Shown: in pieces, positions 1 to 62,303 of the stretch
Numbering within the stretch: the stretch's first letter is position 1
How the letters are laid out: every line of letters begins with the position of its first letter
Source of the DNA: Paraburkholderia sp. Tr-20389
GTDB lineage: Bacteria; Pseudomonadota; Gammaproteobacteria; Burkholderiales; Burkholderiaceae
Reading direction: 5' to 3'
DNA: 62,303 nt
Assembly (NCBI RefSeq): GCF_017104565.1
Contig: NZ_JAAGPD010000060.1
Span: forward strand, 1 to 62,303
Translations under genes and position numbers: made by a program
The notes under the pieces: model-generated
Told to the model about the DNA's origin: nothing
The model's database searches: none
Seen by the model: the letters and a program-made list of their open reading frames with translations, nothing else

Positions 1-550
1 GGTCTGCGCCTTCGAGCAGCAGCAGCACGCTGCCTTCCGACACGTTGTCGCCGACCTTGACCTTCAGTTCCTTGACGACGCCGGCGGCCGGGCTCGGCAC
101 GTCCATCGTCGCCTTGTCGGATTCGAGCGTGACGAGCGACTGCTCTTTCTCGACACGGTCGCCGACCTTCACCGCGACTTCGATCACGGGCACATCTTTA
201 TAGTCGCCGATATCCGGCACTTTGATTTCCTGCACGCCACCGCCGCTTGCAGCCGGGGCCGCAGCGGGAGCAGGCGCAGCTTTCTCAGGTTCTTTCGCAG
301 CCTTGGCTTCGCCCGACGTTTCCACGACGGCGATCACGGTGCCCTGCGAGACTTTTTCGCCTGCCTTGATGCGGACTTCCTTGACTGTGCCGGCCGTATC
401 GCTCGGCACTTCCATCGACGCCTTGTCCGATTCGAGCGTCAGCAGCGACTGCTCTTTCTCGATCGTGTCGCCGGGTTTGATATTGACTTCGATGACATCG
501 ACGTCCTTGAAATCGCCGATGTCCGGCACCTTCACTTCGACGAGACTCAT
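1..550 (-). CDS. lpdA: Dihydrolipoamide dehydrogenase (E3), N-terminal lipoyl region, partial
   Basis: Only the first 183 codons are in the window; the gene runs off the left edge. The visible part is two tandem lipoyl domains (about residues 3-75 and 115-183) joined by an Ala/Pro-rich linker. The lipoyl-lysine motifs are SDKASM in the first domain and SDKATM in the second. The flavin domain expected of E3 would lie outside. ATG at 550 is preceded by AAGGGGAC. It is the last gene of a leftward aceE-aceF-lpdA cluster, which identifies it as E3 of pyruvate dehydrogenase (reoxidises dihydrolipoyl groups using NAD). Burkholderia-type E3 normally carries one N-terminal lipoyl domain, so two is unusual. 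The alternative, a second aceF-like gene, cannot be excluded without the missing part. Confidence 0.75.
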   Translation of the reverse strand, partial: MSLVEVKVPDIGDFKDVDVIEVNIKPGDTIEKEQSLLTLESDKASMEVPSDTAGTVKEVRIKAGEKVSQGTVIAVVETSGEAKAAKEPEKAAPAPAAAPAASGGGVQEIKVPDIGDYKDVPVIEVAVKVGDRVEKEQSLVTLESDKATMDVPSPAAGVVKELKVKVGDNVSEGSVLLLLEGAD

Positions 551-676
551 AGTGTCCCCTTCTCTTATTGACCGTGTTGAAAGATGAGTCGCGAAACGTT
601 GAACAGAAGACCAGTCAGTCCCAGACGACAAAACCGGAGGCTCAATGCCGTCCGCTAAGGACGCGGCTTTCTTTTG

Positions 677-732
677 CCTACTTTTCTTTGCAAGACAAAG
701 AAAAGTAGGTGCCGCCCCGCACAGGGGCGACG
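677..732. repeat. Dispersed palindromic repeat, left copy
   Basis: A perfect 14-bp stem (677-690 with 696-709, 5-nt loop) is followed by a GC-rich tail containing GCCGCCCCGCACAGGGG. The same unit occurs in inverted orientation at 62205-62261. It lies in the 273-bp gap between aceF and lpdA and resembles REP-like elements scattered between genes in Paraburkholderia. It could also act as an mRNA-stabilising or terminating hairpin. Confidence 0.7.
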
Positions 733-823
733 CGTGAAGCGAGACGACAAAGCAGGTTCAACGAAAGCGCCTGATGGTCGAATCAAACATGATCACCAGG
801 CGCCAGCGGCACAACATCAACCA

Positions 824-2470
824 TCAAAGAATCACACGCCGGAAATCGGCAAGAATCGCCCCGAGATACGCATTGAAACGCGCCGCCTCGGCGCCATCGA
901 TCACGCGATGGTCATACGACAGCGACAGCGGCAGCGTCAGGCGCGGCACGAATTGCTTGCCGTCCCACACCGGCTTCATCGCGCTGCGCGACAGGCCGAG
1001 AATCGCGACTTCAGGCGCGTTGATGATCGGCGTGAAAGTCGTGCCGCCGATGCCGCCCAGCGACGAGATCGAGAAGCAGCCGCCTTGCATCTGGTCCGGC
1101 TTCAGCTTGCCGTCGCGCGCGAGCTTCGACAGCTCGGTCATTTCCTTCGCGATATCGACGAGACCCTTCTTGTCCGCATCGCGGATCACGGGCACCACGA
1201 GACCATTCGGCGTGTCGGCGGCAAAACCAACGTGGTAGTACTGCTTGAACACCAGGTTGTCGCCGTCGAGGCTCGCATTGAACGTCGGGAACTTCTTCAG
1301 CGCCGCGACCACCGCCTTGATCACGAAAGCGAGCATCGTGAACTTCACGCCCGACTTCTCGTTTTCCTTGTTCAGTTGCACGCGCAACGCTTCGAGGTCG
1401 GTGATGTCCGCTTCGTCGTTGTTCGTGACGTGCGGGATCATGACCCAGTTGCGATGCAGGTTCGCGCCGGAAATCTTCTTGATGCGCGACAGCGGCTTCG
1501 GATCGATCGGACCGAACTTCGTGAAGTCGATCTTCGGCCACGGCAGCAGACCCAGCTCGCCACCGCCTGCGGCAGCAGGTGCAGCAGCAACCGGTGCGCC
1601 GCGCTGACCCGTCATCACGCCCTTGACGAACGCGGTGACGTCGTCCTGCGTAATGCGGCCCTTCGGACCCGTGCCTTGCACGCGCGACACGTCGACGCCC
1701 AGTTCGCGCGCGAACTTGCGCACCGACGGCGACGCGTGGCTTGCGCGATGCGCGCCGCCTTCGCCTGCCTGGATCACGGGCGCCTGCGCGAGCGCGGACG
1801 GCTGTGCGGGAGCCGGCGACGGCGCAGCGGGCGCGTCCGACGGCTTTTCTTCGTGCTTCGCGGCAGCCGGTGCCGGTGCGGGCGCAGCGGCACCGCCGCC
1901 CTCGCCTTCGAGCAGCACGATCAGCGTGCCTTCCGACACGTTGTCACCGACCTTGACCTTCACTTCCTTGACGATGCCGGCCGCGGGGCTCGGCACATCC
2001 ATCGTCGCCTTGTCCGATTCGAGCGTGACGAGCGACTGCTCCTTCTCGACGCGGTCGCCGACCTTCACGGCCACTTCGATGACGGGCACATCCTTATAGT
2101 CGCCGATGTCCGGCACCTTCACTTCCTGCACGCCGCCCGACTTCGCAGCGGGTGCGGGCGCCGGCGCAGCAGCCGGTGCGGGAGCCGGAGCTGCCGCGCC
2201 ATTGCCTTGCGCGGGCTTCGCAGCGCCGCCTTCGCCGTCGAGCAGCACGATCAGCGTGCCTTCCGACACCGTGTCGCCAAGCTTGACCTTCACTTCCTTG
2301 ACCGTGCCCGACGCGGGGCTCGGCACATCCATCGTCGCCTTGTCGGATTCCAGCGTGACGAGCGACTGCTCTTTCGTGACGGTATCACCCGCCTTCACCA
2401 GCACCTCGATTACAGGAATGTCCTTGTAATCGCCGATGTCCGGCACCTTGACTTCGATCGCTTGGCTCAT
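824..2470 (-). CDS. aceF: Pyruvate dehydrogenase E2, dihydrolipoamide acetyltransferase
   Basis: The 548-aa E2 subunit transfers acetyl groups from lipoyl-lysine to CoA. Domains in order: lipoyl 1 (about 3-75, SDKATM), Ala/Pro linker, lipoyl 2 (about 118-190, SDKATM), Ala/Pro linker, the peripheral-subunit-binding domain (SPSVRKFARELGVD with GTGPKGRI), then the catalytic acyltransferase domain with the C-terminal active-site motif SYDHRVIDG. ATG at 2470 has GGAG about ten bases upstream. It is 83 bp downstream of aceE. That spacer contains a strong GC-rich hairpin (about 2498-2525) that could tune E1/E2 expression. The second lipoyl domain is almost identical to the second domain of the lpdA product. 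Confidence 0.96.
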   Translation of the reverse strand: MSQAIEVKVPDIGDYKDIPVIEVLVKAGDTVTKEQSLVTLESDKATMDVPSPASGTVKEVKVKLGDTVSEGTLIVLLDGEGGAAKPAQGNGAAAPAPAPAAAPAPAPAAKSGGVQEVKVPDIGDYKDVPVIEVAVKVGDRVEKEQSLVTLESDKATMDVPSPAAGIVKEVKVKVGDNVSEGTLIVLLEGEGGGAAAPAPAPAAAKHEEKPSDAPAAPSPAPAQPSALAQAPVIQAGEGGAHRASHASPSVRKFARELGVDVSRVQGTGPKGRITQDDVTAFVKGVMTGQRGAPVAAAPAAAGGGELGLLPWPKIDFTKFGPIDPKPLSRIKKISGANLHRNWVMIPHVTNNDEADITDLEALRVQLNKENEKSGVKFTMLAFVIKAVVAALKKFPTFNASLDGDNLVFKQYYHVGFAADTPNGLVVPVIRDADKKGLVDIAKEMTELSKLARDGKLKPDQMQGGCFSISSLGGIGGTTFTPIINAPEVAILGLSRSAMKPVWDGKQFVPRLTLPLSLSYDHRVIDGAEAARFNAYLGAILADFRRVIL

Positions 2471-2553
2471 TGTTTTCTGTCTCCAGGGCCGCGCGCGCCT
2501 CGCCCGCCCGCTTCGGGCGGCGAGGTGCGCATTGGGGCTCGCGGGTCGATGCC

Positions 2554-5253
<2,700 letters not shown>

Positions 5254-5528
5254 GCTCGTCTCCTGGATATGGGGAACGCTCTGTGAACAGGCGACGCGGA
5301 CGAACGACGACCGCGGCAGCTTCCGGGCGATTGTAATAAGGCCCACAACGCCTGCGCAAGGAAATTTTCAGATTACGAGAGTCTTTCTCATAATGCGAAA
5401 AATTGCTGCAACGCACCCTGGTTTGACTGGCCATCAGCAAGTACGTCGGCTAGTTTGCGCCGAATTGCGTGACTTTCATCGCTTTTTTGCGGCAATTGCG
5501 TGTCAGCCGCTGCGCTACAATGCGAGCC

Positions 5529-8045
5529 ATGTTGACCGATCGACTTTTCGCACGCTCGGCACGCTCTGCCGGACCGTCGGCGGATTCGTCGCCTTCCCGC
5601 TGGCACCACGGACCGTGGTGGTCGAACTCCTATTTGCTGACGCCGCTCCTGTCGATCCTGGTCTTCCTGGTCGTCATGAGCCTGATTCTGTGGAGCCTGA
5701 ACCGGCGCGAACAGCAGCAGCAGGAAGACACGCTGTACCGCAACGTCGCGTGGGCGCAGCAGCAGATCCGCCTGTCGATGACGGGCGCGCAGGAACAGCT
5801 CCAGGCGCTCGCGCGCGATCTCGTTTCCGGCCGCGCGGACCCGCATTCCTTCCAGGTGTCAACGGCCGACATCATGCAGGGGCATCCCGAGATCCTCTAC
5901 ATGAACTGGTACACCAGCGCGCAGCAGCCGCGCTGGCCGAACAACGCGCTGCCCGTGCTGGGCCAGCGCCTCGCCAAGCCGAACGACCAGCAGATGGACG
6001 AGGCCGTCAAGGCCGCCTTCGCCGAAGCGAAAAACACGCGCCGGCAGGTCTACTCGCCGCTGATGTATGACGACGTCGGCAATGGCTATATCACTTTGCA
6101 GACGCCCGTTTACCGCGACCGCGACTTTCTCGGCACCGTCGCGGCCGTGTTCTCGATCGAAGGGATCCTGAAGCGCGACATCCCGCCCGAACTGTCCGCG
6201 AAGTACAAGATCTCGATCATCGACATCAACAACCGCGAACTCGCCACCACGTCGACGCGCCCGCGCCTGCCGCGCGACGCGTACTACGACCTGCCCCTCG
6301 ATCCGCCCGGCCAGGGCGTGTCGGTGCGCGTCTACGCGTATCCGCAGATGACCAACTTCACGAACAACACGCTCGTGTGGCTGGTCGCGGGTCTGTCGTG
6401 TTTCGTGCTGTGGAGCCTGTGGAGTCTGTGGAAACACACGCGCCAGCGTTTCGAGGCGCAGCAGGCGCTGTACGCGGAAGCGTTCTTTCGCCGCGCGATG
6501 GAAAACTCCGTGCTGATCGGCATGCGCGTGCTCGACATGCACGGCCGCATCACGCACGTGAACCCCGCGTTCTGCCGTATGACGGGCTGGGACGAAAGCG
6601 ATCTGGTCGGCAAGAACGCGCCGTTTCCGTACTGGCCGCGCGATTCGTATCCCGAGATGCAGCGCCAGCTCGACATGACCTTGCGCGGCAAGGCGCCGTC
6701 GTCCGGCTTCGAACTGCGCGTGCGCCGCAAGGACGGCTCGCTGTTCCACGCACGCCTGTATGTGTCGCCGCTGATCGACAGTTCGGGCCGCCAGACGGGC
6801 TGGATGTCGTCGATGACGGACATCACCGAGCCGAAGCGCGCGCGCGAAGAACTCGCCGCCGCGCACGAACGCTTCACGACGGTGCTGGAAAGCCTCGATG
6901 CCGCCGTGTCCGTGCTCGCCGCCGACGAAGCCGAACTGCTGTTCGCGAACCGTTATTATCGCCACCTGTTCGGCATCCGCCCCGACGGCCATCTCGAACT
7001 GGCGGGCGGCGGCGGCTTCGACAGCTCGGCGGCCTCGTCGGATTCGATCGACATGGTCGACGCGTTCGCCGGCCTGCCCGCCACCGCGCTTACGGAAAGC
7101 ACGGCCGACGCGCAGGAAGTCTATGTGCAGGGCATCCAGAAGTGGTTCGAAGTGCGCCGCCAGTACATTCAGTGGGTAGACGGCCACCTCGCGCAGATGC
7201 AGATCGCGACCGACATCACCACGCGCAAGCAGGCGCAGGAACTCGCGCGCCAGCAAGACGAGAAGCTGCAGTTCACGAGCCGCCTGATGACGATGGGCGA
7301 AATGGCGTCGTCGCTCGCGCACGAGCTAAACCAGCCTCTCGCAGCCATCAATAACTATTGCTCTGGAACCGTCGCACTGGTTAAATCTGGTCGGACAACT
7401 CCCGACAACCTGCTACCTGTGCTCGAAAAGACGGCGCAACAAGCCGTACGGGCCGGCATGATCATCAAGCGCATCCGCGAATTCGTGAAACGCAGCGAAC
7501 CGAAACGCCAGGCCACCCGGGTCTCCGACATCGTCGCGGACGCCGTGGGCCTTGCCGAGATCGAAGCGCGCAAGCGCCGCATCCGCATCGTGACGGACAT
7601 GCGCTCGCGTCTGCCCGTGATCTATGTCGACCCGGTGCTGATCGAACAGGTGCTCGTCAACCTGCTGAAGAACGCGGCGGAAGCCATGCACGACGCGCGT
7701 CCCGACGCCGTCGATCCCGTCATCCGCGTCGTCGTGAAGCTCGATTCCGGCTTCGTGTGCATCAGCGTCGTCGACCAGGGTCCGGGCGTCGACGAAGCCA
7801 CGGCCGAACGTCTCTTCGAACCGTTTTACAGCACCAAGTCCGATGGCATGGGCATGGGGCTGAACATTTGCCGTTCGATCATCGAATCGCATCGCGGACG
7901 CCTGTGGGTGGTCAACAACGTCGAGTCCGACGGCCACATCACGGGTGCCACTTTCCATTGCAGTCTGCCTATTGGAGAGCCTGACGGCCCGAGCAACGGC
8001 GGGTCCGAGGCGCCGACACCACAAACCGTTACGGGAGAGCTATGA
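5529..8045 (+). CDS. Membrane-bound PAS-domain sensor histidine kinase (FixL-like)
   Basis: An 838-aa sensor. Hydrophobic segments near residues 35-60 (LLTPLLSILVFLVVMSLIL) and 280-300 flank a periplasmic sensor region of about 220 aa. Then come a PAS domain with PAC (about 320-450), a second PAS-like domain (about 450-570), a HisKA domain with phospho-acceptor His598 in SLAHELNQP, and an HATPase domain with N box NLLKNAAEAM and glycine-rich GMGMGLNICRS. The start at 5529 was preferred over an upstream in-frame ATG because it avoids 20 unconserved residues; no strong ribosome site is seen. The stop overlaps the start of the response-regulator gene by ATGA, so the two are coupled. The ligand is unknown. 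The position beside aceE suggests a link to carbon or redox metabolism, but that is inference. Confidence 0.9.
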   Translation: MLTDRLFARSARSAGPSADSSPSRWHHGPWWSNSYLLTPLLSILVFLVVMSLILWSLNRREQQQQEDTLYRNVAWAQQQIRLSMTGAQEQLQALARDLVSGRADPHSFQVSTADIMQGHPEILYMNWYTSAQQPRWPNNALPVLGQRLAKPNDQQMDEAVKAAFAEAKNTRRQVYSPLMYDDVGNGYITLQTPVYRDRDFLGTVAAVFSIEGILKRDIPPELSAKYKISIIDINNRELATTSTRPRLPRDAYYDLPLDPPGQGVSVRVYAYPQMTNFTNNTLVWLVAGLSCFVLWSLWSLWKHTRQRFEAQQALYAEAFFRRAMENSVLIGMRVLDMHGRITHVNPAFCRMTGWDESDLVGKNAPFPYWPRDSYPEMQRQLDMTLRGKAPSSGFELRVRRKDGSLFHARLYVSPLIDSSGRQTGWMSSMTDITEPKRAREELAAAHERFTTVLESLDAAVSVLAADEAELLFANRYYRHLFGIRPDGHLELAGGGGFDSSAASSDSIDMVDAFAGLPATALTESTADAQEVYVQGIQKWFEVRRQYIQWVDGHLAQMQIATDITTRKQAQELARQQDEKLQFTSRLMTMGEMASSLAHELNQPLAAINNYCSGTVALVKSGRTTPDNLLPVLEKTAQQAVRAGMIIKRIREFVKRSEPKRQATRVSDIVADAVGLAEIEARKRRIRIVTDMRSRLPVIYVDPVLIEQVLVNLLKNAAEAMHDARPDAVDPVIRVVVKLDSGFVCISVVDQGPGVDEATAERLFEPFYSTKSDGMGMGLNICRSIIESHRGRLWVVNNVESDGHITGATFHCSLPIGEPDGPSNGGSEAPTPQTVTGEL

Positions 8046-8686
8046 ACACCCCAGTTACCACACAGGAAACCGTGTTTGTCGTCGATGACGATGAAGCGGT
8101 GCGAGATTCGCTGCGCTGGCTGCTGGAGGCGAACGGCTACCGCGTGCAGTGTTTCTCCAGCGCCGAGCAGTTCATCGACGCATGGCAGCCGCATCAGCAT
8201 CCCGGCCAGATCGCGTGCCTGATTCTCGACGTGCGCATGTCGGGCATGAGCGGCCTCGAACTGCAGGAGCGCCTGATCGCCGACAACACGCTGCTCCCGA
8301 TCATCTTCGTGACGGGTCACGGCGACGTACCGATGGCCGTGTCGACGATGAAGAAAGGCGCGATGGATTTCATCGAAAAGCCGTTCGACGAAGCCGAACT
8401 GCGCAAGCTCGTCGAGCGCATGCTCGACAAGGCACGCAGCGAAAGCAGCAGCGTGCAGCAGCAGCGCGCCGCCGCCGAGCGTCTCGGCAAGCTCACCGCA
8501 CGCGAGCATCAGGTGCTCGAGCGCATCATCGCGGGCCGCCTGAACAAGCAGATCGCCGACGACCTCGGCATCAGCATCAAGACGGTCGAAGCGCACCGCG
8601 CGAACATCATGGAAAAGCTCAACGTGAACACGGTGGCCGACCTGCTGCGTCTCGCGTTGTCCAACAAGCCGCAGCCCGCGCAATAA
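8042..8686 (+). CDS. FixJ/NarL-type response regulator
   Basis: A 214-aa two-component regulator. Receiver domain with acidic pocket VVDDDE, phospho-acceptor Asp63 (LILDVRMSG) and the conserved Lys in FIEKPFDE. The C-terminal LuxR-type HTH (about 145-205) includes LTAREHQVLERI and NKQIADDLGISIKTVEAHR. Its start overlaps the kinase stop (ATGA), so it is the cognate partner of the upstream kinase. Phosphorylation would be expected to allow dimerisation and DNA binding. The target promoters cannot be told from sequence; the divergent aceE promoter is an obvious candidate. Confidence 0.94.
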   Translation: MNTPVTTQETVFVVDDDEAVRDSLRWLLEANGYRVQCFSSAEQFIDAWQPHQHPGQIACLILDVRMSGMSGLELQERLIADNTLLPIIFVTGHGDVPMAVSTMKKGAMDFIEKPFDEAELRKLVERMLDKARSESSSVQQQRAAAERLGKLTAREHQVLERIIAGRLNKQIADDLGISIKTVEAHRANIMEKLNVNTVADLLRLALSNKPQPAQ

Positions 8687-9076
8687 GACGCGTCGCTGCC
8701 GTCATCGCGTGATGGCCGCGACCCTCCGCCCGCGCTTCAACGCGCGCGGGCGCATGAGGCTATTGGCGCCGTCCTGACGCCATCACGCGGCGCTGCGCTC
8801 GCAGCGCCCGCATCGCTCCTCCTCGCCCGCCCCCGCCTGCCCGGCTATCCGTCCGCGCGTCGCGAGCATTTCATTAGCGCTCCAAACTGACTTGCATTGT
8901 GCAGCGAACTGCAACGATGCATCGAGCATTCCTGCCCACCATGCGACGCAGATGACTCTTGCGCGTCCCGCCCACTTCCATTATCAGTCGCGATACACGG
9001 ACGCCCGATCGGCGCTTCATCGCACAACACTGCGCCGCAGCCGCTGCGCGCGCAACGCAGCATGGAGGTTTTCATT
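8687..9076. other. Intergenic region after the response regulator
   Basis: 390 bp without a convincing gene. A GC-rich hairpin at about 8729-8750 (CCCGCGC / GCGCGGG) without a T-run may end the two-component operon. Several short open frames here lack ribosome sites and family resemblance. Confidence 0.5.
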
Positions 9077-10399
9077 GTGAAACGTTACGGCCCCTACAGA
9101 CCGCGCACCTGGCTCATCTGCGCGGCGCTTGCAGGCTTTCCGCTCGCTGCGGAATTCGTCGTGCCGGCTGACGCCGTCGCGCAAACGCCCGCGAAAGTCT
9201 CGAACCAGCAGCTCGATGCACTGACTGCGCCCATTGCGCTCTACCCGGATGCGCTGCTCGCCCAGGTGCTGATGGCATCGACGTTCCCGCAGGATGTCGA
9301 AGCGGCCGCCGCGTGGTCGAAAGCGAATTCGCAATACAAGGGCGACGACGCGGTGAAGGCCGTGGCCTCGGAGCCGTGGGACCCGAGCGTGCAGTCGCTC
9401 GTCGCGTTCCCGCAGGCGCTCGCAACGATGGCATCCAAACCCGACTGGGTCCAGCAACTCGGCAACGCGTTTCTCGCGCAACCCAACGACGTGATGGACT
9501 CGGTGCAGCGGCTGCGCAAGCAGGCGCAGTCGGCGGGCAATCTGAAATCGAGCGAGCAGCAGAAAGTGATCGTCGAGCAGAGCACGATCCAGATCCAGCC
9601 CGCGAATCCGCAGGTGGTCTACGTGCCGACGTACAACCCGACTGTCGTCTACGGTACGTGGCCCTATCCCGCCTATCCGCCCGTCTACGTGCCGCCGCCT
9701 CCCGGCTACGCGATTGCGTCCGGCTTCATGACAGGCCTCGCGTTCGGCGCGGGCGTGGCCGTCGCCAATTCGCTGTGGGGCGGCTTCAACTGGAACACGC
9801 ATGACGTCAACATCAACGTCAATCGCTACAACAACGTCAACGTCAATAACCGGATCAGTTCGAACACGGCTACGGCGAACTGGAACCGGAACGCGAACGT
9901 CAACCGCAACAACGCCAACATCAATCGCAACAACGCGAACCTGAACAACAGCAATCTTGCTGCGCAACGCGACCAGTATCGCGGGCGCGACGCGTCGCGG
10001 GCGCAGGCGCAGCAGACGCTGCAGAACCGCACCGGTCAGAACCTGAGCGGCAATGCTAGCCAGCGCGTGCAGAACATCCATCAGGGCGGCGCCAACGCCG
10101 GCGAGGTCCGCAACAGCGCGCAAAACCTGAACCGCGACAACGCGTTGCGGGGTTCCGGCGACGCCGCGGGCTCGCGTCAGGAACTGCAGCGCGGTCAATC
10201 GAGCCGGCAGTCGCTCGCGGAAAGCGGCGGCGCGAACAACCGGCTCGGCGCGGGTGGCGGCGGACAGCAGTTCGAGGGCCGCCAGGCAGGCGGCGGCGCG
10301 GGCCATGCTGGCGGATTCCAGGGCGGTGGTGGCGGTGGCAACTTCGGCGGCGGTGGCGGATTCCACGGCGGCGGTGGCGGCGGATTCCATCGCCGCTAG
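9077..10399 (+). CDS. DUF3300 exported protein with Asn-rich and Gly-rich tail
   Basis: A 440-aa secreted or periplasmic protein of unknown function. GTG at 9077 is chosen because GGAGG sits eight bases upstream; the in-frame ATG at 9062 overlaps that ribosome site. A signal peptide ends near AVAQTPAK. The following region (LDALTAPIALYPDALLAQVL) is the DUF3300 core. The middle holds VVYVPTYNPTVVYGTWPYP, then low-complexity Asn repeats (NVNRNNANINRNNANLN type), and the tail is Gly/Phe/His-rich ending FHRR. The DUF2950 gene follows after 90 bp, an association common in proteobacteria. Confidence 0.88.
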   Translation: MKRYGPYRPRTWLICAALAGFPLAAEFVVPADAVAQTPAKVSNQQLDALTAPIALYPDALLAQVLMASTFPQDVEAAAAWSKANSQYKGDDAVKAVASEPWDPSVQSLVAFPQALATMASKPDWVQQLGNAFLAQPNDVMDSVQRLRKQAQSAGNLKSSEQQKVIVEQSTIQIQPANPQVVYVPTYNPTVVYGTWPYPAYPPVYVPPPPGYAIASGFMTGLAFGAGVAVANSLWGGFNWNTHDVNINVNRYNNVNVNNRISSNTATANWNRNANVNRNNANINRNNANLNNSNLAAQRDQYRGRDASRAQAQQTLQNRTGQNLSGNASQRVQNIHQGGANAGEVRNSAQNLNRDNALRGSGDAAGSRQELQRGQSSRQSLAESGGANNRLGAGGGGQQFEGRQAGGGAGHAGGFQGGGGGGNFGGGGGFHGGGGGGFHRR

Positions 10400-10489
10400 A
10401 CGACTGCTCGACACCTTCATCATGCATGTGGCTGGCGCGACATGGGACAGCCTCGCTGTAGCCCGGATGCCAGCCGACAGGAGATCCAC

Positions 10490-11404
10490 ATGAACCGCAA
10501 CCCGACTCGACCCGCAACGCGCGCCCGGCTCGCCTTGAGCGCCGTGGCTGCCGCGACGCTGCTCGCCATCGCACAACACGCTGCCGCGCAAACCGTCTAC
10601 CCGACGCCCGATGCCGCCGCCGAGGCACTCGTCAACGCGCTCGCGACCAGCGACCATCCGGCGATGGAAAAGGTGCTCGGCAAGAATTACGGCCGCTACA
10701 TCCCGACCACGAACATCGGCGAGGACGACATCTATGCGTTCCTCGGACAATGGGCAAAAGGCCATCGGATCGTCGACGATCCGGCGCCGCGCAAGGGCCG
10801 TAAAAGCGTGCACCTCGCCGTCGGCGACGGTGGCTGGACGCTGCCCATTCCGATCGTGCAATCGGCGCGCGGCTGGCAGTTCGATACGCCCGCCGCCACC
10901 GACGAGATGCTGACGCGCCGCATCGGCCGCAACGAACGCGCAGCGATACTGACCTCGCTTGCGTATGTCGATGCGCAGAACGACTATCGCGGCCAGATGC
11001 AGCATTACGCGCAGAAGCTCATCAGCTCGCCCGGCCAGCACGACGGACTGTACTGGCCGACAGCCGAAGGCGAGCCCGAAAGCCCGCTCGGGCCGCTCGC
11101 CGCGACGATGCCGCATCAGATCGCGCCCGGCGAAGCGTACTACGGCTATCACTACCGGATCCTCACATCGCAGGGATCCCATGCCGATGGCGGTGCGCAG
11201 AGCTACCTGCAGGACGGCACGTTGTCGAAGGGCTTCGGCCTCGTGGCGTGGCCCGCCGAATACGGAAAGACGGGCGTGATGAGCTTCATCGTCAACCAGA
11301 GCGGACAAGTCTACGAGAAGAATCTCGGGCCGCAGACGCCGCGCGCCGCGGCCGCGATCACGTCGTTCAATCCCGACTCTTCCTGGCAGGCGACGCAGCC
11401 CTGA
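10490..11404 (+). CDS. DUF2950 exported protein
   Basis: A 304-aa protein of the DUF2950 family, function unknown. ATG at 10490 follows AGGAG by six bases. The signal peptide is residues 1 to about 33 (LALSAVAAATLLAIAQHAAA). Family-like segments include YPTPDAAAEALVNAL near the start, YRILTSQGSHADGG in the middle and the C-terminal GKTGVMSFIVNQSGQVYEKNLG. Probably co-transcribed with the DUF3300 gene; both are predicted to work outside the cytoplasm. Confidence 0.88.
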   Translation: MNRNPTRPATRARLALSAVAAATLLAIAQHAAAQTVYPTPDAAAEALVNALATSDHPAMEKVLGKNYGRYIPTTNIGEDDIYAFLGQWAKGHRIVDDPAPRKGRKSVHLAVGDGGWTLPIPIVQSARGWQFDTPAATDEMLTRRIGRNERAAILTSLAYVDAQNDYRGQMQHYAQKLISSPGQHDGLYWPTAEGEPESPLGPLAATMPHQIAPGEAYYGYHYRILTSQGSHADGGAQSYLQDGTLSKGFGLVAWPAEYGKTGVMSFIVNQSGQVYEKNLGPQTPRAAAAITSFNPDSSWQATQP

Positions 11405-11755
11405 ACGTGAACTGAGCGCCCACGCGCCGTGTTGCGGCGGCTGTGTGTCGCCGGCCGTGCGCCGGGCGGCCCACGTCGCGCGTCATGGGTTCTTATCGCC
11501 GGTCGCCATCCCTTGGGTCCCCTCGACGGTATAATGTCGACCTTCGCTGCGGCGCGGTTTTCGCGCCGTGCGCTTTCCGGCATGCGACCCGTTCCAGCCT
11601 TCGAGCGCCATCCGTGCGATTCGCGGCGTCCGCCTACGGCGCGCGCCGCGAACGCATGCGCAGCACGCACAACGCGCGGCATGCGCGGCAACGTGATCAC
11701 ACGCCCTGCGCCTGCCTGCCCCGCCGCATTCCGAAACGCCCATTCTCGACCGACC
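11405..11755. other. Region upstream of folD with a -10-like box
   Basis: 351 bp without a supported gene. A perfect TATAAT at 11530-11535 could be the folD -10 element, but no -35 box stands at 16-18 bp. The folD reading frame stays open back to 11429, but that extension has no resemblance to FolD. Confidence 0.4.
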
Positions 11756-12613
11756 ATGACAGCCAAACTGATCGACGGCACCGCCCTTTCCAAGACCCTG
11801 CGCGCCGACGTCGCCACACGCGCCGCCGCACTCACCGCCCGCGGACATCGGCCCGGTCTTGCCGTCGTGCTCGTCGGCGACAATCCGGCGAGCGAGGTCT
11901 ACGTCCGCAACAAGATCAAGGCTTGCGAGGACAACGGACTCTTCTCGTCGTATGACCGCTACGCCGCAACGATGACGGAAGCCGATCTGCTCGCGCGGAT
12001 CGACGAACTCAACCGCGATCCGAAGATCCACGGCATTCTCGTGCAACTGCCGCTGCCTGCGCACATCGACAGCCACAAGGTGATCGAGGCGATCGCACCC
12101 GAGAAGGACGTCGACGGCTTTCACATTGCGAACGCCGGCGCGCTGATGACGGGCAAGCCGCTGTTCCGCCCGTGCACGCCCTATGGCGTGATGAAGATGT
12201 TCGAGGCTTACGGCATCACGCTGAAGGGCGCGAACGCCGTGGTGATCGGCCGTTCGAACATTGTCGGCAAGCCGATGGCGATGCTGTTGCTCCAGGCGGA
12301 CGCGACCGTTACCGTCTGCCACAGCAAGACGCGAGACATCGCCGCGTTCACGCGTGACGCGGACGTCGTCGTGGTCGCCACGGGTCTGCGCAACACCCTG
12401 ACGGCCGACATGGTAAAGCCGGGCGCGACCGTGATCGACGTCGGCATGAACCGCGACGACAACGGCAAGCTGTGCGGCGACGTCGATTTCGCGAACGTCA
12501 AGGAAGTGGCCGGCCATATCACGCCCGTGCCGGGCGGCGTCGGCCCGATGACGATCACCATGCTTCTGGTCAACACGATCGAAGCGGCCGAGCGCGCCGC
12601 CGGTCACGCCTGA
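11756..12613 (+). CDS. folD: Methylenetetrahydrofolate dehydrogenase/cyclohydrolase
   Basis: A 285-aa bifunctional enzyme that interconverts 5,10-methylene-, 5,10-methenyl- and 10-formyl-tetrahydrofolate in one-carbon metabolism. Visible hallmarks: [16 protein letters not shown] with the catalytic Lys, the [10 protein letters not shown] segment, [10 protein letters not shown], the NADP-binding [14 protein letters not shown] and the C-terminal [10 protein letters not shown] signature. Length matches the family. The start was set at the M of [11 protein letters not shown]; the frame upstream has no family match. Confidence 0.96.
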
Positions 12614-13023
12614 GCGAGGCACTGAGCGCGCGTCACGCGCGTTCTCGCCTGAATTCGTAACGCCCCCTCCCGCCGCCCGGACCGTACCGACGATCCGGGC
12701 GCGTCATCCGCACCTTCGCGGACACCATCCCTTCACCTTCACGCCGTCCGCTGCCCCGCCCTCTGCTTCTGGTACAAATAGGGCTGGCCCCGCTACGACT
12801 GCGCGCGAGCGGCAGTTCTGATAAGTTGTTGCGCAACCGGTGGCCATTAGCTGAGTATCGGCTGACTATTGCCTCGATCAAGCGGCCCGCGACTGGAAAT
12901 GGCGAACTGCGCCCCAATATGCGACGTGCAGGGCGCCGGCATGATCTACGCGCGCCGCTCCCGTTTCAGACCCGGACGGACGTTTCGCCGGGCCTCCATT
13001 TACCGCGTCAGACAGGAAGCATC
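12614..13023. other. Intergenic region upstream of the M3 oligopeptidase
   Basis: 410 bp with no gene I can support and no clear promoter. The oligopeptidase frame stays open through part of it, but that part is Arg-rich and unlike the family. Confidence 0.4.
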
Positions 13024-15138
13024 ATGTCCACATCTCAATCGACATCCGACAATCCGCTCCTCGATTTCTCCGATCTGCCGCGCTTTGGCGAGATCCGCCC
13101 CGAACATGTGACGCCTGCCCTCGATGTGCTGCTCGCCAACGCGACGGCGGCCGTCGAACGCGCAGCCGAGCCTTCGACGCCCGCATCGTGGGCCGACGTC
13201 GTCGAGCCCGTCGAACGCGCGACGGAACCGCTGTCGCGCGCGTGGGGCGTGATCGGCCATCTGAATGCCGTCGCCGACACGCCGGAGCTGCGTGCCGTAT
13301 ATGGCGAGAACCTGCCGCGCGTGACGGAGTTCTGGTCGAGCGTCGGGCAGAATCTCGCGCTCTACGAAAAGTACAAGACGATCGCCGCGAGCGACGATTT
13401 CGAATCGCTGACTGGCGAGCGCAAGAAGATCCTGAACAACTCGCTGCGCGACTTCAGGCTGTCGGGCGCTGAGCTGCCCGAAGATCAGAAGCCGCGTTTC
13501 GCCGAACTGCAGGAACGTCAGGCCGCGCTATCGAAGGCGTTCTCGGATCACGTACTCGATGCGACGAACGCGTATGCGTATATCGCCGAAAACAAGGACG
13601 AACTGGCGGGCCTGCCCGAAGACGTGATCGAAGCCGCACGCGAAGCGGCCGAGCGCGAAAGCAAGAGTGGCTGGAAGTTCACGCTGCATTTCCCGTCGTA
13701 CTTCCCGGTGATGCAGTACTCGGAAAACCGCGCGATGCGCGAGACGATGTACCGCGCCTATGTCACACGCGCTTCGGAACTCGGGCCGCAATACGGCAAG
13801 GGTAACGCCGACTGGGACAACACGGCGAACATCGCGGAGAACCTGAAGCTGCGCGACGAAGAAGCGCACATGCTCGGGTACAGGAATTTCGCCGAGGTGT
13901 CGCTGGCGCCGAAGATGGCGGAGTCGCCCGAGCAGGTCATGGCGTTCCTCGAAGACCTCGCGACGCGCGCGCGTCCGCACGCCGAGCACGACTGGACCGA
14001 GCTGCGCGAGTTCGCCGCAAAAGAGCTTGGCCTGAGCGAACTGCAACCGTGGGACATGGCGTTTGCCGCCGAGCGTCTGCGCCAGAAGCGCTACTCGTTC
14101 TCCGAAAACGAAGTGAAGCAGTACTTCCCGGAAGACATCGTGCTCAAAGGCCTGTTCAAGGTCACGGAGACGCTGTTCGGCGTGAAGATCCGCCACGACG
14201 AAGCGGCGACATGGCACCCCGACGTGCGCTTCTTCCGCGTCGAGAATCAGGACGGCGGCCTGGTCGCGCAGTTCTATCTCGACCTGTATGCGCGCGAAGG
14301 CAAGCGCGGTGGCGCATGGATGGACGACGCGCGCTCGCGCCGCAAGCCCGTGACCGGCGCGGTGCAAACGCCCGTCGCGTATCTGACCTGCAACTTCTCT
14401 GCGCCCGTCGGCGGCAAGCCCGCCTGCTTCACGCACGATGAAGTGATCACGCTGTTCCACGAATTCGGCCACGGCCTGCATCACATGCTGACGCGCGTCG
14501 ACGAACTGGGCGTGTCGGGCATCAACGGCGTCGAATGGGATGCCGTCGAACTGCCTTCACAGTTCATGGAGAACTTCTGCTGGGAGTGGGACGTGCTGAG
14601 CGACATGACGCAGCATGTCGACACGGCGAAGCCGCTGCCTCGCGATCTGTTCGACAAGATGCTCGCCGCGAAGAATTTCCAGAGCGGTCTGGGCACGCTG
14701 CGCCAGATCGTGTTCTCGATGTTCGACATGAAGCTGCACGTGGACTTCGACACGTCCGGTGCGAAGAGCGCGAACGATCTCGCACGCGAGATCAACGAGC
14801 GCTTCCACGTGATTCCGCAAGTAGCGTTCTCGCGCTGGCCGAACACGTTCAGCCACATCTTCGCGGGCGGCTACGCTGCGGGTTACTACAGCTACAAATG
14901 GGCCGAAGTGCTGTCCGCCGATGCGTATGCCGCGTTCGAAGAAGCGGCGCAAGCGGGCAAAGGCAGCGTGCTCGATGCGGCAACGGGCACGCGTTATCGC
15001 AAGGAGATTCTCGAAGTGGGCGGCAGCCGTCCCGCGATGGAATCCTTCAAGGCGTTCCGCGGACGCGAGCCGAACATCGATGCACTGCTGCGTCACAACG
15101 GCATGACGCCGGGTTCGGCGCCGGACGCAGCGCATTGA
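13024..15138 (+). CDS. prlC: M3 family oligopeptidase A
   Basis: A 704-aa cytosolic zinc metallopeptidase that degrades short peptides, including cleaved signal peptides. The zinc motif HEFGH is at 479-483 (TLFHEFGHGLHHML), with the third ligand region GVEWDAVELPSQFMENFCWE about 28 residues later, as in PrlC/Dcp enzymes. The start (MSTSQSTSDNPLLDF) is at 13024; the longer in-frame form is unlikely. Followed by a strong terminator, so it is probably monocistronic. Confidence 0.95.
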   Translation: MSTSQSTSDNPLLDFSDLPRFGEIRPEHVTPALDVLLANATAAVERAAEPSTPASWADVVEPVERATEPLSRAWGVIGHLNAVADTPELRAVYGENLPRVTEFWSSVGQNLALYEKYKTIAASDDFESLTGERKKILNNSLRDFRLSGAELPEDQKPRFAELQERQAALSKAFSDHVLDATNAYAYIAENKDELAGLPEDVIEAAREAAERESKSGWKFTLHFPSYFPVMQYSENRAMRETMYRAYVTRASELGPQYGKGNADWDNTANIAENLKLRDEEAHMLGYRNFAEVSLAPKMAESPEQVMAFLEDLATRARPHAEHDWTELREFAAKELGLSELQPWDMAFAAERLRQKRYSFSENEVKQYFPEDIVLKGLFKVTETLFGVKIRHDEAATWHPDVRFFRVENQDGGLVAQFYLDLYAREGKRGGAWMDDARSRRKPVTGAVQTPVAYLTCNFSAPVGGKPACFTHDEVITLFHEFGHGLHHMLTRVDELGVSGINGVEWDAVELPSQFMENFCWEWDVLSDMTQHVDTAKPLPRDLFDKMLAAKNFQSGLGTLRQIVFSMFDMKLHVDFDTSGAKSANDLAREINERFHVIPQVAFSRWPNTFSHIFAGGYAAGYYSYKWAEVLSADAYAAFEEAAQAGKGSVLDAATGTRYRKEILEVGGSRPAMESFKAFRGREPNIDALLRHNGMTPGSAPDAAH

Positions 15139-15221
15139 TGCAGCGCTGATTCTGCGACCTGCGTGCCGAAGCGCCAGCCTCTACTGGCGCTTCGAATCAG
15201 GTTGTCGCTTGAGCACATGCG

Positions 15222-15255
15222 AAGCGGGTTCGGTCTTACCGAGCCCGCTTTTTTC
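15222..15255 (+). terminator. Rho-independent terminator after prlC
   Basis: A 13-bp stem (15222-15234 with 15238-15250, one G-T pair) is followed by a T-run to 15255. A second 10-bp hairpin (GAAGCGCCAG / CTGGCGCTTC) lies about 50 bp upstream. The T-run reaches the last codons of the convergent deaminase gene. Confidence 0.85.
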
Positions 15256-16543
15256 ATTCGCGATGCAGCTTGAAGTCCACTTCCGTTGGCCGCCCTTCCA
15301 GCGATAGCGACGCGCGTGCCGCCGGCGCCCGGCTCACGACTTTCCCTCGGCTCACCACCGCCAGTCTCGCCGCGCGTAGGCGTATCGCTTCCACGGCATC
15401 GCGTGCGTCGAGCAAGACGAGATTCGCATCGCATCCCGGCTCGATTCCGTAACGCTCCAGCCCGAGAATGCGCGCCGCATTCACCGTCACGGCATCGAAG
15501 CATGCGTGCATCGCGTCGATGCCCGTCATCTGCGCGACGTGCAAGCCCATATGCGCGACTTCGAGCATGTCGCCGGAGCCGAGGCTGTACCACGGGTCCA
15601 TCACGCAATCGTGGCCGAATGCGACATTGATCCCCGCCGCCAGCATCTCGGGCACACGCGTCATGCCGCGCCGCTTCGGATACGTGTCCGAGCGCCCTTG
15701 CAACGTGATGTTGATGAGCGGGTTCGCGATGGCGGCCACGCCCGATTCGCGCATCAACGGCAGCAGTTTGCTGACGTAGTAGTTGTCCATCGAATGCATC
15801 GACGTCAGATGCGAGCCCGTCACGCGTCCATGCATCCCAAGCCGATGCGTTTGCGCGGCAAGTGTTTCGATGTGACGCGACATCGGATCGTCCGATTCGT
15901 CGCAATGCATGTCGACGCGCAAGCCCTTCTGTGCGGCGAACTCGCAGAGCAGCCGCACCGACTCCGCGCCATCCGCCATCGTTCGTTCGAAATGCGGAAT
16001 GCCACCGACCACGTCGACGCCCATCGCGATCGCGCGCTTGAGATTGTCGAATGCGCCCGCGCTGCGCAGCACGCCGTCTTGCGGAAACGCAACCAGTTGC
16101 AGATCCATATAAGGCGCGACGCGGCGCTTCACTTCGAGCAGAGCTTCGACGGCAAGCAGACGCTCATCGCACACGTCGACATGCGTACGGATGGCCAGCA
16201 AGCCGCGCGCGACGGCCCAATCGCAATACTGCAGCGCACGCTCGACGAGCGCCTCCTGCGTCAGACGCGGTTTCAGCTCTCCCCAAAGCGCGATGCCTTC
16301 GAGCAAGGTGCCCGATGCGTTCACGCGCGGCAAGCCATACGACAGCGTGGCGTCCATGTGGAAATGCGCATCGACGAAAGGCGGCGTGACAAGTGCACCG
16401 CCCGCATCGATTTCCTCACGCGCAGTCGCGGCAAGCTTCGGCTCGACCGCAACGATACGGCCGGACTCGATACCGATGTCGACGAGACCACGCTGTTGCG
16501 CGACGCTGCGTGGCAATGCGGCACGACGGATGATCAGATCCAT
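15254..16543 (-). CDS. codA: Cytosine deaminase-like amidohydrolase (CodA family)
   Basis: A 429-aa amidohydrolase very similar along its length to E. coli CodA (427 aa), which deaminates cytosine to uracil using one metal ion. Metal and catalytic motifs: HFHMD, HCDESDD, a conserved His in GSHLTSMHS, and GHDCVMDPW with Asp312. Substrate-site VAFPQDG is conserved. The residue next to the metal Asp is Cys313, where E. coli CodA has Asp314, a position known to shift substrate preference. The exact substrate may therefore differ (cytosine, isocytosine, creatinine-like rings). Start 16543 has AAGGGAG six bases upstream; two upstream ATG/in-frame options lack it. No codB-like permease is adjacent. 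Confidence 0.88.
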   Translation of the reverse strand: MDLIIRRAALPRSVAQQRGLVDIGIESGRIVAVEPKLAATAREEIDAGGALVTPPFVDAHFHMDATLSYGLPRVNASGTLLEGIALWGELKPRLTQEALVERALQYCDWAVARGLLAIRTHVDVCDERLLAVEALLEVKRRVAPYMDLQLVAFPQDGVLRSAGAFDNLKRAIAMGVDVVGGIPHFERTMADGAESVRLLCEFAAQKGLRVDMHCDESDDPMSRHIETLAAQTHRLGMHGRVTGSHLTSMHSMDNYYVSKLLPLMRESGVAAIANPLINITLQGRSDTYPKRRGMTRVPEMLAAGINVAFGHDCVMDPWYSLGSGDMLEVAHMGLHVAQMTGIDAMHACFDAVTVNAARILGLERYGIEPGCDANLVLLDARDAVEAIRLRAARLAVVSRGKVVSRAPAARASLSLEGRPTEVDFKLHRE

Positions 16544-16687
16544 GAAGGGCTCCCTTTGCATGACATCGATTCTATCGGCGGAAGAAATGCTTGTGGATCG
16601 ACGCGATGGCATAGGACGAAACGCATGTCCTCGTTGATGTCCTCGCGCTACCTGGCAAACGAATATGAAAAAAGTTCGCTCAAGTGT

Positions 16688-16716
16688 TTGACGCCTGCCG
16701 AATGTGCCCGTACAAT
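16688..16716 (+). promoter_or_regulatory. Sigma-70 promoter of tRNA-fMet
   Basis: TTGACG (16688-16693), a 17-bp spacer and TACAAT (16711-16716). Transcription would start about seven bases on, close to the tRNA 5' end at 16730. Confidence 0.85.
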
Positions 16717-16729
16717 TCGGTTCCTCTGA

Positions 16730-16806
<77 letters not shown>

Positions 16807-16865
16807 AAGCCCAGTAAGGCTTACCGCGATTTAGCCCATTTTCAGGAACAAGATTTTTCTTCGAA

Positions 16866-16899
16866 TTTGGGCGCTATGTGGGCGCTGGCCGCGCAAAAC
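16866..16899 (+). repeat. Sub-terminal direct repeat, left copy
   Basis: 34 bp matching 27107-27140 at 27 positions (TTTGGGCG, then GGGCGCTGGC, then AAAAC). It lies 60 bp inside attL. Candidate integrase or excisionase arm-binding site. Confidence 0.55.
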
Positions 16900-16933
16900 G
16901 GCCAAAAGCAGCGCCCAAGCAAAGCTAACCAAG

Positions 16934-16960
16934 GCCCGCCATCGAGCGGGCTTTGTGCTT
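16934..16960 (+). terminator. Possible terminator near the left end of the element
   Basis: Stem GCCCGC / GCGGGC with a 6-nt loop, followed by a T-rich stretch (CTTTGTGCTTT). It could end transcripts coming out of the tRNA-fMet gene before the first element gene. Confidence 0.45.
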
Positions 16961-17077
16961 TCCGGGCCACTGAAGGCCCCGGCCCGCCTCGGACGTCGGC
17001 ATATACTTGCCGGTCAGCGCGAACGGCACCACGGGCCGAATTCGCGGCCCGCTGCCCGTTTTCCCACGGAGGCAACC

Positions 17078-17635
17078 ATGCCGCTGCCTGAACCCCTCGA
17101 ACTACACATCCAGACCGTTTGGTCATCCGTGCGCCTTGTTCTGCTCCAGCGGGTGATCTGCGAGGTGCTGCCCGATACGCGTGTGGACTTCTGGCGAGTC
17201 ACGCAAGGCGCGTCGGTCGACTATGGCCTGATCGAGTGGTGCAAGATTTTCGGCAGCCGAGCCGATGACACGCACTGGACGAACCTCGTGCCGAAGGACC
17301 GGCACGACGCGTTCAGGGATGGCCTGCACAAGGCAGTCGGCATGACCGCCGACGAGTGGGACGCCTACCACACGAAGATGAAGGAGTACCGCGATACGCT
17401 GGCGGCGCACATCGACTTCAATGGCAAGACGACGCACTACCCGGACTTCGGACCTGCGCTCGCCGCCGCGTTCTACTACTACGCCACCTTCCTCTATCCC
17501 GAGTGGTCAGCGAAGCATCCCGACACGGGCTATCCCGCCGACATGCAAGCCTTCGCGGCGGACTATCGCCAGCAGTTGTTCGACGTGGCCAGCGCCGCCG
17601 CGCAGGCCACCAGCCAGTTCGAGCCGGGGAAGTAG
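17078..17635 (+). CDS. Hypothetical protein, first element gene
   Basis: A 185-aa soluble protein that I do not recognise. ATG at 17078 follows ACGGAGG by seven bases. It is rich in aromatic and acidic residues (AAFYYYATFLYPEWSAKHPDTGYP) and has no membrane segment, signal peptide or known motif. It is one of two rightward genes in an otherwise leftward element and is convergent with the HEPN-like pair, 23 bp away. The position just inside attL, where satellites usually carry accessory cargo, makes it a cargo or defence-associated candidate only by location. Confidence 0.7.
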   Translation: MPLPEPLELHIQTVWSSVRLVLLQRVICEVLPDTRVDFWRVTQGASVDYGLIEWCKIFGSRADDTHWTNLVPKDRHDAFRDGLHKAVGMTADEWDAYHTKMKEYRDTLAAHIDFNGKTTHYPDFGPALAAAFYYYATFLYPEWSAKHPDTGYPADMQAFAADYRQQLFDVASAAAQATSQFEPGK

Positions 17636-17658
17636 CCGCCGCGCCTGTTTGCGTGACG

Positions 17659-18234
17659 TCAGAGGCTTGGCTCGGTCTTCGGGTCAGCCGACAGATCGGC
17701 GTCTTGGCGCGCGGCCTCTAGTACCTGCCGCCCCATCGCAATCTGGCCGGACCCGCTCAGCGTCGCGATGCCGGGAAAAGCGAGCTTGGCGATGTCGAGT
17801 TTCGATTGCGCGACCGGATCGTCTTCGCTGACCTTGTCTGGGAACACGGCAATGAACCACGCCTGAAAGACCTGCGCCTCGACAGGCCCGCCCTGCCGGA
17901 GCCGTATGTAGTCCTCCACCGCCAGAAACAGGATGGCGGAAACGTTGGCCTCGCGCAGTTCGACCGAGCTATCAGGGTTCGGGTCTTGGTCGGCGTGCTT
18001 GAAGAAGTTCCGGCACGGCTGGTTGACGTAGTGCTTGAGCTTATGTCCGGCTGGCAGATTCTCGCGCGCCTGCTTGGAGAAGCTGTCGATGCCCGCGCTG
18101 GTGGCGAGCACGTCGATCACTTCCCATGCGTTCGATGCGAGCGAGTAGACCGAGACCGGGTCGCCGCCGTCGAAGAACAGCCGGATCGCGGTGATCAGTT
18201 GCCGCCGCGCGGCGTCGATTTTTGTCACGATCAT
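17659..18234 (-). CDS. HEPN-like protein B (RNFFKH motif)
   Basis: A 191-aa mostly helical protein of unknown function. It contains CRNFFKHAD, with Arg75 and His80 in the Rx4H spacing (R-N-x-x-x-H) seen in the catalytic loop of HEPN RNase domains. ATG at 18234 lies six bases after the stop of the upstream gene, and its ribosome site CAGGAG overlaps that stop, so the two are translationally coupled. The motif match is visible; HEPN membership and RNase activity are inference. A small regulatory or uncharacterised conserved protein is the alternative. Confidence 0.72.
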   Translation of the reverse strand: MIVTKIDAARRQLITAIRLFFDGGDPVSVYSLASNAWEVIDVLATSAGIDSFSKQARENLPAGHKLKHYVNQPCRNFFKHADQDPNPDSSVELREANVSAILFLAVEDYIRLRQGGPVEAQVFQAWFIAVFPDKVSEDDPVAQSKLDIAKLAFPGIATLSGSGQIAMGRQVLEAARQDADLSADPKTEPSL

Positions 18235-18240
18235 GGCCGT

Positions 18241-18729
18241 CTACTCCTGCACGTGAACACGATGGAACAGCTCGGTGACAGCTCTCTTGACCGCCTCGGG
18301 GTCTTTCTCGTGCTGCTCGGGGTGAGCGTACTTCAGCATGTAGCCCGCCATCATGTACGTGATCGCATCTGCCTCGGTACGGACCCACTGCGCGAGGCGG
18401 ATGACCTCGGCATAGCTCGCGGGGTCGTTGTCGTCGTTCGCGGGCCAGCCGTTGCGAAGAAACCAGCGGTGCATGAGTTCGTGGCGGCGGTCGATCAGGG
18501 TGTTGAGCCGGTCCTCGAGATCCGCCGCGATCTGTCCGCGTTGCGAGAGAACCTTCACGACGTTTGACGTTGCGGTCTTGTACTTGCCTTCCTCGATCAT
18601 TCCGCCCGTCGCCTGAAGGTACGCAGGGTCGGTGATCATCTTGAAGCCTTCGTGGATCGACACGAACGCCGCCTCGAACATCTGCATCGCGATGACCGCG
18701 CGTCCAATCGCCGCGTAAGCCTGCTCCAT
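18241..18729 (-). CDS. HEPN-like protein A (RHELMH motif)
   Basis: A 162-aa predicted all-helical protein. The segment LIDRRHELMHRWF has Arg82 and His87 in Rx4H spacing, as in HEPN ribonuclease/toxin domains. ATG at 18729 has GGGAG seven bases upstream; the longer in-frame start at 18783 lacks one. It is the first gene of a two-gene leftward operon with protein B. Two adjacent proteins with the same motif spacing suggest a paired complex or a toxin with a related partner, a common layout in anti-phage systems. No nucleotidyltransferase (MNT) partner is present. Confidence 0.72.
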   Translation of the reverse strand: MEQAYAAIGRAVIAMQMFEAAFVSIHEGFKMITDPAYLQATGGMIEEGKYKTATSNVVKVLSQRGQIAADLEDRLNTLIDRRHELMHRWFLRNGWPANDDNDPASYAEVIRLAQWVRTEADAITYMMAGYMLKYAHPEQHEKDPEAVKRAVTELFHRVHVQE

Positions 18730-18897
18730 GCGTTTCTCCCGGTAGTGAGCCAGCGCGGGAATTCTACAGGCGCGGCGGTTCACGTCTCGGCAAACGCGTC
18801 AGGTCCGTCCGCCGCGTGCGCGACTATTACGCGCAGTGCCTGCAGTCGCTGATCGCCGTCACGAAGGCCGAGAACACCGAGCGCACGCGAGAACAAA

Positions 18898-18923
18898 GTA
18901 GAAGTGCAAATTTGCACTTCTAC
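18898..18923. repeat. Perfect 26-bp palindrome, copy 1
   Basis: GTAGAAGTGCAAA and its exact reverse complement with no spacer. The 20-bp core recurs at 20093-20114. It lies between the stop of the gene ending at 18938 and the start of the HEPN-like operon at 18729, so it could be an operator for that operon. Confidence 0.9.
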
Positions 18924-18937
18924 CTCCGATGAACCGA

Positions 18938-19357
18938 TCACGCTTGAACAGGCAGCGAGCGCGATGAAGGTTTCGCGCCGCCGAGCGCCAGCGCGGCGAG
19001 GTCGGCGTCGATCCTTGCGCACGCACGCCGGTATCGCGCCTCCGCTTCCCTGCGACTCGTCCAGCGTGCGGTGCCGTCCGTGACCTCGCGCACGATGCGC
19101 GCGAACACCCTCGCGGCGCGAGCGTGCGACGCGGGCAGCGGATCGACGGGCGGCAGCACATCACGCTCGCTGTTCAGCCTGACCGGGATCGGCTTGGCGC
19201 GCCTCGCGTAGCGCGGGTCGACGCGATAGATTCCGCGTGCGCCGTGGGCGACACGCGGGGCGAGCGGCACGCCCGAGAGCATCGCCTGCGTGATGCCGCC
19301 GTTGAAGCGCGGCAGCGTGGCGGCGTCCCGTTCGCGGGTGCGCTGGTGCTTCCACAT
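18938..19357 (-). CDS. Hypothetical basic protein
   Basis: A 139-aa Arg/Ala-rich protein, not recognised. ATG at 19357 is preceded by GGAGG nine bases upstream; the longer frame from 19405 has no ribosome site. The N-terminus (MWKHQRTRERDAATLPRF) is strongly basic and the C-terminal half looks helical (SRREAEARYRRACARIDADLAAL). Probably nucleic-acid associated, but no family is evident. Confidence 0.62.
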   Translation of the reverse strand: MWKHQRTRERDAATLPRFNGGITQAMLSGVPLAPRVAHGARGIYRVDPRYARRAKPIPVRLNSERDVLPPVDPLPASHARAARVFARIVREVTDGTARWTSRREAEARYRRACARIDADLAALALGGAKPSSRSLPVQA

Positions 19358-19422
19358 GACGTTGCCCTCCGCGTAAGCGTGATAATCGCAGACGTTTGCC
19401 GACACACTCTCCCGAGGCCGTC

Positions 19423-19815
19423 ATGGACACGATCGATCGCGCGCTGCTCGCTTGGCACGAATGGAACTCGGGATGGCAACCGTGCGCAAGCTATCCGCGC
19501 GACGCCTCTTTCGCCGGTCAATACCACAGCAGCAGCCAGTGGGCGACGCCGGAAGATACCGATGACGTCATTGACCGGCATCTCGTCGAACAGACCGCGC
19601 GCCTGCTCGATCCGCTCGTCGCGGCGCTCGACGTGCGGCTGCGCATAGCGATCAACATGGCGATGCGCAACTTCGAGGCGGGCGCGAGCGTGTGGCGCAA
19701 TCCGAGGTCGCCCGCGACGCAGGAGGCCGACTACGCACGTGCGAAGCGGCTGCTGGCACCGAAACTGATGGCGCTCGGACTGATCGGGCGGGAGCAGGTT
19801 CACGTCAGCGCATAG
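19423..19815 (+). CDS. Hypothetical phage-like protein
   Basis: A 130-aa protein read rightward, divergent from the gene starting at 19357. ATG at 19423 follows GAGG by five bases. It has the feel of small phage regulators (MDTIDRALLAWHEWNSGWQP, and a helical RLRIAINMAMRNFEAGASVWRN core), but I cannot assign a family. No membrane segment. Confidence 0.65.
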   Translation: MDTIDRALLAWHEWNSGWQPCASYPRDASFAGQYHSSSQWATPEDTDDVIDRHLVEQTARLLDPLVAALDVRLRIAINMAMRNFEAGASVWRNPRSPATQEADYARAKRLLAPKLMALGLIGREQVHVSA

Positions 19816-20122
19816 GGGAAGGAAAGCCGTGCGGGCACGCCCGCCACGCACGGCCAATGTCACATCGGGAGTGTTGCGCACGGATATTTCGGTCCGCCGT
19901 GCGCACCGGACGCCGCGTGTACGACCCGGCTTCGCGGACCCCTGCGGGAGGGGGCTGGCGGGGGACGACCCCCGGTCGTAGTTCTGGCGTTTTGAAAATA
20001 AATGAGGCCACGGGGTGACGCAAAATGTTGCTGGAAAGTCACAGACGTCCCCCGCCTGCCTTGGCCCGAGCCATCAACGGCTGGACGGCGATGGAAGTGC
20101 AAATTTGCACTTCCTTCTCCGG
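19816..20122. other. Non-coding region with the second palindrome
   Basis: 307 bp between convergent genes. It holds the perfect palindrome at 20093-20114 and a G/C-run segment around 19930-19985. A 72-codon leftward frame (19805-20023) covers much of it but has no ribosome site and Pro/Arg-biased composition, so I do not call it. Confidence 0.5.
20093..20114. repeat. Perfect 22-bp palindrome, copy 2
   Basis: GGAAGTGCAAA and its exact reverse complement. It shares a 20-bp core with the palindrome at 18898-18923 and lies nine bases beyond the stop of the leftward gene ending at 20123. Confidence 0.9.
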
Positions 20123-20356
20123 TCAGCGGATGCACCGCCAGTCACCTGCGCTGCCCGCAACACGCGCGACGAGCGTTTCCTTTCGTCCGTCATCGAGCAC
20201 GGCGACGTAGACGTCCTGTCCGTGCCTGCGTGCCTCGTTGAGCAGCTTCTCCAGCGCATCGGCGTGCTCGTCGCCAAAGATCAACGCGTAGTCGGCGCGC
20301 GTGCGCAGGACGCGTTGCAGGCCACAGTCGATGAGGATCGGTTGAACGTCGTGCAT
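20123..20356 (-). CDS. Hypothetical small protein
   Basis: A 77-aa protein, not recognised. ATG at 20356 follows GGAGG by six bases and is 12 bp behind the previous gene, so it is the last member of the leftward capsid-region operon. The sequence looks globular (YALIFGDEHADALEKLLNEARRHGQDVYVAVLDDG). It ends just before the second palindrome. Confidence 0.7.
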   Translation of the reverse strand: MHDVQPILIDCGLQRVLRTRADYALIFGDEHADALEKLLNEARRHGQDVYVAVLDDGRKETLVARVAGSAGDWRCIR

Positions 20357-20368
20357 GATGCCTCCGTG

Positions 20369-20674
20369 TCAGGCGTTGCCGCCGATCTTGCGCGGCGGGT
20401 GAACGATCCAGAAGCCCTTCGAGGTGACCGTGACGAGCCGCACCGTTCCCGGCTCGGCATCGGAGACCAGCGCGCCGAAGGACACAATGCGCGCATCGGT
20501 GGCGTGCGCCGTGTCGAACCGCTTCGCGATGCGGTTATAGGCGTGCTGTTCAAGTTCGTCCTCGGTGAGGCTCTGCACGGCTTCGGATGCGGCGGGGTCA
20601 GCCTTGATGAGGTTGCCGCACTCTTCCGCAGTTACGCGACCGTTCATACGCAGGATGAATGTCTGGTCGGCCAT
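20369..20674 (-). CDS. Hypothetical small protein
   Basis: A 101-aa protein, not recognised. ATG at 20674 has GGGAG seven bases upstream. Spacing of 12 bp on both sides places it in one operon with the genes at 20687 and 20123. Mixed composition without membrane segments; the C-terminus is basic (HPPRKIGGNA). Confidence 0.7.
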   Translation of the reverse strand: MADQTFILRMNGRVTAEECGNLIKADPAASEAVQSLTEDELEQHAYNRIAKRFDTAHATDARIVSFGALVSDAEPGTVRLVTVTSKGFWIVHPPRKIGGNA

Positions 20675-20686
20675 GTCCGGTCTCCC

Positions 20687-21022
20687 TCAGTCGATCATCG
20701 TGGCGACGGCGCGCAGCACGTATCGATGCCGCTCGCCGCTGGTGAGCCGGATCGATAGCAGGCCCTTCGCATCGCTGTGCGGATGCACGGCCAGTTCGAC
20801 CGACTGCAGGGGCGCGAGGGTCTGCCGCTGCGCGGCGATCGTCTCGTTGACGCGCTGCTGCGTGAGCCTGAACAGGCCCGCGCGTTCCTCGCGCGTCGAG
20901 CCGTAGCCGCGCTGCGAGTCGAGGTCGAGGTTCAGGCGCTGGAGGCTGCCGACGACGTTGTGCGCGAGTTCATCGGCAAACCGCTGGATCAGTTCGGCCT
21001 GCGTATCGACGGTCCGGCTCAT
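20687..21022 (-). CDS. Hypothetical protein coupled to the capsid gene
   Basis: A 111-aa protein. Its ATG at 21022 overlaps the capsid stop (ATGA) and GGGAG lies seven bases upstream inside the capsid gene, so the two are translationally coupled. The first half is predicted helical or coiled (QAELIQRFADELAHNVVGSLQRLNLDLDSQ), the second more beta-like. The tight coupling suggests a capsid partner such as a chaperone, scaffold or size-determining factor, but nothing in the sequence proves it. Confidence 0.72.
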   Translation of the reverse strand: MSRTVDTQAELIQRFADELAHNVVGSLQRLNLDLDSQRGYGSTREERAGLFRLTQQRVNETIAAQRQTLAPLQSVELAVHPHSDAKGLLSIRLTSGERHRYVLRAVATMID

Positions 21023-22011
21023 TGCGCGCTCCCGGCAGCGGGTGTCCATGCAACGCCCGACAGGTATGCGACGGCACCGGATGCGGCCTGCCACGCGACG
21101 GAGCGCTCGGCCAGAAAGCCGACGAGGTTCTCCTGCCACAGGTTGTGCATCACGCCATCGATCGTCACCGTCGCCTGCGTTGCCGTGTCGAGCCGCGCGC
21201 CATCGTCGCCGTAGGTGATCTGACCGGCATCGACGAGCGCCACGATGCCGTCCGGCACGTCCGCCGAGGCCACGGTCGGCAGGCCGCAGAACACGCCACC
21301 CTTCACGCCGAGCGTGCCCGCGCCGCCGACCATCGCGACCTGGAGCGCGAGCGACATGGCCGTGTTCGACGACATGACGAGCACGGCGCGCTCGATATCG
21401 CCAGTGAAGGCCGCGACTAGCGCGGTCATGTCGGCCTGCACGTCGCCCGTTACCGCGACCTCGGTGGCACCGTCGAGCAGCGACGCGGGCGCACCGGCCA
21501 CGGACGGCGAGGCGAACGCTGCCCCCGAGGTGATCTTCGCGACCGCGCGCTGCAGCGAGCGCGTGAGCGACTTTTCGGCGGCGTCGGTTGTCAGGTGAAT
21601 GACTTCCTTCGTCACCACGATCAGGCCCGCCGCCTTCTGCGGCTCGATGGTCAGCTGCTCGAACGATGCACCACTCGCGGCCTTGACCTCGCCTTCACCG
21701 ATCCACTGCGCGACCGGCTCCTCGTCCTCGACCAGCACGCGCGTGCGCACCGGGATCGTGTGCAGCGGCGAGAGGGCGTTGATGCGCGCCATCACGTCAT
21801 AGGTCTGCACGCCGAGAACGAAGTCGCTGACCGCCGCACGGTACGCGGCGTCGCCGCCGAGGTTTCCGCTGGTGATGATGGCCTTCTGGATCAAACCGAG
21901 CGCAGGACCGTCGCCATAGTCCTTGCGGTGGATCTCCGCAGCGGCAAGCGGGTCGCCGCCAGCCTTGGCGAGGCATCTGATGAACTTGACGTAGGTGTTG
22001 CCGACGATCAT
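21019..22011 (-). CDS. HK97-type major capsid protein (orphan)
   Basis: A 330-aa protein resembling the HK97-fold major capsid family: an N-arm-like start, then VAQWIGEGEVKAASGASFEQLTI, the typical LIVVTKEVIHLTTDAAEKSL segment and VAKITSGAAFASP. The C-terminal half fits the capsid A-domain. Most HK97-type coat proteins are longer because of an N-terminal scaffold (delta) domain, which is absent here. ATG at 22011 has GGGAG seven bases upstream. No protease, portal or terminase gene is present in the element. It may form or alter a capsid using a helper phage, or may have been recruited for another role such as an encapsulin-like shell. Confidence 0.78.
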   Translation of the reverse strand: MIVGNTYVKFIRCLAKAGGDPLAAAEIHRKDYGDGPALGLIQKAIITSGNLGGDAAYRAAVSDFVLGVQTYDVMARINALSPLHTIPVRTRVLVEDEEPVAQWIGEGEVKAASGASFEQLTIEPQKAAGLIVVTKEVIHLTTDAAEKSLTRSLQRAVAKITSGAAFASPSVAGAPASLLDGATEVAVTGDVQADMTALVAAFTGDIERAVLVMSSNTAMSLALQVAMVGGAGTLGVKGGVFCGLPTVASADVPDGIVALVDAGQITYGDDGARLDTATQATVTIDGVMHNLWQENLVGFLAERSVAWQAASGAVAYLSGVAWTPAAGSAQ

Positions 22012-22065
22012 GGTCCGCTCCCTGTGAAGTCGTTCGCACTGCCTTGCATGATGGCCGGTGTCCGG

Positions 22066-22368
22066 TCAGAAAGCGATGCATGAATTTTCGCGATTTTCGC
22101 CGCCTCTGTAGCTGCGCTCGATATGGGTCGCGAGATCGACCACGCGATACTTGCGCGCGTTTCCGAGCAGGCGGTACGGCAGGTCGATCGTGCCGTTCCT
22201 GATGGCGCTCCCGAGTCCAGCGCCGGTTGTGTAGCCGAGCACCTTTGCCGCCGCTTCCTCGCAGATCGCACCATCGGCGGCAATCGCAAAGTCATTGCGC
22301 GCGCAATAGCGGCGGATGGCGCGCACGGTCGCGCGGATGCGCCGTTCGAGTTCGTCGAGGTCGGTCAT
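22066..22368 (-). CDS. Small HTH-like protein downstream of rep
   Basis: A 100-aa protein. The segment EEAAAKVLGYTTGAGLGSAIRNGTI followed by LPYRLLGNARKYRVVDLATHIE looks like a winged-helix or MerR/excisionase-type DNA-binding fold (helix-turn-helix, then wing and a residue-rich basic turn). ATG at 22368 is two bases after the rep stop; an overlapping TTG at 22374 is the alternative start. No strong ribosome site, consistent with coupling to rep. Likely regulator or excision factor. Confidence 0.65.
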   Translation of the reverse strand: MTDLDELERRIRATVRAIRRYCARNDFAIAADGAICEEAAAKVLGYTTGAGLGSAIRNGTIDLPYRLLGNARKYRVVDLATHIERSYRGGENRENSCIAF

Positions 22369-22370
22369 GG

Positions 22371-23741
22371 TCAATGCCGCGTCTCGTTTCCCGGCAGAAC
22401 GCAGGTGCCCGCCGCAGAGGCGGGCCGGTCAAAAAAAGACTGGCCTCCTGCGGCCTGCTGCACGCCGCCTGCGCGTGCCCTGATCCGGGCATCAAGCGCA
22501 TCCCGCACGGCCCTCCATGTGGGCGTCTTGCCGTTGGCTTTCTTCTTCGCATCCCGGCACGCGGCCTCGAACATCGCCTCGTCGACGTTGTGCCATGCGA
22601 TGGCCCGCAGTAGCCACTCGCCCATGTCCCATCGATCGCGGTTCGCGTTCCATCCGGGCTTGTCAAACTCGTCCGCATAGATCGCTTCGAGTCGGCGCGC
22701 GGCGCGAACCGTCTCCTCGCTGAACGCGTGCGCGGGAGCGCTGACGACCGACTCGCGCGTCCTGAGCACGCCGTCGAGCGTGTTGCGTACTGCCGCGAGC
22801 CTCGGCCTGCGACCGTCCTTCTGCTTGCGCTGCGCCGCGCCGATCGCCTCGCGCATGTCGTCCACGCTCGCGCCGTTGCTCGCGAGGCGAAGGCAGGCGT
22901 CCTCGACTGCGCTGCGGTCTTTCGACTCGCAGTGCTCGAAGAACGCCTCGACCATCGCCTGCACCACCGGATTTTGTGCAGCACGACTTGCCCCGTTCGC
23001 GGGGGGCACATCGGTCGAGCTTCGCGCAGCGAAGTCGACAAGCGTGCCCGGCGACTGAGGGCCGCTCAAAGGCCGCTCTGGTAAACCGCTCTGTAAACGC
23101 TCTAAAACGCTCGTACCGCATGGTGAGGTAAATGACGGGGTCTCATGAGGTAAATGACGCTCCTCAATGCGGTAATTGACAGCGCCATTTGCGGTAAATG
23201 AATCCGCGTCATGAGGTAAATGAACGCGTGCCTCACGCGTGCCCGACGCGTGGGAATTACCGCATGGCGCGGTAATTGAGGCGTCCGGTGAATTACCGCA
23301 TGGTGCGGTAATTGACCTCTTGCGGTCGCATTTTTGCTGCTTTGCACGATTGGTGTCCCGAAACTCATTCCAGCCGACGTTCTCGGGATAGAGTTCGTGC
23401 AGACGGTGCATGTCCACGCGGCGCGCGACGCGACGCCTATGCTTTTTTGCTTCGTCGTCGTCGGGATCATCTGCGGGAAACTCGAAGTCGGGCAGGCGCA
23501 CGGTGAGGCCGGTGCGATCGAAGTCAGCGAGCGCACGCTGCGCGGTGACCTCGCTTACGCCAGCACGGAACGCAAGTTTCAGCGCGGACGGCCACACGAC
23601 GCATGCGTCGTTCTTGATGAACGCCACAAGCTCCCGCGCCACGCTCTGCCTGCCGTCGGGGAACGGGTAACGATGGAGTTCGAGTTCAGCCTTACGGCGC
23701 GCACTCGGGTTCTCCGCGCTCACCCGTCGACCGGCGCTCAT
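22371..23741 (-). CDS. Replication initiator-like protein with origin inside its gene
   Basis: A 456-aa protein. Residues about 30-90 form a winged-HTH-like domain (VARELVAFIKNDACVVWPSALKLAF, GVSEVTAQRALADFDRTGL), as in phage and plasmid replication initiators. Residues about 142-206 are low complexity and encoded by an iteron array, and the C-terminal part (about 300-456) is helical. This three-part plan resembles lambda O, where the origin lies within the initiator gene. ATG at 23741 has GGAGG seven bases upstream and overlaps the previous stop (ATGA). The family assignment is by architecture, not close similarity. Confidence 0.72.
   Translation of the reverse strand: MSAGRRVSAENPSARRKAELELHRYPFPDGRQSVARELVAFIKNDACVVWPSALKLAFRAGVSEVTAQRALADFDRTGLTVRLPDFEFPADDPDDDEAKKHRRRVARRVDMHRLHELYPENVGWNEFRDTNRAKQQKCDRKRSITAPCGNSPDASITAPCGNSHASGTREARVHLPHDADSFTANGAVNYRIEERHLPHETPSFTSPCGTSVLERLQSGLPERPLSGPQSPGTLVDFAARSSTDVPPANGASRAAQNPVVQAMVEAFFEHCESKDRSAVEDACLRLASNGASVDDMREAIGAAQRKQKDGRRPRLAAVRNTLDGVLRTRESVVSAPAHAFSEETVRAARRLEAIYADEFDKPGWNANRDRWDMGEWLLRAIAWHNVDEAMFEAACRDAKKKANGKTPTWRAVRDALDARIRARAGGVQQAAGGQSFFDRPASAAGTCVLPGNETRH
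23125..23316. repeat. Iteron array, putative replication origin of the element
   Basis: Five direct 12-mers of form GMGGTAAWTGAM start at 23125, 23147, 23169, 23191 and 23213, exactly 22 bp apart. Two more forward copies start at 23269 and 23305, each paired with an inverted copy just upstream (AATTACCGC at about 23255 and 23291). The 22-bp phase equals two helical turns, as in initiator-binding iterons. The whole array is inside the rep-like coding sequence. Confidence 0.85.
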
Positions 23742-24124
23742 GACGCACCTCCATTGCGGCGTCCGCCGTGCTGCGTGCAGCAATGGCCGAGCCGTTCGAA
23801 TGCAGCCCATTTCGCGGGGTTGTGCGCCGGGTCATAGATGAGGAAGTACGTGCCCGGGATCACGCGGCGGCAGCGCTTGCCCTGATGCGTGATCGCGTGG
23901 CACAGGTACGTGCCATTCGTTTCGCGCCATGTGTTCAATTCCCCAATGCTTATGCCGAGATGGCGCGCGACCACACCATCGGGATCAGTCATGTAGTCGA
24001 TTGCCTCCTGCGGCGTCAGGGTAAGGTGCCAGTCGAACGGGCCAGCGGGCATCACCGTGAGGTCGACACCCACTTCGCACAGGTACGTGAGGGCTTCGAC
24101 AAGGTCGTCGCGGTTGGGGATCAT
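23738..24124 (-). CDS. Hypothetical Cys/His-rich protein upstream of rep
   Basis: A 128-aa protein, not recognised. ATG at 24124 follows GGAGGG by five bases; the stop overlaps the rep start. The second half has YLCHAITHQGKRC and GHCCTQHGG, a set of Cys and His residues that could bind zinc. The N-terminal half includes LTPQEAIDYMTDPDGVVARHLGIS. It sits directly before the initiator gene, so a role in replication control is plausible but unproven. Confidence 0.68.
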   Translation of the reverse strand: MIPNRDDLVEALTYLCEVGVDLTVMPAGPFDWHLTLTPQEAIDYMTDPDGVVARHLGISIGELNTWRETNGTYLCHAITHQGKRCRRVIPGTYFLIYDPAHNPAKWAAFERLGHCCTQHGGRRNGGAS

Positions 24125-24201
24125 GACGCCCTCCGCATCGCTTGCGCGGGCAATTGATACGGACTACGATCGGCGTGCATTGCAGATGCACACGCCTCCT
24201 C

Positions 24202-24236
24202 GCCCGCGCACTCGACGGCGCGGGCTTTCTTTTTTC
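24202..24236 (+). terminator. Rightward terminator in the divergent control region
   Basis: Stem GCCCGCGC (24202-24209) / GCGCGGGC (24218-24225) with an 8-nt loop, followed by TTTCTTTTTT. No rightward gene precedes it. A small hairpin GTGCAT / ATGCAC lies just upstream, so it may end a short regulatory RNA. The surrounding region 24125-24413 (289 bp) has no gene I can support. Confidence 0.72.
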
Positions 24237-24413
24237 TGCAGTTCATGTTTCAGGCTCCGGTTCGTTGTACGCGCAACATCGCGCGCAGTGGTGTCCTCTT
24301 TGCCGGGATGCCCTCGACTCTTTTTGCTACAGGCACTTTGCCGCTGTTTTCACGAGGTCCGACTGACGCGGGCCTTCCATGAAGCTGGTGAGCTGTGCCG
24401 ATGCTGTCCCTCA

Positions 24414-25007
24414 TCAGGCATCGCACTCGTTGACGCTTTCGGCGGAAAGCATCAGCGCGGCAGGATTGCCGGAAAGCAAACCGGCAATGTCGCGCCTGTC
24501 CATCGGCGGCAACAGTTGCTCGGGCGTCGGAATTTTCACCAGCGCGGCCCTTGCCTCGTCGCTCGTTAGCGAGCCAGCGAGCAATTCCGTATGCCGCGCG
24601 GCCAGTGCGCGTTCCAGTTGCGTCTTTGCCTTTTTCACGCGCCCGTCAATTTCGGCGTTGCCTGCGCGGCGCACCTCGTCGCGGCGCTCCTTGAGGCCAT
24701 ACCGGCCACGATTGACAAACGTGCAGTGGAAGCCCGGTGCGTTTTCCATCGGCACACCGGACGCTTTCGCAATGGCCTTGAGCCGTTCATCCGCTTCGTG
24801 GCCAACCTGCTTCGCGTGCTCTACCAGTTCGGCCCACCGCTCATCGTCCTCGTGAAATATCTGCGAGAGGCTTTCTTCCATGCGGGCGCGCAGGATAGCG
24901 GCATACTCGTCAATCGCGGCTTTCGCCACGCGGCCATTCAGCCGCAGCACTTCGCGCAGTGCGTCACGTTCCTTCGCGCTCATCGGCGCGGAATTCACCC
25001 TGTCCAT
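24414..25007 (-). CDS. Hypothetical helical protein
   Basis: A 197-aa protein, largely alpha-helical and charged (KERDALREVLRLNGRVAKAAIDEYAAILRARMEESLSQIF; KKAKTQLERALAARHTELLAG), likely with coiled-coil parts. ATG at 25007 follows GGAGACCGACA; GGAG is eight bases upstream. It follows the AlpA-like gene by 13 bp and reads the same way. No family recognised; similar genes of unknown role are common between the regulator and replication genes in satellites. Confidence 0.68.
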   Translation of the reverse strand: MDRVNSAPMSAKERDALREVLRLNGRVAKAAIDEYAAILRARMEESLSQIFHEDDERWAELVEHAKQVGHEADERLKAIAKASGVPMENAPGFHCTFVNRGRYGLKERRDEVRRAGNAEIDGRVKKAKTQLERALAARHTELLAGSLTSDEARAALVKIPTPEQLLPPMDRRDIAGLLSGNPAALMLSAESVNECDA

Positions 25008-25020
25008 TGTCGGTCTCCTC

Positions 25021-25254
25021 TTACGCGATCTCGCGTTCGCCGGTCGCCTGCGACTTCGCTTCCATCGCGCGCGCCCACTGCTCGGCGGCGCGGTATGTGA
25101 TCAGCACCTTGCGGCCCACGAACAGGATCTCGGGAGCCTCGCCGCGCTGGCGCAGCTTCCACAAGGTGGAGCGGTCGATCTGCATCGCCTCGCAGAACTC
25201 CTTGACGGTCATCGCACCGAAGGGCGCGGCCTGCTGGCTTTCCTCGTTGCCCAT
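25021..25254 (-). CDS. AlpA/MerR-like HTH regulator
   Basis: A 76-aa DNA-binding protein. MTVKEFCEAMQIDRSTLWKLRQRGEAPE is a helix-turn-helix of the AlpA/excisionase type, followed by FVGRKVLITYRAAEQWARAM, the usual wing and helix. Start 25254 has GAGAGG seven bases upstream; the longer frame from 25326 does not. In P4-like and other satellites such proteins activate integrase/excision genes. It probably starts the leftward early operon. Confidence 0.82.
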   Translation of the reverse strand: MGNEESQQAAPFGAMTVKEFCEAMQIDRSTLWKLRQRGEAPEILFVGRKVLITYRAAEQWARAMEAKSQATGEREIA

Positions 25255-25344
25255 GTTTGCCTCTCGCGGTTGGGTGGGTAACGACAGGATGGCAGATGAA
25301 AAAATGGCACACCAAGCGTGTGCCATTAAATAATTTGTCGGGGT

Positions 25345-25791
25345 TTACACCGAGACTTTTCTCGGGCGTCCTCGCGGTTCCTGCGGTGTGATCTTGCGAA
25401 CGGTGTCGGCGCGAATCCTGAATCGCTTCGCCAGCCGCTCGTTGCGTTCGCCCTTGGACGTGACGCCCGCGCGTTTCAGGTCATGGTCGGCGCGAATGAT
25501 TGCGTCGCGCGTGGCCTGTGTGATGCGTGCAGTTTTGGGCAGGCTGCTTACATGACGGCGGACCGCTTCGAGGTGGGCAGCTTCGCCCGACAGGGCGCGG
25601 GCCAGTAACGCGGCCAGCCCCTCGCGTGCCTCGTCGGGGTCGCCATCGAGCAGGTCGCTGACTAGCGCGAATGCCTCATCGAAGGTCACGGCGCGCGGCG
25701 GATAACGCGGCGAGAGCGCTTCTGCATCGTCCCCGACCTCACTCAGGACGCGGCGATATTGCGCCCTGAGCGTCGAGCGTTTTGCGCTCAT
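25345..25791 (-). CDS. Hypothetical protein coupled to integrase
   Basis: A 148-aa protein whose start overlaps the integrase stop (ATGA), so it is made from the int transcript. The C-terminus NERLAKRFRIRADTVRKIT resembles a helix-turn-helix of the resolvase/Hin kind, followed by a basic tail (RGRPRKVSV). A recombination directionality factor or int-linked regulator is plausible. No clear family. Confidence 0.68.
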   Translation of the reverse strand: MSAKRSTLRAQYRRVLSEVGDDAEALSPRYPPRAVTFDEAFALVSDLLDGDPDEAREGLAALLARALSGEAAHLEAVRRHVSSLPKTARITQATRDAIIRADHDLKRAGVTSKGERNERLAKRFRIRADTVRKITPQEPRGRPRKVSV

Positions 25792-27095
25792 GCTGCGGCC
25801 TTGCGCGGGGCGCGCTTCTTCGCGGGCGCGTTGAACGCGGTGGCGATCGCGGCGTGAAGATGATCGGGGTCAATGTGCGCGTATCGCTCAACCATCGCGA
25901 AGCTGCTATGCCCGAGCAGCGTCTTGACCTTGTACAGGTCGGTTCCTTTCGCCACAAGCTGCGTGGCGAAATCGTGGCGCGTGTCGTGAAAGCGGAAACC
26001 CTTGATCCCGGCAGCGTCGAGCAGTGAGTCCCACGCGTTGCCGAAATCCGTCAGCGGCGCATCGGTTTCAGGGTTGCCGAACACGTACACACGATGGGCG
26101 AGCGGCTTCCACGCGGTGAGACAGGCGAGCAGTTCATCGCTGATCGGAATGTCGCGCCGCCTGTCGCTTTTCGCCACGGCGCGGCGCACATGGATGGTGC
26201 GCAACTCGAAGTCGACGTCCTCCCATTCGAGCGCGAGCAGTTCGCCCTTTCTCATGCCGGTATGCAACGCAGTGATCACGAGCGGTTGCAGGTAGTCCGT
26301 ATAGCGCACGTTGCGCAGCGAGGGCGGTGCGGCCTGCTTGCGCATCCGGCGATGGGCAATGGTTCGGTGGCGCGCGTCGCGGTTCGCTTCCTCGCGTGCC
26401 TCCATTGCCGCGTACAGACGCTCACGCTCAAGCGGATCGTTTTTCCCGAGGTAGCGCACCACCACTTCGGCCCGACCGTTGCGCTCCACGTCCTTCGCCG
26501 GGTTGTCCGTGATGTGACCCGCTTTCACCGCGACCCGCAGCAGACCCTGCAGCGCGTGCAGCTTGTTCGCGATGGTCTTCTGCGTGATGCCGGTCTTCAC
26601 CGCCTTCGATTTCCATTGTTCGAGCATCCACCCGTTGAACTCGTCGAGGCCCCGGTCAAGCAGGTCGGGAAACGACGAGCGGATCAGGCTCGCGTTCGCG
26701 GTGGCGATGCCGTTGGCTTCGAGGTAGGCGGTGTAGTCGCCGTCGAGGAAGGTGCGCAGGCTCGGCACGCCATGCGCGCGGCGCACGCTCTCGGCACGGC
26801 GGCGCTTCTTTTCTTCGACCACGGCAGGCGTGTCCTGCTTGGTCGGCGTCTGCTCCAGTTCGCGGCGCGCTGCCTCGCGGGCGTCGCTTGCGCTCATGGC
26901 GGGATACTTGCCGATGGCCCTGCGGCCTTCGCTGCCGTCCGGTTTGTAGTAGCGCACCGTGAAGGTGATGCTGCCGCTTGGCAGCACGCGCACCTTGAAG
27001 CCGGTCAGGTCGGCGTCGGCGTACTCCTGAAACTTGCCGGTGGCTTCGAGGCCGCGCAGGAACTCTCGGGTGATGTTGACCTTGTTTTTGGACAT
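25788..27095 (-). CDS. Tyrosine recombinase integrase
   Basis: A 435-aa phage-type integrase. An N-terminal arm-binding region (VRVLPSGSITFTVRYY...GRRAIGKYP) and SAM-like core-binding domain precede the catalytic domain. Catalytic residues: Arg282 (HTGMRKGELLAL), HDTRH, LGHSS and Tyr405 (ERYAHI). Start 27095 has GGAG seven bases upstream; the frame from 27149 is longer but lacks it. It lies 134 bp from attR and must recombine the 50-bp tRNA-fMet site. The direct repeat at 27107-27140 covers its promoter/ribosome-site area, suggesting self-regulation. The Ala/Lys-rich end overlaps the next gene. Confidence 0.95.
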   Translation of the reverse strand: MSKNKVNITREFLRGLEATGKFQEYADADLTGFKVRVLPSGSITFTVRYYKPDGSEGRRAIGKYPAMSASDAREAARRELEQTPTKQDTPAVVEEKKRRRAESVRRAHGVPSLRTFLDGDYTAYLEANGIATANASLIRSSFPDLLDRGLDEFNGWMLEQWKSKAVKTGITQKTIANKLHALQGLLRVAVKAGHITDNPAKDVERNGRAEVVVRYLGKNDPLERERLYAAMEAREEANRDARHRTIAHRRMRKQAAPPSLRNVRYTDYLQPLVITALHTGMRKGELLALEWEDVDFELRTIHVRRAVAKSDRRRDIPISDELLACLTAWKPLAHRVYVFGNPETDAPLTDFGNAWDSLLDAAGIKGFRFHDTRHDFATQLVAKGTDLYKVKTLLGHSSFAMVERYAHIDPDHLHAAIATAFNAPAKKRAPRKAAA

Positions 27096-27106
27096 AGAGA
27101 CTCCGG

Positions 27107-27140
27107 TTTGGGCGGTTCTTGGGCGCTGGCGGCAGAAAAC
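27107..27140 (+). repeat. Sub-terminal direct repeat, right copy
   Basis: Partner of 16866-16899 (27 of 34 identical, same orientation). It lies 89 bp inside attR and immediately upstream of the int start. Confidence 0.55.
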
Positions 27141-27229
27141 AACCACCAACGAGAAACCACCACCATAGCTCTAAGTCTTTGATTTAAAAACGTCCAGCGC
27201 CATCCGGCAATACCCGCAAACGGGTAGAT

Positions 27230-27279
<50 letters not shown>

Positions 27280-27356
27280 GGTTTCACAGGCATCGTGTCT
27301 GCTCCACACGGCCTCAAGCAGCATCGGCATCAAGCCGGCAGCTTCAAGCATCCGAA

Positions 27357-27396
27357 GCCCGCATCGCCTCAAGCGTTGCGGGCTTTTGCTTTTTTG
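27357..27396 (+). terminator. Terminator, probably the original tRNA-fMet one
   Basis: Stem GCCCGCA / TGCGGGC with a 13-nt loop, then TTTTGCTTTTTT. It lies 78 bp after attR; before the element inserted it would have stood just behind the tRNA-fMet gene. Confidence 0.75.
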
Positions 27397-27491
27397 GCCT
27401 ATGCATGTTGCCGTACTGAGCCGCCCTGCCCGATCGCGGTAAGATTCCATCCAGCACCCGACGCAACGAAAACGAGCAACGAGAACGAGCG

Positions 27492-28268
27492 ATGAAATTA
27501 GCCACGTGGAACGTGAACTCCCTGAAGGTTCGCCAGCAGCATGTGATCGACTGGCTCGAACTCAGCCAGACCGACGTGCTGTGCCTGCAGGAACTGAAAC
27601 TGCCCGACGAAAAATTTCCGCGCGCCGAACTCGAAGAAAAGGGTTATCGCAGCTGGTTCGCCGGTCAGAAGACGTACAACGGCGTCGGCATTCTCGTGCG
27701 CGACGGCATGAGCGTCGATGAAGGCAGTATCGTACGCAACATCCCCGGCTTCGAAGATCCGCAGCAGCGCGTGATCGCGGCCACCATCGAAGGCGTGCGC
27801 GTGATCTCCGCGTACTTCCCGAACGGCCAGGCACCGGGCACTGACAAGTTCGCCTATAAGCTGCGCTGGCTCGACGCCATGCATGACTGGATCTCGAACG
27901 AACTCGCGCAGCATCCGAAGCTCGCGCTGCTCGGCGATTACAACATCGCGCCCGAAGACCGCGACGTGCATGATCCGAAGGCGTGGGAAGGACAGAACCT
28001 CGTGTCGCCGGAAGAGCGCGCGCAGTTCAACCGGCTGATCGAACTCGGACTCGTCGATTCGTTCCGGCTCTTCGATCAGCCCGAGAAGACCTTCACGTGG
28101 TGGGATTACCGGATGCTCGCGTTCCGCCGCAACGCGGGCCTGCGCATCGACCATATCCTGCTGTCGAAGCCGCTCGCCGCGAGCTGTACGCACTGCGACG
28201 TCGACAAGACGCCGCGCAAGTGGGACCAGCCTTCGGACCACGCACCCGTCGTCGCGCTCACCGAATAA
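27492..28268 (+). CDS. xthA: Exodeoxyribonuclease III
   Basis: A 258-aa AP endonuclease/3' exonuclease of base-excision repair. Motifs: TWNVNSLKVR at the start, CLQELKLPDEKFP with the metal-binding Glu, LLGDYNIAPEDRDV, and the C-terminal RIDHILLS and SDHAPVVA. Length fits the family. First chromosomal gene to the right of the element; closed by a perfect long-stem terminator. Confidence 0.95.
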   Translation: MKLATWNVNSLKVRQQHVIDWLELSQTDVLCLQELKLPDEKFPRAELEEKGYRSWFAGQKTYNGVGILVRDGMSVDEGSIVRNIPGFEDPQQRVIAATIEGVRVISAYFPNGQAPGTDKFAYKLRWLDAMHDWISNELAQHPKLALLGDYNIAPEDRDVHDPKAWEGQNLVSPEERAQFNRLIELGLVDSFRLFDQPEKTFTWWDYRMLAFRRNAGLRIDHILLSKPLAASCTHCDVDKTPRKWDQPSDHAPVVALTE

Positions 28269-28285
28269 GCGAGGGTGCCAAAGAC

Positions 28286-28330
28286 AAAGCGGCTCGATGG
28301 CGCATCACGCCATCGAGCCGCTTTCGTTTT
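28286..28330. terminator. Terminator between xthA and glnG
   Basis: A perfect 17-bp stem (28286-28302 with 28308-28324), 5-nt loop, followed by CGTTTT on the plus side. It stands between convergent genes and probably ends xthA. Confidence 0.85.
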
Positions 28331-28368
28331 GCCACATGTGAGCGCTCGACGCCTGCTGGCGTCAACAC

Positions 28369-29883
28369 TTACGGCTCCAGATTCAACTCCTGAATCTTGC
28401 GCGTAATCGTATTGCGCCCGATGCCGAGTCGCTCCGCCGCTTCGACCTTGCGACCGCGCGTGAAATCGAGCGCTTCACGTATCACCGCCGCTTCGAAGCG
28501 GCGCGACAGTTCGTCCATCACGTCGGCGGCGTTCTCACGCAAGAGCTTCGCGACTTCCGTGCGCAAGCCGTTCTCCCATGCGGCGACGGGCGACGGAATC
28601 GCCGCGCCGCCAGCCGCCACGGGCATACCTGCAACGGGCGCAACACCGTTCGCCGCGCTGCCGTTACCCGATACCGCATCGCTCGACACCGTGACGGCAG
28701 ACGTCGCATATTCCGCCCCGCTCTGCTGCGTCGACACGAGATCGGGCGGCAAGTCCTTGATCTCGATCGTCTGCGCGGGCGCCATCACGGTCAGCCAGTT
28801 CGCGAGATTTTCGAGCTGCCGCACGTTGCCCGGAAACGGCAACGACGTCATATAGGCGAGCGCCTCGTCCGACACGCGCTTCGGCTCGACACCGAGATCG
28901 CGCGCGCTCTTCTGCAGGAAATGGCGCGTGAGCAGCGGAATATCCTCGCTACGCTCACGTAACGCCGGCAGGCGCAGACGGATGACATTCAGCCGGTGAT
29001 ACAAGTCCTCGCGGAACAGCCCCTGACGCACGCGCGATTCGAGATTCTGATGTGTCGCGGCGATCACCCGCACATTCGCGCGCAACGGGTTGTGACCGCC
29101 GACGCGATAGAACTGACCATCCGACAGCACGCGCAATAGACGCGTCTGCAAATCGAACGGCATGTCGCCGATTTCATCGAGAAACAGCGTGCCGTTCTCC
29201 GCCTGTTCGAAGCGGCCCTGGCGCATTGCCTGGGCGCCCGTGAACGCGCCGCGCTCATGACCGAACAGTTCGGATTCCAGCAGATCTTTCGGAATCGCCG
29301 CCGTGTTCAGCGCGATGAACGGACCGTTCGCGCGTGGGCTATGTCGGTGCAAGGCGCGCGCGACAAGTTCCTTACCGGTGCCTGATTCGCCTGTAATGAG
29401 CACGGTCGCAGCCGAATGCGACAGACGGCCGATCGCGCGAAACATGTCCTGCATCGCGGGCGCCTGGCCGAGCATCTCGGGCGCTTCCGCGACGCGGTCG
29501 TCCCACGTCTGCTCGCCGCGCATGCTTTCGTCCACGGCACGGCGAATCAGCTCGACAGCCTTGTCGACGTCGAACGGCTTGGCGAGGTATTCGAATGCGC
29601 CGCCCTGAAACGCGGCCACGGCGCTATCGAGATCCGAGAACGCCGTCATGATGATGACGGGCAGCCCCGGCACGCGGTCGCGCACAGTCTGCAGCAGTTC
29701 GAGCCCGGAACCGCCCGGCATCCTGATGTCGGATACGAGCACCTGTGGGCTGTCGTGTTCCAGCGCGCCCGCGGCTTCGCGCACGTTCGCGAAACTGCGC
29801 GTCGCGAAGTTCTCGCGGGCGAGTGCTTTTTCGAGCACCCAACGGATCGATTGATCGTCGTCTACTATCCAGATCGGCTTCAT
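28369..29883 (-). CDS. glnG: Nitrogen regulator NR(I), NtrC
   Basis: A 504-aa sigma-54 activator. Receiver with Asp52 (VSDIRMPGG), AAA+ domain with Walker A GESGTGKE (165-172), the sigma-54 contact loop GAFTGA (212-217), and a Fis-type HTH at the C-terminus ([20 protein letters not shown]). The linker before the HTH (about 400-450) is Ala/Val-rich and longer than usual. It is 46 bp behind glnL and reads with it. It would act at sigma-54 promoters such as that of glnA in this window. Confidence 0.96.
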
Positions 29884-29929
29884 ATAGGTCCGTCAGAAGT
29901 CTTGTATTGCGTGTGTGTGCGGTCGTTTG

Positions 29930-31072
29930 TCAGGCGTCGAGCGGCAGCAGGATCTGAAACTCGGTATGACCCGGACGGCTCTCCACTTCGATCATCCCTT
30001 CGTGTTGTTGAACGAAGGTCTGCGCGAGCGTCAGGCCAAGACCGCTGCCGTCTTCACGGCCCGATACGAGCGGATAGAAGATGCGGTCGCGTATGTCCTC
30101 CGGAATGCCGGGTCCGTTATCGACGATATGCAAGTCCAGTGCCAGCTTGCAAAGACGTTTCGCGATCGTCACCTTGCGCGCGACGCGCGTGCGCAACTCG
30201 ATGCGCGCATCGCCCTGCGAGATGCGTTCGCGCAATGCCTCGGCCGCATTGCGCACGATGTTCAGCAGCGCCTGGATCAACTGCTCCTTGTCGCCGCGCA
30301 GGTCGGGCACGCTCACGTCGTAGTCGCGCTCGATCGTGAGGCCGCGCGGAAACTCCGCGAGGATCACGGCGCGCACGCGCTCGCACACTTCGTGAATGTT
30401 CACGTCGCCGACGATATGCGGATGGCGATGCGGTTCCAGCAGCCGGTCGACGAGCGTCTGCAGCCGGTCCGATTCCTTGATGACGACCTGCGTGTACTCG
30501 CGCAATTCGTCGCGTTCGCGCTCGCCGAGTTCGAACTCGAGCAACTGCGCCGCGCCACGGATGCCGCCGAGCGGATTCTTGATCTCATGAGCAAGATTGC
30601 GGATCAACTGCTTGTTGACGGCGGTCAGATCGTGAATGCGCTCTTCGCGATCCGATCGCAGGTGCCGCTCGTTCTCGAACAGTTCGAGCAGCACGTAGTC
30701 CTGCGCGCTTTCCAGAAAGCCGACGACGGCATGCACGTGCAGCGGCTCGTGGCCGGGCCGCTCGAGCACGGCATCGAGATGCGTCGCATGAAAACGGTGA
30801 GCAGCGATCGCAGCGATAGTCGCCGTCAGTTCCTCGCCGTTCGCGAAGATGTCGGGCCATGCCATCTGCGTGAGTTGGCGGCGCGACATTTCGAGCATCG
30901 ACTCGGCCGACGGATTCGCGAACGCGACCCGCAGCGTCCGTTTGTCGAGCACGAGCACAACGGTGGGCAGCGCCTCGAAGCCCGGCAGCAAACCGGAGTC
31001 GACGAGTTGCGCGTCATCCGACAGTGCGTCGGCATGCCCTTTTCTGGCCTTGATGAGGTTCTTCAATACCAT
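29930..31072 (-). CDS. glnL: Nitrogen sensor kinase NR(II), NtrB
   Basis: A 380-aa soluble histidine kinase/phosphatase that controls NtrC in response to PII. N-terminal PAS-like domain (LPTVVLVLDKRTLRVAFANPSAE), HisKA with His162 (RNLAHEIKNPLGG), N box NIVRNAAEAL, and G boxes DNGPGIPE and DGSGLGL. No membrane segments. It lies between glnA and glnG in the usual order; no strong ribosome site is seen before ATG 31072. Confidence 0.95.
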   Translation of the reverse strand: MVLKNLIKARKGHADALSDDAQLVDSGLLPGFEALPTVVLVLDKRTLRVAFANPSAESMLEMSRRQLTQMAWPDIFANGEELTATIAAIAAHRFHATHLDAVLERPGHEPLHVHAVVGFLESAQDYVLLELFENERHLRSDREERIHDLTAVNKQLIRNLAHEIKNPLGGIRGAAQLLEFELGERERDELREYTQVVIKESDRLQTLVDRLLEPHRHPHIVGDVNIHEVCERVRAVILAEFPRGLTIERDYDVSVPDLRGDKEQLIQALLNIVRNAAEALRERISQGDARIELRTRVARKVTIAKRLCKLALDLHIVDNGPGIPEDIRDRIFYPLVSGREDGSGLGLTLAQTFVQQHEGMIEVESRPGHTEFQILLPLDA

Positions 31073-31131
31073 CTTGCAGTCGGGTCTCGATAGCGGTTTG
31101 CAACAAAAACGTCACGGCTTTCGATCCAACG

Positions 31132-31157
31132 AAAAAGGGACGGCGCCGCCGTCCCTT
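31132..31157 (-). terminator. Terminator after glnA
   Basis: Read leftward: AAGGGACGGC paired with GCCGTCCCTT, then five T. It separates glnA from glnL-glnG, allowing high glnA but limited read-through into the regulators. Confidence 0.85.
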
Positions 31158-31221
31158 CATGACCGATCGCAGCGTCGGGGCGTACGCTTCGCCGCTCATC
31201 GCGGACGAAGCGCAGCGCCTC

Positions 31222-32637
31222 TTACAGCGAGTAGTACAGTTCGAATTCGACCGGGTGCGTGGTCATACGCACGCGTTGCAGCTCGCTTTCCTTCAGTTCG
31301 AGGTACGCGTCGATCATGCCGTCGGTGAACACACCGCCGCGCGTCAGGAACTCGCGATCTGCGTCGAGTGCTTCGAGCGCCTGATCGAGGCCGGCACACA
31401 CGGTCGGGATCTTTGCATCCTCTTCCGGCGGCAGGTCGTACAGGTTCTTGTCGGCAGCTTCGCCTGGATGGATCTTGTTCTGCACGCCGTCGAGACCTGC
31501 CATCATCAGTGCCGAGAAGCACAGGTACGGGTTCGCGAGCGGATCCGGGAAGCGCGTTTCGATACGGCGGCCCTTCGGATTCGGAACGTGCGGAATACGG
31601 ATCGATGCCGAACGGTTACGTGCCGAGTAAGCCAGCTTCACGGGAGCTTCGAAGTGCGGCACGAGACGCTTGTACGAGTTCGTACCCGGGTTCGTGATCG
31701 CGTTCAGCGCGCGAGCGTGCTTGATGATGCCGCCGATGTAGAACAGCGCGAATTCCGACAGGCCGGCGTAGCCGTTGCCCGCGAACATGTTCTGGCCGTC
31801 CTTCCAGATCGACTGGTGAACGTGCATGCCCGAACCGTTGTCGCCGACGATGGGCTTCGGCATGAACGTCGCCGTCTTGCCATACGTGTGCGCGACGTTG
31901 TGGACGATGTACTTCAGTTGCTGCGTCCAGTCTGCGCGCTGCACCAGCGTCGAGAACTTCGTGCCGATTTCGTTCTGGCCTTGGCCTGCCACTTCGTGGT
32001 GGTGAACTTCAACCGGGATGCCGATCTGTTCGAGCAGCAGACACATTTCCGAGCGGATGTCCTGGAACGTGTCGACGGGCGCGACCGGGAAGTAGCCGCC
32101 CTTCGTGCCCGGACGGTGACCCGTGTTGCCGCCTTCGAACTCCTTGCCCGACGACCACGGTGCTTCTTCCGAACCGATCTTGACGAAGCAGCCCGACTGG
32201 TCCGTGTTCCACTGGACCGAGTCGAAAATGAAGAATTCCGGCTCCGGACCGAAGAAGGCCGTGTCGCCCAGGCCCGTGCTCTTCAGGTACGCTTCAGCGC
32301 GCTTTGCGAGCGAGCGCGGGTCGCGCTCGTAGCCCTTGCCGTCAGCCGGTTCGACGACGTCGCAGGTCAGCACGAGGGTCGATTCTTCGTAGAACGGGTC
32401 GATGAAGGCCGTGTTCGAGTCCGGCACGAGCAGCATGTCCGATGCCTCGATGCCCTTCCAGCCTGCAATCGAAGAACCGTCAAACGCATGGCCGCTTTCA
32501 AACTTGTCTTCGTCGAATGCCGACACCGGCACCGAAACGTGTTGCTCTTTGCCGCGCGTGTCGGTGAAACGGAAGTCGACAAACTTGACGTCCTCGTCCT
32601 TGACGAGTTGCATGACGTCGGCCACGGATTTACTCAT
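31222..32637 (-). CDS. glnA: Glutamine synthetase type I
   Basis: A 471-aa enzyme making glutamine from glutamate, ammonia and ATP. Signatures: [12 protein letters not shown], the metal-site [26 protein letters not shown], the [14 protein letters not shown] active-site segment and the adenylylation loop [18 protein letters not shown] at 32637 follows AGGAGAT. Upstream are a sigma-54-type promoter and two NtrC-type sites, so nitrogen limitation should induce it. Confidence 0.98.
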
Positions 32638-32779
32638 AACCTATCTCCTGATTAACGAATTCGGCGGGTTGAACCGCCGCCCAATCTAGCTGACCAGCCT
32701 CGATGCGTCCACCCTTCCGTACTGCCTTGCAAGGAAAAGTGCTGCCGGCATCGCGCCAGTTCGATCGGGACCAATAAAG

Positions 32780-32794
32780 CAGCTTCTGTGCCAT
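32780..32794 (-). promoter_or_regulatory. Sigma-54 promoter of glnA
   Basis: Read leftward: TGGCAC-N5-CTGC, with GG and GC ten bases apart as sigma-54 requires. One base differs from the TTGC consensus of the -12 element. It would start transcription about 130 bp upstream of the glnA ATG. Confidence 0.72.
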
Positions 32795-32943
32795 GTTCGG
32801 GTCCCGTGTGCGCCACTTTACGGCAAAGCCTTTCTCCACGCGCCTTTGCAGGGAATCGGCGCTCACCGTTTGCGGGAATCGCGGGATTCGGCGCTGTCCG
32901 CTTGCACCACAATCGCGCATCCCCCAAACCGGCGACTGCTTAA

Positions 32944-32989
32944 TACTCCATACTGGTGCATTTCGATATTTTTGCACCGATTTAGAGCA
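32944..32989. promoter_or_regulatory. Two NtrC-type binding sites upstream of glnA
   Basis: Against TGCACCANNNTGGTGCA, 32944-32960 matches 12 of 14 defined bases (TACTCCATACTGGTGCA) and 32973-32989 matches 11 of 14 (TGCACCGATTTAGAGCA). Their centres are 29 bp apart and about 190 bp upstream of the predicted start, the usual enhancer arrangement. The rest of the 455-bp glnA-rhodanese gap shows no gene. Confidence 0.65.
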
Positions 32990-33092
32990 TAGTCCGTTGT
33001 CGTCGAAATGCACGCTGGCCGCGAGAGCGCCCGGCACGCGCCGACTCGTCGGCTTGCTAGAATGTTTTTTTGGCCCAAGGAGATTTGCTGTC

Positions 33093-33557
33093 ATGAGTAC
33101 GCTCGAACAGTTGTACAGCCAGGCCGACAAGCGCCGTGTCGACAATCAGCTCCCCTACGCGGGTGCGGTCACGCCTGCCGAGGCATTCGAGCTTCTGCAA
33201 CTCGACCCGCGCGCCCGTCTCGTCGATGTGCGCACGCGCGCCGAACTGGATTGGGTCGGCCGCCCCGTCGTCGGCGACGGACAGTATGCGCACGTCGAAT
33301 GGACGCGCTATCCGGGCGGCGTGCCGAACGCCGAGTTCATCGACCAGCTGCGCCAGGTCGCAACACCCGACACGCCCGTACTGCTGCTGTGCCGCAGCGC
33401 GGCGCGCTCGAAGCTGGCCGCCATCGCCGCGACGCAGGCAGGGTTCACGAAGGCGCTGGATCTGCTCGAAGGCTTCGAAGGCGACAAGGACGGCCAGGGG
33501 CATCGGAAGATGGTATCGGGCTGGTGTTTCCGCGGGTTGCCGTGGATCGGCGCTTGA
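33093..33557 (+). CDS. Rhodanese-like sulfurtransferase domain protein
   Basis: A 154-aa single rhodanese domain. ATG at 33093 follows AAGGAG. Family pattern: ARLVDVRTRAELDWVG, then the active-site loop LLLCRSAARSKLAA with the catalytic Cys, and DLLEGFEGDKD near the end. It would carry a persulfide sulfur; the acceptor is unknown. Divergent from glnA, convergent with the CinA-like gene. Confidence 0.87.
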   Translation: MSTLEQLYSQADKRRVDNQLPYAGAVTPAEAFELLQLDPRARLVDVRTRAELDWVGRPVVGDGQYAHVEWTRYPGGVPNAEFIDQLRQVATPDTPVLLLCRSAARSKLAAIAATQAGFTKALDLLEGFEGDKDGQGHRKMVSGWCFRGLPWIGA

Positions 33558-33705
33558 CGCGTTTGAAGCGTCTCGAGCGCGACCACCTCGGAATAACATC
33601 TGGAATCTGGACGGGCGGCGCACGGAGCCTTCCGCGTGCCGCGTCGTTATTGAATCGTCCCCGCACGATGTGACGCGTTGCGCGTCCCGCGCGATACGCC
33701 GTCGC

Positions 33706-34542
33706 TCAGCCGCGCTTCTGCGCCTGCGCCGCGGCCACTTCGGGCTCGACGATATCGCCGCCGAGCATGTGCACGCCTTCGCGCAGCTTCACGAACGCCG
33801 CCGCGACGGCCTCGGGTTCGCCCTTCACACCAAGATCGATGTGGCGGCGCGCATAGATGCCGCCCCGCTCTGCATCGCCGACGCTCGGCAGACTGAACAC
33901 GCGCACACCCGGAAAGTCATGCTCGATCTTTTCCATCAGCGGCGTCAGCGTCGACTCGGGCAACTCGAACACGAGCAGAGACTTTTCTGCATGCGGCGTC
34001 GAATGATGCAGGTGCTCGTATTTCGTATCCAGCACCCACTCGATCATCGGCCAGGCCATCACCGGAAAGCCCGGGACGAAATGGTGGTCGCCGACTGAGA
34101 ACCCAGGAATCTTGTTGTATCCGTTCGGAATGATCGACGCGCCACGCGGATACGTGCCCATGTTCAGCCGATGCAAATTCTCCGGCGAATTGAAATCGAC
34201 GGGCGCCGGCGCATTGGCGGGATGCATGTCGCGAATGCGCTCCTGGATCAGCACCTTCGCCTCGGGATGCAGTTCGAGCGGCACGGCGAGCGCGGCAGCC
34301 GCGCATTGGCGCGTGTGATCGTCAGGCGTTGCACCGATGCCACCCGTCGAAAACACGATGTCGCCCGTCGCGAAGGTGCGGCGCAAGGTCGCCGTGATGC
34401 GCTCCGGGTCGTCGCCGACGTACTCGGCCCAGGAGAGCGACAGGCCGCGTGCGCTCAGAAGCTGGATGACCTTCGGCAGATGCTTGTCGACACGCCTGCC
34501 GGACAGGATTTCATCGCCGATGATGATGACGCCAAATGCCAT
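33706..34542 (-). CDS. CinA-like protein with MoCF-biosynthesis (MogA/MoaB) domain
   Basis: A 278-aa protein related to the N-terminal domain of CinA. Motifs: GVIIIGDEILSGRRVDKHLPKVI at the start and the FSTGGIGATPDDHT pyrophosphatase/molybdopterin-binding loop. The CinA C-terminal deamidase domain is absent. Likely a nucleotide-pyrophosphatase-type enzyme, substrate uncertain. The EI24 gene ends 12 bp before its start, so the two probably share a transcript. Confidence 0.82.
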   Translation of the reverse strand: MAFGVIIIGDEILSGRRVDKHLPKVIQLLSARGLSLSWAEYVGDDPERITATLRRTFATGDIVFSTGGIGATPDDHTRQCAAAALAVPLELHPEAKVLIQERIRDMHPANAPAPVDFNSPENLHRLNMGTYPRGASIIPNGYNKIPGFSVGDHHFVPGFPVMAWPMIEWVLDTKYEHLHHSTPHAEKSLLVFELPESTLTPLMEKIEHDFPGVRVFSLPSVGDAERGGIYARRHIDLGVKGEPEAVAAAFVKLREGVHMLGGDIVEPEVAAAQAQKRG

Positions 34543-34554
34543 TGCAGCCTCTTG

Positions 34555-35424
34555 TCAGTAGGAAACAGGCGCCGTGCCTCGCGCGCCGTGAGGTCCGTGC
34601 GGACCGTGATGATGGCCGTTGCCGCCATGCTCGTCGGCGCGCATCCGCTGCAAGGCGCGCAGGCAGTAGTAACCGAACCACAGCGCCGTGAACACGAGGA
34701 TGAAAGCATAGATCCAGATGGTCACTGCGGTCATCACAGGGAACAGCACGATCAGCCAGACGGACGACGCCCAGATCAGCGTCGGCAGTGAGCCGAGCAG
34801 GCCGCTCGCCACGCCGATCAGCAAGAGCGGCAGCCGATGCTGGCGCACCAGCGCGCGCCGCTCCTCGTGGCTCGCGTGCAGCGACAGCGCGTCGTACGTC
34901 ATCACGCGGTAGGTCAGCCAGCCCCACAGCAGCGGCGGAATCAGCGCGAAGAACGGCGGAATCAGCCAGAGCGGCAGTGTGATCACCAGCACCAGCAGAC
35001 ACACGAGCGTCGTCCAGATGGAATGCACGACACTGCCGTACCATGTGCCGCCGCGCCGCATCTCCAGACTGGCGAACTGCCGTTTCGACAGATGCTTGAT
35101 CACGGCGGGCATCGACAGCGTCGCGATCAGCAGCAGCACGGTGACGACGATCAGCGGAATCGCCATCGCAATCACGATGAACGGCGCGACGGCCGCGTGC
35201 AGCGAGGAAAAACCGAGCCAGTCGAACAGCCCGTAGAGCGTCGTCGTCAGCGGCCAGCTTTCGAGCCAGCCCCGCGTTGCGCCGATCAGGGTCTGCCAGG
35301 AAAACCACAGCGTCACGCCCCAGACGATCGCGGCTGCCGCGAACGGCATGAACGTCAGCCACAGCATGCGCGGATGAAGCACGGAAGAAAGCGCGCGCCC
35401 AAACGAGCGCAAGAGGTCATTCAT
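34555..35424 (-). CDS. EI24-domain membrane protein with His-rich tail
   Basis: A 289-aa inner-membrane protein with about five or six hydrophobic helices (for example PFIVIAMAIPLIVVTVLLLIAT, VCLLVLVITLPLWLIPPFF), of the EI24/CysZ-like family. The C-terminus ends in a soluble tail with HHHGPHGPHG, likely metal-binding. Transcribed with the CinA-like gene. A transport role as for CysZ (sulfate) is possible but unproven. Confidence 0.8.
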   Translation of the reverse strand: MNDLLRSFGRALSSVLHPRMLWLTFMPFAAAAIVWGVTLWFSWQTLIGATRGWLESWPLTTTLYGLFDWLGFSSLHAAVAPFIVIAMAIPLIVVTVLLLIATLSMPAVIKHLSKRQFASLEMRRGGTWYGSVVHSIWTTLVCLLVLVITLPLWLIPPFFALIPPLLWGWLTYRVMTYDALSLHASHEERRALVRQHRLPLLLIGVASGLLGSLPTLIWASSVWLIVLFPVMTAVTIWIYAFILVFTALWFGYYCLRALQRMRADEHGGNGHHHGPHGPHGARGTAPVSY

Positions 35425-35644
35425 GCGTAGTCGATGACGAGATGAGGAAGCAGGAAAAGGTAGGAAACGTGGACAGGATAAACCACGTCGGGTGTCGGCG
35501 TCGAAAGCGCGAGAGATGCTTGAAGAGGGATGCGCGAGCGGCGCTACACGGCCTTGCGGGGTGAGTCACCGCACGGGCCTCAGGAATACGCGCATCGGCG
35601 CGCGAATGGCGTATCCGCAATCGACCAGGCGGCGAAAGGCGCGC

Positions 35645-36628
35645 TTACGCCGCGCCCCGCTGCTTCTTGCCGGCGATGCGCTGCGCGATGCGCACGAACG
35701 CGAGCCAATGCTGCGCCCAGAAGCCTTCGCCGTAGTGGCGGCCGCTCAACTGATCGCGAATGCCCGTCGGTTCCATTTCGCGGCTCCACGACGCGCTGCC
35801 GAACAGCATGTCCCACCACGGAAACAGCACGCCGAAATTGCAGCCGTACTTGAGCCCTTCATGACCATAGCCGATCGCATGATGGCGTCGATGGAACGTC
35901 GGGCTCACGAGCAGGCGCTCGCCGAGCCAGCCGAAATACAGCCGGATGTTCGCGTGCTGCACGCTTTGCGCGAGGTTCGTAATCGCGACGAGCACGACGA
36001 ACTGCGACGGCGGCACGCCGATGAACAGCGCGATCACCGCGAAGAAGCACGCCTGCAGCAGATCGTCGAGCAGATGGTTGCGGTCGTCGGCCCACAGCGA
36101 CATCTGCCGCTGGCTGTGATGCACCGCGTGCAATTCCCACCAGACGCCGATCTTGTGCTCGCCCCGGTGATACCAGTAGCCAGCGAAATCGAGCACGAGC
36201 AGGTACATGATGAAGGTGACGAACGGCTGCGTCGTCACGCCCGGCCAGAGGTTGTCGAGTTCGATGTTCGCGATGCCGTGCAAGCGGAACCAGGCCTGCA
36301 CCGAGTCGAAAAACGGTTGCAGCGCGAAGAAGAAAAACAGGTTGAGAATGCCGAGTTTCGCGATCCACGTGTACAGCACGTCGACTCGCACGGCCTTGCG
36401 ATCTTTCCACTGTTCGACGGGCCGCAGCGCCTCGAGCGGACGCAGCAGCGCGTACATCGCGAGCACCTCCAGCACGCCGACGATCACCCAGTAGAGACTG
36501 TCGTACGTGTCCTCGTCGTAGTCCATCAGGTCGAAGTGGAACAGTAGCGGCTGTACGACATCGACATACAGCAGCGTCTGGATCGACGAAATGAAGCTGT
36601 CGAGAGTGGAGGCGATCAGGTGGAACAT
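35645..36628 (-). CDS. Sterol desaturase/fatty acid hydroxylase family protein
   Basis: A 327-aa membrane di-iron enzyme. The three histidine clusters are present in order: HRGEH, HAVHHS and HRRHH, with a further His in a GHEGLKYG context. Several membrane helices (for example LGILNLFFFFALQPFF). It would hydroxylate or desaturate a lipid; the substrate (hopanoid, carotenoid, ether lipid) is unknown. The downstream gap 35425-35644 has no gene. Confidence 0.88.
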   Translation of the reverse strand: MFHLIASTLDSFISSIQTLLYVDVVQPLLFHFDLMDYDEDTYDSLYWVIVGVLEVLAMYALLRPLEALRPVEQWKDRKAVRVDVLYTWIAKLGILNLFFFFALQPFFDSVQAWFRLHGIANIELDNLWPGVTTQPFVTFIMYLLVLDFAGYWYHRGEHKIGVWWELHAVHHSQRQMSLWADDRNHLLDDLLQACFFAVIALFIGVPPSQFVVLVAITNLAQSVQHANIRLYFGWLGERLLVSPTFHRRHHAIGYGHEGLKYGCNFGVLFPWWDMLFGSASWSREMEPTGIRDQLSGRHYGEGFWAQHWLAFVRIAQRIAGKKQRGAA

Positions 36629-36702
36629 GTGGCTCTATATGCGTCGATGTTCTGCGTCACTGCGCGGCGCGCCGGCAAGGCGCGCCGTCTGAGTATTACG
36701 CA

Positions 36703-37716
36703 TTACGCCCCGTTCGGCGCGGTGACGGGAGCGCGGTTGAAGAAATAGATGCCGTGCGGCGAACGGCCGACAGCGATCGTCTGGATCAGCTTGCGCGTGG
36801 TCAGGTCGATGACGCCCACATGCTTCGCGAATCGGAACGTTACCCACAGATAGCGTTTGTCGGCGGAAAGTTCCATGTCGTCGGGTCCCGGCATCAGGCC
36901 CGTGATGTCGCCGACGTTGGTGAGCGTGTCTTCGTCGATGATGCTGATCGTGCTCGCCACCCGGTTCGACACGGCGACATGCTTGCCGTCCGCGAGCGAG
37001 CGGAAGTTGTGCGCGCCCTTGCCCGTCGTGATCGTCTTCACGACCTTCTGGGTGCGCCAGTCGACCACGGCGACGTAATCCGCACCCGTCATGCCGATGA
37101 GCAGGTATTTGTCGCCCGGCGTCATCCACAGGCCGGCCGGCACCTTGCCGACTTTCATCTTCCACTTGACCGTCTGCGTGGCGAGATCGATCGCGGCCAG
37201 TTCACCCGACACCTGCAGCGTGATGAACACGGTCTTGCTGTCGTTCGTGAACGCGATGTGGCTCGGCATCACGGCGAGCGGCAGACGGCCCGCGAGCGTC
37301 ATGTTATGGCCGTCGTAGTGATAGATGTCGAGGCGGTCGAGGCGCAGCCCCGTCGTCACAAGCCACTTGTGGTCCGGCGAAAAACCGATCTGATACGGGT
37401 CTTCGATATTTTCGACCCAGCGCTGGGGCTTGCCCGTCTTCGGATCGACGAACATCAGGTTGTTCGACACCGAGTTCGCGACGATCAGCGAGGAATTGTC
37501 CGGCGTGGGCATCAGGTGATGCGGTTCCTTGCCCGTCGGCACGGTGTCGATCACCTGGTGCGTCGCCTCGTCGATCAGGCTCAGCGTCGCTTCACCGGAA
37601 TTGAGCACGATCACGTTGTTGGCGTGGACGGCGGGAGAGAAAAAGCTTGCTGCCGCGACGAGCGCCGCGCCTGCTGCAAACGTGCCGGTCAAGCCGGAAA
37701 GGGAAAATTTGCGCAT
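36703..37716 (-). CDS. YncE-like periplasmic beta-propeller protein
   Basis: A 337-aa exported protein with signal peptide (FAAGAALVAAASFFSPAVHA) and seven-bladed propeller repeats of the YncE/40-residue kind (NVIVLNSGEATLSLIDEATHQVIDTV, DKYLLIGMTGADYVAVVDWRTQKVVKTI, RYLWVTFRFAKHVGVIDLTTRKLIQTI). Function unknown; such proteins often accompany metal or quinoprotein systems. It stands next to the desaturase gene, 74 bp away, with a GC-rich hairpin just after its stop. Confidence 0.84.
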   Translation of the reverse strand: MRKFSLSGLTGTFAAGAALVAAASFFSPAVHANNVIVLNSGEATLSLIDEATHQVIDTVPTGKEPHHLMPTPDNSSLIVANSVSNNLMFVDPKTGKPQRWVENIEDPYQIGFSPDHKWLVTTGLRLDRLDIYHYDGHNMTLAGRLPLAVMPSHIAFTNDSKTVFITLQVSGELAAIDLATQTVKWKMKVGKVPAGLWMTPGDKYLLIGMTGADYVAVVDWRTQKVVKTITTGKGAHNFRSLADGKHVAVSNRVASTISIIDEDTLTNVGDITGLMPGPDDMELSADKRYLWVTFRFAKHVGVIDLTTRKLIQTIAVGRSPHGIYFFNRAPVTAPNGA

Positions 37717-38244
37717 GAAAACTCACATCAGGGGGTAACCGCCATTGTAGAACGTTTGCGCGATTCAACGGTTGACCTCGGTCGAGGAAAAGCGTGCGCT
37801 TGCGGCGCGCCGCCGCAGGCACGCCCCGGCTCGATTTCGAGCGGTCGCCTCACCTTCCAGGCGCCCTCGCTTTCCCGACCGAATTTTTCCGAAAAACGGA
37901 ATCGAGTCTGGAGCGCCGTTCAACGCCCGAATAATAAATCAGGAATATATCGCGATTATTCAAAACGCGAATTCGGCAATATCAGAGCGAATTTTCCGAT
38001 CGTTATTAATTAAGAATTACCTCATATCGACGCCCAGGCGCTCGCCACAAAAATAGCGCGTGCAATTCCCGCTTCGAAGCTTTCCAGCAAGCCGGAGACA
38101 CGCCAGCCAGCGCGGGCCGGACAGGTCCGCGCCGTCGAACATCCTTTTCATCACAACACGAGCGGGTTTTGCCATGCGTGGGTGTTTATTGCGTCTGGTG
38201 CTTCCGGATATTTGCTGCCTTGTTTCATCCGGAGTTTTTGAGGC
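37717..38244. other. AT-rich divergent intergenic region
   Basis: 528 bp between the propeller and autotransporter genes. The part 37920-38030 is strikingly AT-rich for this genome (runs such as GTTATTAATTAAGAATTA). No gene is supported. It probably contains the promoters of both flanking genes and may attract H-NS-type silencers. Confidence 0.55.
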
Positions 38245-39666
38245 ATGAAAAACATGAATGGAATAATCACGAATCGAATCGCGCGTCGGCGTGCTGTGTC
38301 GAGCAGAAATGCGCGGCACTGCCCGACACCCCCACGGCATCCCGCTGTGTACCTGACGCTAGCAGGCGTGCTGATGACGGCGATGATGACGGGCGCGAAC
38401 GCCTCCGTCATGGCAGGCAGCGGCGCAGTGTCGGTCGACAGGACAGGCGTGGCAGTCGGAGAAACCGCGTTTTCGGGCGGCGTCAACGCAGTCGCCCTCG
38501 GCGACACGGCGACGGCGACCGGCAACAACGCGACCGCGCTCGGCGCGCACGCGCGGGCGATGGCGGGCGCGTCGACAGCGATCGGCGACACCGCACAGGC
38601 CAACGCGTTCCAGTCGCTGGCGATCGGCGCGAACTCGATGGCGACGTTCAGCAACAGCGTCGCGCTCGGTTCCGGCGCCGTGACGCTGTTCGGCGCGCAA
38701 ATCGGCTATACGGCGTTCGGACTCGGCGCGCCGCAAACGTCGTCGGGCGAAGTCAACGTCGGCAACCGCACGATCAGCAGCATGGCCCCCGGGAGGGCCG
38801 ATCAGGACGCCGTCAACGTGGCGCAACTGAAGGCGGTCGCGGGCAAGCTCGACGGCGACGTGACGGCGCTGCAGAAGCGGCTCGACGGCGCGGTGATGTA
38901 CGACCGCAACTCCGACGGCTCGCTCAACCGTGACAGCATTACGTTGCAGGGCGACCCCGCCGGCGGCGGCACGCAGATTCACAACGTCGCGAATGCCGTC
39001 GACAACCAGGATGCCGTGAATCTCGGTCAGGTTGGAGCGATCATCGGCAACGCGGTGAGCAACATCACCGTCAATACGGCGAATCCGATGTTCAGCGCCG
39101 AAGGTGCGCCTGCCAGCGAGCCAGCACTGGCAACCGGCCCGCACTCGATCGCGGCGGGCGCGAATGCACAGGCGAGCGGCACGAACGCCGTCGCGCTGGG
39201 CGCGGGTGCGAACGCGAGCGCGGACAACGCGGTGGCGCTCGGCCAGGGTGCAATCGCGGATCGCGCGAACACGGTCTCGGTCGGTGCGGCGGGACAGGAG
39301 CGGCAGATCGCGAACGTTGCGGCGGGCATTCAGGGCACGGATGCCGTCAACGTGAACCAGTTGAACCAGACCGTGGGCAACGCGGTCGGCGAGGCGAAAA
39401 CCTATACCGACGACCAGGTCCGCTCAGCACGCAAGGACAGTTATGGCGGGGCTGCGGCAGCGATCGCAATGGCCGGCTTGCCGCAAGCGGTGCTACCGGG
39501 TCGCGGCATGGTCGCGCTCGCGGCCGGCACGTACGGCGGCCAGTCGGCGATGGCACTCGGCGTGTCGCAACTATCCGACTCGGGCAAATGGGCATTCAAG
39601 CTGCAAGGCACGGCGAGCACGCGCGGCGAGCTTGGCGCGTCGATCGGAGCCGGCATGCACTGGTGA
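38245..39666 (+). CDS. YadA-type trimeric autotransporter adhesin
   Basis: A 473-aa surface adhesin. After a signal-like segment (LTLAGVLMTAMMTGANA) come two head blocks of YadA 14-residue repeats (for example SLAIGANSMATFSNSVALGSGA and TNAVALGAGANASADNAVALG). They are separated by connector motifs of the DAVNVAQL/DAVNLGQV/DAVNVNQL kind and a short coiled-coil stalk. The C-terminal 70 residues form the membrane anchor ending in MHW. It is short for the family. The N-terminus lacks the usual extended signal peptide. No start is clearly better than 38245 (GGAG ten bases upstream). Confidence 0.9.
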   Translation: MKNMNGIITNRIARRRAVSSRNARHCPTPPRHPAVYLTLAGVLMTAMMTGANASVMAGSGAVSVDRTGVAVGETAFSGGVNAVALGDTATATGNNATALGAHARAMAGASTAIGDTAQANAFQSLAIGANSMATFSNSVALGSGAVTLFGAQIGYTAFGLGAPQTSSGEVNVGNRTISSMAPGRADQDAVNVAQLKAVAGKLDGDVTALQKRLDGAVMYDRNSDGSLNRDSITLQGDPAGGGTQIHNVANAVDNQDAVNLGQVGAIIGNAVSNITVNTANPMFSAEGAPASEPALATGPHSIAAGANAQASGTNAVALGAGANASADNAVALGQGAIADRANTVSVGAAGQERQIANVAAGIQGTDAVNVNQLNQTVGNAVGEAKTYTDDQVRSARKDSYGGAAAAIAMAGLPQAVLPGRGMVALAAGTYGGQSAMALGVSQLSDSGKWAFKLQGTASTRGELGASIGAGMHW

Positions 39667-39689
39667 CGCCGCTGCGAGCAGGCCCGTTG

Positions 39690-39725
39690 GCAGCGGGCGG
39701 CGTTTCCGCAAGTGCCGCCCGCTGC
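39690..39725. terminator. GC-rich hairpin between convergent genes
   Basis: A perfect 12-bp stem GCAGCGGGCGGC / GCCGCCCGCTGC with a 12-nt loop but no T-run, between the autotransporter and hrpA. Weak or factor-assisted terminator. Confidence 0.5.
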
Positions 39726-39763
39726 ATGACCTGACGCGCAAGTGAACGCGCGCCGCGCGCCGA

Positions 39764-42700
39764 TCAACGCTGCATCGACTCCCACACCTTGTAAAGCCGC
39801 TTGACGGAGACGGGCATCGGCGTGCGCAGTTCCTGTGCGAACAACGACACGCGCAGTTCCTCCAGCAGCCAGCGGAACTCCGCGAGCCGCACGTCCGGCA
39901 CGCCGCCGCGCTGCGCGAGCGCGCGCTGGTAGTGCTGCGCGAGCGGCTGCAATTCGGCGAACTGACGGGCATCGCGCGCCGGGTCCGCTTTCAGCTTGTC
40001 GATGCGCAGCGCAATGCCCTTCAGATAGCGCGGGAAATGCGACAACTGCGCATACGGCGTATCGACGACGAAGCGTTTGCCGACCAGCGCGTCGAGCTGG
40101 CCTTGCATGTCGGCGTAAGCGGCCGCGAACGGCTTGGCCTGCGCGAGCTTTTTGACGACGGCCGAATACTCGCCAAGAATCTGTCCGACGAGCCGGGCAA
40201 TCTCTTGCGCCAGTAGGGTCAGCCGGCTGCGGCCTTCGTCCTTGCGCGCGTGGAAGCTGGCGTCGTCGGCGGGCAGCGGGTCCTGCAGGCACGCACGGTC
40301 GAGCGCCGTATCGATCAGCTGATCGCGCAGTTCTTCCTGCGTGCCACGCGGCATGAACTGCATCGCCATTTCGCGCAGGCCCGGCAGGTTCTTTTCGAGG
40401 TATTTGATCGGCTCGCGCAGTTGCAGGGCGAACAGCCGCCGCAGGCCCGCGCGATGAATCCGCGCCGCCTCGTCGGGCGAATCGAATACCTCCACGTCGC
40501 AATGCGTGCCGCGATCGACGAGCGCCGGATAACCGAACAGCGTCTGCCCGCCCCGCCGGATTTCCAGCAACTCGGGCAGCTTGCCGAAGTTCCACGTCGT
40601 CAAGTTTTCGTAGAGTGCCGTTGCGGGCGCCGCGGCGGCGTCGGCTGCCGTCGGCGTACGAGGTGCGGCGGACGCACCACGTCCAGCAGCGGACGCAGCA
40701 CCGCGCACAGGCGCATCGCCGCCCGAACCCGAACCCGCATTCGCCAGCGCCGCACCGGCCGCGCTCGTCGCGATCTTCTGAAACTGCTGCTGCGCCTGGC
40801 CGCCCAGCTCCGCGCGCAGTTGCGCGAGGTTGCGGCCCATCGCGAGCTGCCGCCCGTGCTCGTCGATGACCTTGAAGTTCATGAACAGATGCGGCGCGAG
40901 CGTCTCGAGCTTGTAGTCCGATTGCTTCGTCGCAACCTGCGTCTGCTCGCGCACGTCGGCGATCACGGTATCGAGCAGACCGCCCGCGCCAAAGCGCGGT
41001 CCGCTGTGCCGCTCGACGAATCCCGCCGCGTATTCCGGCAGCGGCACGACGTGGCGGCGCAGCTTCTGCGGCAGCGACTTGAGCAGCAGTTGGGTCTTTT
41101 CCTTCAGCATCCCCGGCACGAGCCATTCGACGCGCCGCGCATCCACCTGATTCAGCGCATACAAGGGCACCGCGAGCGTCACACCGTCGCGCGGCGAGCC
41201 CGGCTCGAAGTGGTACGTCAGCGCCATATCGACGCCCGCCATCGTCATCCGCTTCGGAAACAGATCCGTCGTGACGCCGGCGGCCTCATGGCGCATCAGA
41301 TCGTCGCGCGACAGATACAGCAGCCGCAGCTTGTCTTCCTGCTGCCCGCTCTTCTTCACTTCGTCGCGATACCAGCGTTCGAACGCGGCGCCCGTATGGA
41401 TGCCGTTCGGAATCGCCTGGTCGTAGAACGCATAGATCAGCTCGTCGTCGACCAGCACGTCCTGACGCCGCGACTTGTGTTCGAGCTGTTCGATATCCGC
41501 GAGCAGCTTGCGGTTATGCGCGAAGAACGCGAGCTTCGTGTCGAACTCGCCTTCCACAAGCGCGCCGCGGATGAACAGTTCGCGCGCGCGCGCCGGATCC
41601 TGCTTGCCGAAGCTGACGCGCCGCCGGTGATACACGGGCAAGCCGTACAGCATCGCGCGCTCGAACGCGGTCACCTGCGCGGAACGCTTTTCCCAATGCG
41701 GCTCGGAGAGCGACTTCTTCAACAGATGCGCGCCGACGCGCTCGACCCACTCCGGCTCGATCTTCGCGATACAGCGCGCGTACAGGCGGCTCGTCTCGAT
41801 GAGTTCGGCCGCCATCACCCACTTGCCCGCCTTCTTCACGAGCGCCGAGCCGGGCCACAGATAGAACTTGATGCCGCGTGCGCCGAGATAGTACGGCTCG
41901 TCGTCGGCTTTGAGGCCGATATTGCCGAGCAGGCCCGTCAGCAGCGCGAGATGGATCTGCTCGAAGGTCGCTTCACTCTCGTTCAGACGCCAGCCGTGCT
42001 CGCGCACCACCGTGAGCAGTTGCGAATGTACGTCGCGCCATTCGCGCAGACGCAGATGCGACAGGAAATTCTGACGGCAGGCGTCGGTCAACTGCTTGTT
42101 CGACTTTTTGTGCGCGACGGCCTCTTCGAACCACGTCCAGATTTTCAGCCATTGCAGGAACTCGGAGCGCTCGTCGGCGAACTTGCGGTGCGCCTGATCG
42201 GCCTGCTCCTGCGCGTCGATCGGGCGGTCGCGCGGATCTTGCACCGACAGTGCGCTCGCGATGATCAGCACTTCGCGCAGCGACAGCTGGTCGCGCGCGG
42301 CCAGAATCATCCGGCCGACGCGCGGATCGAGCGGCAGACGCGCCAGCTCACGGCCGAGCGGCGTGAGCGCGTTGTCGTCATCGACGGCACCGAGTTCATT
42401 CAGCAACTGATAGCCGTCGGCGATCGCGCGGCCTGGCGGAGGCTCGATGAACGGGAAGGTTTCGATCGCCGTCAGATGCAGCGACTTCATCCGCAAAATG
42501 ACGGCTGCCAGCGACGATCGCAGAATTTCCGGGTCCGTGAAGCGCACTCGCCCCTGGAAATCGGCTTCCTCGTATAAACGGATGCAAATGCCGTCGGCGA
42601 CCCGCCCGCAGCGCCCTGCTCGCTGGTTCGCGGCCGCCTGCGAAATCGACTCGACCTGCAACTGCTCGACCTTGTTGCGATACGAGTAGCGCTTCACGCG

Positions 42701-44131
42701 CGCGAGGCCCGTGTCGATCACATAGCGGATGCCCGGCACCGTCAGCGAGGTTTCCGCGACGTTGGTCGCGAGCACGATGCGCCGCGCGTTCGACGGCCGG
42801 AACACGCGTTCCTGCTCGGCCGCCGACAGCCGCGCGAACAGCGGCAGAATTTCCGTGTGCGGCGGATGGTGCTTGCGGAGCGCTTCCGCCGCGTCGCGAA
42901 TCTCGCGCTCGCCGGGCAGAAACACGAGCACGTCGCCGGGACCTTCGCGGCACAGTTCGTCGGCGGCTTCGACGATCGCGTCCATCAGGTCGCGGTCGGT
43001 CTCGCGCTGCGTTTTCGGACGATCCGGCCGCTCGCGGCCCGACGTCCCCTCGGCCGCTTTCACGGCAGGCGAATCTTCGGCGACGGGCCGGTAGCGCACC
43101 TCGACGGGATACAGCCGCCCGCTCACCTCGATCACGGGCGCCGGCTTCTCTTCGCTGCCGAAATGACGCGCGAAGCGATCGGCGTCGATCGTCGCCGAGG
43201 TCACGATCAGCTTCAGATCGGGCCGCTTCGGCAGGATCTCTTTCAGATAGCCGAGCAGAAAATCGATGTTCAGGCTGCGTTCGTGCGCCTCGTCGATGAT
43301 CAGCGTGTCGTACGCCTTCAGCAGCGGATCGGTCTGCGTTTCCGCGAGCAGAATGCCGTCCGTCATGAGCTTGACGGACGCGCCGGGCGAAAGATTATCG
43401 GTGAAGCGCACCTTGTAGCCGACCACTTCGCCGAACGGCGTGCCGAGTTCCTCGGCAATACGCCGCCCCGTCGCCGATGCCGCGATGCGGCGCGGCTGCG
43501 TGTGGCCGATCAACCCACTGCCGCCCGCGCCGAGTCCGCGTCCAAGCGCGAGGCAGATTTTCGGCAACTGTGTCGTCTTGCCCGAGCCCGTTTCGCCGCT
43601 GACAATCACGACCTGATGTCCTTCGATCGCGCGCGCAATTTCCTCGCGGCGGCCCGATACGGGCAGCGCTTCGGGGAACGTGATGGGCGGAATGGGGTTC
43701 GGCTCGACGACGCGTGCGGGCTTCCGCTGCTCGCGCGGCCCATTGCGCTGCTTGTCGGCGCCAGACTGATTGCCTGCGCGCGCACGGCCTTCCGAACCCG
43801 TCTGCGGGCGCGCCGCGCCGCTTGCCGGATTCGTTCCGCCGCGCTTGCCCTGCTGGTCCCGCCGCACGTTCTCCGCGCGATTCTGCGGTTCGCGCGGGCC
43901 GCTTTTGGCCGCGCCCGCGCTTTCGTGTCTCGTCGCGTCACCGTGCGTGGAAGCGCCCGTAAGCGGCGCATTCGCAACATTCACGGAATCGTCACGGCGA
44001 GGCGCGTCGCCGCGCGCCTCGTGCGTCGCGTGCCGATGGCCGCGCGGCGCAGGGTTCGCAGCGTCTTTCGCGGTATCGGACGAAGCGTTTTTCGTATCGG
44101 CTCCAGCGGAGCTTTTGGGTACATTCGACAT
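39764..44131 (-). CDS. hrpA: ATP-dependent RNA helicase HrpA
   Basis: A 1455-aa DEAH-box helicase. After about 150 low-complexity residues come Walker A GETGSGKTTQLP, DEAH (IIDEAHERSLN), SATIDADRF, VFLPGEREI and QRAGRCGRV, then the HA2/OB region and the long C-terminal HrpA domain. The longer N-terminus (Ala/Arg/Asn-rich, with RDQQGKRGG) is typical of Burkholderia forms and may be disordered. ATG 44131 has no ribosome site and stands ten bases from a TATAAT, suggesting a leaderless mRNA. Confidence 0.95.
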   Translation of the reverse strand: MSNVPKSSAGADTKNASSDTAKDAANPAPRGHRHATHEARGDAPRRDDSVNVANAPLTGASTHGDATRHESAGAAKSGPREPQNRAENVRRDQQGKRGGTNPASGAARPQTGSEGRARAGNQSGADKQRNGPREQRKPARVVEPNPIPPITFPEALPVSGRREEIARAIEGHQVVIVSGETGSGKTTQLPKICLALGRGLGAGGSGLIGHTQPRRIAASATGRRIAEELGTPFGEVVGYKVRFTDNLSPGASVKLMTDGILLAETQTDPLLKAYDTLIIDEAHERSLNIDFLLGYLKEILPKRPDLKLIVTSATIDADRFARHFGSEEKPAPVIEVSGRLYPVEVRYRPVAEDSPAVKAAEGTSGRERPDRPKTQRETDRDLMDAIVEAADELCREGPGDVLVFLPGEREIRDAAEALRKHHPPHTEILPLFARLSAAEQERVFRPSNARRIVLATNVAETSLTVPGIRYVIDTGLARVKRYSYRNKVEQLQVESISQAAANQRAGRCGRVADGICIRLYEEADFQGRVRFTDPEILRSSLAAVILRMKSLHLTAIETFPFIEPPPGRAIADGYQLLNELGAVDDDNALTPLGRELARLPLDPRVGRMILAARDQLSLREVLIIASALSVQDPRDRPIDAQEQADQAHRKFADERSEFLQWLKIWTWFEEAVAHKKSNKQLTDACRQNFLSHLRLREWRDVHSQLLTVVREHGWRLNESEATFEQIHLALLTGLLGNIGLKADDEPYYLGARGIKFYLWPGSALVKKAGKWVMAAELIETSRLYARCIAKIEPEWVERVGAHLLKKSLSEPHWEKRSAQVTAFERAMLYGLPVYHRRRVSFGKQDPARARELFIRGALVEGEFDTKLAFFAHNRKLLADIEQLEHKSRRQDVLVDDELIYAFYDQAIPNGIHTGAAFERWYRDEVKKSGQQEDKLRLLYLSRDDLMRHEAAGVTTDLFPKRMTMAGVDMALTYHFEPGSPRDGVTLAVPLYALNQVDARRVEWLVPGMLKEKTQLLLKSLPQKLRRHVVPLPEYAAGFVERHSGPRFGAGGLLDTVIADVREQTQVATKQSDYKLETLAPHLFMNFKVIDEHGRQLAMGRNLAQLRAELGGQAQQQFQKIATSAAGAALANAGSGSGGDAPVRGAASAAGRGASAAPRTPTAADAAAAPATALYENLTTWNFGKLPELLEIRRGGQTLFGYPALVDRGTHCDVEVFDSPDEAARIHRAGLRRLFALQLREPIKYLEKNLPGLREMAMQFMPRGTQEELRDQLIDTALDRACLQDPLPADDASFHARKDEGRSRLTLLAQEIARLVGQILGEYSAVVKKLAQAKPFAAAYADMQGQLDALVGKRFVVDTPYAQLSHFPRYLKGIALRIDKLKADPARDARQFAELQPLAQHYQRALAQRGGVPDVRLAEFRWLLEELRVSLFAQELRTPMPVSVKRLYKVWESMQR

Positions 44132-44154
44132 GGGGGCGCATTATAATCCGGGGC
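44132..44154. promoter_or_regulatory. Bidirectional hrpA/argA promoter with overlapping -10 boxes
   Basis: Only 23 bp separate the two start codons. TATAAT is present on the plus strand at 44142-44147 and on the minus strand at 44140-44145. Expected start points, about seven bases downstream, fall at or within two bases of both ATGs. No clear -35 boxes; weak TTTGGG on the minus side inside argA. Confidence 0.72.
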
Positions 44155-45534
44155 ATGAATTCCCAAACCGACCTCGTCCCCTCGCCCGCCTCAGCACCGG
44201 CACCGTCCGGCGACGCGGAAACCCTGTTGCAGCACGCGCAATTCGTCGACTGGATGCGATCGGTCGCGCCGTACATCCACGCGTTCCGAAACAAGACGTT
44301 TGTCGTCGGCTTCGGCGGCGAGGTCGTGCATCAGGGTCTGCTCAACGCGCTCGTGTCGGATATCGCGCTGTTGCAGGCGATGGGTATCCAGATCGTGCTC
44401 GTGCATGGCTCGCGTCCGCAAGTGGAAGAGCAGATGAGCCTGCACGGCGTCGAATCCGAGTTTTCGCACGGCATGCGCATCACCAATGCGCGCGCGCTCG
44501 AATCCGCGAAGGAAGCGGCGGGCGAAGTGCGTCTCGACATCGAGGCCGCGATCAGCCAGGGTCTGCCGAACACGCCGATGGCGCACGCGCACATCAGCGT
44601 CGTGTCGGGCAACTTCGTGACGGCGCGCCCGGTCGGCATTCTCGACGGGGTCGATTTCCAGCACACGGGTGTCGTGCGCAAGATCGATGCCGAGTCGATC
44701 CGCCAGTCGCTCGCGAGCGGCAAGATCGTGCTGCTCTCCCCGCTCGGCTTTTCGCCGACGGGAGAAGCGTTCAATCTGTCGATGGAAGACGTCGCGTCGG
44801 CCGCCGCGATCGCCCTGCGTGCCGACAAGATCGTGTTCCTCACCGAAACGGAAGGCCTGCTCGACGAAGAGAGCGCGCTGATCCGCGAACTCTCGCTCGA
44901 CGACGCCTACCGTTTGCATGAAAGCGGCGCGGTAACGGGCGACGCAGGCTTCTATCTCAAGCACTCCATTCGCGCATGCCGCGGCGGCGTCGCGCGGGCG
45001 CACATCATTCCGTATGCACTCGACGGCAGCCTGCTGCTGGAACTGTTCTTGCACGACGGCGTCGGCACGATGATCTCGTACGAGAACCTCGAAAGTCTGC
45101 GCGAAGCCACGCCGGACGACGTCGGCGGCATCCTCACGCTGATCGAGCCGCTGGAAAGCGACGGCACGCTCGTGCGACGTGGACGCCACCAGATCGAACG
45201 AGACATCGACCATTTCTCGGTGATCGAGCACGATGGCGTGCTGTTCGGCTGCGCGGCGCTTTATCCGTACCCACAGGAGCGCATCGGCGAAATGGCCTGC
45301 CTGACGGTCGCGCCGGAAGCGCAAGGCTCGGGCGACGGCGAACGGCTCCTCAAGCGCGTCGAGCAGCGCGCGCGGGCGCGCGGACTCACGCGTATCTTCG
45401 TGCTGACGACACGTACCGAACACTGGTTCCTCAAGCGCGGCTTCGTGAAGGTCACGGTCGACGACCTCCCCGAAGACCGCCGCCGCCTTTACAACTGGCA
45501 GCGTAAGTCGCTCGTGCTGATGAAACAGCTCTGA
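44155..45534 (+). CDS. argA: N-acetylglutamate synthase
   Basis: A 459-aa enzyme of arginine synthesis, combining an amino-acid-kinase domain (VVGFGGEVVHQGLL, VLVHGSRPQVEEQM, ILLxx-type NALVSDIALLQ) with a C-terminal GNAT acetyltransferase domain (EMACLTVAPEAQGSGDGERLL). The first residues before FVDWMRSVAPYIHAFRNK are variable. No ribosome site precedes ATG 44155; the mRNA may start at or next to the A of ATG. The yggX-like gene follows after 71 bp. Confidence 0.95.
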   Translation: MNSQTDLVPSPASAPAPSGDAETLLQHAQFVDWMRSVAPYIHAFRNKTFVVGFGGEVVHQGLLNALVSDIALLQAMGIQIVLVHGSRPQVEEQMSLHGVESEFSHGMRITNARALESAKEAAGEVRLDIEAAISQGLPNTPMAHAHISVVSGNFVTARPVGILDGVDFQHTGVVRKIDAESIRQSLASGKIVLLSPLGFSPTGEAFNLSMEDVASAAAIALRADKIVFLTETEGLLDEESALIRELSLDDAYRLHESGAVTGDAGFYLKHSIRACRGGVARAHIIPYALDGSLLLELFLHDGVGTMISYENLESLREATPDDVGGILTLIEPLESDGTLVRRGRHQIERDIDHFSVIEHDGVLFGCAALYPYPQERIGEMACLTVAPEAQGSGDGERLLKRVEQRARARGLTRIFVLTTRTEHWFLKRGFVKVTVDDLPEDRRRLYNWQRKSLVLMKQL

Positions 45535-45605
45535 GCGGAAACAGCTCTGAGCGCGCACAATAACGCCGCGACGCCGTTACATATCGATTACAGGAGAAGC
45601 ACAGC

Positions 45606-45881
45606 ATGACTCGCATGGTTCAATGCACGAAGCTCGGCAAGGAAGCCGAAGGTCTCGATTTCCCGCCGCTGCCGGGCGAACTCGGCAAACGGATCTACGA
45701 GAGCATTTCGAAGGAAGCATGGCAGCAATGGCTCAAGCAGCAGACCATGCTGATCAACGAAAACCGCCTGAACATGGCCGATCCGCGTGCGCGCCAGTAC
45801 CTGATGAAGCAGACGGAGAAGTTCTTCTTCGGCGAAGGCGCCGATCAGGCTTCGGGCTACGTGCCGCCGGCACAAAGCTGA
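45606..45881 (+). CDS. yggX: Probable Fe(2+)-trafficking protein, YggX family
   Basis: A 91-aa protein of the YggX family, which protects Fe-S clusters and helps iron handling. Motifs: [17 protein letters not shown] with the conserved Cys7, [30 protein letters not shown] and [11 protein letters not shown] 45606 has CAGGAGAAG upstream. A strong bidirectional terminator follows. Confidence 0.95.
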
Positions 45882-45912
45882 CCCGCTGCTGCGGACATCT
45901 GTCCCGCCCCCG

Positions 45913-45943
45913 AAAAATCCGCGCTCGATGCGCGGATTTTTTT
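45913..45943. terminator. Terminator after yggX
   Basis: AAAAATCCGCG / CGCGGATTTTTTT with a 7-nt loop; T-runs on both strands. Confidence 0.9.
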
Positions 45944-46624
45944 CGCCTGCGTTCCGGCGCGCCGCCCCGCCGCCCGCGTCCGGAAATTGAACGAAACTGT
46001 TAATCGGAAGCCCTCTTTTCGGCACCCGCCGAATTCCCGCAATCCCCCGCCAGGCAACGGATTGCGCGCGTTGAGCAAAAGCCCGCCGGACGGGCGGTTT
46101 GCACGATCCTCGCTTATCGTGCTATCATGTTCTTCGTTCTAACTGCATTAACCCTTCATTCGCGTTCAGTTCATTTCCCGGCATGGCGTTTTTCGCTGTA
46201 TTGGTCCGGGTAGGAATTGGATTGTTTTTATACAAGAAGGCTTGTCGGTTGTTTCGTTGCAAGTCGCGCCAGGTTGATTGGCGCGATCCGGAGCGACGCC
46301 TCGCCGGCCTTTTTCGTTTCAAGCCTTTTCAAGCGGCGTCAGCGCATTCCGTGCGCGAGCGTCCTCCGGTATCTGCCCCCCTGCAAGGCCACGCGGATAC
46401 CAACGTTTAGCAGCAACCGATGAGTGCATTTTCGCGACGACCTTCGCGATGCACGGGCGTTACTTTTTCTGCGCGAATGTTATGAACGTTGCGCAGTGCG
46501 CCTTTGCGCGGTCCGTGCCAGGCAGCCTCCTGCTGCCACGCCTTTGACCGCTCGCGAAACTGCACTTTCCAGCAATCCGTGGCGGAGCGCTTCGCGTTCG
46601 GCCGCAGTCATAGGAGCATTAACC
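45944..46624 (+). promoter_or_regulatory. proP promoter and long leader
   Basis: TTGCAC (46099-46104), an 18-bp spacer and TATCAT (46123-46128) form a good sigma-70 promoter. It would give a leader of about 490 nt before the TTG start at 46625. The leader contains a perfect 8-bp hairpin TCGCGCCA / TGGCGCGA at 46264-46286. No coding frame here has a ribosome site and family resemblance. Confidence 0.5.
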
Positions 46625-48094
46625 TTGACCGCTTCCAGCAACGGCTTCTGGCGACAAAAGAACAACGACAACAGCCTGACTCTCGATGACATCACGGTCG
46701 TCGACAACTCCCTTCTCAAGCGTGCCGTCGGCGCCATGGCGCTCGGCAACGCGATGGAATGGTTCGACTTCGGCGTGTACAGCTACATCGCCGTCACCCT
46801 CGGCAAAGTGTTCTTCCCGTCGAGCAGCCCGTCGGCGCAGTTGATCGCGACCTTCGGCACGTTCGCGGCCGCGTTCCTCGTGCGCCCGATCGGCGGCATG
46901 GTGTTCGGGCCGCTCGGCGACCGGATCGGCCGCCAGCGCGTACTCGCGATGACGATGATCATGATGGCCGTCGGCACGTTCGCGATCGGTCTGATTCCGA
47001 GCTACGGCTCGATCGGCATTTTCGCGCCCGCGCTGCTGCTCGTCGCGCGTCTCGTGCAGGGCTTTTCGACAGGTGGTGAATACGGCGGTGCGGCGACCTT
47101 CATCGCCGAGTTCGCGACGGACCGCCGTCGCGGTTTCGCGGGCAGCTTCCTCGAGTTCGGCACGCTGGTCGGTTATATCCTCGGCGCGGGCACCGTGGCC
47201 GTGCTGACGGCTTCGCTGTCGCAGGAAGCCCTGCTGTCGTGGGGCTGGCGTGTGCCGTTCTTCATCGCGGGTCCACTGGGTCTGGTCGGCCTGTACATCC
47301 GGATGAAGCTCGAAGAAACGCCTGCGTTCAAGAAAGAAGCGGAAGCGCGTGAAGCCGACGAGAAGTCGCGTCCGAAGCAGAGCTTCATGGAGCTGCTCGC
47401 GCAGCAGTGGAAGCCGCTGCTGCAATGCGTCGGCCTCGTGCTGATCTTCAACGTGACCGACTACATGGCGCTGTCGTATCTGCCGAGCTATCTGTCGGCG
47501 ACGCTGCACTTCAACGAATCGCACGGTCTGTTCCTCGTGCTGGCCGTGATGGTGCTGATGATGCCGATGACGCTCTACGCGGGCCATCTGTCGGACAAGA
47601 TCGGCCGCAAGCCTGTGATGCTGCTCGGCTGCGTGGGTCTGTTCGTGCTGTCGATTCCGGCGCTGCTGCTGATCCGTACGGGCGCCGTGCTGCCCGTGTT
47701 CGGCGGCCTGCTGATTCTCGGTGCATTGCTGTCGACGTTCACGGGCGTGATGCCGTCGTCGCTGCCCGCCCTCTTCCCGACGAAGATCCGCTACGGCGCG
47801 CTGGCGATCGGCTTCAACGTGTCGGTATCGCTGTTCGGCGGCACGACGCCGCTGGTGACGGCATGGCTGGTGGACCGCACCGGCAACCTCATGATGCCTG
47901 CGTACTACCTGATGGGCGCGTCGATCATCGGCATCGTCTCCGTGCTCGCATTGCGCGAAACGGCTCGCAAGCCGCTGCTCGGCTCGGGCCCGTGTGTCGC
48001 GACGCGTGCGGAAGCGCATGCCGTGCTGCGTGGCGAACGCGAAGCTGCGGAAATCGAAGAAGCGTACGCAGCTGCCGCAACGGCGCGTGCATAA
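46625..48094 (+). CDS. proP: ProP-like proline/betaine MFS symporter
   Basis: A 489-aa 12-helix transporter close to E. coli ProP along its length: GNAMEWFDFGVYSYIAVTLGKVFFP, GPLGDRIGRQRVLA (MFS signature), GFSTGGEYGGAATFIAEF, SWGWRVPFFIAGPLGLVGLYIR and GVMPSSLPALFPTKIRY. The start is a TTG at 46625 with TAGGAG nine bases upstream; an in-frame extension lacks conservation. The tail (AEIEEAYAAAATARA) is shorter than in E. coli and lacks its antiparallel coiled coil, so osmosensing may differ. Confidence 0.88.
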   Translation: MTASSNGFWRQKNNDNSLTLDDITVVDNSLLKRAVGAMALGNAMEWFDFGVYSYIAVTLGKVFFPSSSPSAQLIATFGTFAAAFLVRPIGGMVFGPLGDRIGRQRVLAMTMIMMAVGTFAIGLIPSYGSIGIFAPALLLVARLVQGFSTGGEYGGAATFIAEFATDRRRGFAGSFLEFGTLVGYILGAGTVAVLTASLSQEALLSWGWRVPFFIAGPLGLVGLYIRMKLEETPAFKKEAEAREADEKSRPKQSFMELLAQQWKPLLQCVGLVLIFNVTDYMALSYLPSYLSATLHFNESHGLFLVLAVMVLMMPMTLYAGHLSDKIGRKPVMLLGCVGLFVLSIPALLLIRTGAVLPVFGGLLILGALLSTFTGVMPSSLPALFPTKIRYGALAIGFNVSVSLFGGTTPLVTAWLVDRTGNLMMPAYYLMGASIIGIVSVLALRETARKPLLGSGPCVATRAEAHAVLRGEREAAEIEEAYAAAATARA

Positions 48095-48120
48095 GCGAGC
48101 CGCAAGTCTCGCAGCGACTG

Positions 48121-48152
48121 AAACGGGTCAGCTTCGGCTGACCCGTTTTTTT
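48121..48152. terminator. Terminator between proP and the phosphoesterase gene
   Basis: AAACGGGTCAGC / GCTGACCCGTTT with a TTCG loop and a T-run on the plus side. It reaches the stop codon of the convergent gene. Confidence 0.92.
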
Positions 48153-48633
48153 ATGCCGTCAGCGTTTGCAACGTGGCTTCGACGTTCGCGCCTTCGATCG
48201 TCAGCATGCCGGCGGAGATTGGCAGCTTGAAACGTCGCGGCCCCGCGCTGCCGGGATTGACGAACAGCACGCCGTCGCGCTCGACGATCAGCGGCTTGTG
48301 GGAATGCCCCGTCACGACGACGTGCACGCCTGCCTCATGCAGATTGCGTGGCACGTCGGCGATATCGTGAACGACGAAGATCTTCACCTGCTGCACGTCG
48401 AGCGTCGCGTGCAGCGGGATCGACGTGGCCCATTCGCCCACGTCGTTGTTGCCGCGCACGACCGTCAGCGGCGCGATCGATACGAGCGCATCGAGCACCG
48501 CCTGATTGCAGATGTCGCCCGCGTGGACGATCGCATCGCATCCCGCGAGCCACGCTAGCGCTTCGGGACGCACGAGATTGTGCGTGTCCGAAATCAGACC
48601 GATACGGGATGACTGTGCGCGCCGCTTGACCAT
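48151..48633 (-). CDS. YfcE/MJ0936-type metallophosphoesterase
   Basis: A 160-aa calcineurin-like phosphodiesterase. Metal motifs: GLISDTHN, HAGDI, VRGNND, GHSHKP. The N-terminus MVKRRAQSSR is basic. Length fits small bacterial phosphodiesterases of the YfcE/MJ0936 group. Physiological substrate unknown. Start 48633 lacks a strong ribosome site. Confidence 0.9.
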   Translation of the reverse strand: MVKRRAQSSRIGLISDTHNLVRPEALAWLAGCDAIVHAGDICNQAVLDALVSIAPLTVVRGNNDVGEWATSIPLHATLDVQQVKIFVVHDIADVPRNLHEAGVHVVVTGHSHKPLIVERDGVLFVNPGSAGPRRFKLPISAGMLTIEGANVEATLQTLTA

Positions 48634-48652
48634 CGTGCGTTCCTGACGAATT

Positions 48653-49441
48653 TCAATCGAGCGCGGCGAGTGGCGCGCGCGACTTGTGCGCCATCGCGAC
48701 CAGCCGCTTCGTCGCGCCCTGCACGAGCACCGACACCATTGCGCCGCACGCGAAGGCGGGCAGCACGCCGAGCGTCGGCAGCGTCAACGCGACAATCGAG
48801 AAGAACGCCGCGAACGACGCGCGCCCGATCACCATACCGCGCATCAGCAACGCGACAAAAGGCGCACCGTGCGCGCGCTGCGCCGACACGGCGAGCACGA
48901 TGCCGAGCAGTGGAAACACCGACAGCACACCGCTCCACGCCGCGCCCATCGACGCGGACAGCGTTGTCACCGCGAGCGTCAGCAACGCGCCCGCGAGCAT
49001 GCGCAACGCGAGATCGGCGAAACCGGCACGCCCCGCAGGCACTGCGCCTTCGACACGCGGCAAGCCGGCCTGCGACACGGCAACGGCGGCACACGCCACC
49101 GCCAGCGACCATGCAAGCCCCAAGGGCAGATGCGTAAGCAGCACGGCGACCAAAGCCCACGCAAGCAAGCCCGCGAACAACGCCACCCACCAGCGGCTCA
49201 CGCGGCACGTCCACGCATACGCGAAGTTGAATGCTTCCGATGCAGCAATGGCCGCAATCGACGCAGCCGATGCCTGCGCCGCGAATGCCGGTCCACGCTC
49301 CAGCGCGAGCAGCAGCACGATCGGCCCCGCGACGACCGGCAATCCCGCCAGCCAGCCCGCGACCGACGGCCCCCACACGCGCCCCGCCATCGTCAGCGCG
49401 GCGAGGAAACCCGGAACGAGCGCGAGCTTCAGCGCGAGCAT
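48653..49441 (-). CDS. Hypothetical polytopic membrane protein
   Basis: A 262-aa protein with about seven or eight hydrophobic helices (for example LPVVAGPIVLLLALERG, WVALFAGLLAWALVAVLL, SFAAFFSIVALTLPTLGVLPAF) and many Ala residues. Not recognised. It follows the TMEM175-like gene by three bases and reads the same way, so the two are co-transcribed. Confidence 0.72.
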   Translation of the reverse strand: MLALKLALVPGFLAALTMAGRVWGPSVAGWLAGLPVVAGPIVLLLALERGPAFAAQASAASIAAIAASEAFNFAYAWTCRVSRWWVALFAGLLAWALVAVLLTHLPLGLAWSLAVACAAVAVSQAGLPRVEGAVPAGRAGFADLALRMLAGALLTLAVTTLSASMGAAWSGVLSVFPLLGIVLAVSAQRAHGAPFVALLMRGMVIGRASFAAFFSIVALTLPTLGVLPAFACGAMVSVLVQGATKRLVAMAHKSRAPLAALD

Positions 49442-49444
49442 CGG

Positions 49445-50020
49445 CTATTCCTTGACGAGCAGTTCGATGCGGCGGTCCGGCACGAGCCACATGAATGCGC
49501 ACAACGTGTAAAGCACGGCCGACACCCACGGCGCGATGAACGCGAAAGCCGCGCCTGCCAGATAGATCACGACGGAAATCTTGCCCTTGAAGTCGCGGCC
49601 GAGCGCACGCGCGATCGTCGAGTCCGGGCCGTGATGACGGATCAGCACATGCGCGAGAATGAAGTACGCGATCGCGCACATGAACAGATCGAGGCCATAC
49701 AGCGCGGTCGGCCACGCGGCCAGATGACTTTCGCCGATCCAGTGCGTGATGGCGGGCATCAGCGACAGCCAGAAGAGCAGATGCAGGTTCGCCCACAACA
49801 CGCCGCCCGTCACCTTCTGCACCGCATGGAACATGTGATGATGGTTGTTCCAGTAGATGCCGACGTACAGGAAGCTCAGCACGTACGCGAGAAACACGGG
49901 GATCACGGGGCGCAGCGCTTCGAGGTCGAAGCCCTCGGGCACCTTGAGTTCGAGCACCATGATCGTGATGATGATCGCGATCACGCCATCGCTGAAGGCT
50001 TCTACCCGTCCTTTACCCAT
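49445..50020 (-). CDS. TMEM175-family (DUF1211) potassium channel-like protein
   Basis: A 191-aa membrane protein. The N-terminus RVEAFSDGVIAIIITIMVLEL is the family signature (RxxxFSDGV), where TM1 lines the pore in characterised bacterial TMEM175 channels. Five or six TM segments follow. Such proteins conduct K+ as tetramers. The downstream membrane gene is three bases away. Confidence 0.88.
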   Translation of the reverse strand: MGKGRVEAFSDGVIAIIITIMVLELKVPEGFDLEALRPVIPVFLAYVLSFLYVGIYWNNHHHMFHAVQKVTGGVLWANLHLLFWLSLMPAITHWIGESHLAAWPTALYGLDLFMCAIAYFILAHVLIRHHGPDSTIARALGRDFKGKISVVIYLAGAAFAFIAPWVSAVLYTLCAFMWLVPDRRIELLVKE

Positions 50021-50134
50021 CTGCCCGTTTCCCGTTGCGGTTGTCGTTGTTCATCGACGCCGGCCAGGCCGTGCGTCGCCGCTGCCGATTATCCGCGATC
50101 GGAGGCAAGGCTGTCGATGATGGTCAAAACCGCT

Positions 50135-50467
50135 TCAAGGTTCGTAGTAGATCGCGAGCCAGACGGTCTGCTCCTCCTCATCCGTCCACGCGACGCGATG
50201 ACGGCAATGCGGCTCGATCAGCACGTAGTCGCCGGGGCGCATCTCGTGCAGCGTCGCGTCTTCCTCGAACTCGAGCACCGCGGCGCCCGACAGCAGTACG
50301 ACCCACTCCGCGCGCGAGTCGTCGTACCAGAAGCCGGGCGGACTCGTGTGCCCCATCGACACGATTCGCTCCACGTTCAGACGCTGTCCCGCGACGAGCA
50401 TGTCGATCCGCTCTTCGCCGTCGCGCTTCGCTTCGCCGCTGAACAGATTGCCCGTTTTCAGTTGCAT
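50135..50467 (-). CDS. Cupin-domain protein
   Basis: A 110-aa single cupin. The conserved pattern GFWYDDSRAEWVVLLSGAAVLEFEE ... LRPGDYVLIEPHCRHRV-like segment (here MRPGDYVLIEPHCRHRVAW) gives the cupin core and putative metal His residues. Substrate unknown. It starts 21 bp downstream of the stop of the oxidoreductase gene and reads in the same direction. The 114-bp gap to the TMEM175 gene has no feature. Confidence 0.85.
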   Translation of the reverse strand: MQLKTGNLFSGEAKRDGEERIDMLVAGQRLNVERIVSMGHTSPPGFWYDDSRAEWVVLLSGAAVLEFEEDATLHEMRPGDYVLIEPHCRHRVAWTDEEEQTVWLAIYYEP

Positions 50468-50488
50468 GTCGTCACCTCGGCTCTTCGT

Positions 50489-51892
50489 TCACTTCATGGG
50501 CGCAAGGCCGTCGAGCAGCGTCGGCACGAGTTCGCTGATCGTCGGATGGATATGCATCGCGTATTGCAGCGTCGTGTACGGCGCGCGCGCCGTCATGATG
50601 TCGATGAAGGTGTGAATCGCTTCGTCGCCGTCGACGCCGTAGATGGTCGCGCCGAGTATCTGCTTCGACGCCGGGTCGACCAGCACTTTCATGAAGCCGT
50701 CCGTTTCGCCCTTCTCGCGCGCGCGGCCCACGCGCGTCATCGGCATCGTCGCGATCAGCGCATCGCGGCCGCTCGTGCGCACGTCGTGCTCGGACAGGCC
50801 GACGCGCGCCAGCGGCGGATCGACGAACACCGCGTACGCCATGATCCGGTCATCGACGCTGCGCTTGCCGCCGTCGAAAAGATTCGTCGCGACGATCTGG
50901 AAATCGTCGTAGGACGTGTGTGTGAATGCACCGCGTCCGTTGACGTCGCCGATCGCCCACACGCCGGGCACATTGGTGCGCAACTGGCCGTCGACGGGAA
51001 TCGTGCCGTGGCGGTCGACCTCGATCCCGGCCGCGTCGAGGCCGAGGTCGTCGGTGTTCGGGCTGCGGCCCGTGGCGAACAGCAGATGCGAGGCGTCGAG
51101 CGGCGCGGCATCGTTGCCGAACAAAATGCGCACGCCGTCGCCGTGCTCCTGCAACGGCTCGACGCGCGACGGCTCGCTGCCGAAGCGGAATTCGATGCCT
51201 TCGCGCGCGAGCACTTTCTGGACGTTGCGCGCGAAATCTTCGTCCTCGCGCGCGAGCACGCGATCGCCGCGCACGATCACCGTCACGCGGCTGCCGAAGC
51301 GGCGAAACACCTGCGCGAATTCGAGCGCGATATAGCTGCCGCCGACGATCGCCAGATGCGCCGGCAAATCGGTCAGTTCGAGCAGTGTCGAGTTGGTGTG
51401 ATACCGAATGCGCTCGATGCCTTCGAGCTTCGGAATGACCGCGCGCGTGCCCGTGTTGATGAAGATGTCGTCGGCCTGCAGTTCGGCCAGCACGTTACCG
51501 CTTTCGGGATCCGTGACGCTCAGCGTATGTGCGCCCGTGAAGCGCGCGTGGCCTTTGAAGACAGTGACGTTCTCCGTATTGCGCAGCCACTTTTCGACGC
51601 CGTCGCGCGACTGGCCGATGATCTTGTCCTTGCGCGCCTTCACTTTCGCGAGGTCGACGCTCACGTCGCCGGCCACGTGCACGCCGTATTCGAGCGCACG
51701 GCGCGCGACATGCGCGGTGCGGGCGCTCGCCACATATGCCTTGGTCGGCGTGCAGCCGACATTCACGCAGGTGCCGCCGAACTTGTCGCGTTCGATCACC
51801 GCCGTTTTGCGGCCGTTCTCTGCGAGTCGCACGGCGAGCGGCGAGCCGCCCTGCCCGGTACCGATCACGATGGCGTCGAAATGCTGTGGCAT
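50489..51892 (-). CDS. MerA-like FAD-dependent pyridine nucleotide-disulfide oxidoreductase
   Basis: A 467-aa flavoprotein. FAD site DAIVIGTGQGGSPLAVRLAE, redox disulfide GGTCVNVGCTPTK, NAD-binding IVGGSYIALEFAQVFRRFGS, the second FAD motif WAIGDVNG and the C-terminal dimerisation domain with HIHPTISELVPTLL. The family includes mercuric reductase and lipoamide dehydrogenase; no HMA domain or C-terminal Cys pair is present, so mercury is not implied. Start 51892 has GGGAG upstream; the frame to 51928 lacks one. Confidence 0.88.
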   Translation of the reverse strand: MPQHFDAIVIGTGQGGSPLAVRLAENGRKTAVIERDKFGGTCVNVGCTPTKAYVASARTAHVARRALEYGVHVAGDVSVDLAKVKARKDKIIGQSRDGVEKWLRNTENVTVFKGHARFTGAHTLSVTDPESGNVLAELQADDIFINTGTRAVIPKLEGIERIRYHTNSTLLELTDLPAHLAIVGGSYIALEFAQVFRRFGSRVTVIVRGDRVLAREDEDFARNVQKVLAREGIEFRFGSEPSRVEPLQEHGDGVRILFGNDAAPLDASHLLFATGRSPNTDDLGLDAAGIEVDRHGTIPVDGQLRTNVPGVWAIGDVNGRGAFTHTSYDDFQIVATNLFDGGKRSVDDRIMAYAVFVDPPLARVGLSEHDVRTSGRDALIATMPMTRVGRAREKGETDGFMKVLVDPASKQILGATIYGVDGDEAIHTFIDIMTARAPYTTLQYAMHIHPTISELVPTLLDGLAPMK

Positions 51893-52482
51893 GACCGATC
51901 TCCCGAAGCGCGTGTGCGAGTCGGTCATCTTACGCCAGCCCGATGTTTCCCGAAGTGATGAGCCTCAGCGGTGAGTGATGGAAGTTTCGGACGCCGTCCG
52001 GCCGTTCAGATCGTGCGAATTACGCGTCGCAATGATGCAGCGAGCAAATCAGTTCGCGCGAACGTTGGAGCGCGGCGCGCGCACCGTTCGTAGCGACGAC
52101 GAATCCCGCCTGGCTCAGATTGAAATCCACCTGCACCATGATCTGGATGAGCGACACCATCGGCAGCACCACTGCCGGGTGATAAAGCTGTCTTTCGATG
52201 ATCGCTCTCATGGCTGCCCCCAGTCACATGGCGCCGCGTATCGGGCACGGCGCCCATCCAGATACAAGTTTCGATGGAGGGATTGTAGGGAGCGGAGTGT
52301 TAGGGATAAATGAGCTAAACGCGAAGATAGTTGTCGACGGAGCGGAACAATCCGGGAACGCCTTGCGGCACGGGGTCGCGAGGTCGATCGACGGGGTTTG
52401 AGGGGGCGTATTTCGCGCGCTTTTTTCACGGCCGCCTCACGCCCACTCGGTCCGCGAGGTCATTCCCGCCGAAAGCGAACGA
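51893..52482. other. Intergenic region
   Basis: 590 bp of mixed composition. The only frame worth noting is the short leftward one at 52020-52211, listed separately. The part 52260-52350 is relatively AT-rich and may hold promoters. Confidence 0.45.
52020..52211 (-). CDS. Possible small protein
   Basis: 63 codons, MRAIIERQLYHPAVVLPM onward, with a G-run upstream of ATG 52211 that could serve as a ribosome site. Contains a hydrophobic stretch (AVVLPMVSLIQIMVQV). No family recognised; may be real or chance. Confidence 0.35.
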   Translation of the reverse strand: MRAIIERQLYHPAVVLPMVSLIQIMVQVDFNLSQAGFVVATNGARAALQRSRELICSLHHCDA

Positions 52483-53103
52483 TCATTCGAGCGGCGCGGC
52501 GATGAATTCGGGCAGCGCTTCGGCGCGCTCCGAGAATGCAGCGAGTGCCGGGTAGCGCGCCGGATCGACGAGCTCGGGCAGCATGAACTGCTGGAAACGC
52601 CATACGACGGCCAGCGTGATGTCCGGCTGCATCAGGCGGTCGCCGAACAGCCAGCCGTTTTCTTCACGGCCCGCGATCTCGCTCTCGAGATGATCGTACG
52701 CGGCGAACAGCTGCGTCTGGATACGCTCGATCCACGGCTGGTGCTGGCGCTCGGCAGGCCGCAGATTCACTTCGTAGACGTTCTGCATCGTCTTTTCGCA
52801 GGCGGCGAGCGCGAAGCCGATCAGACTCAGCGCCTTCATGCGCTCGCGGGTGTCGGCGGGCATCAGGCGCCTGTCCGGCGGACTCCGCTGATCCAGATAG
52901 TCGAGGATCAGCGACGAATCGATCAGCATCGTACCGTCGTCGGCGATGAAGGTCGGCGCTTTGACCACGGGATTGATCGCCGCGAATGCGTCGAAATGCC
53001 GGAATACCGACACGCTCTGATGGTCGAACGGCAGGCCGAGGACGCCGAGAGAAATGGCGACGCGCCGGACGTACGGTGAATCCATCATGCCGATCAGTTG
53101 CAT
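52483..53103 (-). CDS. Glutathione S-transferase
   Basis: A 206-aa GST: N-terminal thioredoxin-fold MQLIGMMDSPYVRRVAISLGVL (catalytic-type Ser in MDSPYVRR), glutathione-site APTFIADDGTMLIDSSLILDYLD with the cis-Pro and SS motif, and a helical C-domain. ATG 53103 follows GGGAGAAAGC; the ATG at 53118 does not. Substrate unknown. Confidence 0.9.
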   Translation of the reverse strand: MQLIGMMDSPYVRRVAISLGVLGLPFDHQSVSVFRHFDAFAAINPVVKAPTFIADDGTMLIDSSLILDYLDQRSPPDRRLMPADTRERMKALSLIGFALAACEKTMQNVYEVNLRPAERQHQPWIERIQTQLFAAYDHLESEIAGREENGWLFGDRLMQPDITLAVVWRFQQFMLPELVDPARYPALAAFSERAEALPEFIAAPLE

Positions 53104-53185
53104 TCCGCTTTCTCCCATCGAATGTGGTCAGTTCGGAATACTGTAGACGAATCCCCGGGCACTGGCGATAAACCGTTTCGTCGTC

Positions 53186-53299
53186 TCAAAGCGGCTCGTA
53201 GATCTTTCCGCGCACCATCATTGCGCCGCATACGCGGCAAACCCAGCGAATTTCGTTCTCGCGCGTGCGCCACAGAAACCTGTAGTGACACTTGTGCAT
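53186..53299 (-). CDS. 37-aa CxxC (zinc-ribbon-like) microprotein
   Basis: MHKCHYRFLWRTRENEIRW then VCRVCGAMMVRGKIYEPL, stop. One CxxC and an N-terminal Cys/His pair could form a small zinc site. ATG 53299 is preceded by GGACGGAGAC, with GGAG five bases upstream. It was found by direct reading of the minus strand. No family recognised; similar tiny cysteine proteins occur in Burkholderia. Confidence 0.55.
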   Translation of the reverse strand: MHKCHYRFLWRTRENEIRWVCRVCGAMMVRGKIYEPL

Positions 53300-53575
53300 G
53301 TCTCCGTCCCCTGTTGCCGGTCGTTATCTCTACGCAAGTCTAGGAATGCTTGTCTTATGGATGCCTTAAGGCTGTCGCAGAACGTCGGCCTCGGCATTTG
53401 GCGTCGCGCACTATGACACGGCGGCATGTGGCTGGCAACACGGTTCTGCGTCATATCGGGCTCAGTTTTGGGCGATGCCGATGCGCCGGACATGAAAATC
53501 AGGGCCCGCCCGACAGACCACGAAAGGATTAGTGAGACGTAGTAATATTTCCCACAAAAATCCGCTGGAGGAGAA

Positions 53576-54466
53576 ATGGGCCTTTCAAATCCGCAGACCA
53601 TCGCCGATCCGCGCCGGAGGAAAATTCTGGGCGGACTGGATCTCAAAGGCGGAACGGGAATCGAAATAGGCGCACTGTGCCGGCCGATCGTCACGCGCGA
53701 CGACGGCGAGATCATCTATGTCGACCACACGTCGACGGATGTGCTGAAGGTGAAATACGCGCGGGATCCCAACGTCGACGTGAACAAGATCGTGAATGTC
53801 GACGCCGTGTGGGGCGCGAACACGCTTTCCGAAGCGGTATCGGGACGCAAGGTCGACTACATCGTCGCCTCTCATGTGATCGAGCATGTGCCCGACCTCG
53901 TGACCTGGCTGCAGGAACTGCACTCGGTGCTCAAACCCGCTGGCCAGGTCCGCCTCATCATTCCAGACAAGCGATTCACATTCGACTATCTGCGGGAAGA
54001 ATCCCGCATGGCCGACATTCTGACCGCGTTCGTCCATCGCGCGCGGGTGCCGCAGCCCCACTCGATCATCGATTTCGCGCTGGGCGCATCGGAGGTCAGC
54101 GCCGCCGATGCATGGGACAGAGTGCTTCCGCCCGATCATCTCAAGCACCACTACAAGTTCACGGACGCGCTCGCCCTGTCGCGCGACGTGATCGCGAACG
54201 GCACCTATCACGATGTCCATTGCTGGACGTTCACACCGCGCTCCTTCTCACGAATCATGCGTTCGCTGGTTCATCACGAACTGGTCGGCTTTTCGTGCGA
54301 GTCGTTCCACGACACCGAGCGCAATACGCTCGAGTTCTTCGTCACGCTGAAGGCCACCGACGACCGCGAGGCGGCCGAGGTCAGCTGGAAGACGATGGAA
54401 GCGCGCGCGAGCGACGCCGTGCCGGGCAAACCGTTCTGGAGGTTGCGCCGGGCGCTGGGGTGGTAG
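53576..54466 (+). CDS. SAM-dependent methyltransferase
   Basis: A 296-aa class I-like methyltransferase: motif I GGTGIEIGALCRPIV, acidic VDHTSTDVL, then DYIVASHVIEHVPDLVTWLQELHSVLKPAGQVRLIIPDKRFTFDY-type motif IV and post-motif segments split across that region. GGAGGAG precedes ATG 53576. The C-terminal part is typical of methyltransferases encoded among glycan genes, but no glycosyltransferase is adjacent. Upstream sequence is AT-richer than the genome, suggesting acquisition. Confidence 0.85.
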   Translation: MGLSNPQTIADPRRRKILGGLDLKGGTGIEIGALCRPIVTRDDGEIIYVDHTSTDVLKVKYARDPNVDVNKIVNVDAVWGANTLSEAVSGRKVDYIVASHVIEHVPDLVTWLQELHSVLKPAGQVRLIIPDKRFTFDYLREESRMADILTAFVHRARVPQPHSIIDFALGASEVSAADAWDRVLPPDHLKHHYKFTDALALSRDVIANGTYHDVHCWTFTPRSFSRIMRSLVHHELVGFSCESFHDTERNTLEFFVTLKATDDREAAEVSWKTMEARASDAVPGKPFWRLRRALGW

Positions 54467-54582
54467 CAGGAATAGCCCGCAGTCTCTTGAAGAAGCGGTC
54501 ACGATTGTCGCGCGAAGAACGCTATCGTCGCCCTTCGCTGCGGCGACACGCCAGGCGTTGCCTGGTGCGGAAAGACGGACGC

Positions 54583-54614
54583 AAAAAAACCGACTCGCAA
54601 GGGTCGGCTTTTGC
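54583..54614. terminator. Terminator between the methyltransferase and immunity-like genes
   Basis: Stem CCGAC / GTCGG with flanking A7 on one side and TTTT on the other; works in either direction. Confidence 0.75.
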
Positions 54615-54617
54615 GTT

Positions 54618-54827
54618 TCAGTCGGCTGAATCCGGGTCGCCATCGCCGTATTCGCCGGAAAGCAGCGCGGACAGGTCATCAGGTCGCAGTCTCCGCATGG
54701 CGTCCTCTACCTTTCGGTCATAGCCGCGGTCATTGGGATCGTGCCCGGCGTGCGCCTTTCGCGCGTACTTCTGCACAAAGCAACTGAGCTCACCTTCAAG
54801 GCGCGCGTCCTTTCGCCTTGCAGTCAT
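54618..54827 (-). CDS. Small protein in the toxin locus
   Basis: 69 aa, charged (MTARRKDARLEGELSCFVQKYARK and an acidic C-terminus EYGDGDPDSAD). Its start overlaps the stop of the upstream immunity-like gene (ATGA), so it belongs to the toxin operon. Not recognised; possibly a second immunity or antitoxin protein. Confidence 0.68.
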   Translation of the reverse strand: MTARRKDARLEGELSCFVQKYARKAHAGHDPNDRGYDRKVEDAMRRLRPDDLSALLSGEYGDGDPDSAD

Positions 54828-55198
54828 GAGTCCGCGCCCGCTTCGGTAGATGCGGAGGCCACATCGAGCGAGTCAAATTCGATGACAAGTTCCGCTCCGC
54901 ATGTCGAGAAAATCTGCGCAACTCGCGAAGGCTTCTCATCGGTCCATCGCTCGGCCTTGGCTAGTATCCGCTGCGCTTTCTCATAACGGGGCGTGCCAGG
55001 CTCCAACACCTCAATTCCGTAGACGATGTTCTGAAGGCCAAGATTATCAAGCACGCAACGATTCATTCCGACGAAAGACACGGAGGCTCGCCGATCCTGA
55101 AGGAACAGACCAAGCGTCAACGTCTTGCGCTCCTTCGATACGTGGATCGTGTCCATGTACCAGTCGTGGAAGTGGTTGAAGGCTTTCAAGCTTTCCAT
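54824..55198 (-). CDS. Putative immunity protein
   Basis: 124 aa from ATG 55198 (a TTG two codons earlier is the alternative). The sequence (MESLKAFNHFHDWYMDTIHV, then a beta-rich LTLGLFLQDRRASVSFVG) is of the size and style of polymorphic-toxin immunity proteins. It lies eight bases after the toxin-like gene in the same direction. No family named with certainty. Confidence 0.68.
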   Translation of the reverse strand: MESLKAFNHFHDWYMDTIHVSKERKTLTLGLFLQDRRASVSFVGMNRCVLDNLGLQNIVYGIEVLEPGTPRYEKAQRILAKAERWTDEKPSRVAQIFSTCGAELVIEFDSLDVASASTEAGADS

Positions 55199-55206
55199 TT
55201 TCAATC

Positions 55207-56187
55207 TCAGTAAGGGAGAATAGACACCGGGTTACCGAGATCGCGGTCCTGTCCATCCCAGTTGTGCGAATGTGGCGCACCGAATCCATGATCGTGATCG
55301 ATATCGATATCGGCGGCAGCATTACCGTTGGCGTCGTACAAACGCAGTTGCCCACTGCCTGACGGATTCTCTACCCAAGTATTTGGCGGGCCTCCTTTGA
55401 TCGGCATACCCGCTAGGGTTTCATCATCGCCATCCGGCATATCCTCGCTGTACTCGAACGCCTGCGCATTGCCGAACGGCGTTGAATCGTCGGCATCCGT
55501 CAAGCTATCGACCAGACCCGGCCCGCTGTCGCCGACATCACCCGAATCATCAACACCGCCGCCGAGCACGGCCCCGGCCGCAGTCTCGACCGCACCCAGC
55601 CAGTCAAACCCGCTGCCAGAAACGGCGGCATTGCTGGCGGTCGCAGCGACCGGCACGTAGGGCGTCCTGTCGATAAAGCACCCGTTTGCATCGAGCGGGA
55701 CGAACTCGCCGTTGCGTACCCCATAGATGGTCGGCTTCGGGTCGGGTGCCCGCTTCGGCCAGCTTTGCGGCGCATAGGACCGACCAACCCGGCGGCTGCC
55801 CCGCCACGCCCGGTCAATCGCGGGTATGAGCGCGCCATCGCGTACCGCATCGCGCAGGATGCGCGTCACTCCTTCGCCATCGACCGGCGCAGACAGAGCC
55901 GAGATGCGCAGGTGTTGACTGATAAACGCTGCATAGGCGCTGAAGTCTCTACATGCGCGCGCCGCTCGTCGGCTGGTGCTAACCCGGAAGTATCGTTCGA
56001 AGTCCCGCTGGTCCTGTTCGATCTGCCTCTTCCGGTCCTTTCGCTTCTGCTGGCGCTCATCGTAGGACAAGCTCCACCACGAGGTGGGTTCATCCATGTC
56101 ACAAGCTGGCACCAGCGAGCATTGCCAGTCGCCTGTCAACGGCACATGCAGGGCGTTGTACGACCGCCCCCATTCGGGAAACGACAT
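55207..56187 (-). CDS. Polymorphic toxin-like protein
   Basis: 326 aa. The N-terminal two-thirds are a charged, helical region without a recognisable trafficking domain. Residues about 195-255 are low complexity (Gly/Asp/Ser-rich) and act as a linker. The last 70 residues form a compact C-terminal domain: MPIKGGPPNTWVENPSGSG, then LRLYDANGNAAADIDI, then the His cluster HDHGFGAPHSHNW (His298, 300, 306, 308). Such C-terminal domains occur at the ends of Rhs, CDI and T6SS effectors. Start 56187 has GGAGG upstream. No PAAR, VgrG, Rhs repeat or TPS domain is seen, so delivery is unknown. Confidence 0.75.
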   Translation of the reverse strand: MSFPEWGRSYNALHVPLTGDWQCSLVPACDMDEPTSWWSLSYDERQQKRKDRKRQIEQDQRDFERYFRVSTSRRAARACRDFSAYAAFISQHLRISALSAPVDGEGVTRILRDAVRDGALIPAIDRAWRGSRRVGRSYAPQSWPKRAPDPKPTIYGVRNGEFVPLDANGCFIDRTPYVPVAATASNAAVSGSGFDWLGAVETAAGAVLGGGVDDSGDVGDSGPGLVDSLTDADDSTPFGNAQAFEYSEDMPDGDDETLAGMPIKGGPPNTWVENPSGSGQLRLYDANGNAAADIDIDHDHGFGAPHSHNWDGQDRDLGNPVSILPY

Positions 56188-56254
56188 GTTTCCTCCGCAT
56201 CGGTTTGAGGCGGGTATACCTAGCACGGCGTCGAAGCCCATTTGCCAAACTTCG

Positions 56255-56593
56255 TCAAAGCGCATTGACCCGGAAATCGTACTGGTCGATTTCGACGAGC
56301 GCCTTCCGTTCATCCATCCATGCGAACGCAACGGCCTTGAATGAGTTCGACGCGGCGTGCAGGGCGGCGCGCTTGTCGGCCTTCTTCGCTTCGCAGGGGT
56401 CGATACCGTGCGCGAGTTTTTCGCGTGCGTCGTCGCGCTTCTTGCGCGCGGCAGCCAGAGACACATCGGGATAGACGCCGAGTGCGAGCCGCATTTCCTT
56501 GCCAGCGAATCCCTATCGCCTCGCGGACGGCGGCGCTATGTATCTCGAAGTCACGCCAGCGGGCGGAACGTACTGGCGGATGAAGTATGGAAT
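56255..56593 (-). pseudogene. Dead tyrosine integrase with internal micro-inversion
   Basis: On the minus strand, FAGKEMRLALGVYPDVSLAAARKK (two pieces) is the start of a P4-type integrase. The preceding part of such proteins, PYRLADGGAMYLEVTP and GGTYWRMKYG, is found on the plus strand at 56511-56591. Re-inverting that segment restores MKYG-FAGKEM in frame. The extreme N-terminus is missing and the C-terminal catalytic part is gone after about residue 110. The inverted piece abuts the CCA end of tRNA-Leu, the presumed old attachment site. Confidence 0.85.
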
Positions 56594-56964
56594 TGGTGCC
56601 GGGGACCGGACTCGAACCGGCAAGCTGTTAAGCGGCGGATTTTCGTCACACTACGTCTTTCGACGCCGTCTGCCACGACACTCGAGGCAGCAGACGTTCG
56701 TGCGCTGGACTATGCCTTCGCCATCGCAATGCGCGCTTCGCACACATCGCCTTAGGCGCCCCCCGTCTAGTCTCTACACCTTCCACGCCTTCCGTCCCGC
56801 GTCAGCAGGAAAGAAAACGGGCTTGGCTCGGCGTCGCCTCGGCCGCACGACGTATAGCGTGCGTTCAGGGGTTTCGCCGAATTTGAAGGGTTCTGCACCG
56901 GCCGTTTCCGGCTGGGCACTCAATGCTTTAAGTCCGCTATGTTTACCAATTTCATCACCCCGGC
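56594..56964 (-). tRNA. tRNA-Leu(TAA) interrupted by a group I intron
   Basis: 5' exon 56930-56964 (35 nt, GCCGGGGTGATGAAATTGG then TAAACATAGCGGACTT) and 3' exon 56594-56643 (50 nt, AAAATCCGCC to CCGGCACCA). Joined, they give an 85-nt tRNA: 7-bp acceptor stem GCCGGGG/CCCCGGC, anticodon stem GCGGA/TCCGC, loop CTTAAAA with anticodon TAA, long class-II variable arm, T arm and encoded CCA. The interruption lies between U34 and A35. The spliced sequence is seen only by joining across 286 nt. Confidence 0.93.
56644..56929 (-). ncRNA. Group I intron in tRNA-Leu(TAA), IC3-like
   Basis: 286 nt. The 5' exon ends in U, which can pair as U-G with the internal guide (ACUU with GAGU), and the intron ends in G, as group I introns do. 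Core elements read leftward: TTCGGCGAAACC (56870-56881), GCCGAGCCAAGC (56821-56832), GGTGTAGAGACTAGACGG (56763-56780) and GAAGGCATAGTCC (56707-56719). These match the core of the Azoarcus tRNA-Ile and Anabaena tRNA-Leu introns as I remember them. It contains a GNRA-type GAAA hairpin (P2) and no open frame for a homing endonuclease. Confidence 0.92.
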
Positions 56965-56976
56965 AGGGCGGACGCG

Positions 56977-57005
56977 ATTCTACCATCGCGCCGCAGCCTG
57001 ACCAA
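56977..57005 (-). promoter_or_regulatory. Sigma-70 promoter of tRNA-Leu
   Basis: Read leftward: TTGGTC, 17-bp spacer, TAGAAT, ending 12 bp before the tRNA 5' end at 56964. Confidence 0.75.
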
Positions 57006-57063
57006 ACCGGCGCGAACCCCAGTTGGGCCGTCCCGCGACCCGCCGCGCATTCATCGACCCGTC

Positions 57064-57104
57064 ACAAACGTTCCCGATAATCCGCCCCACGAAAACGTTT
57101 ACAA
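57064..57104. promoter_or_regulatory. LacI-family operator-like palindromes
   Basis: AAAACGTTTAC around 57091-57102 has the central CG palindrome of LacI/PurR-type operators (compare CAAACGTTTTCG). A weaker half-match, ACAAACGTTC, is centred 27 bp upstream. They lie 50-90 bp before the LacI-family gene, so self-regulation is likely. Confidence 0.55.
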
Positions 57105-57153
57105 CACCGCGCGACGGCGACGGCGCGCGGCACAGGCTGACGGGAACCCAACG

Positions 57154-58236
57154 ATGACGCCCACGATCAAGGATGTCGCCGCCCACGCGGGCTTTTCGAT
57201 CGCGACCGTCTCGCGCGCGATCAACGCGCCGCACACGGTCAACCCCGTGACCCTCGAAAAAGTGCGTCAGTCGATCGACGCGCTCAACTTCCGCCCGAGC
57301 CCGCTCGGCCGCCAGTTGCGCGGCGAGCGCTCGCGCCTGATCGGCGTCATGCTGCCGACGCTCGCCAATCCCGTGTTCGCCGAATGCCTGCAGGGCATCG
57401 ACGAACTCGCGTCGGCACAAGGCTATCGTCTGATGCTGATGACGACGCAGTACGACGCCGACCGCGAGCGCCGCGCGATCGAAACGCTGCGCGAGCAGCG
57501 CGTCGAAGGCCTGATCCTGACGGTCGCCGACGCCGACACGCACCCGCTGCTCGACGATCTCGACCGCGACGGCATGCTGTACGTGCTGATGCACAACGAC
57601 ACCGTGCGCCGCCCGTCGGTATCCGTCGACAACCGCCAGGCCGCCTACGACGGCGTCCGGATGCTGATCGCGCACGGCCATCGACGCATCCTGATGCTCG
57701 CCGGCACACTCGCCGCGTCGGACCGCGCGCGGCTGCGCCATCTCGGCTACACGCAGGCAATGCAGCAGGCGGGCCTCACGCCCGCGCCCGCACTCGAAAT
57801 CGACTTCAACGCGGACGAACTCGCGCCCTCCGTGCTCAATCATCTGACCACGGGCGCGAATCGCCCGACGGCCCTGTTCTGCTCCAACGATCTGCTCGCG
57901 ATGGTCGTGATGCGCGGCCTGCGCCGCGCGCGCTTCGAGATGCCCGGCGACATGTCGATTCTCGGCTTCGACGGCCTCGCGATGGGCGAACTGCTGTCGC
58001 CGCCGCTCGCGAGCGTCTGCGCGCCGAACCGGGAGATCGGCTGCGCGGCATGGCGCCGGCTGATCGAGCGCGTCGACGGCACGCAGCCTTCGGGTTTCGA
58101 CGACGCACTGCACGCGCCGTCGCTGTCGCTGACCTTGCCGCACACGCTGCGCGAAGGCGCGACGATCGCCGCGATCGCCGCGATCTCCGACGTCTCGGAC
58201 GCCGCGTCGAACCGCATCCTCCGCACGCTCGCCTGA
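57154..58236 (+). CDS. LacI-family transcriptional regulator
   Basis: A 360-aa repressor. The N-terminal HTH TIKDVAAHAGFSIATVSRAIN and hinge segment (RPSPLGRQLRGERSRLIGV) are typical, followed by a periplasmic-binding-protein-like sensor domain (LIGVMLPTLANPVFAECLQGI ... NDLLAMVVMRGL ... SILGFDGLAMGELLSPPL). The downstream ABC genes are 59 bp away in the same direction. The inducer is unknown. Confidence 0.94.
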   Translation: MTPTIKDVAAHAGFSIATVSRAINAPHTVNPVTLEKVRQSIDALNFRPSPLGRQLRGERSRLIGVMLPTLANPVFAECLQGIDELASAQGYRLMLMTTQYDADRERRAIETLREQRVEGLILTVADADTHPLLDDLDRDGMLYVLMHNDTVRRPSVSVDNRQAAYDGVRMLIAHGHRRILMLAGTLAASDRARLRHLGYTQAMQQAGLTPAPALEIDFNADELAPSVLNHLTTGANRPTALFCSNDLLAMVVMRGLRRARFEMPGDMSILGFDGLAMGELLSPPLASVCAPNREIGCAAWRRLIERVDGTQPSGFDDALHAPSLSLTLPHTLREGATIAAIAAISDVSDAASNRILRTLA

Positions 58237-58295
58237 AGTCACAGAACCCGTTTCAACGCCGCCAACAACCCTTCTCAACCTCCGGGAGACCTGTC

Positions 58296-59342
58296 GTGAT
58301 CCGCCGTTCCACCATCGGTATCGCAGCGGTGCGCGTCGCGCGCGCGGCGCTGGTTGCATCGTCGTTCGTGCTGACGCTCGGCGCCGCGCAAACCGCGCAC
58401 GCCGACGAAACCGCGATCTGCTACAACTGCCCGCCCGAATGGGCCGACTGGGCCAGCCAGATCAAGGCCATCCAGCAGAAGACGGGCATTCGCGTACCGT
58501 TCGACAACAAGAACTCCGGCCAGTCGATCGCGCAGCTGATGGCCGAGCAGAAAAGCCCGGTGGCGGACGTCGTGTATCTGGGCGTGTCGTCGGCATTCCA
58601 GGCGAAGGACAAGGGCGTGATCGCGCCATACAAGCCCGCGCACTGGGACGACATCCCGTCGAACCTGAAAGACCCGCAAGGCTACTGGTTCGCGATCCAC
58701 TCGGGCACGCTGGGCTTCTTCGTCAACAAGGACGCGCTCGAAGGCAAGCCGGTGCCGCGCTCGTGGGCCGATCTGCTCAAGCCCGAATACAAAGGCATGA
58801 TCGGCTACCTCGATCCGTCGAGCGCGTTCGTCGGCTATGCGGGCGCCGTCGCCGTGAACCAGGCGCTGGGCGGCAGCTTCGACAACTTCAAGCCGGGGCT
58901 CGACTGGTTCGCGAAGCTCAAGGCCAACCAGCCGATCGTGCCGAAGCAGACGGCCTACGCACGCGTGCTGTCGGGTGAGATTCCCATCCTGCTCGATTAC
59001 GACTTCGACGCGTATCGCGCGAAATACAAGGATCACGCGAACGTCGAGTTCGTCATTCCGAAGGAAGGCACGATCGAAGTGCCGTACGTGATGAGTCTCG
59101 TGAAGGGCGCGCCGCACGATGCGAACGGCAAGAAGGTGCTCGATTTCGTGCTGTCGGACGAAGGTCAGAAGCTGTGGGCGAATGCGTATCTGCGCCCCGT
59201 GCGTTCGAATGCGATGAGCGCAGATGCCGCCGCGAAATTCCTGCCGGCCAGCGACTATGCACGCGCGCGTCCCGTCGACTTCGGGAAGATGGCCGAAAAA
59301 CAGCAGGCATTCGGCGAGCAGTATCTGCAGGTGATGCATTGA
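58296..59342 (+). CDS. ABC transporter periplasmic binding protein
   Basis: A 348-aa extracellular solute-binding protein. GTG at 58296 has GGGAG eight bases upstream. The signal peptide ends near AQTAHADE. The mature part begins ETAICYNCPPEWADWASQI and contains ADVVYLGVSSAFQAKDKGVIAPY, a fold shared by ferric-, polyamine- and 2-aminoethylphosphonate-binding proteins. Two Cys near the mature start could form a disulfide. The stop overlaps the next start (TTGA). Confidence 0.88.
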   Translation: MIRRSTIGIAAVRVARAALVASSFVLTLGAAQTAHADETAICYNCPPEWADWASQIKAIQQKTGIRVPFDNKNSGQSIAQLMAEQKSPVADVVYLGVSSAFQAKDKGVIAPYKPAHWDDIPSNLKDPQGYWFAIHSGTLGFFVNKDALEGKPVPRSWADLLKPEYKGMIGYLDPSSAFVGYAGAVAVNQALGGSFDNFKPGLDWFAKLKANQPIVPKQTAYARVLSGEIPILLDYDFDAYRAKYKDHANVEFVIPKEGTIEVPYVMSLVKGAPHDANGKKVLDFVLSDEGQKLWANAYLRPVRSNAMSADAAAKFLPASDYARARPVDFGKMAEKQQAFGEQYLQVMH

Positions 59343-60163
59343 ACGACATCACGTTCCCGCTGCGCTGGCGCATCGCGTTGATCGCGCCGGCGCTCGCGGT
59401 GTTCATCGCGTTCTGGCTGCTCCCCATGACAGCGCTCGTGCAGGTCAGCGCCGACGGTCATCTGTTGCAGACCTACGGCGCGATGCTCGCGAACGCGCGC
59501 TACATGAAGAGCCTGTTCGCCACGGTCGTGCTGTCGGCGGCCGTGACGGCAACGACGCTCGCGCTTTCCGTGATCTCGGGCCTGCATCTCGCGCGCCGCG
59601 AATTTCCCGGCAAGCGTACGCTGCTCGCGCTGCTGACGTTTCCGCTCGCCTTTCCCGGCGTCGTCGTCGGCTTCATGGTGATCATGCTGGCGGGCCGCCA
59701 GGGTTTGATCGGCGCGCTGTCGCTGAAGCTCACGGGCGACAAGTGGGTGTTCGCGTATTCGATGACGGGCCTCTTTATCGGCTATCTGTATTTTTCGATT
59801 CCGCGCGTGATTGTCACCGTGATGGCGTCGGCGACCAGGCTCGATGCGTCGCTCGAAGAAGCCGCGCGCTCGCTCGGCGCATCGCCGTGGCGGATCATGC
59901 GCGACATCGTGCTGCCCGCGCTGTCGCCGGGACTGATCGCGGCGGGCGCGGTGTGCTTCGCGACGGCAATGGGCGCGTTCGGCACTGCGTTCACGCTCGC
60001 CACCGACATCGACGTGCTGCCGATGACCATCTACACCGAGTTCACGCTCAACGCGAACATGGTGACGGCCGCAGGCCTGTCGATTGTGCTCGGCATCGTC
60101 ACGTGGATCGTGCTGTATGTCGCGCGCAGCGTCAGCGGCTCGGCTGTGGCGGCGACCGCCTAA
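59339..60163 (+). CDS. ABC transporter permease 1
   Basis: A 274-aa inner-membrane permease with six TM segments. The ATP-subunit contact loop is EEAARSLGASPWRIMRDIVLPALSPG. TTG at 59339 overlaps the upstream TGA; no better start exists in frame near the stop. Pairs with the next permease. Confidence 0.86.
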   Translation: MNDITFPLRWRIALIAPALAVFIAFWLLPMTALVQVSADGHLLQTYGAMLANARYMKSLFATVVLSAAVTATTLALSVISGLHLARREFPGKRTLLALLTFPLAFPGVVVGFMVIMLAGRQGLIGALSLKLTGDKWVFAYSMTGLFIGYLYFSIPRVIVTVMASATRLDASLEEAARSLGASPWRIMRDIVLPALSPGLIAAGAVCFATAMGAFGTAFTLATDIDVLPMTIYTEFTLNANMVTAAGLSIVLGIVTWIVLYVARSVSGSAVAATA

Positions 60164-60188
60164 CCTCATGGCGAATGAAGAGTCCCGT

Positions 60189-61106
60189 ATGAACTCCGTT
60201 GCTCACTCCACCGACGCACCCGGCCTGCAACGCAGACGCGCGCCCGCCCTGCCCTCGCTGCGCGCCTGGCTCGCGGCGGGTCAATGGCTCGTCACGCTGC
60301 TGCTGTGTGCATTTCTGATCGTGCCCGTCGTGATGTCGATTCTCGCGGGCCTGACGGTCAACTACTTTCAGGGCATTGCGAGCGGTCTCACGCTGCGCTG
60401 GCTCGGCGAAGTGTGGACGCAATATCACGACTCCGTGTTCCTGTCGCTCGAAGTCGCGCTCGCGACGCTCGTCATCACACTGCTGACGGGCGTGCCTGCG
60501 GGCTACGTGCTCGCGCGCAGCGAGACGCGTCTGTCGCGCATCATCGAAGAGTTTCTCGTGCTGCCCATCGCGCTGCCGGGCCTTGCGTCCGCGCTCGCGC
60601 TGCTGGTCGTGTACGGCGGCTTCACGATGTTCCGCACGAGCGTCGCGTTCATCGTCGTCGGCCACGTGGTGTTCACGCTGCCGTTCATGGTGCGCGCCGT
60701 CGCCGCCGTGTGCGCGAGTTCGGGACTGCGCACGCTCGAAGAAGGCGCGGCGAGTCTCGGCGCCGGCTTCTTTCAGCGCTTCGTGACGATCGTGCTGCCG
60801 AACGTTCGGCCGGGCATCGTCGCGGGCGCGCTGGCCGTGGTCACGTTGTCGATCGGCGAATTCAATCTGACGTGGATGCTGCACACACCCGACACGAAGA
60901 CGCTGCCCGTCGGCCTCGCCGATACGTATGCGTCGCTTCGCATCGAGATCGGCAGCGCCTACACGATTCTCTTTTTCATCATGACGATGCCGCTGCTCGT
61001 CGCGATGCAATGGCTCGGCGTCGATGCGACGGGCCAGCGCAATGTGCGGCAAAAGAAAGCGCGCGTCGCCGCTACGCCATCATCCGCACAAGAAGACCCG
61101 CCATGA
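60189..61106 (+). CDS. ABC transporter permease 2
   Basis: A 305-aa permease. Contact loop LEEGAASLGAGFFQRFVTIVLPNVRPG. ATG 60189 has AAGAG six bases upstream; the ATG at 60168 (MANEES) is the alternative and would add seven residues. The stop overlaps the ATPase start (ATGA). Confidence 0.86.
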   Translation: MNSVAHSTDAPGLQRRRAPALPSLRAWLAAGQWLVTLLLCAFLIVPVVMSILAGLTVNYFQGIASGLTLRWLGEVWTQYHDSVFLSLEVALATLVITLLTGVPAGYVLARSETRLSRIIEEFLVLPIALPGLASALALLVVYGGFTMFRTSVAFIVVGHVVFTLPFMVRAVAAVCASSGLRTLEEGAASLGAGFFQRFVTIVLPNVRPGIVAGALAVVTLSIGEFNLTWMLHTPDTKTLPVGLADTYASLRIEIGSAYTILFFIMTMPLLVAMQWLGVDATGQRNVRQKKARVAATPSSAQEDPP

Positions 61107-62155
61107 AGCTCGCCTCCATTCCCATCACACTGACGCGCTGCGCGAAGACGTTTCGCGGCACGCGCGTGCTCGAACCGCTTGATCTGACGATCGGCGCGGG
61201 CGAAACGCTGGTGCTGCTCGGGCCGTCGGGCTGCGGCAAGACGACGACGCTGCGCATGATCGCCGGCCTGGAGCAGCCGGACGCAGGCGGCCGTATCGCG
61301 TTTGGCGATGAAGACGTGACTGCGCTGCCGATCGAAAAGCGCCAGGTTGGCATGGTGTTTCAGAGTTACGCGCTGTTTCCGAACCTGACGGTACGCGGCA
61401 ACATCAACTACGGGCTGAAGATCAAGCGTGTGGATGCGGACGTGGCGCGCCGGCGCGTGGACGAACTGCTCGCGATGATGCGTCTCACCGATCACGCGGA
61501 CAAGCCGATCGATCAACTCTCGGGCGGCCAGCGTCAGCGTGTTGCACTGGCGCGCGCGCTCGCGCCGCAGCCGCGTGTGCTGCTGCTCGACGAGCCGTTG
61601 ACGGCACTCGATGCGCGTTTGCGCGACACGTTGCGCAGCGAGATGAATGCACTGTTGCGCGAGCTTGGGATTACCACTGTGTACGTGACGCACGATCAGG
61701 CGGAAGCGATGGAGCTTGGTGACCGCATCGTCGTGATGAGCGCGGGGCGGATCGAGCAGATCGGCACGCCGCGGGACATTTACTATCGCCCGGCGAATCG
61801 GCGGGTAGCGCAGTTCGTCGGCACGATCAATCGTGTGTCGGGGCAGGCGCGGGATGGGGTGCTGGCTACGACTGGCGGTGCCATTCCTTTGCCGCCGACG
61901 CATGCGACTCGGGTTATGCCTCATGGCGATGAGGTGTTTTTCCGTCCCGAGGATGCATGGCTGGCGGATCCTGAGAGCGCTCAGTTACGAGGCGTTGTCG
62001 ATGGCGCCGCCTTTCTCGGTGAGCGGACGCGGCTCACTATTCGCGATGCGGCGCCTGATGTTTTGATCGTCGATGTGCCGGGACGGGTTGAGCTTGCTCG
62101 TGGCACGGCTGTAGGGGTTTCTGTTGCCAGGGATGGCTTGATAGCACTTGCCTAG
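61103..62155 (+). CDS. ABC transporter ATPase
   Basis: A 350-aa ATPase: Walker A GPSGCGKTT, Q-loop VGMVFQSYALFPNL, signature LSGGQRQRVALARAL, Walker B LLLDEPLTALD and H-loop YVTHDQAEAMELGD, then a TOBE-like C-domain (FVGTINRVSGQ, RPEDAWL). This PotA/FbpC/PhnT-type ATPase completes the importer. Substrate candidates by family are phosphonates, Fe3+ or polyamine-like ligands. The gene uses more non-preferred codons towards its 3' end. Confidence 0.92.
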   Translation: MKLASIPITLTRCAKTFRGTRVLEPLDLTIGAGETLVLLGPSGCGKTTTLRMIAGLEQPDAGGRIAFGDEDVTALPIEKRQVGMVFQSYALFPNLTVRGNINYGLKIKRVDADVARRRVDELLAMMRLTDHADKPIDQLSGGQRQRVALARALAPQPRVLLLDEPLTALDARLRDTLRSEMNALLRELGITTVYVTHDQAEAMELGDRIVVMSAGRIEQIGTPRDIYYRPANRRVAQFVGTINRVSGQARDGVLATTGGAIPLPPTHATRVMPHGDEVFFRPEDAWLADPESAQLRGVVDGAAFLGERTRLTIRDAAPDVLIVDVPGRVELARGTAVGVSVARDGLIALA

Positions 62156-62204
62156 CTTTGCCTTTCGGCCTTTGCTGGCATCCGCGTTTTGCTTCTGGTT
62201 TGCT

Positions 62205-62261
62205 GGCGTTGCCCCTGTGCGGGGCGGCACTTACTTTCTTTGCCGCCGCAAAGAAAGTAAG
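62205..62261. repeat. Dispersed palindromic repeat, right copy
   Basis: CTTACTTTCTTTGC / GCAAAGAAAGTAAG (14-bp stem, 4-nt loop) preceded by GCCCCTGTGCGGGGCGGCA. Inverted relative to 677-732. It follows the ABC operon and may help end it. Confidence 0.75.
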
Positions 62262-62303
62262 CAAAGAAAGCGGGCTCACACCGCCAGCCCGTGTTCTTGC
62301 CTG

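Follow-up and report, generated by a model that had tools for sequence, protein, structure and literature searches.

A group I intron interrupts the anticodon of tRNA-Leu(UAA) in Paraburkholderia, at a site also interrupted in alphaproteobacteria, Acidobacteriota, and Cyanobacteria

The intron of trnL, common to cyanobacteria and chloroplasts, is the textbook example of an ancient intron. The two-step splicing chemistry of group I introns is established, and members of the IC3 subgroup are small introns of tRNA anticodon loops that carry GAAA loops on P2 and P9. Another intron, of the Agrobacterium type, interrupts tRNA-Arg(CCU) in alphaproteobacteria. In the accessible parts of previous reports, the presence and absence of the cyanobacterial trnL intron were explained by one gain and several losses (PMC4476775), group I introns were found in tRNA-Ile2 of Acidovorax and Burkholderia (PMC8450103, tRNAscan-SE 2.0), and the hosts of bacterial tRNA introns were given in reviews as cyanobacteria plus a few members of the alpha- and betaproteobacteria (PMC4033280, PMC11408192). 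We found no report of proteobacterial tRNA-Leu(UAA) introns in the searchable literature, a body that leaves most subscription journals and the key papers of the 1990s outside, and the accessible parts of PMC8450103, PMC3984707, PMC11835236, PMC4033280, PMC11408192, PMC4476775, PMC8692619, PMC8857208, and PMC12696581 mention none. Relative to the literature searched, an intron at this site in proteobacteria is new.

The intron described here lies in a tRNA-Leu(UAA) gene of Paraburkholderia, a betaproteobacterium, as the original prediction had it. It is like the cyanobacterial trnL intron in the tRNA that it interrupts, the U34/A35 junction, the core plan, and the terminal G, but differs from it in sequence (53-56% mean identity over kept columns). 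With the Azoarcus-type intron of tRNA-Ile(CAU), it has in common betaproteobacterial hosts, the same helices, and, among the matches listed, the segment GGTGTAGAGACTAGACGG that is also found in most tRNA-Ile rows, whereas the host tRNA is Leu(UAA) and not Ile(CAU), and the tRNA-Ile introns form a separate compact group whose identity to it is below that of alphaproteobacterial tRNA-Leu introns. The intron is conserved, belongs to a known kind of group I intron with an ordinary mechanism, and occupies an unexpected yet widely shared place.

The split tRNA-Leu(UAA) gene and its intron

The window, i.e., the whole stretch of 62,303 nucleotides that was analysed, was searched with ARAGORN with introns allowed, which called a tRNA-Leu(taa) on the minus strand (56594-56964) with two exons and a 286-nt intron placed after nucleotide 35 (Table 1). 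The two tRNA-Leu halves expected from the original prediction were recovered at the same coordinates and join into a complete 85-nt tRNA with a UAA anticodon; the split also confirmed the break between U34 and A35 and the terminal G of the intron. In this region, two promoter-like sites were found, compared with 0.1 expected from shuffles.

Standard annotation settings overlooked this locus. By default, ARAGORN reported a tRNA-Met as the sole tRNA of the window and missed tRNA-Leu(UAA), and Rfam at gathering scores did not find the intron in the window. A permissive local search with RF00028 produced an end-to-end group I match (56689-56939, 32.5 bits, E 1.9e-6), the only one reported genome-wide, which remained under the gathering score of 50 bits, a curated cut-off and not a biological feature. 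Nine of ten loci tested failed to reach this score, alphaproteobacterial and tRNA-Ile types included, and the sole locus to pass was cyanobacterial; one cyanobacterial intron tested scored 93.9 bits versus 32.5 for the window. Betaproteobacteria are not all below the cut-off, as 29 of 398 genomes of the family have a match above it. A model built from 40 relatives (R1) gave the window intron 242.8 bits, the window itself being within the training set.

Table 1. Features of the split tRNA-Leu(UAA) locus and its surroundings (positions in the window).
Feature	Position	Strand	Basis
tRNA-Leu(UAA) 5' exon, 35 nt, end ...GCGGACUU (U33, U34)	56930-56964	-	ARAGORN with introns; intronless orthologues of 85 nt share this junction
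Group I intron, 286 nt, terminal G	56644-56929	-	ARAGORN, RF00028, covariation, model from 40 relatives
tRNA-Leu(UAA) 3' exon, 50 nt, start AAAAUCCGC (A35, A36), CCA end	56594-56643	-	ARAGORN with introns
P1: exon ACUU (56930-56933) and guide GAGU (56918-56921), U.G at 5' splice site	56918-56933	-	Alignment of 40
P10: guide UU (56922-56923) with 3' exon AA (56642-56643)		-	Alignment of 40
P2 with GAAA loop	56895-56917	-	Two-sided changes at 8/8 pairs; GAAA columns invariant
P3 (56885-56890 with 56759-56764), enclosing P4, P5, P6, and P7 5' strand	56759-56890	-	Two-sided changes: P3 3/6, P4 2/6
Guanosine-binding helix P7 (56768-56772 with 56708-56712); contains P3 3' strand and P8	56708-56772	-	Two-sided changes 3/5; 40/40 paired
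P8 (56755-56758 with 56719-56722) and extension	56719-56758	-	Alignment of 40
P9 (56700-56704 with 56647-56651), P9a, and P9b (56662-56666 with 56653-56657) closed by GAAA	56647-56704	-	Alignment of 40
Promoter-like hexamer pair, 13 bases upstream of the tRNA	56977-57004	-	Consensus match only
LacI-family regulator, divergent neighbour, marker of the orthologous locus	57154-58236	+	Locus comparison

A group I structure comprising P1, P2, P3, P4, P5, P6, P6a, P7, P8, P9, P9a, P9b, and P10 was drawn on an alignment of 40 Burkholderiales tRNA-Leu(UAA) introns, taken from the 54 left after similarity thinning of 109. Two-sided changes were observed at 34 of the 59 modelled pairs, and 96.4% of the 2,357 cells were paired, compared with 85.6% in shuffles and 34.0-42.8% when partners were slid by 1-3 columns, a control that leans toward the structure for cells paired, because the structure was drawn from the window and known group I anatomy, and less so for two-sided changes. 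None of 500 shuffles reached any of the five covariation measures. In the window intron, all 59 pairs are intact. Taken with the RF00028 match, the covariation bears out the P1-P9 fold and the assignment to group I. The minimum free energy of the whole pre-tRNA was no better than that of shuffles (z -1.36; 13 of 100 equally good), by a folding method unable to draw the P3/P7 pseudoknot of the core.

The pseudoknotted P3-P8 core is present, with all cells of P3, P6, P7, and P8 paired, and P7 varies as a unit (ACUA/UAGU in most relatives, AGCA/UGCU in three rows, and ACUU/AAGU in three others). The U.G pair at the 5' splice site was kept in 40/40 relatives, the two pairs of P10 in 40/40 and 39/40, and the column of the terminal G, present in the window, holds G in 40/40. 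Less constrained positions include the outermost P1 pair (missing in 13/40), the inner pairs of P2 (broken in up to 9/40), and the first base of the P9b loop, which is variable next to an invariant AAA. With its 286 nt and GAAA at P2 and P9b, the window intron matches the feature list of the IC3 subgroup.

The gene very probably encodes a pre-tRNA-Leu(UAA) carrying a group I ribozyme in its anticodon, an old resident in Burkholderia sensu lato that would make UUA decoding dependent on splicing. In the resulting transcript, with its anticodon interrupted by the ribozyme, the guide GAGU would pair with the four bases that end the 5' exon, leaving U.G at the splice site; guanosine bound in P7 would then allow a cut after U34, and the terminal G, together with P10, would serve to join U34 to A35 and restore the 85-nt tRNA. 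We infer this reaction from the sequence and from the chemistry of the intron class.

All 53 tRNA matches of the genome were inspected, of which 50 stand as loci, two lie inside those, and one is a partial tRNA-Met (27222). The leucine anticodons among these matches were CAA, CAG (twice), GAG (twice), and UAG; a second UAA anticodon, which would have made the split gene dispensable, was looked for and found nowhere among these 53 matches of the 129-contig draft, which is rated 100% complete and in whose gaps a second UAA gene is possible. Similarly, the spliced 85-nt sequence used as a query against the genome hit nothing beyond the split gene and the CAA gene. With no further UAA tRNA detected, reading of UUA in the host would depend on splicing, and the predicted need for splicing to make this tRNA, with or without a protein helper, is well founded.

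It is hardly credible, in our view, that the intron splices no longer, that the gene is dead, and that UUA is read otherwise. UUA is indeed rare (32 of 34,359 codons in the mechanical ORFs of the window, spurious ORFs included), and the Rfam score of 32.5 bits is low. Against this stand the 59 intact pairs, core columns that are 97% identical to those of close relatives, exon ends that are identical in 50/50 same-genus copies, the lack of any other UAA tRNA found in the genome, and the case of Candidatus Vallotia tarda, in which UUA is common, yet no intact UUA/UUG reader was found.

Six ORFs of at least 40 aa touch the intron, and the three longest were searched in Pfam. No endonuclease was found among these three, in keeping with what had been predicted; a 193-aa ORF on the opposite strand matched nothing but an integrase remnant that lies beyond the tRNA. 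Adjacent to the 3' end of the tRNA, two fragments of an integrase arm-binding domain (PF13356) were found on opposite strands, at 56255-56494 (-) and 56499-56593 (+), corresponding to profile positions 45-82 and 16-38. They could be left over from an integrated element that underwent an inversion, or result from faulty assembly. A phage search gave no match. Elsewhere in the window, the 3' half of tRNA-Met recurs as a perfect direct repeat of 50 bp (16757-16806 and 27230-27279), bounding about 10.5 kb (16757-27279) in which a phage capsid gene (21019-22011, PF05065) is accompanied by four spaced repeats of 22 bp (23124-23223), an organization suggestive of a prophage- or satellite-like element. 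In the Rfam search, 699-812 (+) also matched Bp1_684, an sRNA family of Burkholderia, with 47.0 bits versus a gathering score of 44.

Presence and absence of the intron in Paraburkholderia and beyond

Homologues at the same tRNA were looked for in related strains, and the tRNA with its intron aligned end to end in 50 of 88 same-genus genomes (74-100% identity). In 37 others, the gene is intronless with the exons side by side, and one genome (G078) was ambiguous. All 50 intron copies were called tRNA-Leu(taa) by ARAGORN, with introns of 257-332 nt and identical exon ends, and G013, of the same genus, has an identical intron to P. tropica NZ_CAJZAR010000081.1.

In all 21 intron loci of Paraburkholderia whose flanks are long enough (L002-L021, L370), the divergent LacI gene adjoins the tRNA, and so it does in L114 and L129, which belong to another genus. 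It is also the neighbour at 15 of 17 intronless loci, which are thus empty sites at the same locus; it was absent from the flanks examined at the intronless loci L357 and L358, at L128, and at four Mycetohabitans/Vallotia loci. In a LacI tree of 37 loci, 13 intronless rows formed one clade (99/99) and two more fell outside singly, corresponding to three changes of intron state (two to three across bootstraps) versus 11.8 for shuffled labels. The number of changes alone does not separate gain from loss, and the outgroup is one locus (L114), which has the intron. Because this sole outgroup carries it, the simplest reading of the neighbour-gene tree is that an ancestral intron may have been lost one to three times.

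Patchy presence (50 with, 37 without, and one ambiguous of 88) is what a recently mobile intron, homing among Paraburkholderia, might also produce. We consider such recent mobility highly improbable, as no endonuclease was seen in the intron ORFs searched, presence tracks the neighbour-gene tree (3 changes versus 11.8), and genera have their own intron groups (Mycetohabitans/Vallotia 100/99 in the 162-row MAFFT tree). Inheritance with the locus in Burkholderia sensu lato, followed by clean loss in some Paraburkholderia lineages without any endonuclease, would account for the pattern.

Beyond the genus, RF00028 with strict filters detected introns in at least 132 of 398 genomes of the family (17 of 25 genera) and at least 39 of 399 genomes of the order, counts that are lower bounds because the strict filter misses the window's own genome. 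Many of the introns found in this way lie at tRNA-Leu(UAA), and others at tRNA-Ile(CAU), tRNA-Leu(CAA), tRNA-Thr(UGU), and tRNA-Arg(CCU). The R1 model, also with strict filters, had a match in 57 of 274 genomes of the class.

A core-pattern scan of named genomes yielded at least 120 matches in at least 119 stretches, 104 with a tRNA call and 16 without. Among the matches listed, the tRNA-Leu(UAA) site accounted for 71 of the 104 calls: 43 in alphaproteobacteria, 14 in cyanobacteria, 4 in betaproteobacteria, 3 in Acidobacteriota, 2 in gammaproteobacteria, 1 in a Bacteroidia MAG, and 4 less well placed. These counts are not frequencies, because the pattern itself selects core types. One of the gammaproteobacterial matches, from a Tatlockia MAG (L234), groups with cyanobacteria and may be a binning error. 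The tRNA-Leu(UAA) site is thus occupied in alphaproteobacteria, Acidobacteriota, and Cyanobacteria as well. The original prediction suggested an intron of proteobacterial type at the cyanobacterial insertion site. Identity supports the proteobacterial type; the picture of such an intron newly placed at a cyanobacterial site is not supported, as the site is common to many proteobacteria and some Acidobacteriota.

ARAGORN labels for split genes were unreliable, many tRNA-Leu(UAA) genes being called Phe, Ser, Ala, or Arg, and split tRNA-Ile(CAU) genes Gln, Ser, Pro, or Arg. Leu-like cases were re-split by a rule that sets the exon ends at GACTT and AAAATC with G as the last intron base, giving 177 rows and 169 distinct introns; the terminal G in this wider set is present by construction and is no proof, because it is part of the rule.

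Other intron sites were encountered during this survey. The tRNA-Leu(CAA) introns of Burkholderiales (L115, L117, L305, L311, L312) form one group (100/96 in the 162-row MAFFT tree) nested among the tRNA-Leu(UAA) introns, which points to a jump between sister tRNA genes. Betaproteobacterial tRNA-Thr(UGU) introns (L119, L193, L198, L286, L289) are related to the Leu family in the 162-row MAFFT tree and in the model-based tree. Two genomes from the same family, each near 0.5 Mb in size, have a group I intron (L057, G160:C1, 459,399 bp; L058, G180:C1, 469,264 bp) in a gene called tRNA-Gln by ARAGORN, which, judging by the exon ends, is more likely tRNA-Ile(CAU). In G924:C175, G1093:C481, G955:C13, G1070:C1, and G1008:C275, R1-type introns occur in pairs a few hundred bases apart at most, as they do on opposite strands at L140. 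The introns near tRNA-Met/Ile(CAU) at L292 (G036), L306 (G331), and L173 are of a second kind, with different exon ends, and stand apart from the main tRNA-Ile group in the 162-row MAFFT tree.

Relationship to other tRNA introns

Three trees were computed: a first MAFFT tree of 162 of the 260 collected rows, thinned per genus; a second MAFFT tree from which 19 more rows were dropped (those with long branches or odd sites, together with L234 from the Tatlockia MAG); and a model-based tree of 99 of 101 model hits, with the alignment fitted to the betaproteobacterial Leu model. In the second and third of these, the bootstrap was not settled and some constrained trees outscored the free tree. The Azoarcus intron was represented by the tRNA-Ile(CAU) introns of Burkholderiales as a stand-in, and the trnL lineage by cyanobacterial rows alone.

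Over kept columns, the mean identity to the window intron (MAFFT/model alignment) was 0.81/0.80 for betaproteobacterial tRNA-Leu, 0.71/0.74 for alphaproteobacterial tRNA-Leu, 0.68/0.72 for alphaproteobacterial tRNA-Arg, 0.568/0.657 for Burkholderiales tRNA-Ile(CAU), and 0.534/0.561 for cyanobacterial tRNA-Leu introns. Outside betaproteobacteria, the highest identities are thus to alphaproteobacterial introns. The prediction that the core is closer to the Azoarcus intron than to the cyanobacterial one agrees with the mean identities in both alignments, but the nearest kin are beta- and alphaproteobacterial tRNA-Leu introns. The alphaproteobacterial introns at the tRNA-Leu(UAA) site (Caulobacter, Phenylobacterium, Sphingomonas, Bradyrhizobium, and others) are like the window intron in tRNA, junction, and sequence (71-74% mean identity), and reach 154-206 bits with R1 among the rows scored (157.3 for L155), but they mostly occupy separate branches in the trees. 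The alphaproteobacterial tRNA-Arg(CCU) intron has the same core and 68-72% mean identity, in another tRNA and in a group of its own (97/95 in the first MAFFT and 100/99 in the model-based tree).

Acquisition by Burkholderiales from cyanobacteria (or plastids) at the homologous site would explain why the tRNA and the U34/A35 junction are the same as in the cyanobacterial rows, and a joint clade of betaproteobacterial and cyanobacterial Leu introns was not rejected by the AU test (p 0.292, MAFFT; 0.288, model). Nevertheless, the cyanobacterial introns have the lowest mean identity of the larger groups, and their rows formed a group of their own without the window (14/14 in the second MAFFT and 12/12 in the model-based tree, 100/100 in both), the window lying far inside the betaproteobacterial group. 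Such a transfer thus appears very improbable.

The intron might instead have arisen locally from tRNA-Ile(CAU) introns of the Azoarcus type, through a jump to tRNA-Leu within Burkholderiales. The tRNA-Ile rows fell in a set with betaproteobacterial Leu and Arg introns in the model-based tree (98/86), a tree uniting betaproteobacterial Leu and Ile introns in one clade scored 19.26 log units above the free tree (MAFFT; AU p 0.748, and 0.287 with the model alignment, not rejected in either), and jumps between sites do occur, since betaproteobacterial tRNA-Leu(CAA) introns are nested among those of tRNA-Leu(UAA). However, identity is higher to the alphaproteobacterial Leu and Arg introns (0.71/0.68 versus 0.57 in MAFFT; 0.74/0.72 versus 0.66 in the model alignment), the Ile rows stand apart in the first MAFFT tree (99/99), and the reverse direction, from Leu to Ile, fits the same tree. 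We regard this origin as unlikely. A single clade of all Leu(UAA) introns was rejected (p 0.0148, MAFFT), the outcome that colonisation of other tRNA sites from inside this group would produce.

Split leucine tRNA genes in Candidatus Vallotia and their implications

The same split tRNA-Leu(UAA) gene was found on plasmids in PLSDB, with nine records from Mycetohabitans and four from Candidatus Vallotia. In V. tarda G153 (chromosome 1,123,864 bp, plasmid 72,431 bp), the plasmid carries a split tRNA-Leu(UAA) and the chromosome a split tRNA-Leu(CAA), and no intact UAA or CAA anticodon was found among 41 tRNA matches, all chromosomal. The two split genes are the only UUA/UUG readers found in V. tarda, the full catalogue having been made for G153 alone; both are also present in G173, G203, and G212. 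The Vallotia split genes lie on the plasmid at L052, L053, L122, L124, L313, and L342 and on the chromosome at L311, L312, L334, and L335. In a 20-kb stretch of G153, UUA or UUG made up 145 of the 3,375 codons of seven mechanical ORFs. The Vallotia introns have a lowered G+C content (0.45-0.48 versus 0.63) and keep 54-56 of the 59 modelled pairs, with four to five two-sided changes and two to four broken pairs relative to a Mycetohabitans intron, which suggests slight decay of a structure that is mostly kept.

In the accessible part of its description, the V. tarda plasmid is listed with no tRNA genes, and argG and tyrB are tentatively proposed as a reason for keeping it (PMC8692619); likewise, in the accessible part of a 2025 survey of Mycetohabitans chromids, catalytic introns were found with no tRNA loci (PMC12696581). 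The hidden tRNA may be a stronger candidate for the retention of the Vallotia plasmid than argG and tyrB.

A broader picture can be put forward only tentatively. A single ribozyme lineage may have occupied U34/A35 of tRNA-Leu(UAA) across Proteobacteria, Acidobacteriota, and Cyanobacteria, and through the latter plastids, either since before these phyla separated or by repeated transfer to the same site; the plant trnL intron would then be one branch of it, and the ribozyme would often be essential for decoding, with the hidden pair of Vallotia, the only means found there of reading UUA and UUG, as one reason for the plasmid. If the site is occupied across Proteobacteria, as the 71 calls among the matches listed suggest, the history of the trnL intron needs to be retold from a wider sample. 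The most general new point is hidden, ribozyme-dependent decoding: because default ARAGORN misses the tRNA and the Rfam cut-off misses the intron, a genome can seem to be without an essential tRNA, and Vallotia, whose plasmid is described without a tRNA in the accessible part of PMC8692619, is an example of the cost.
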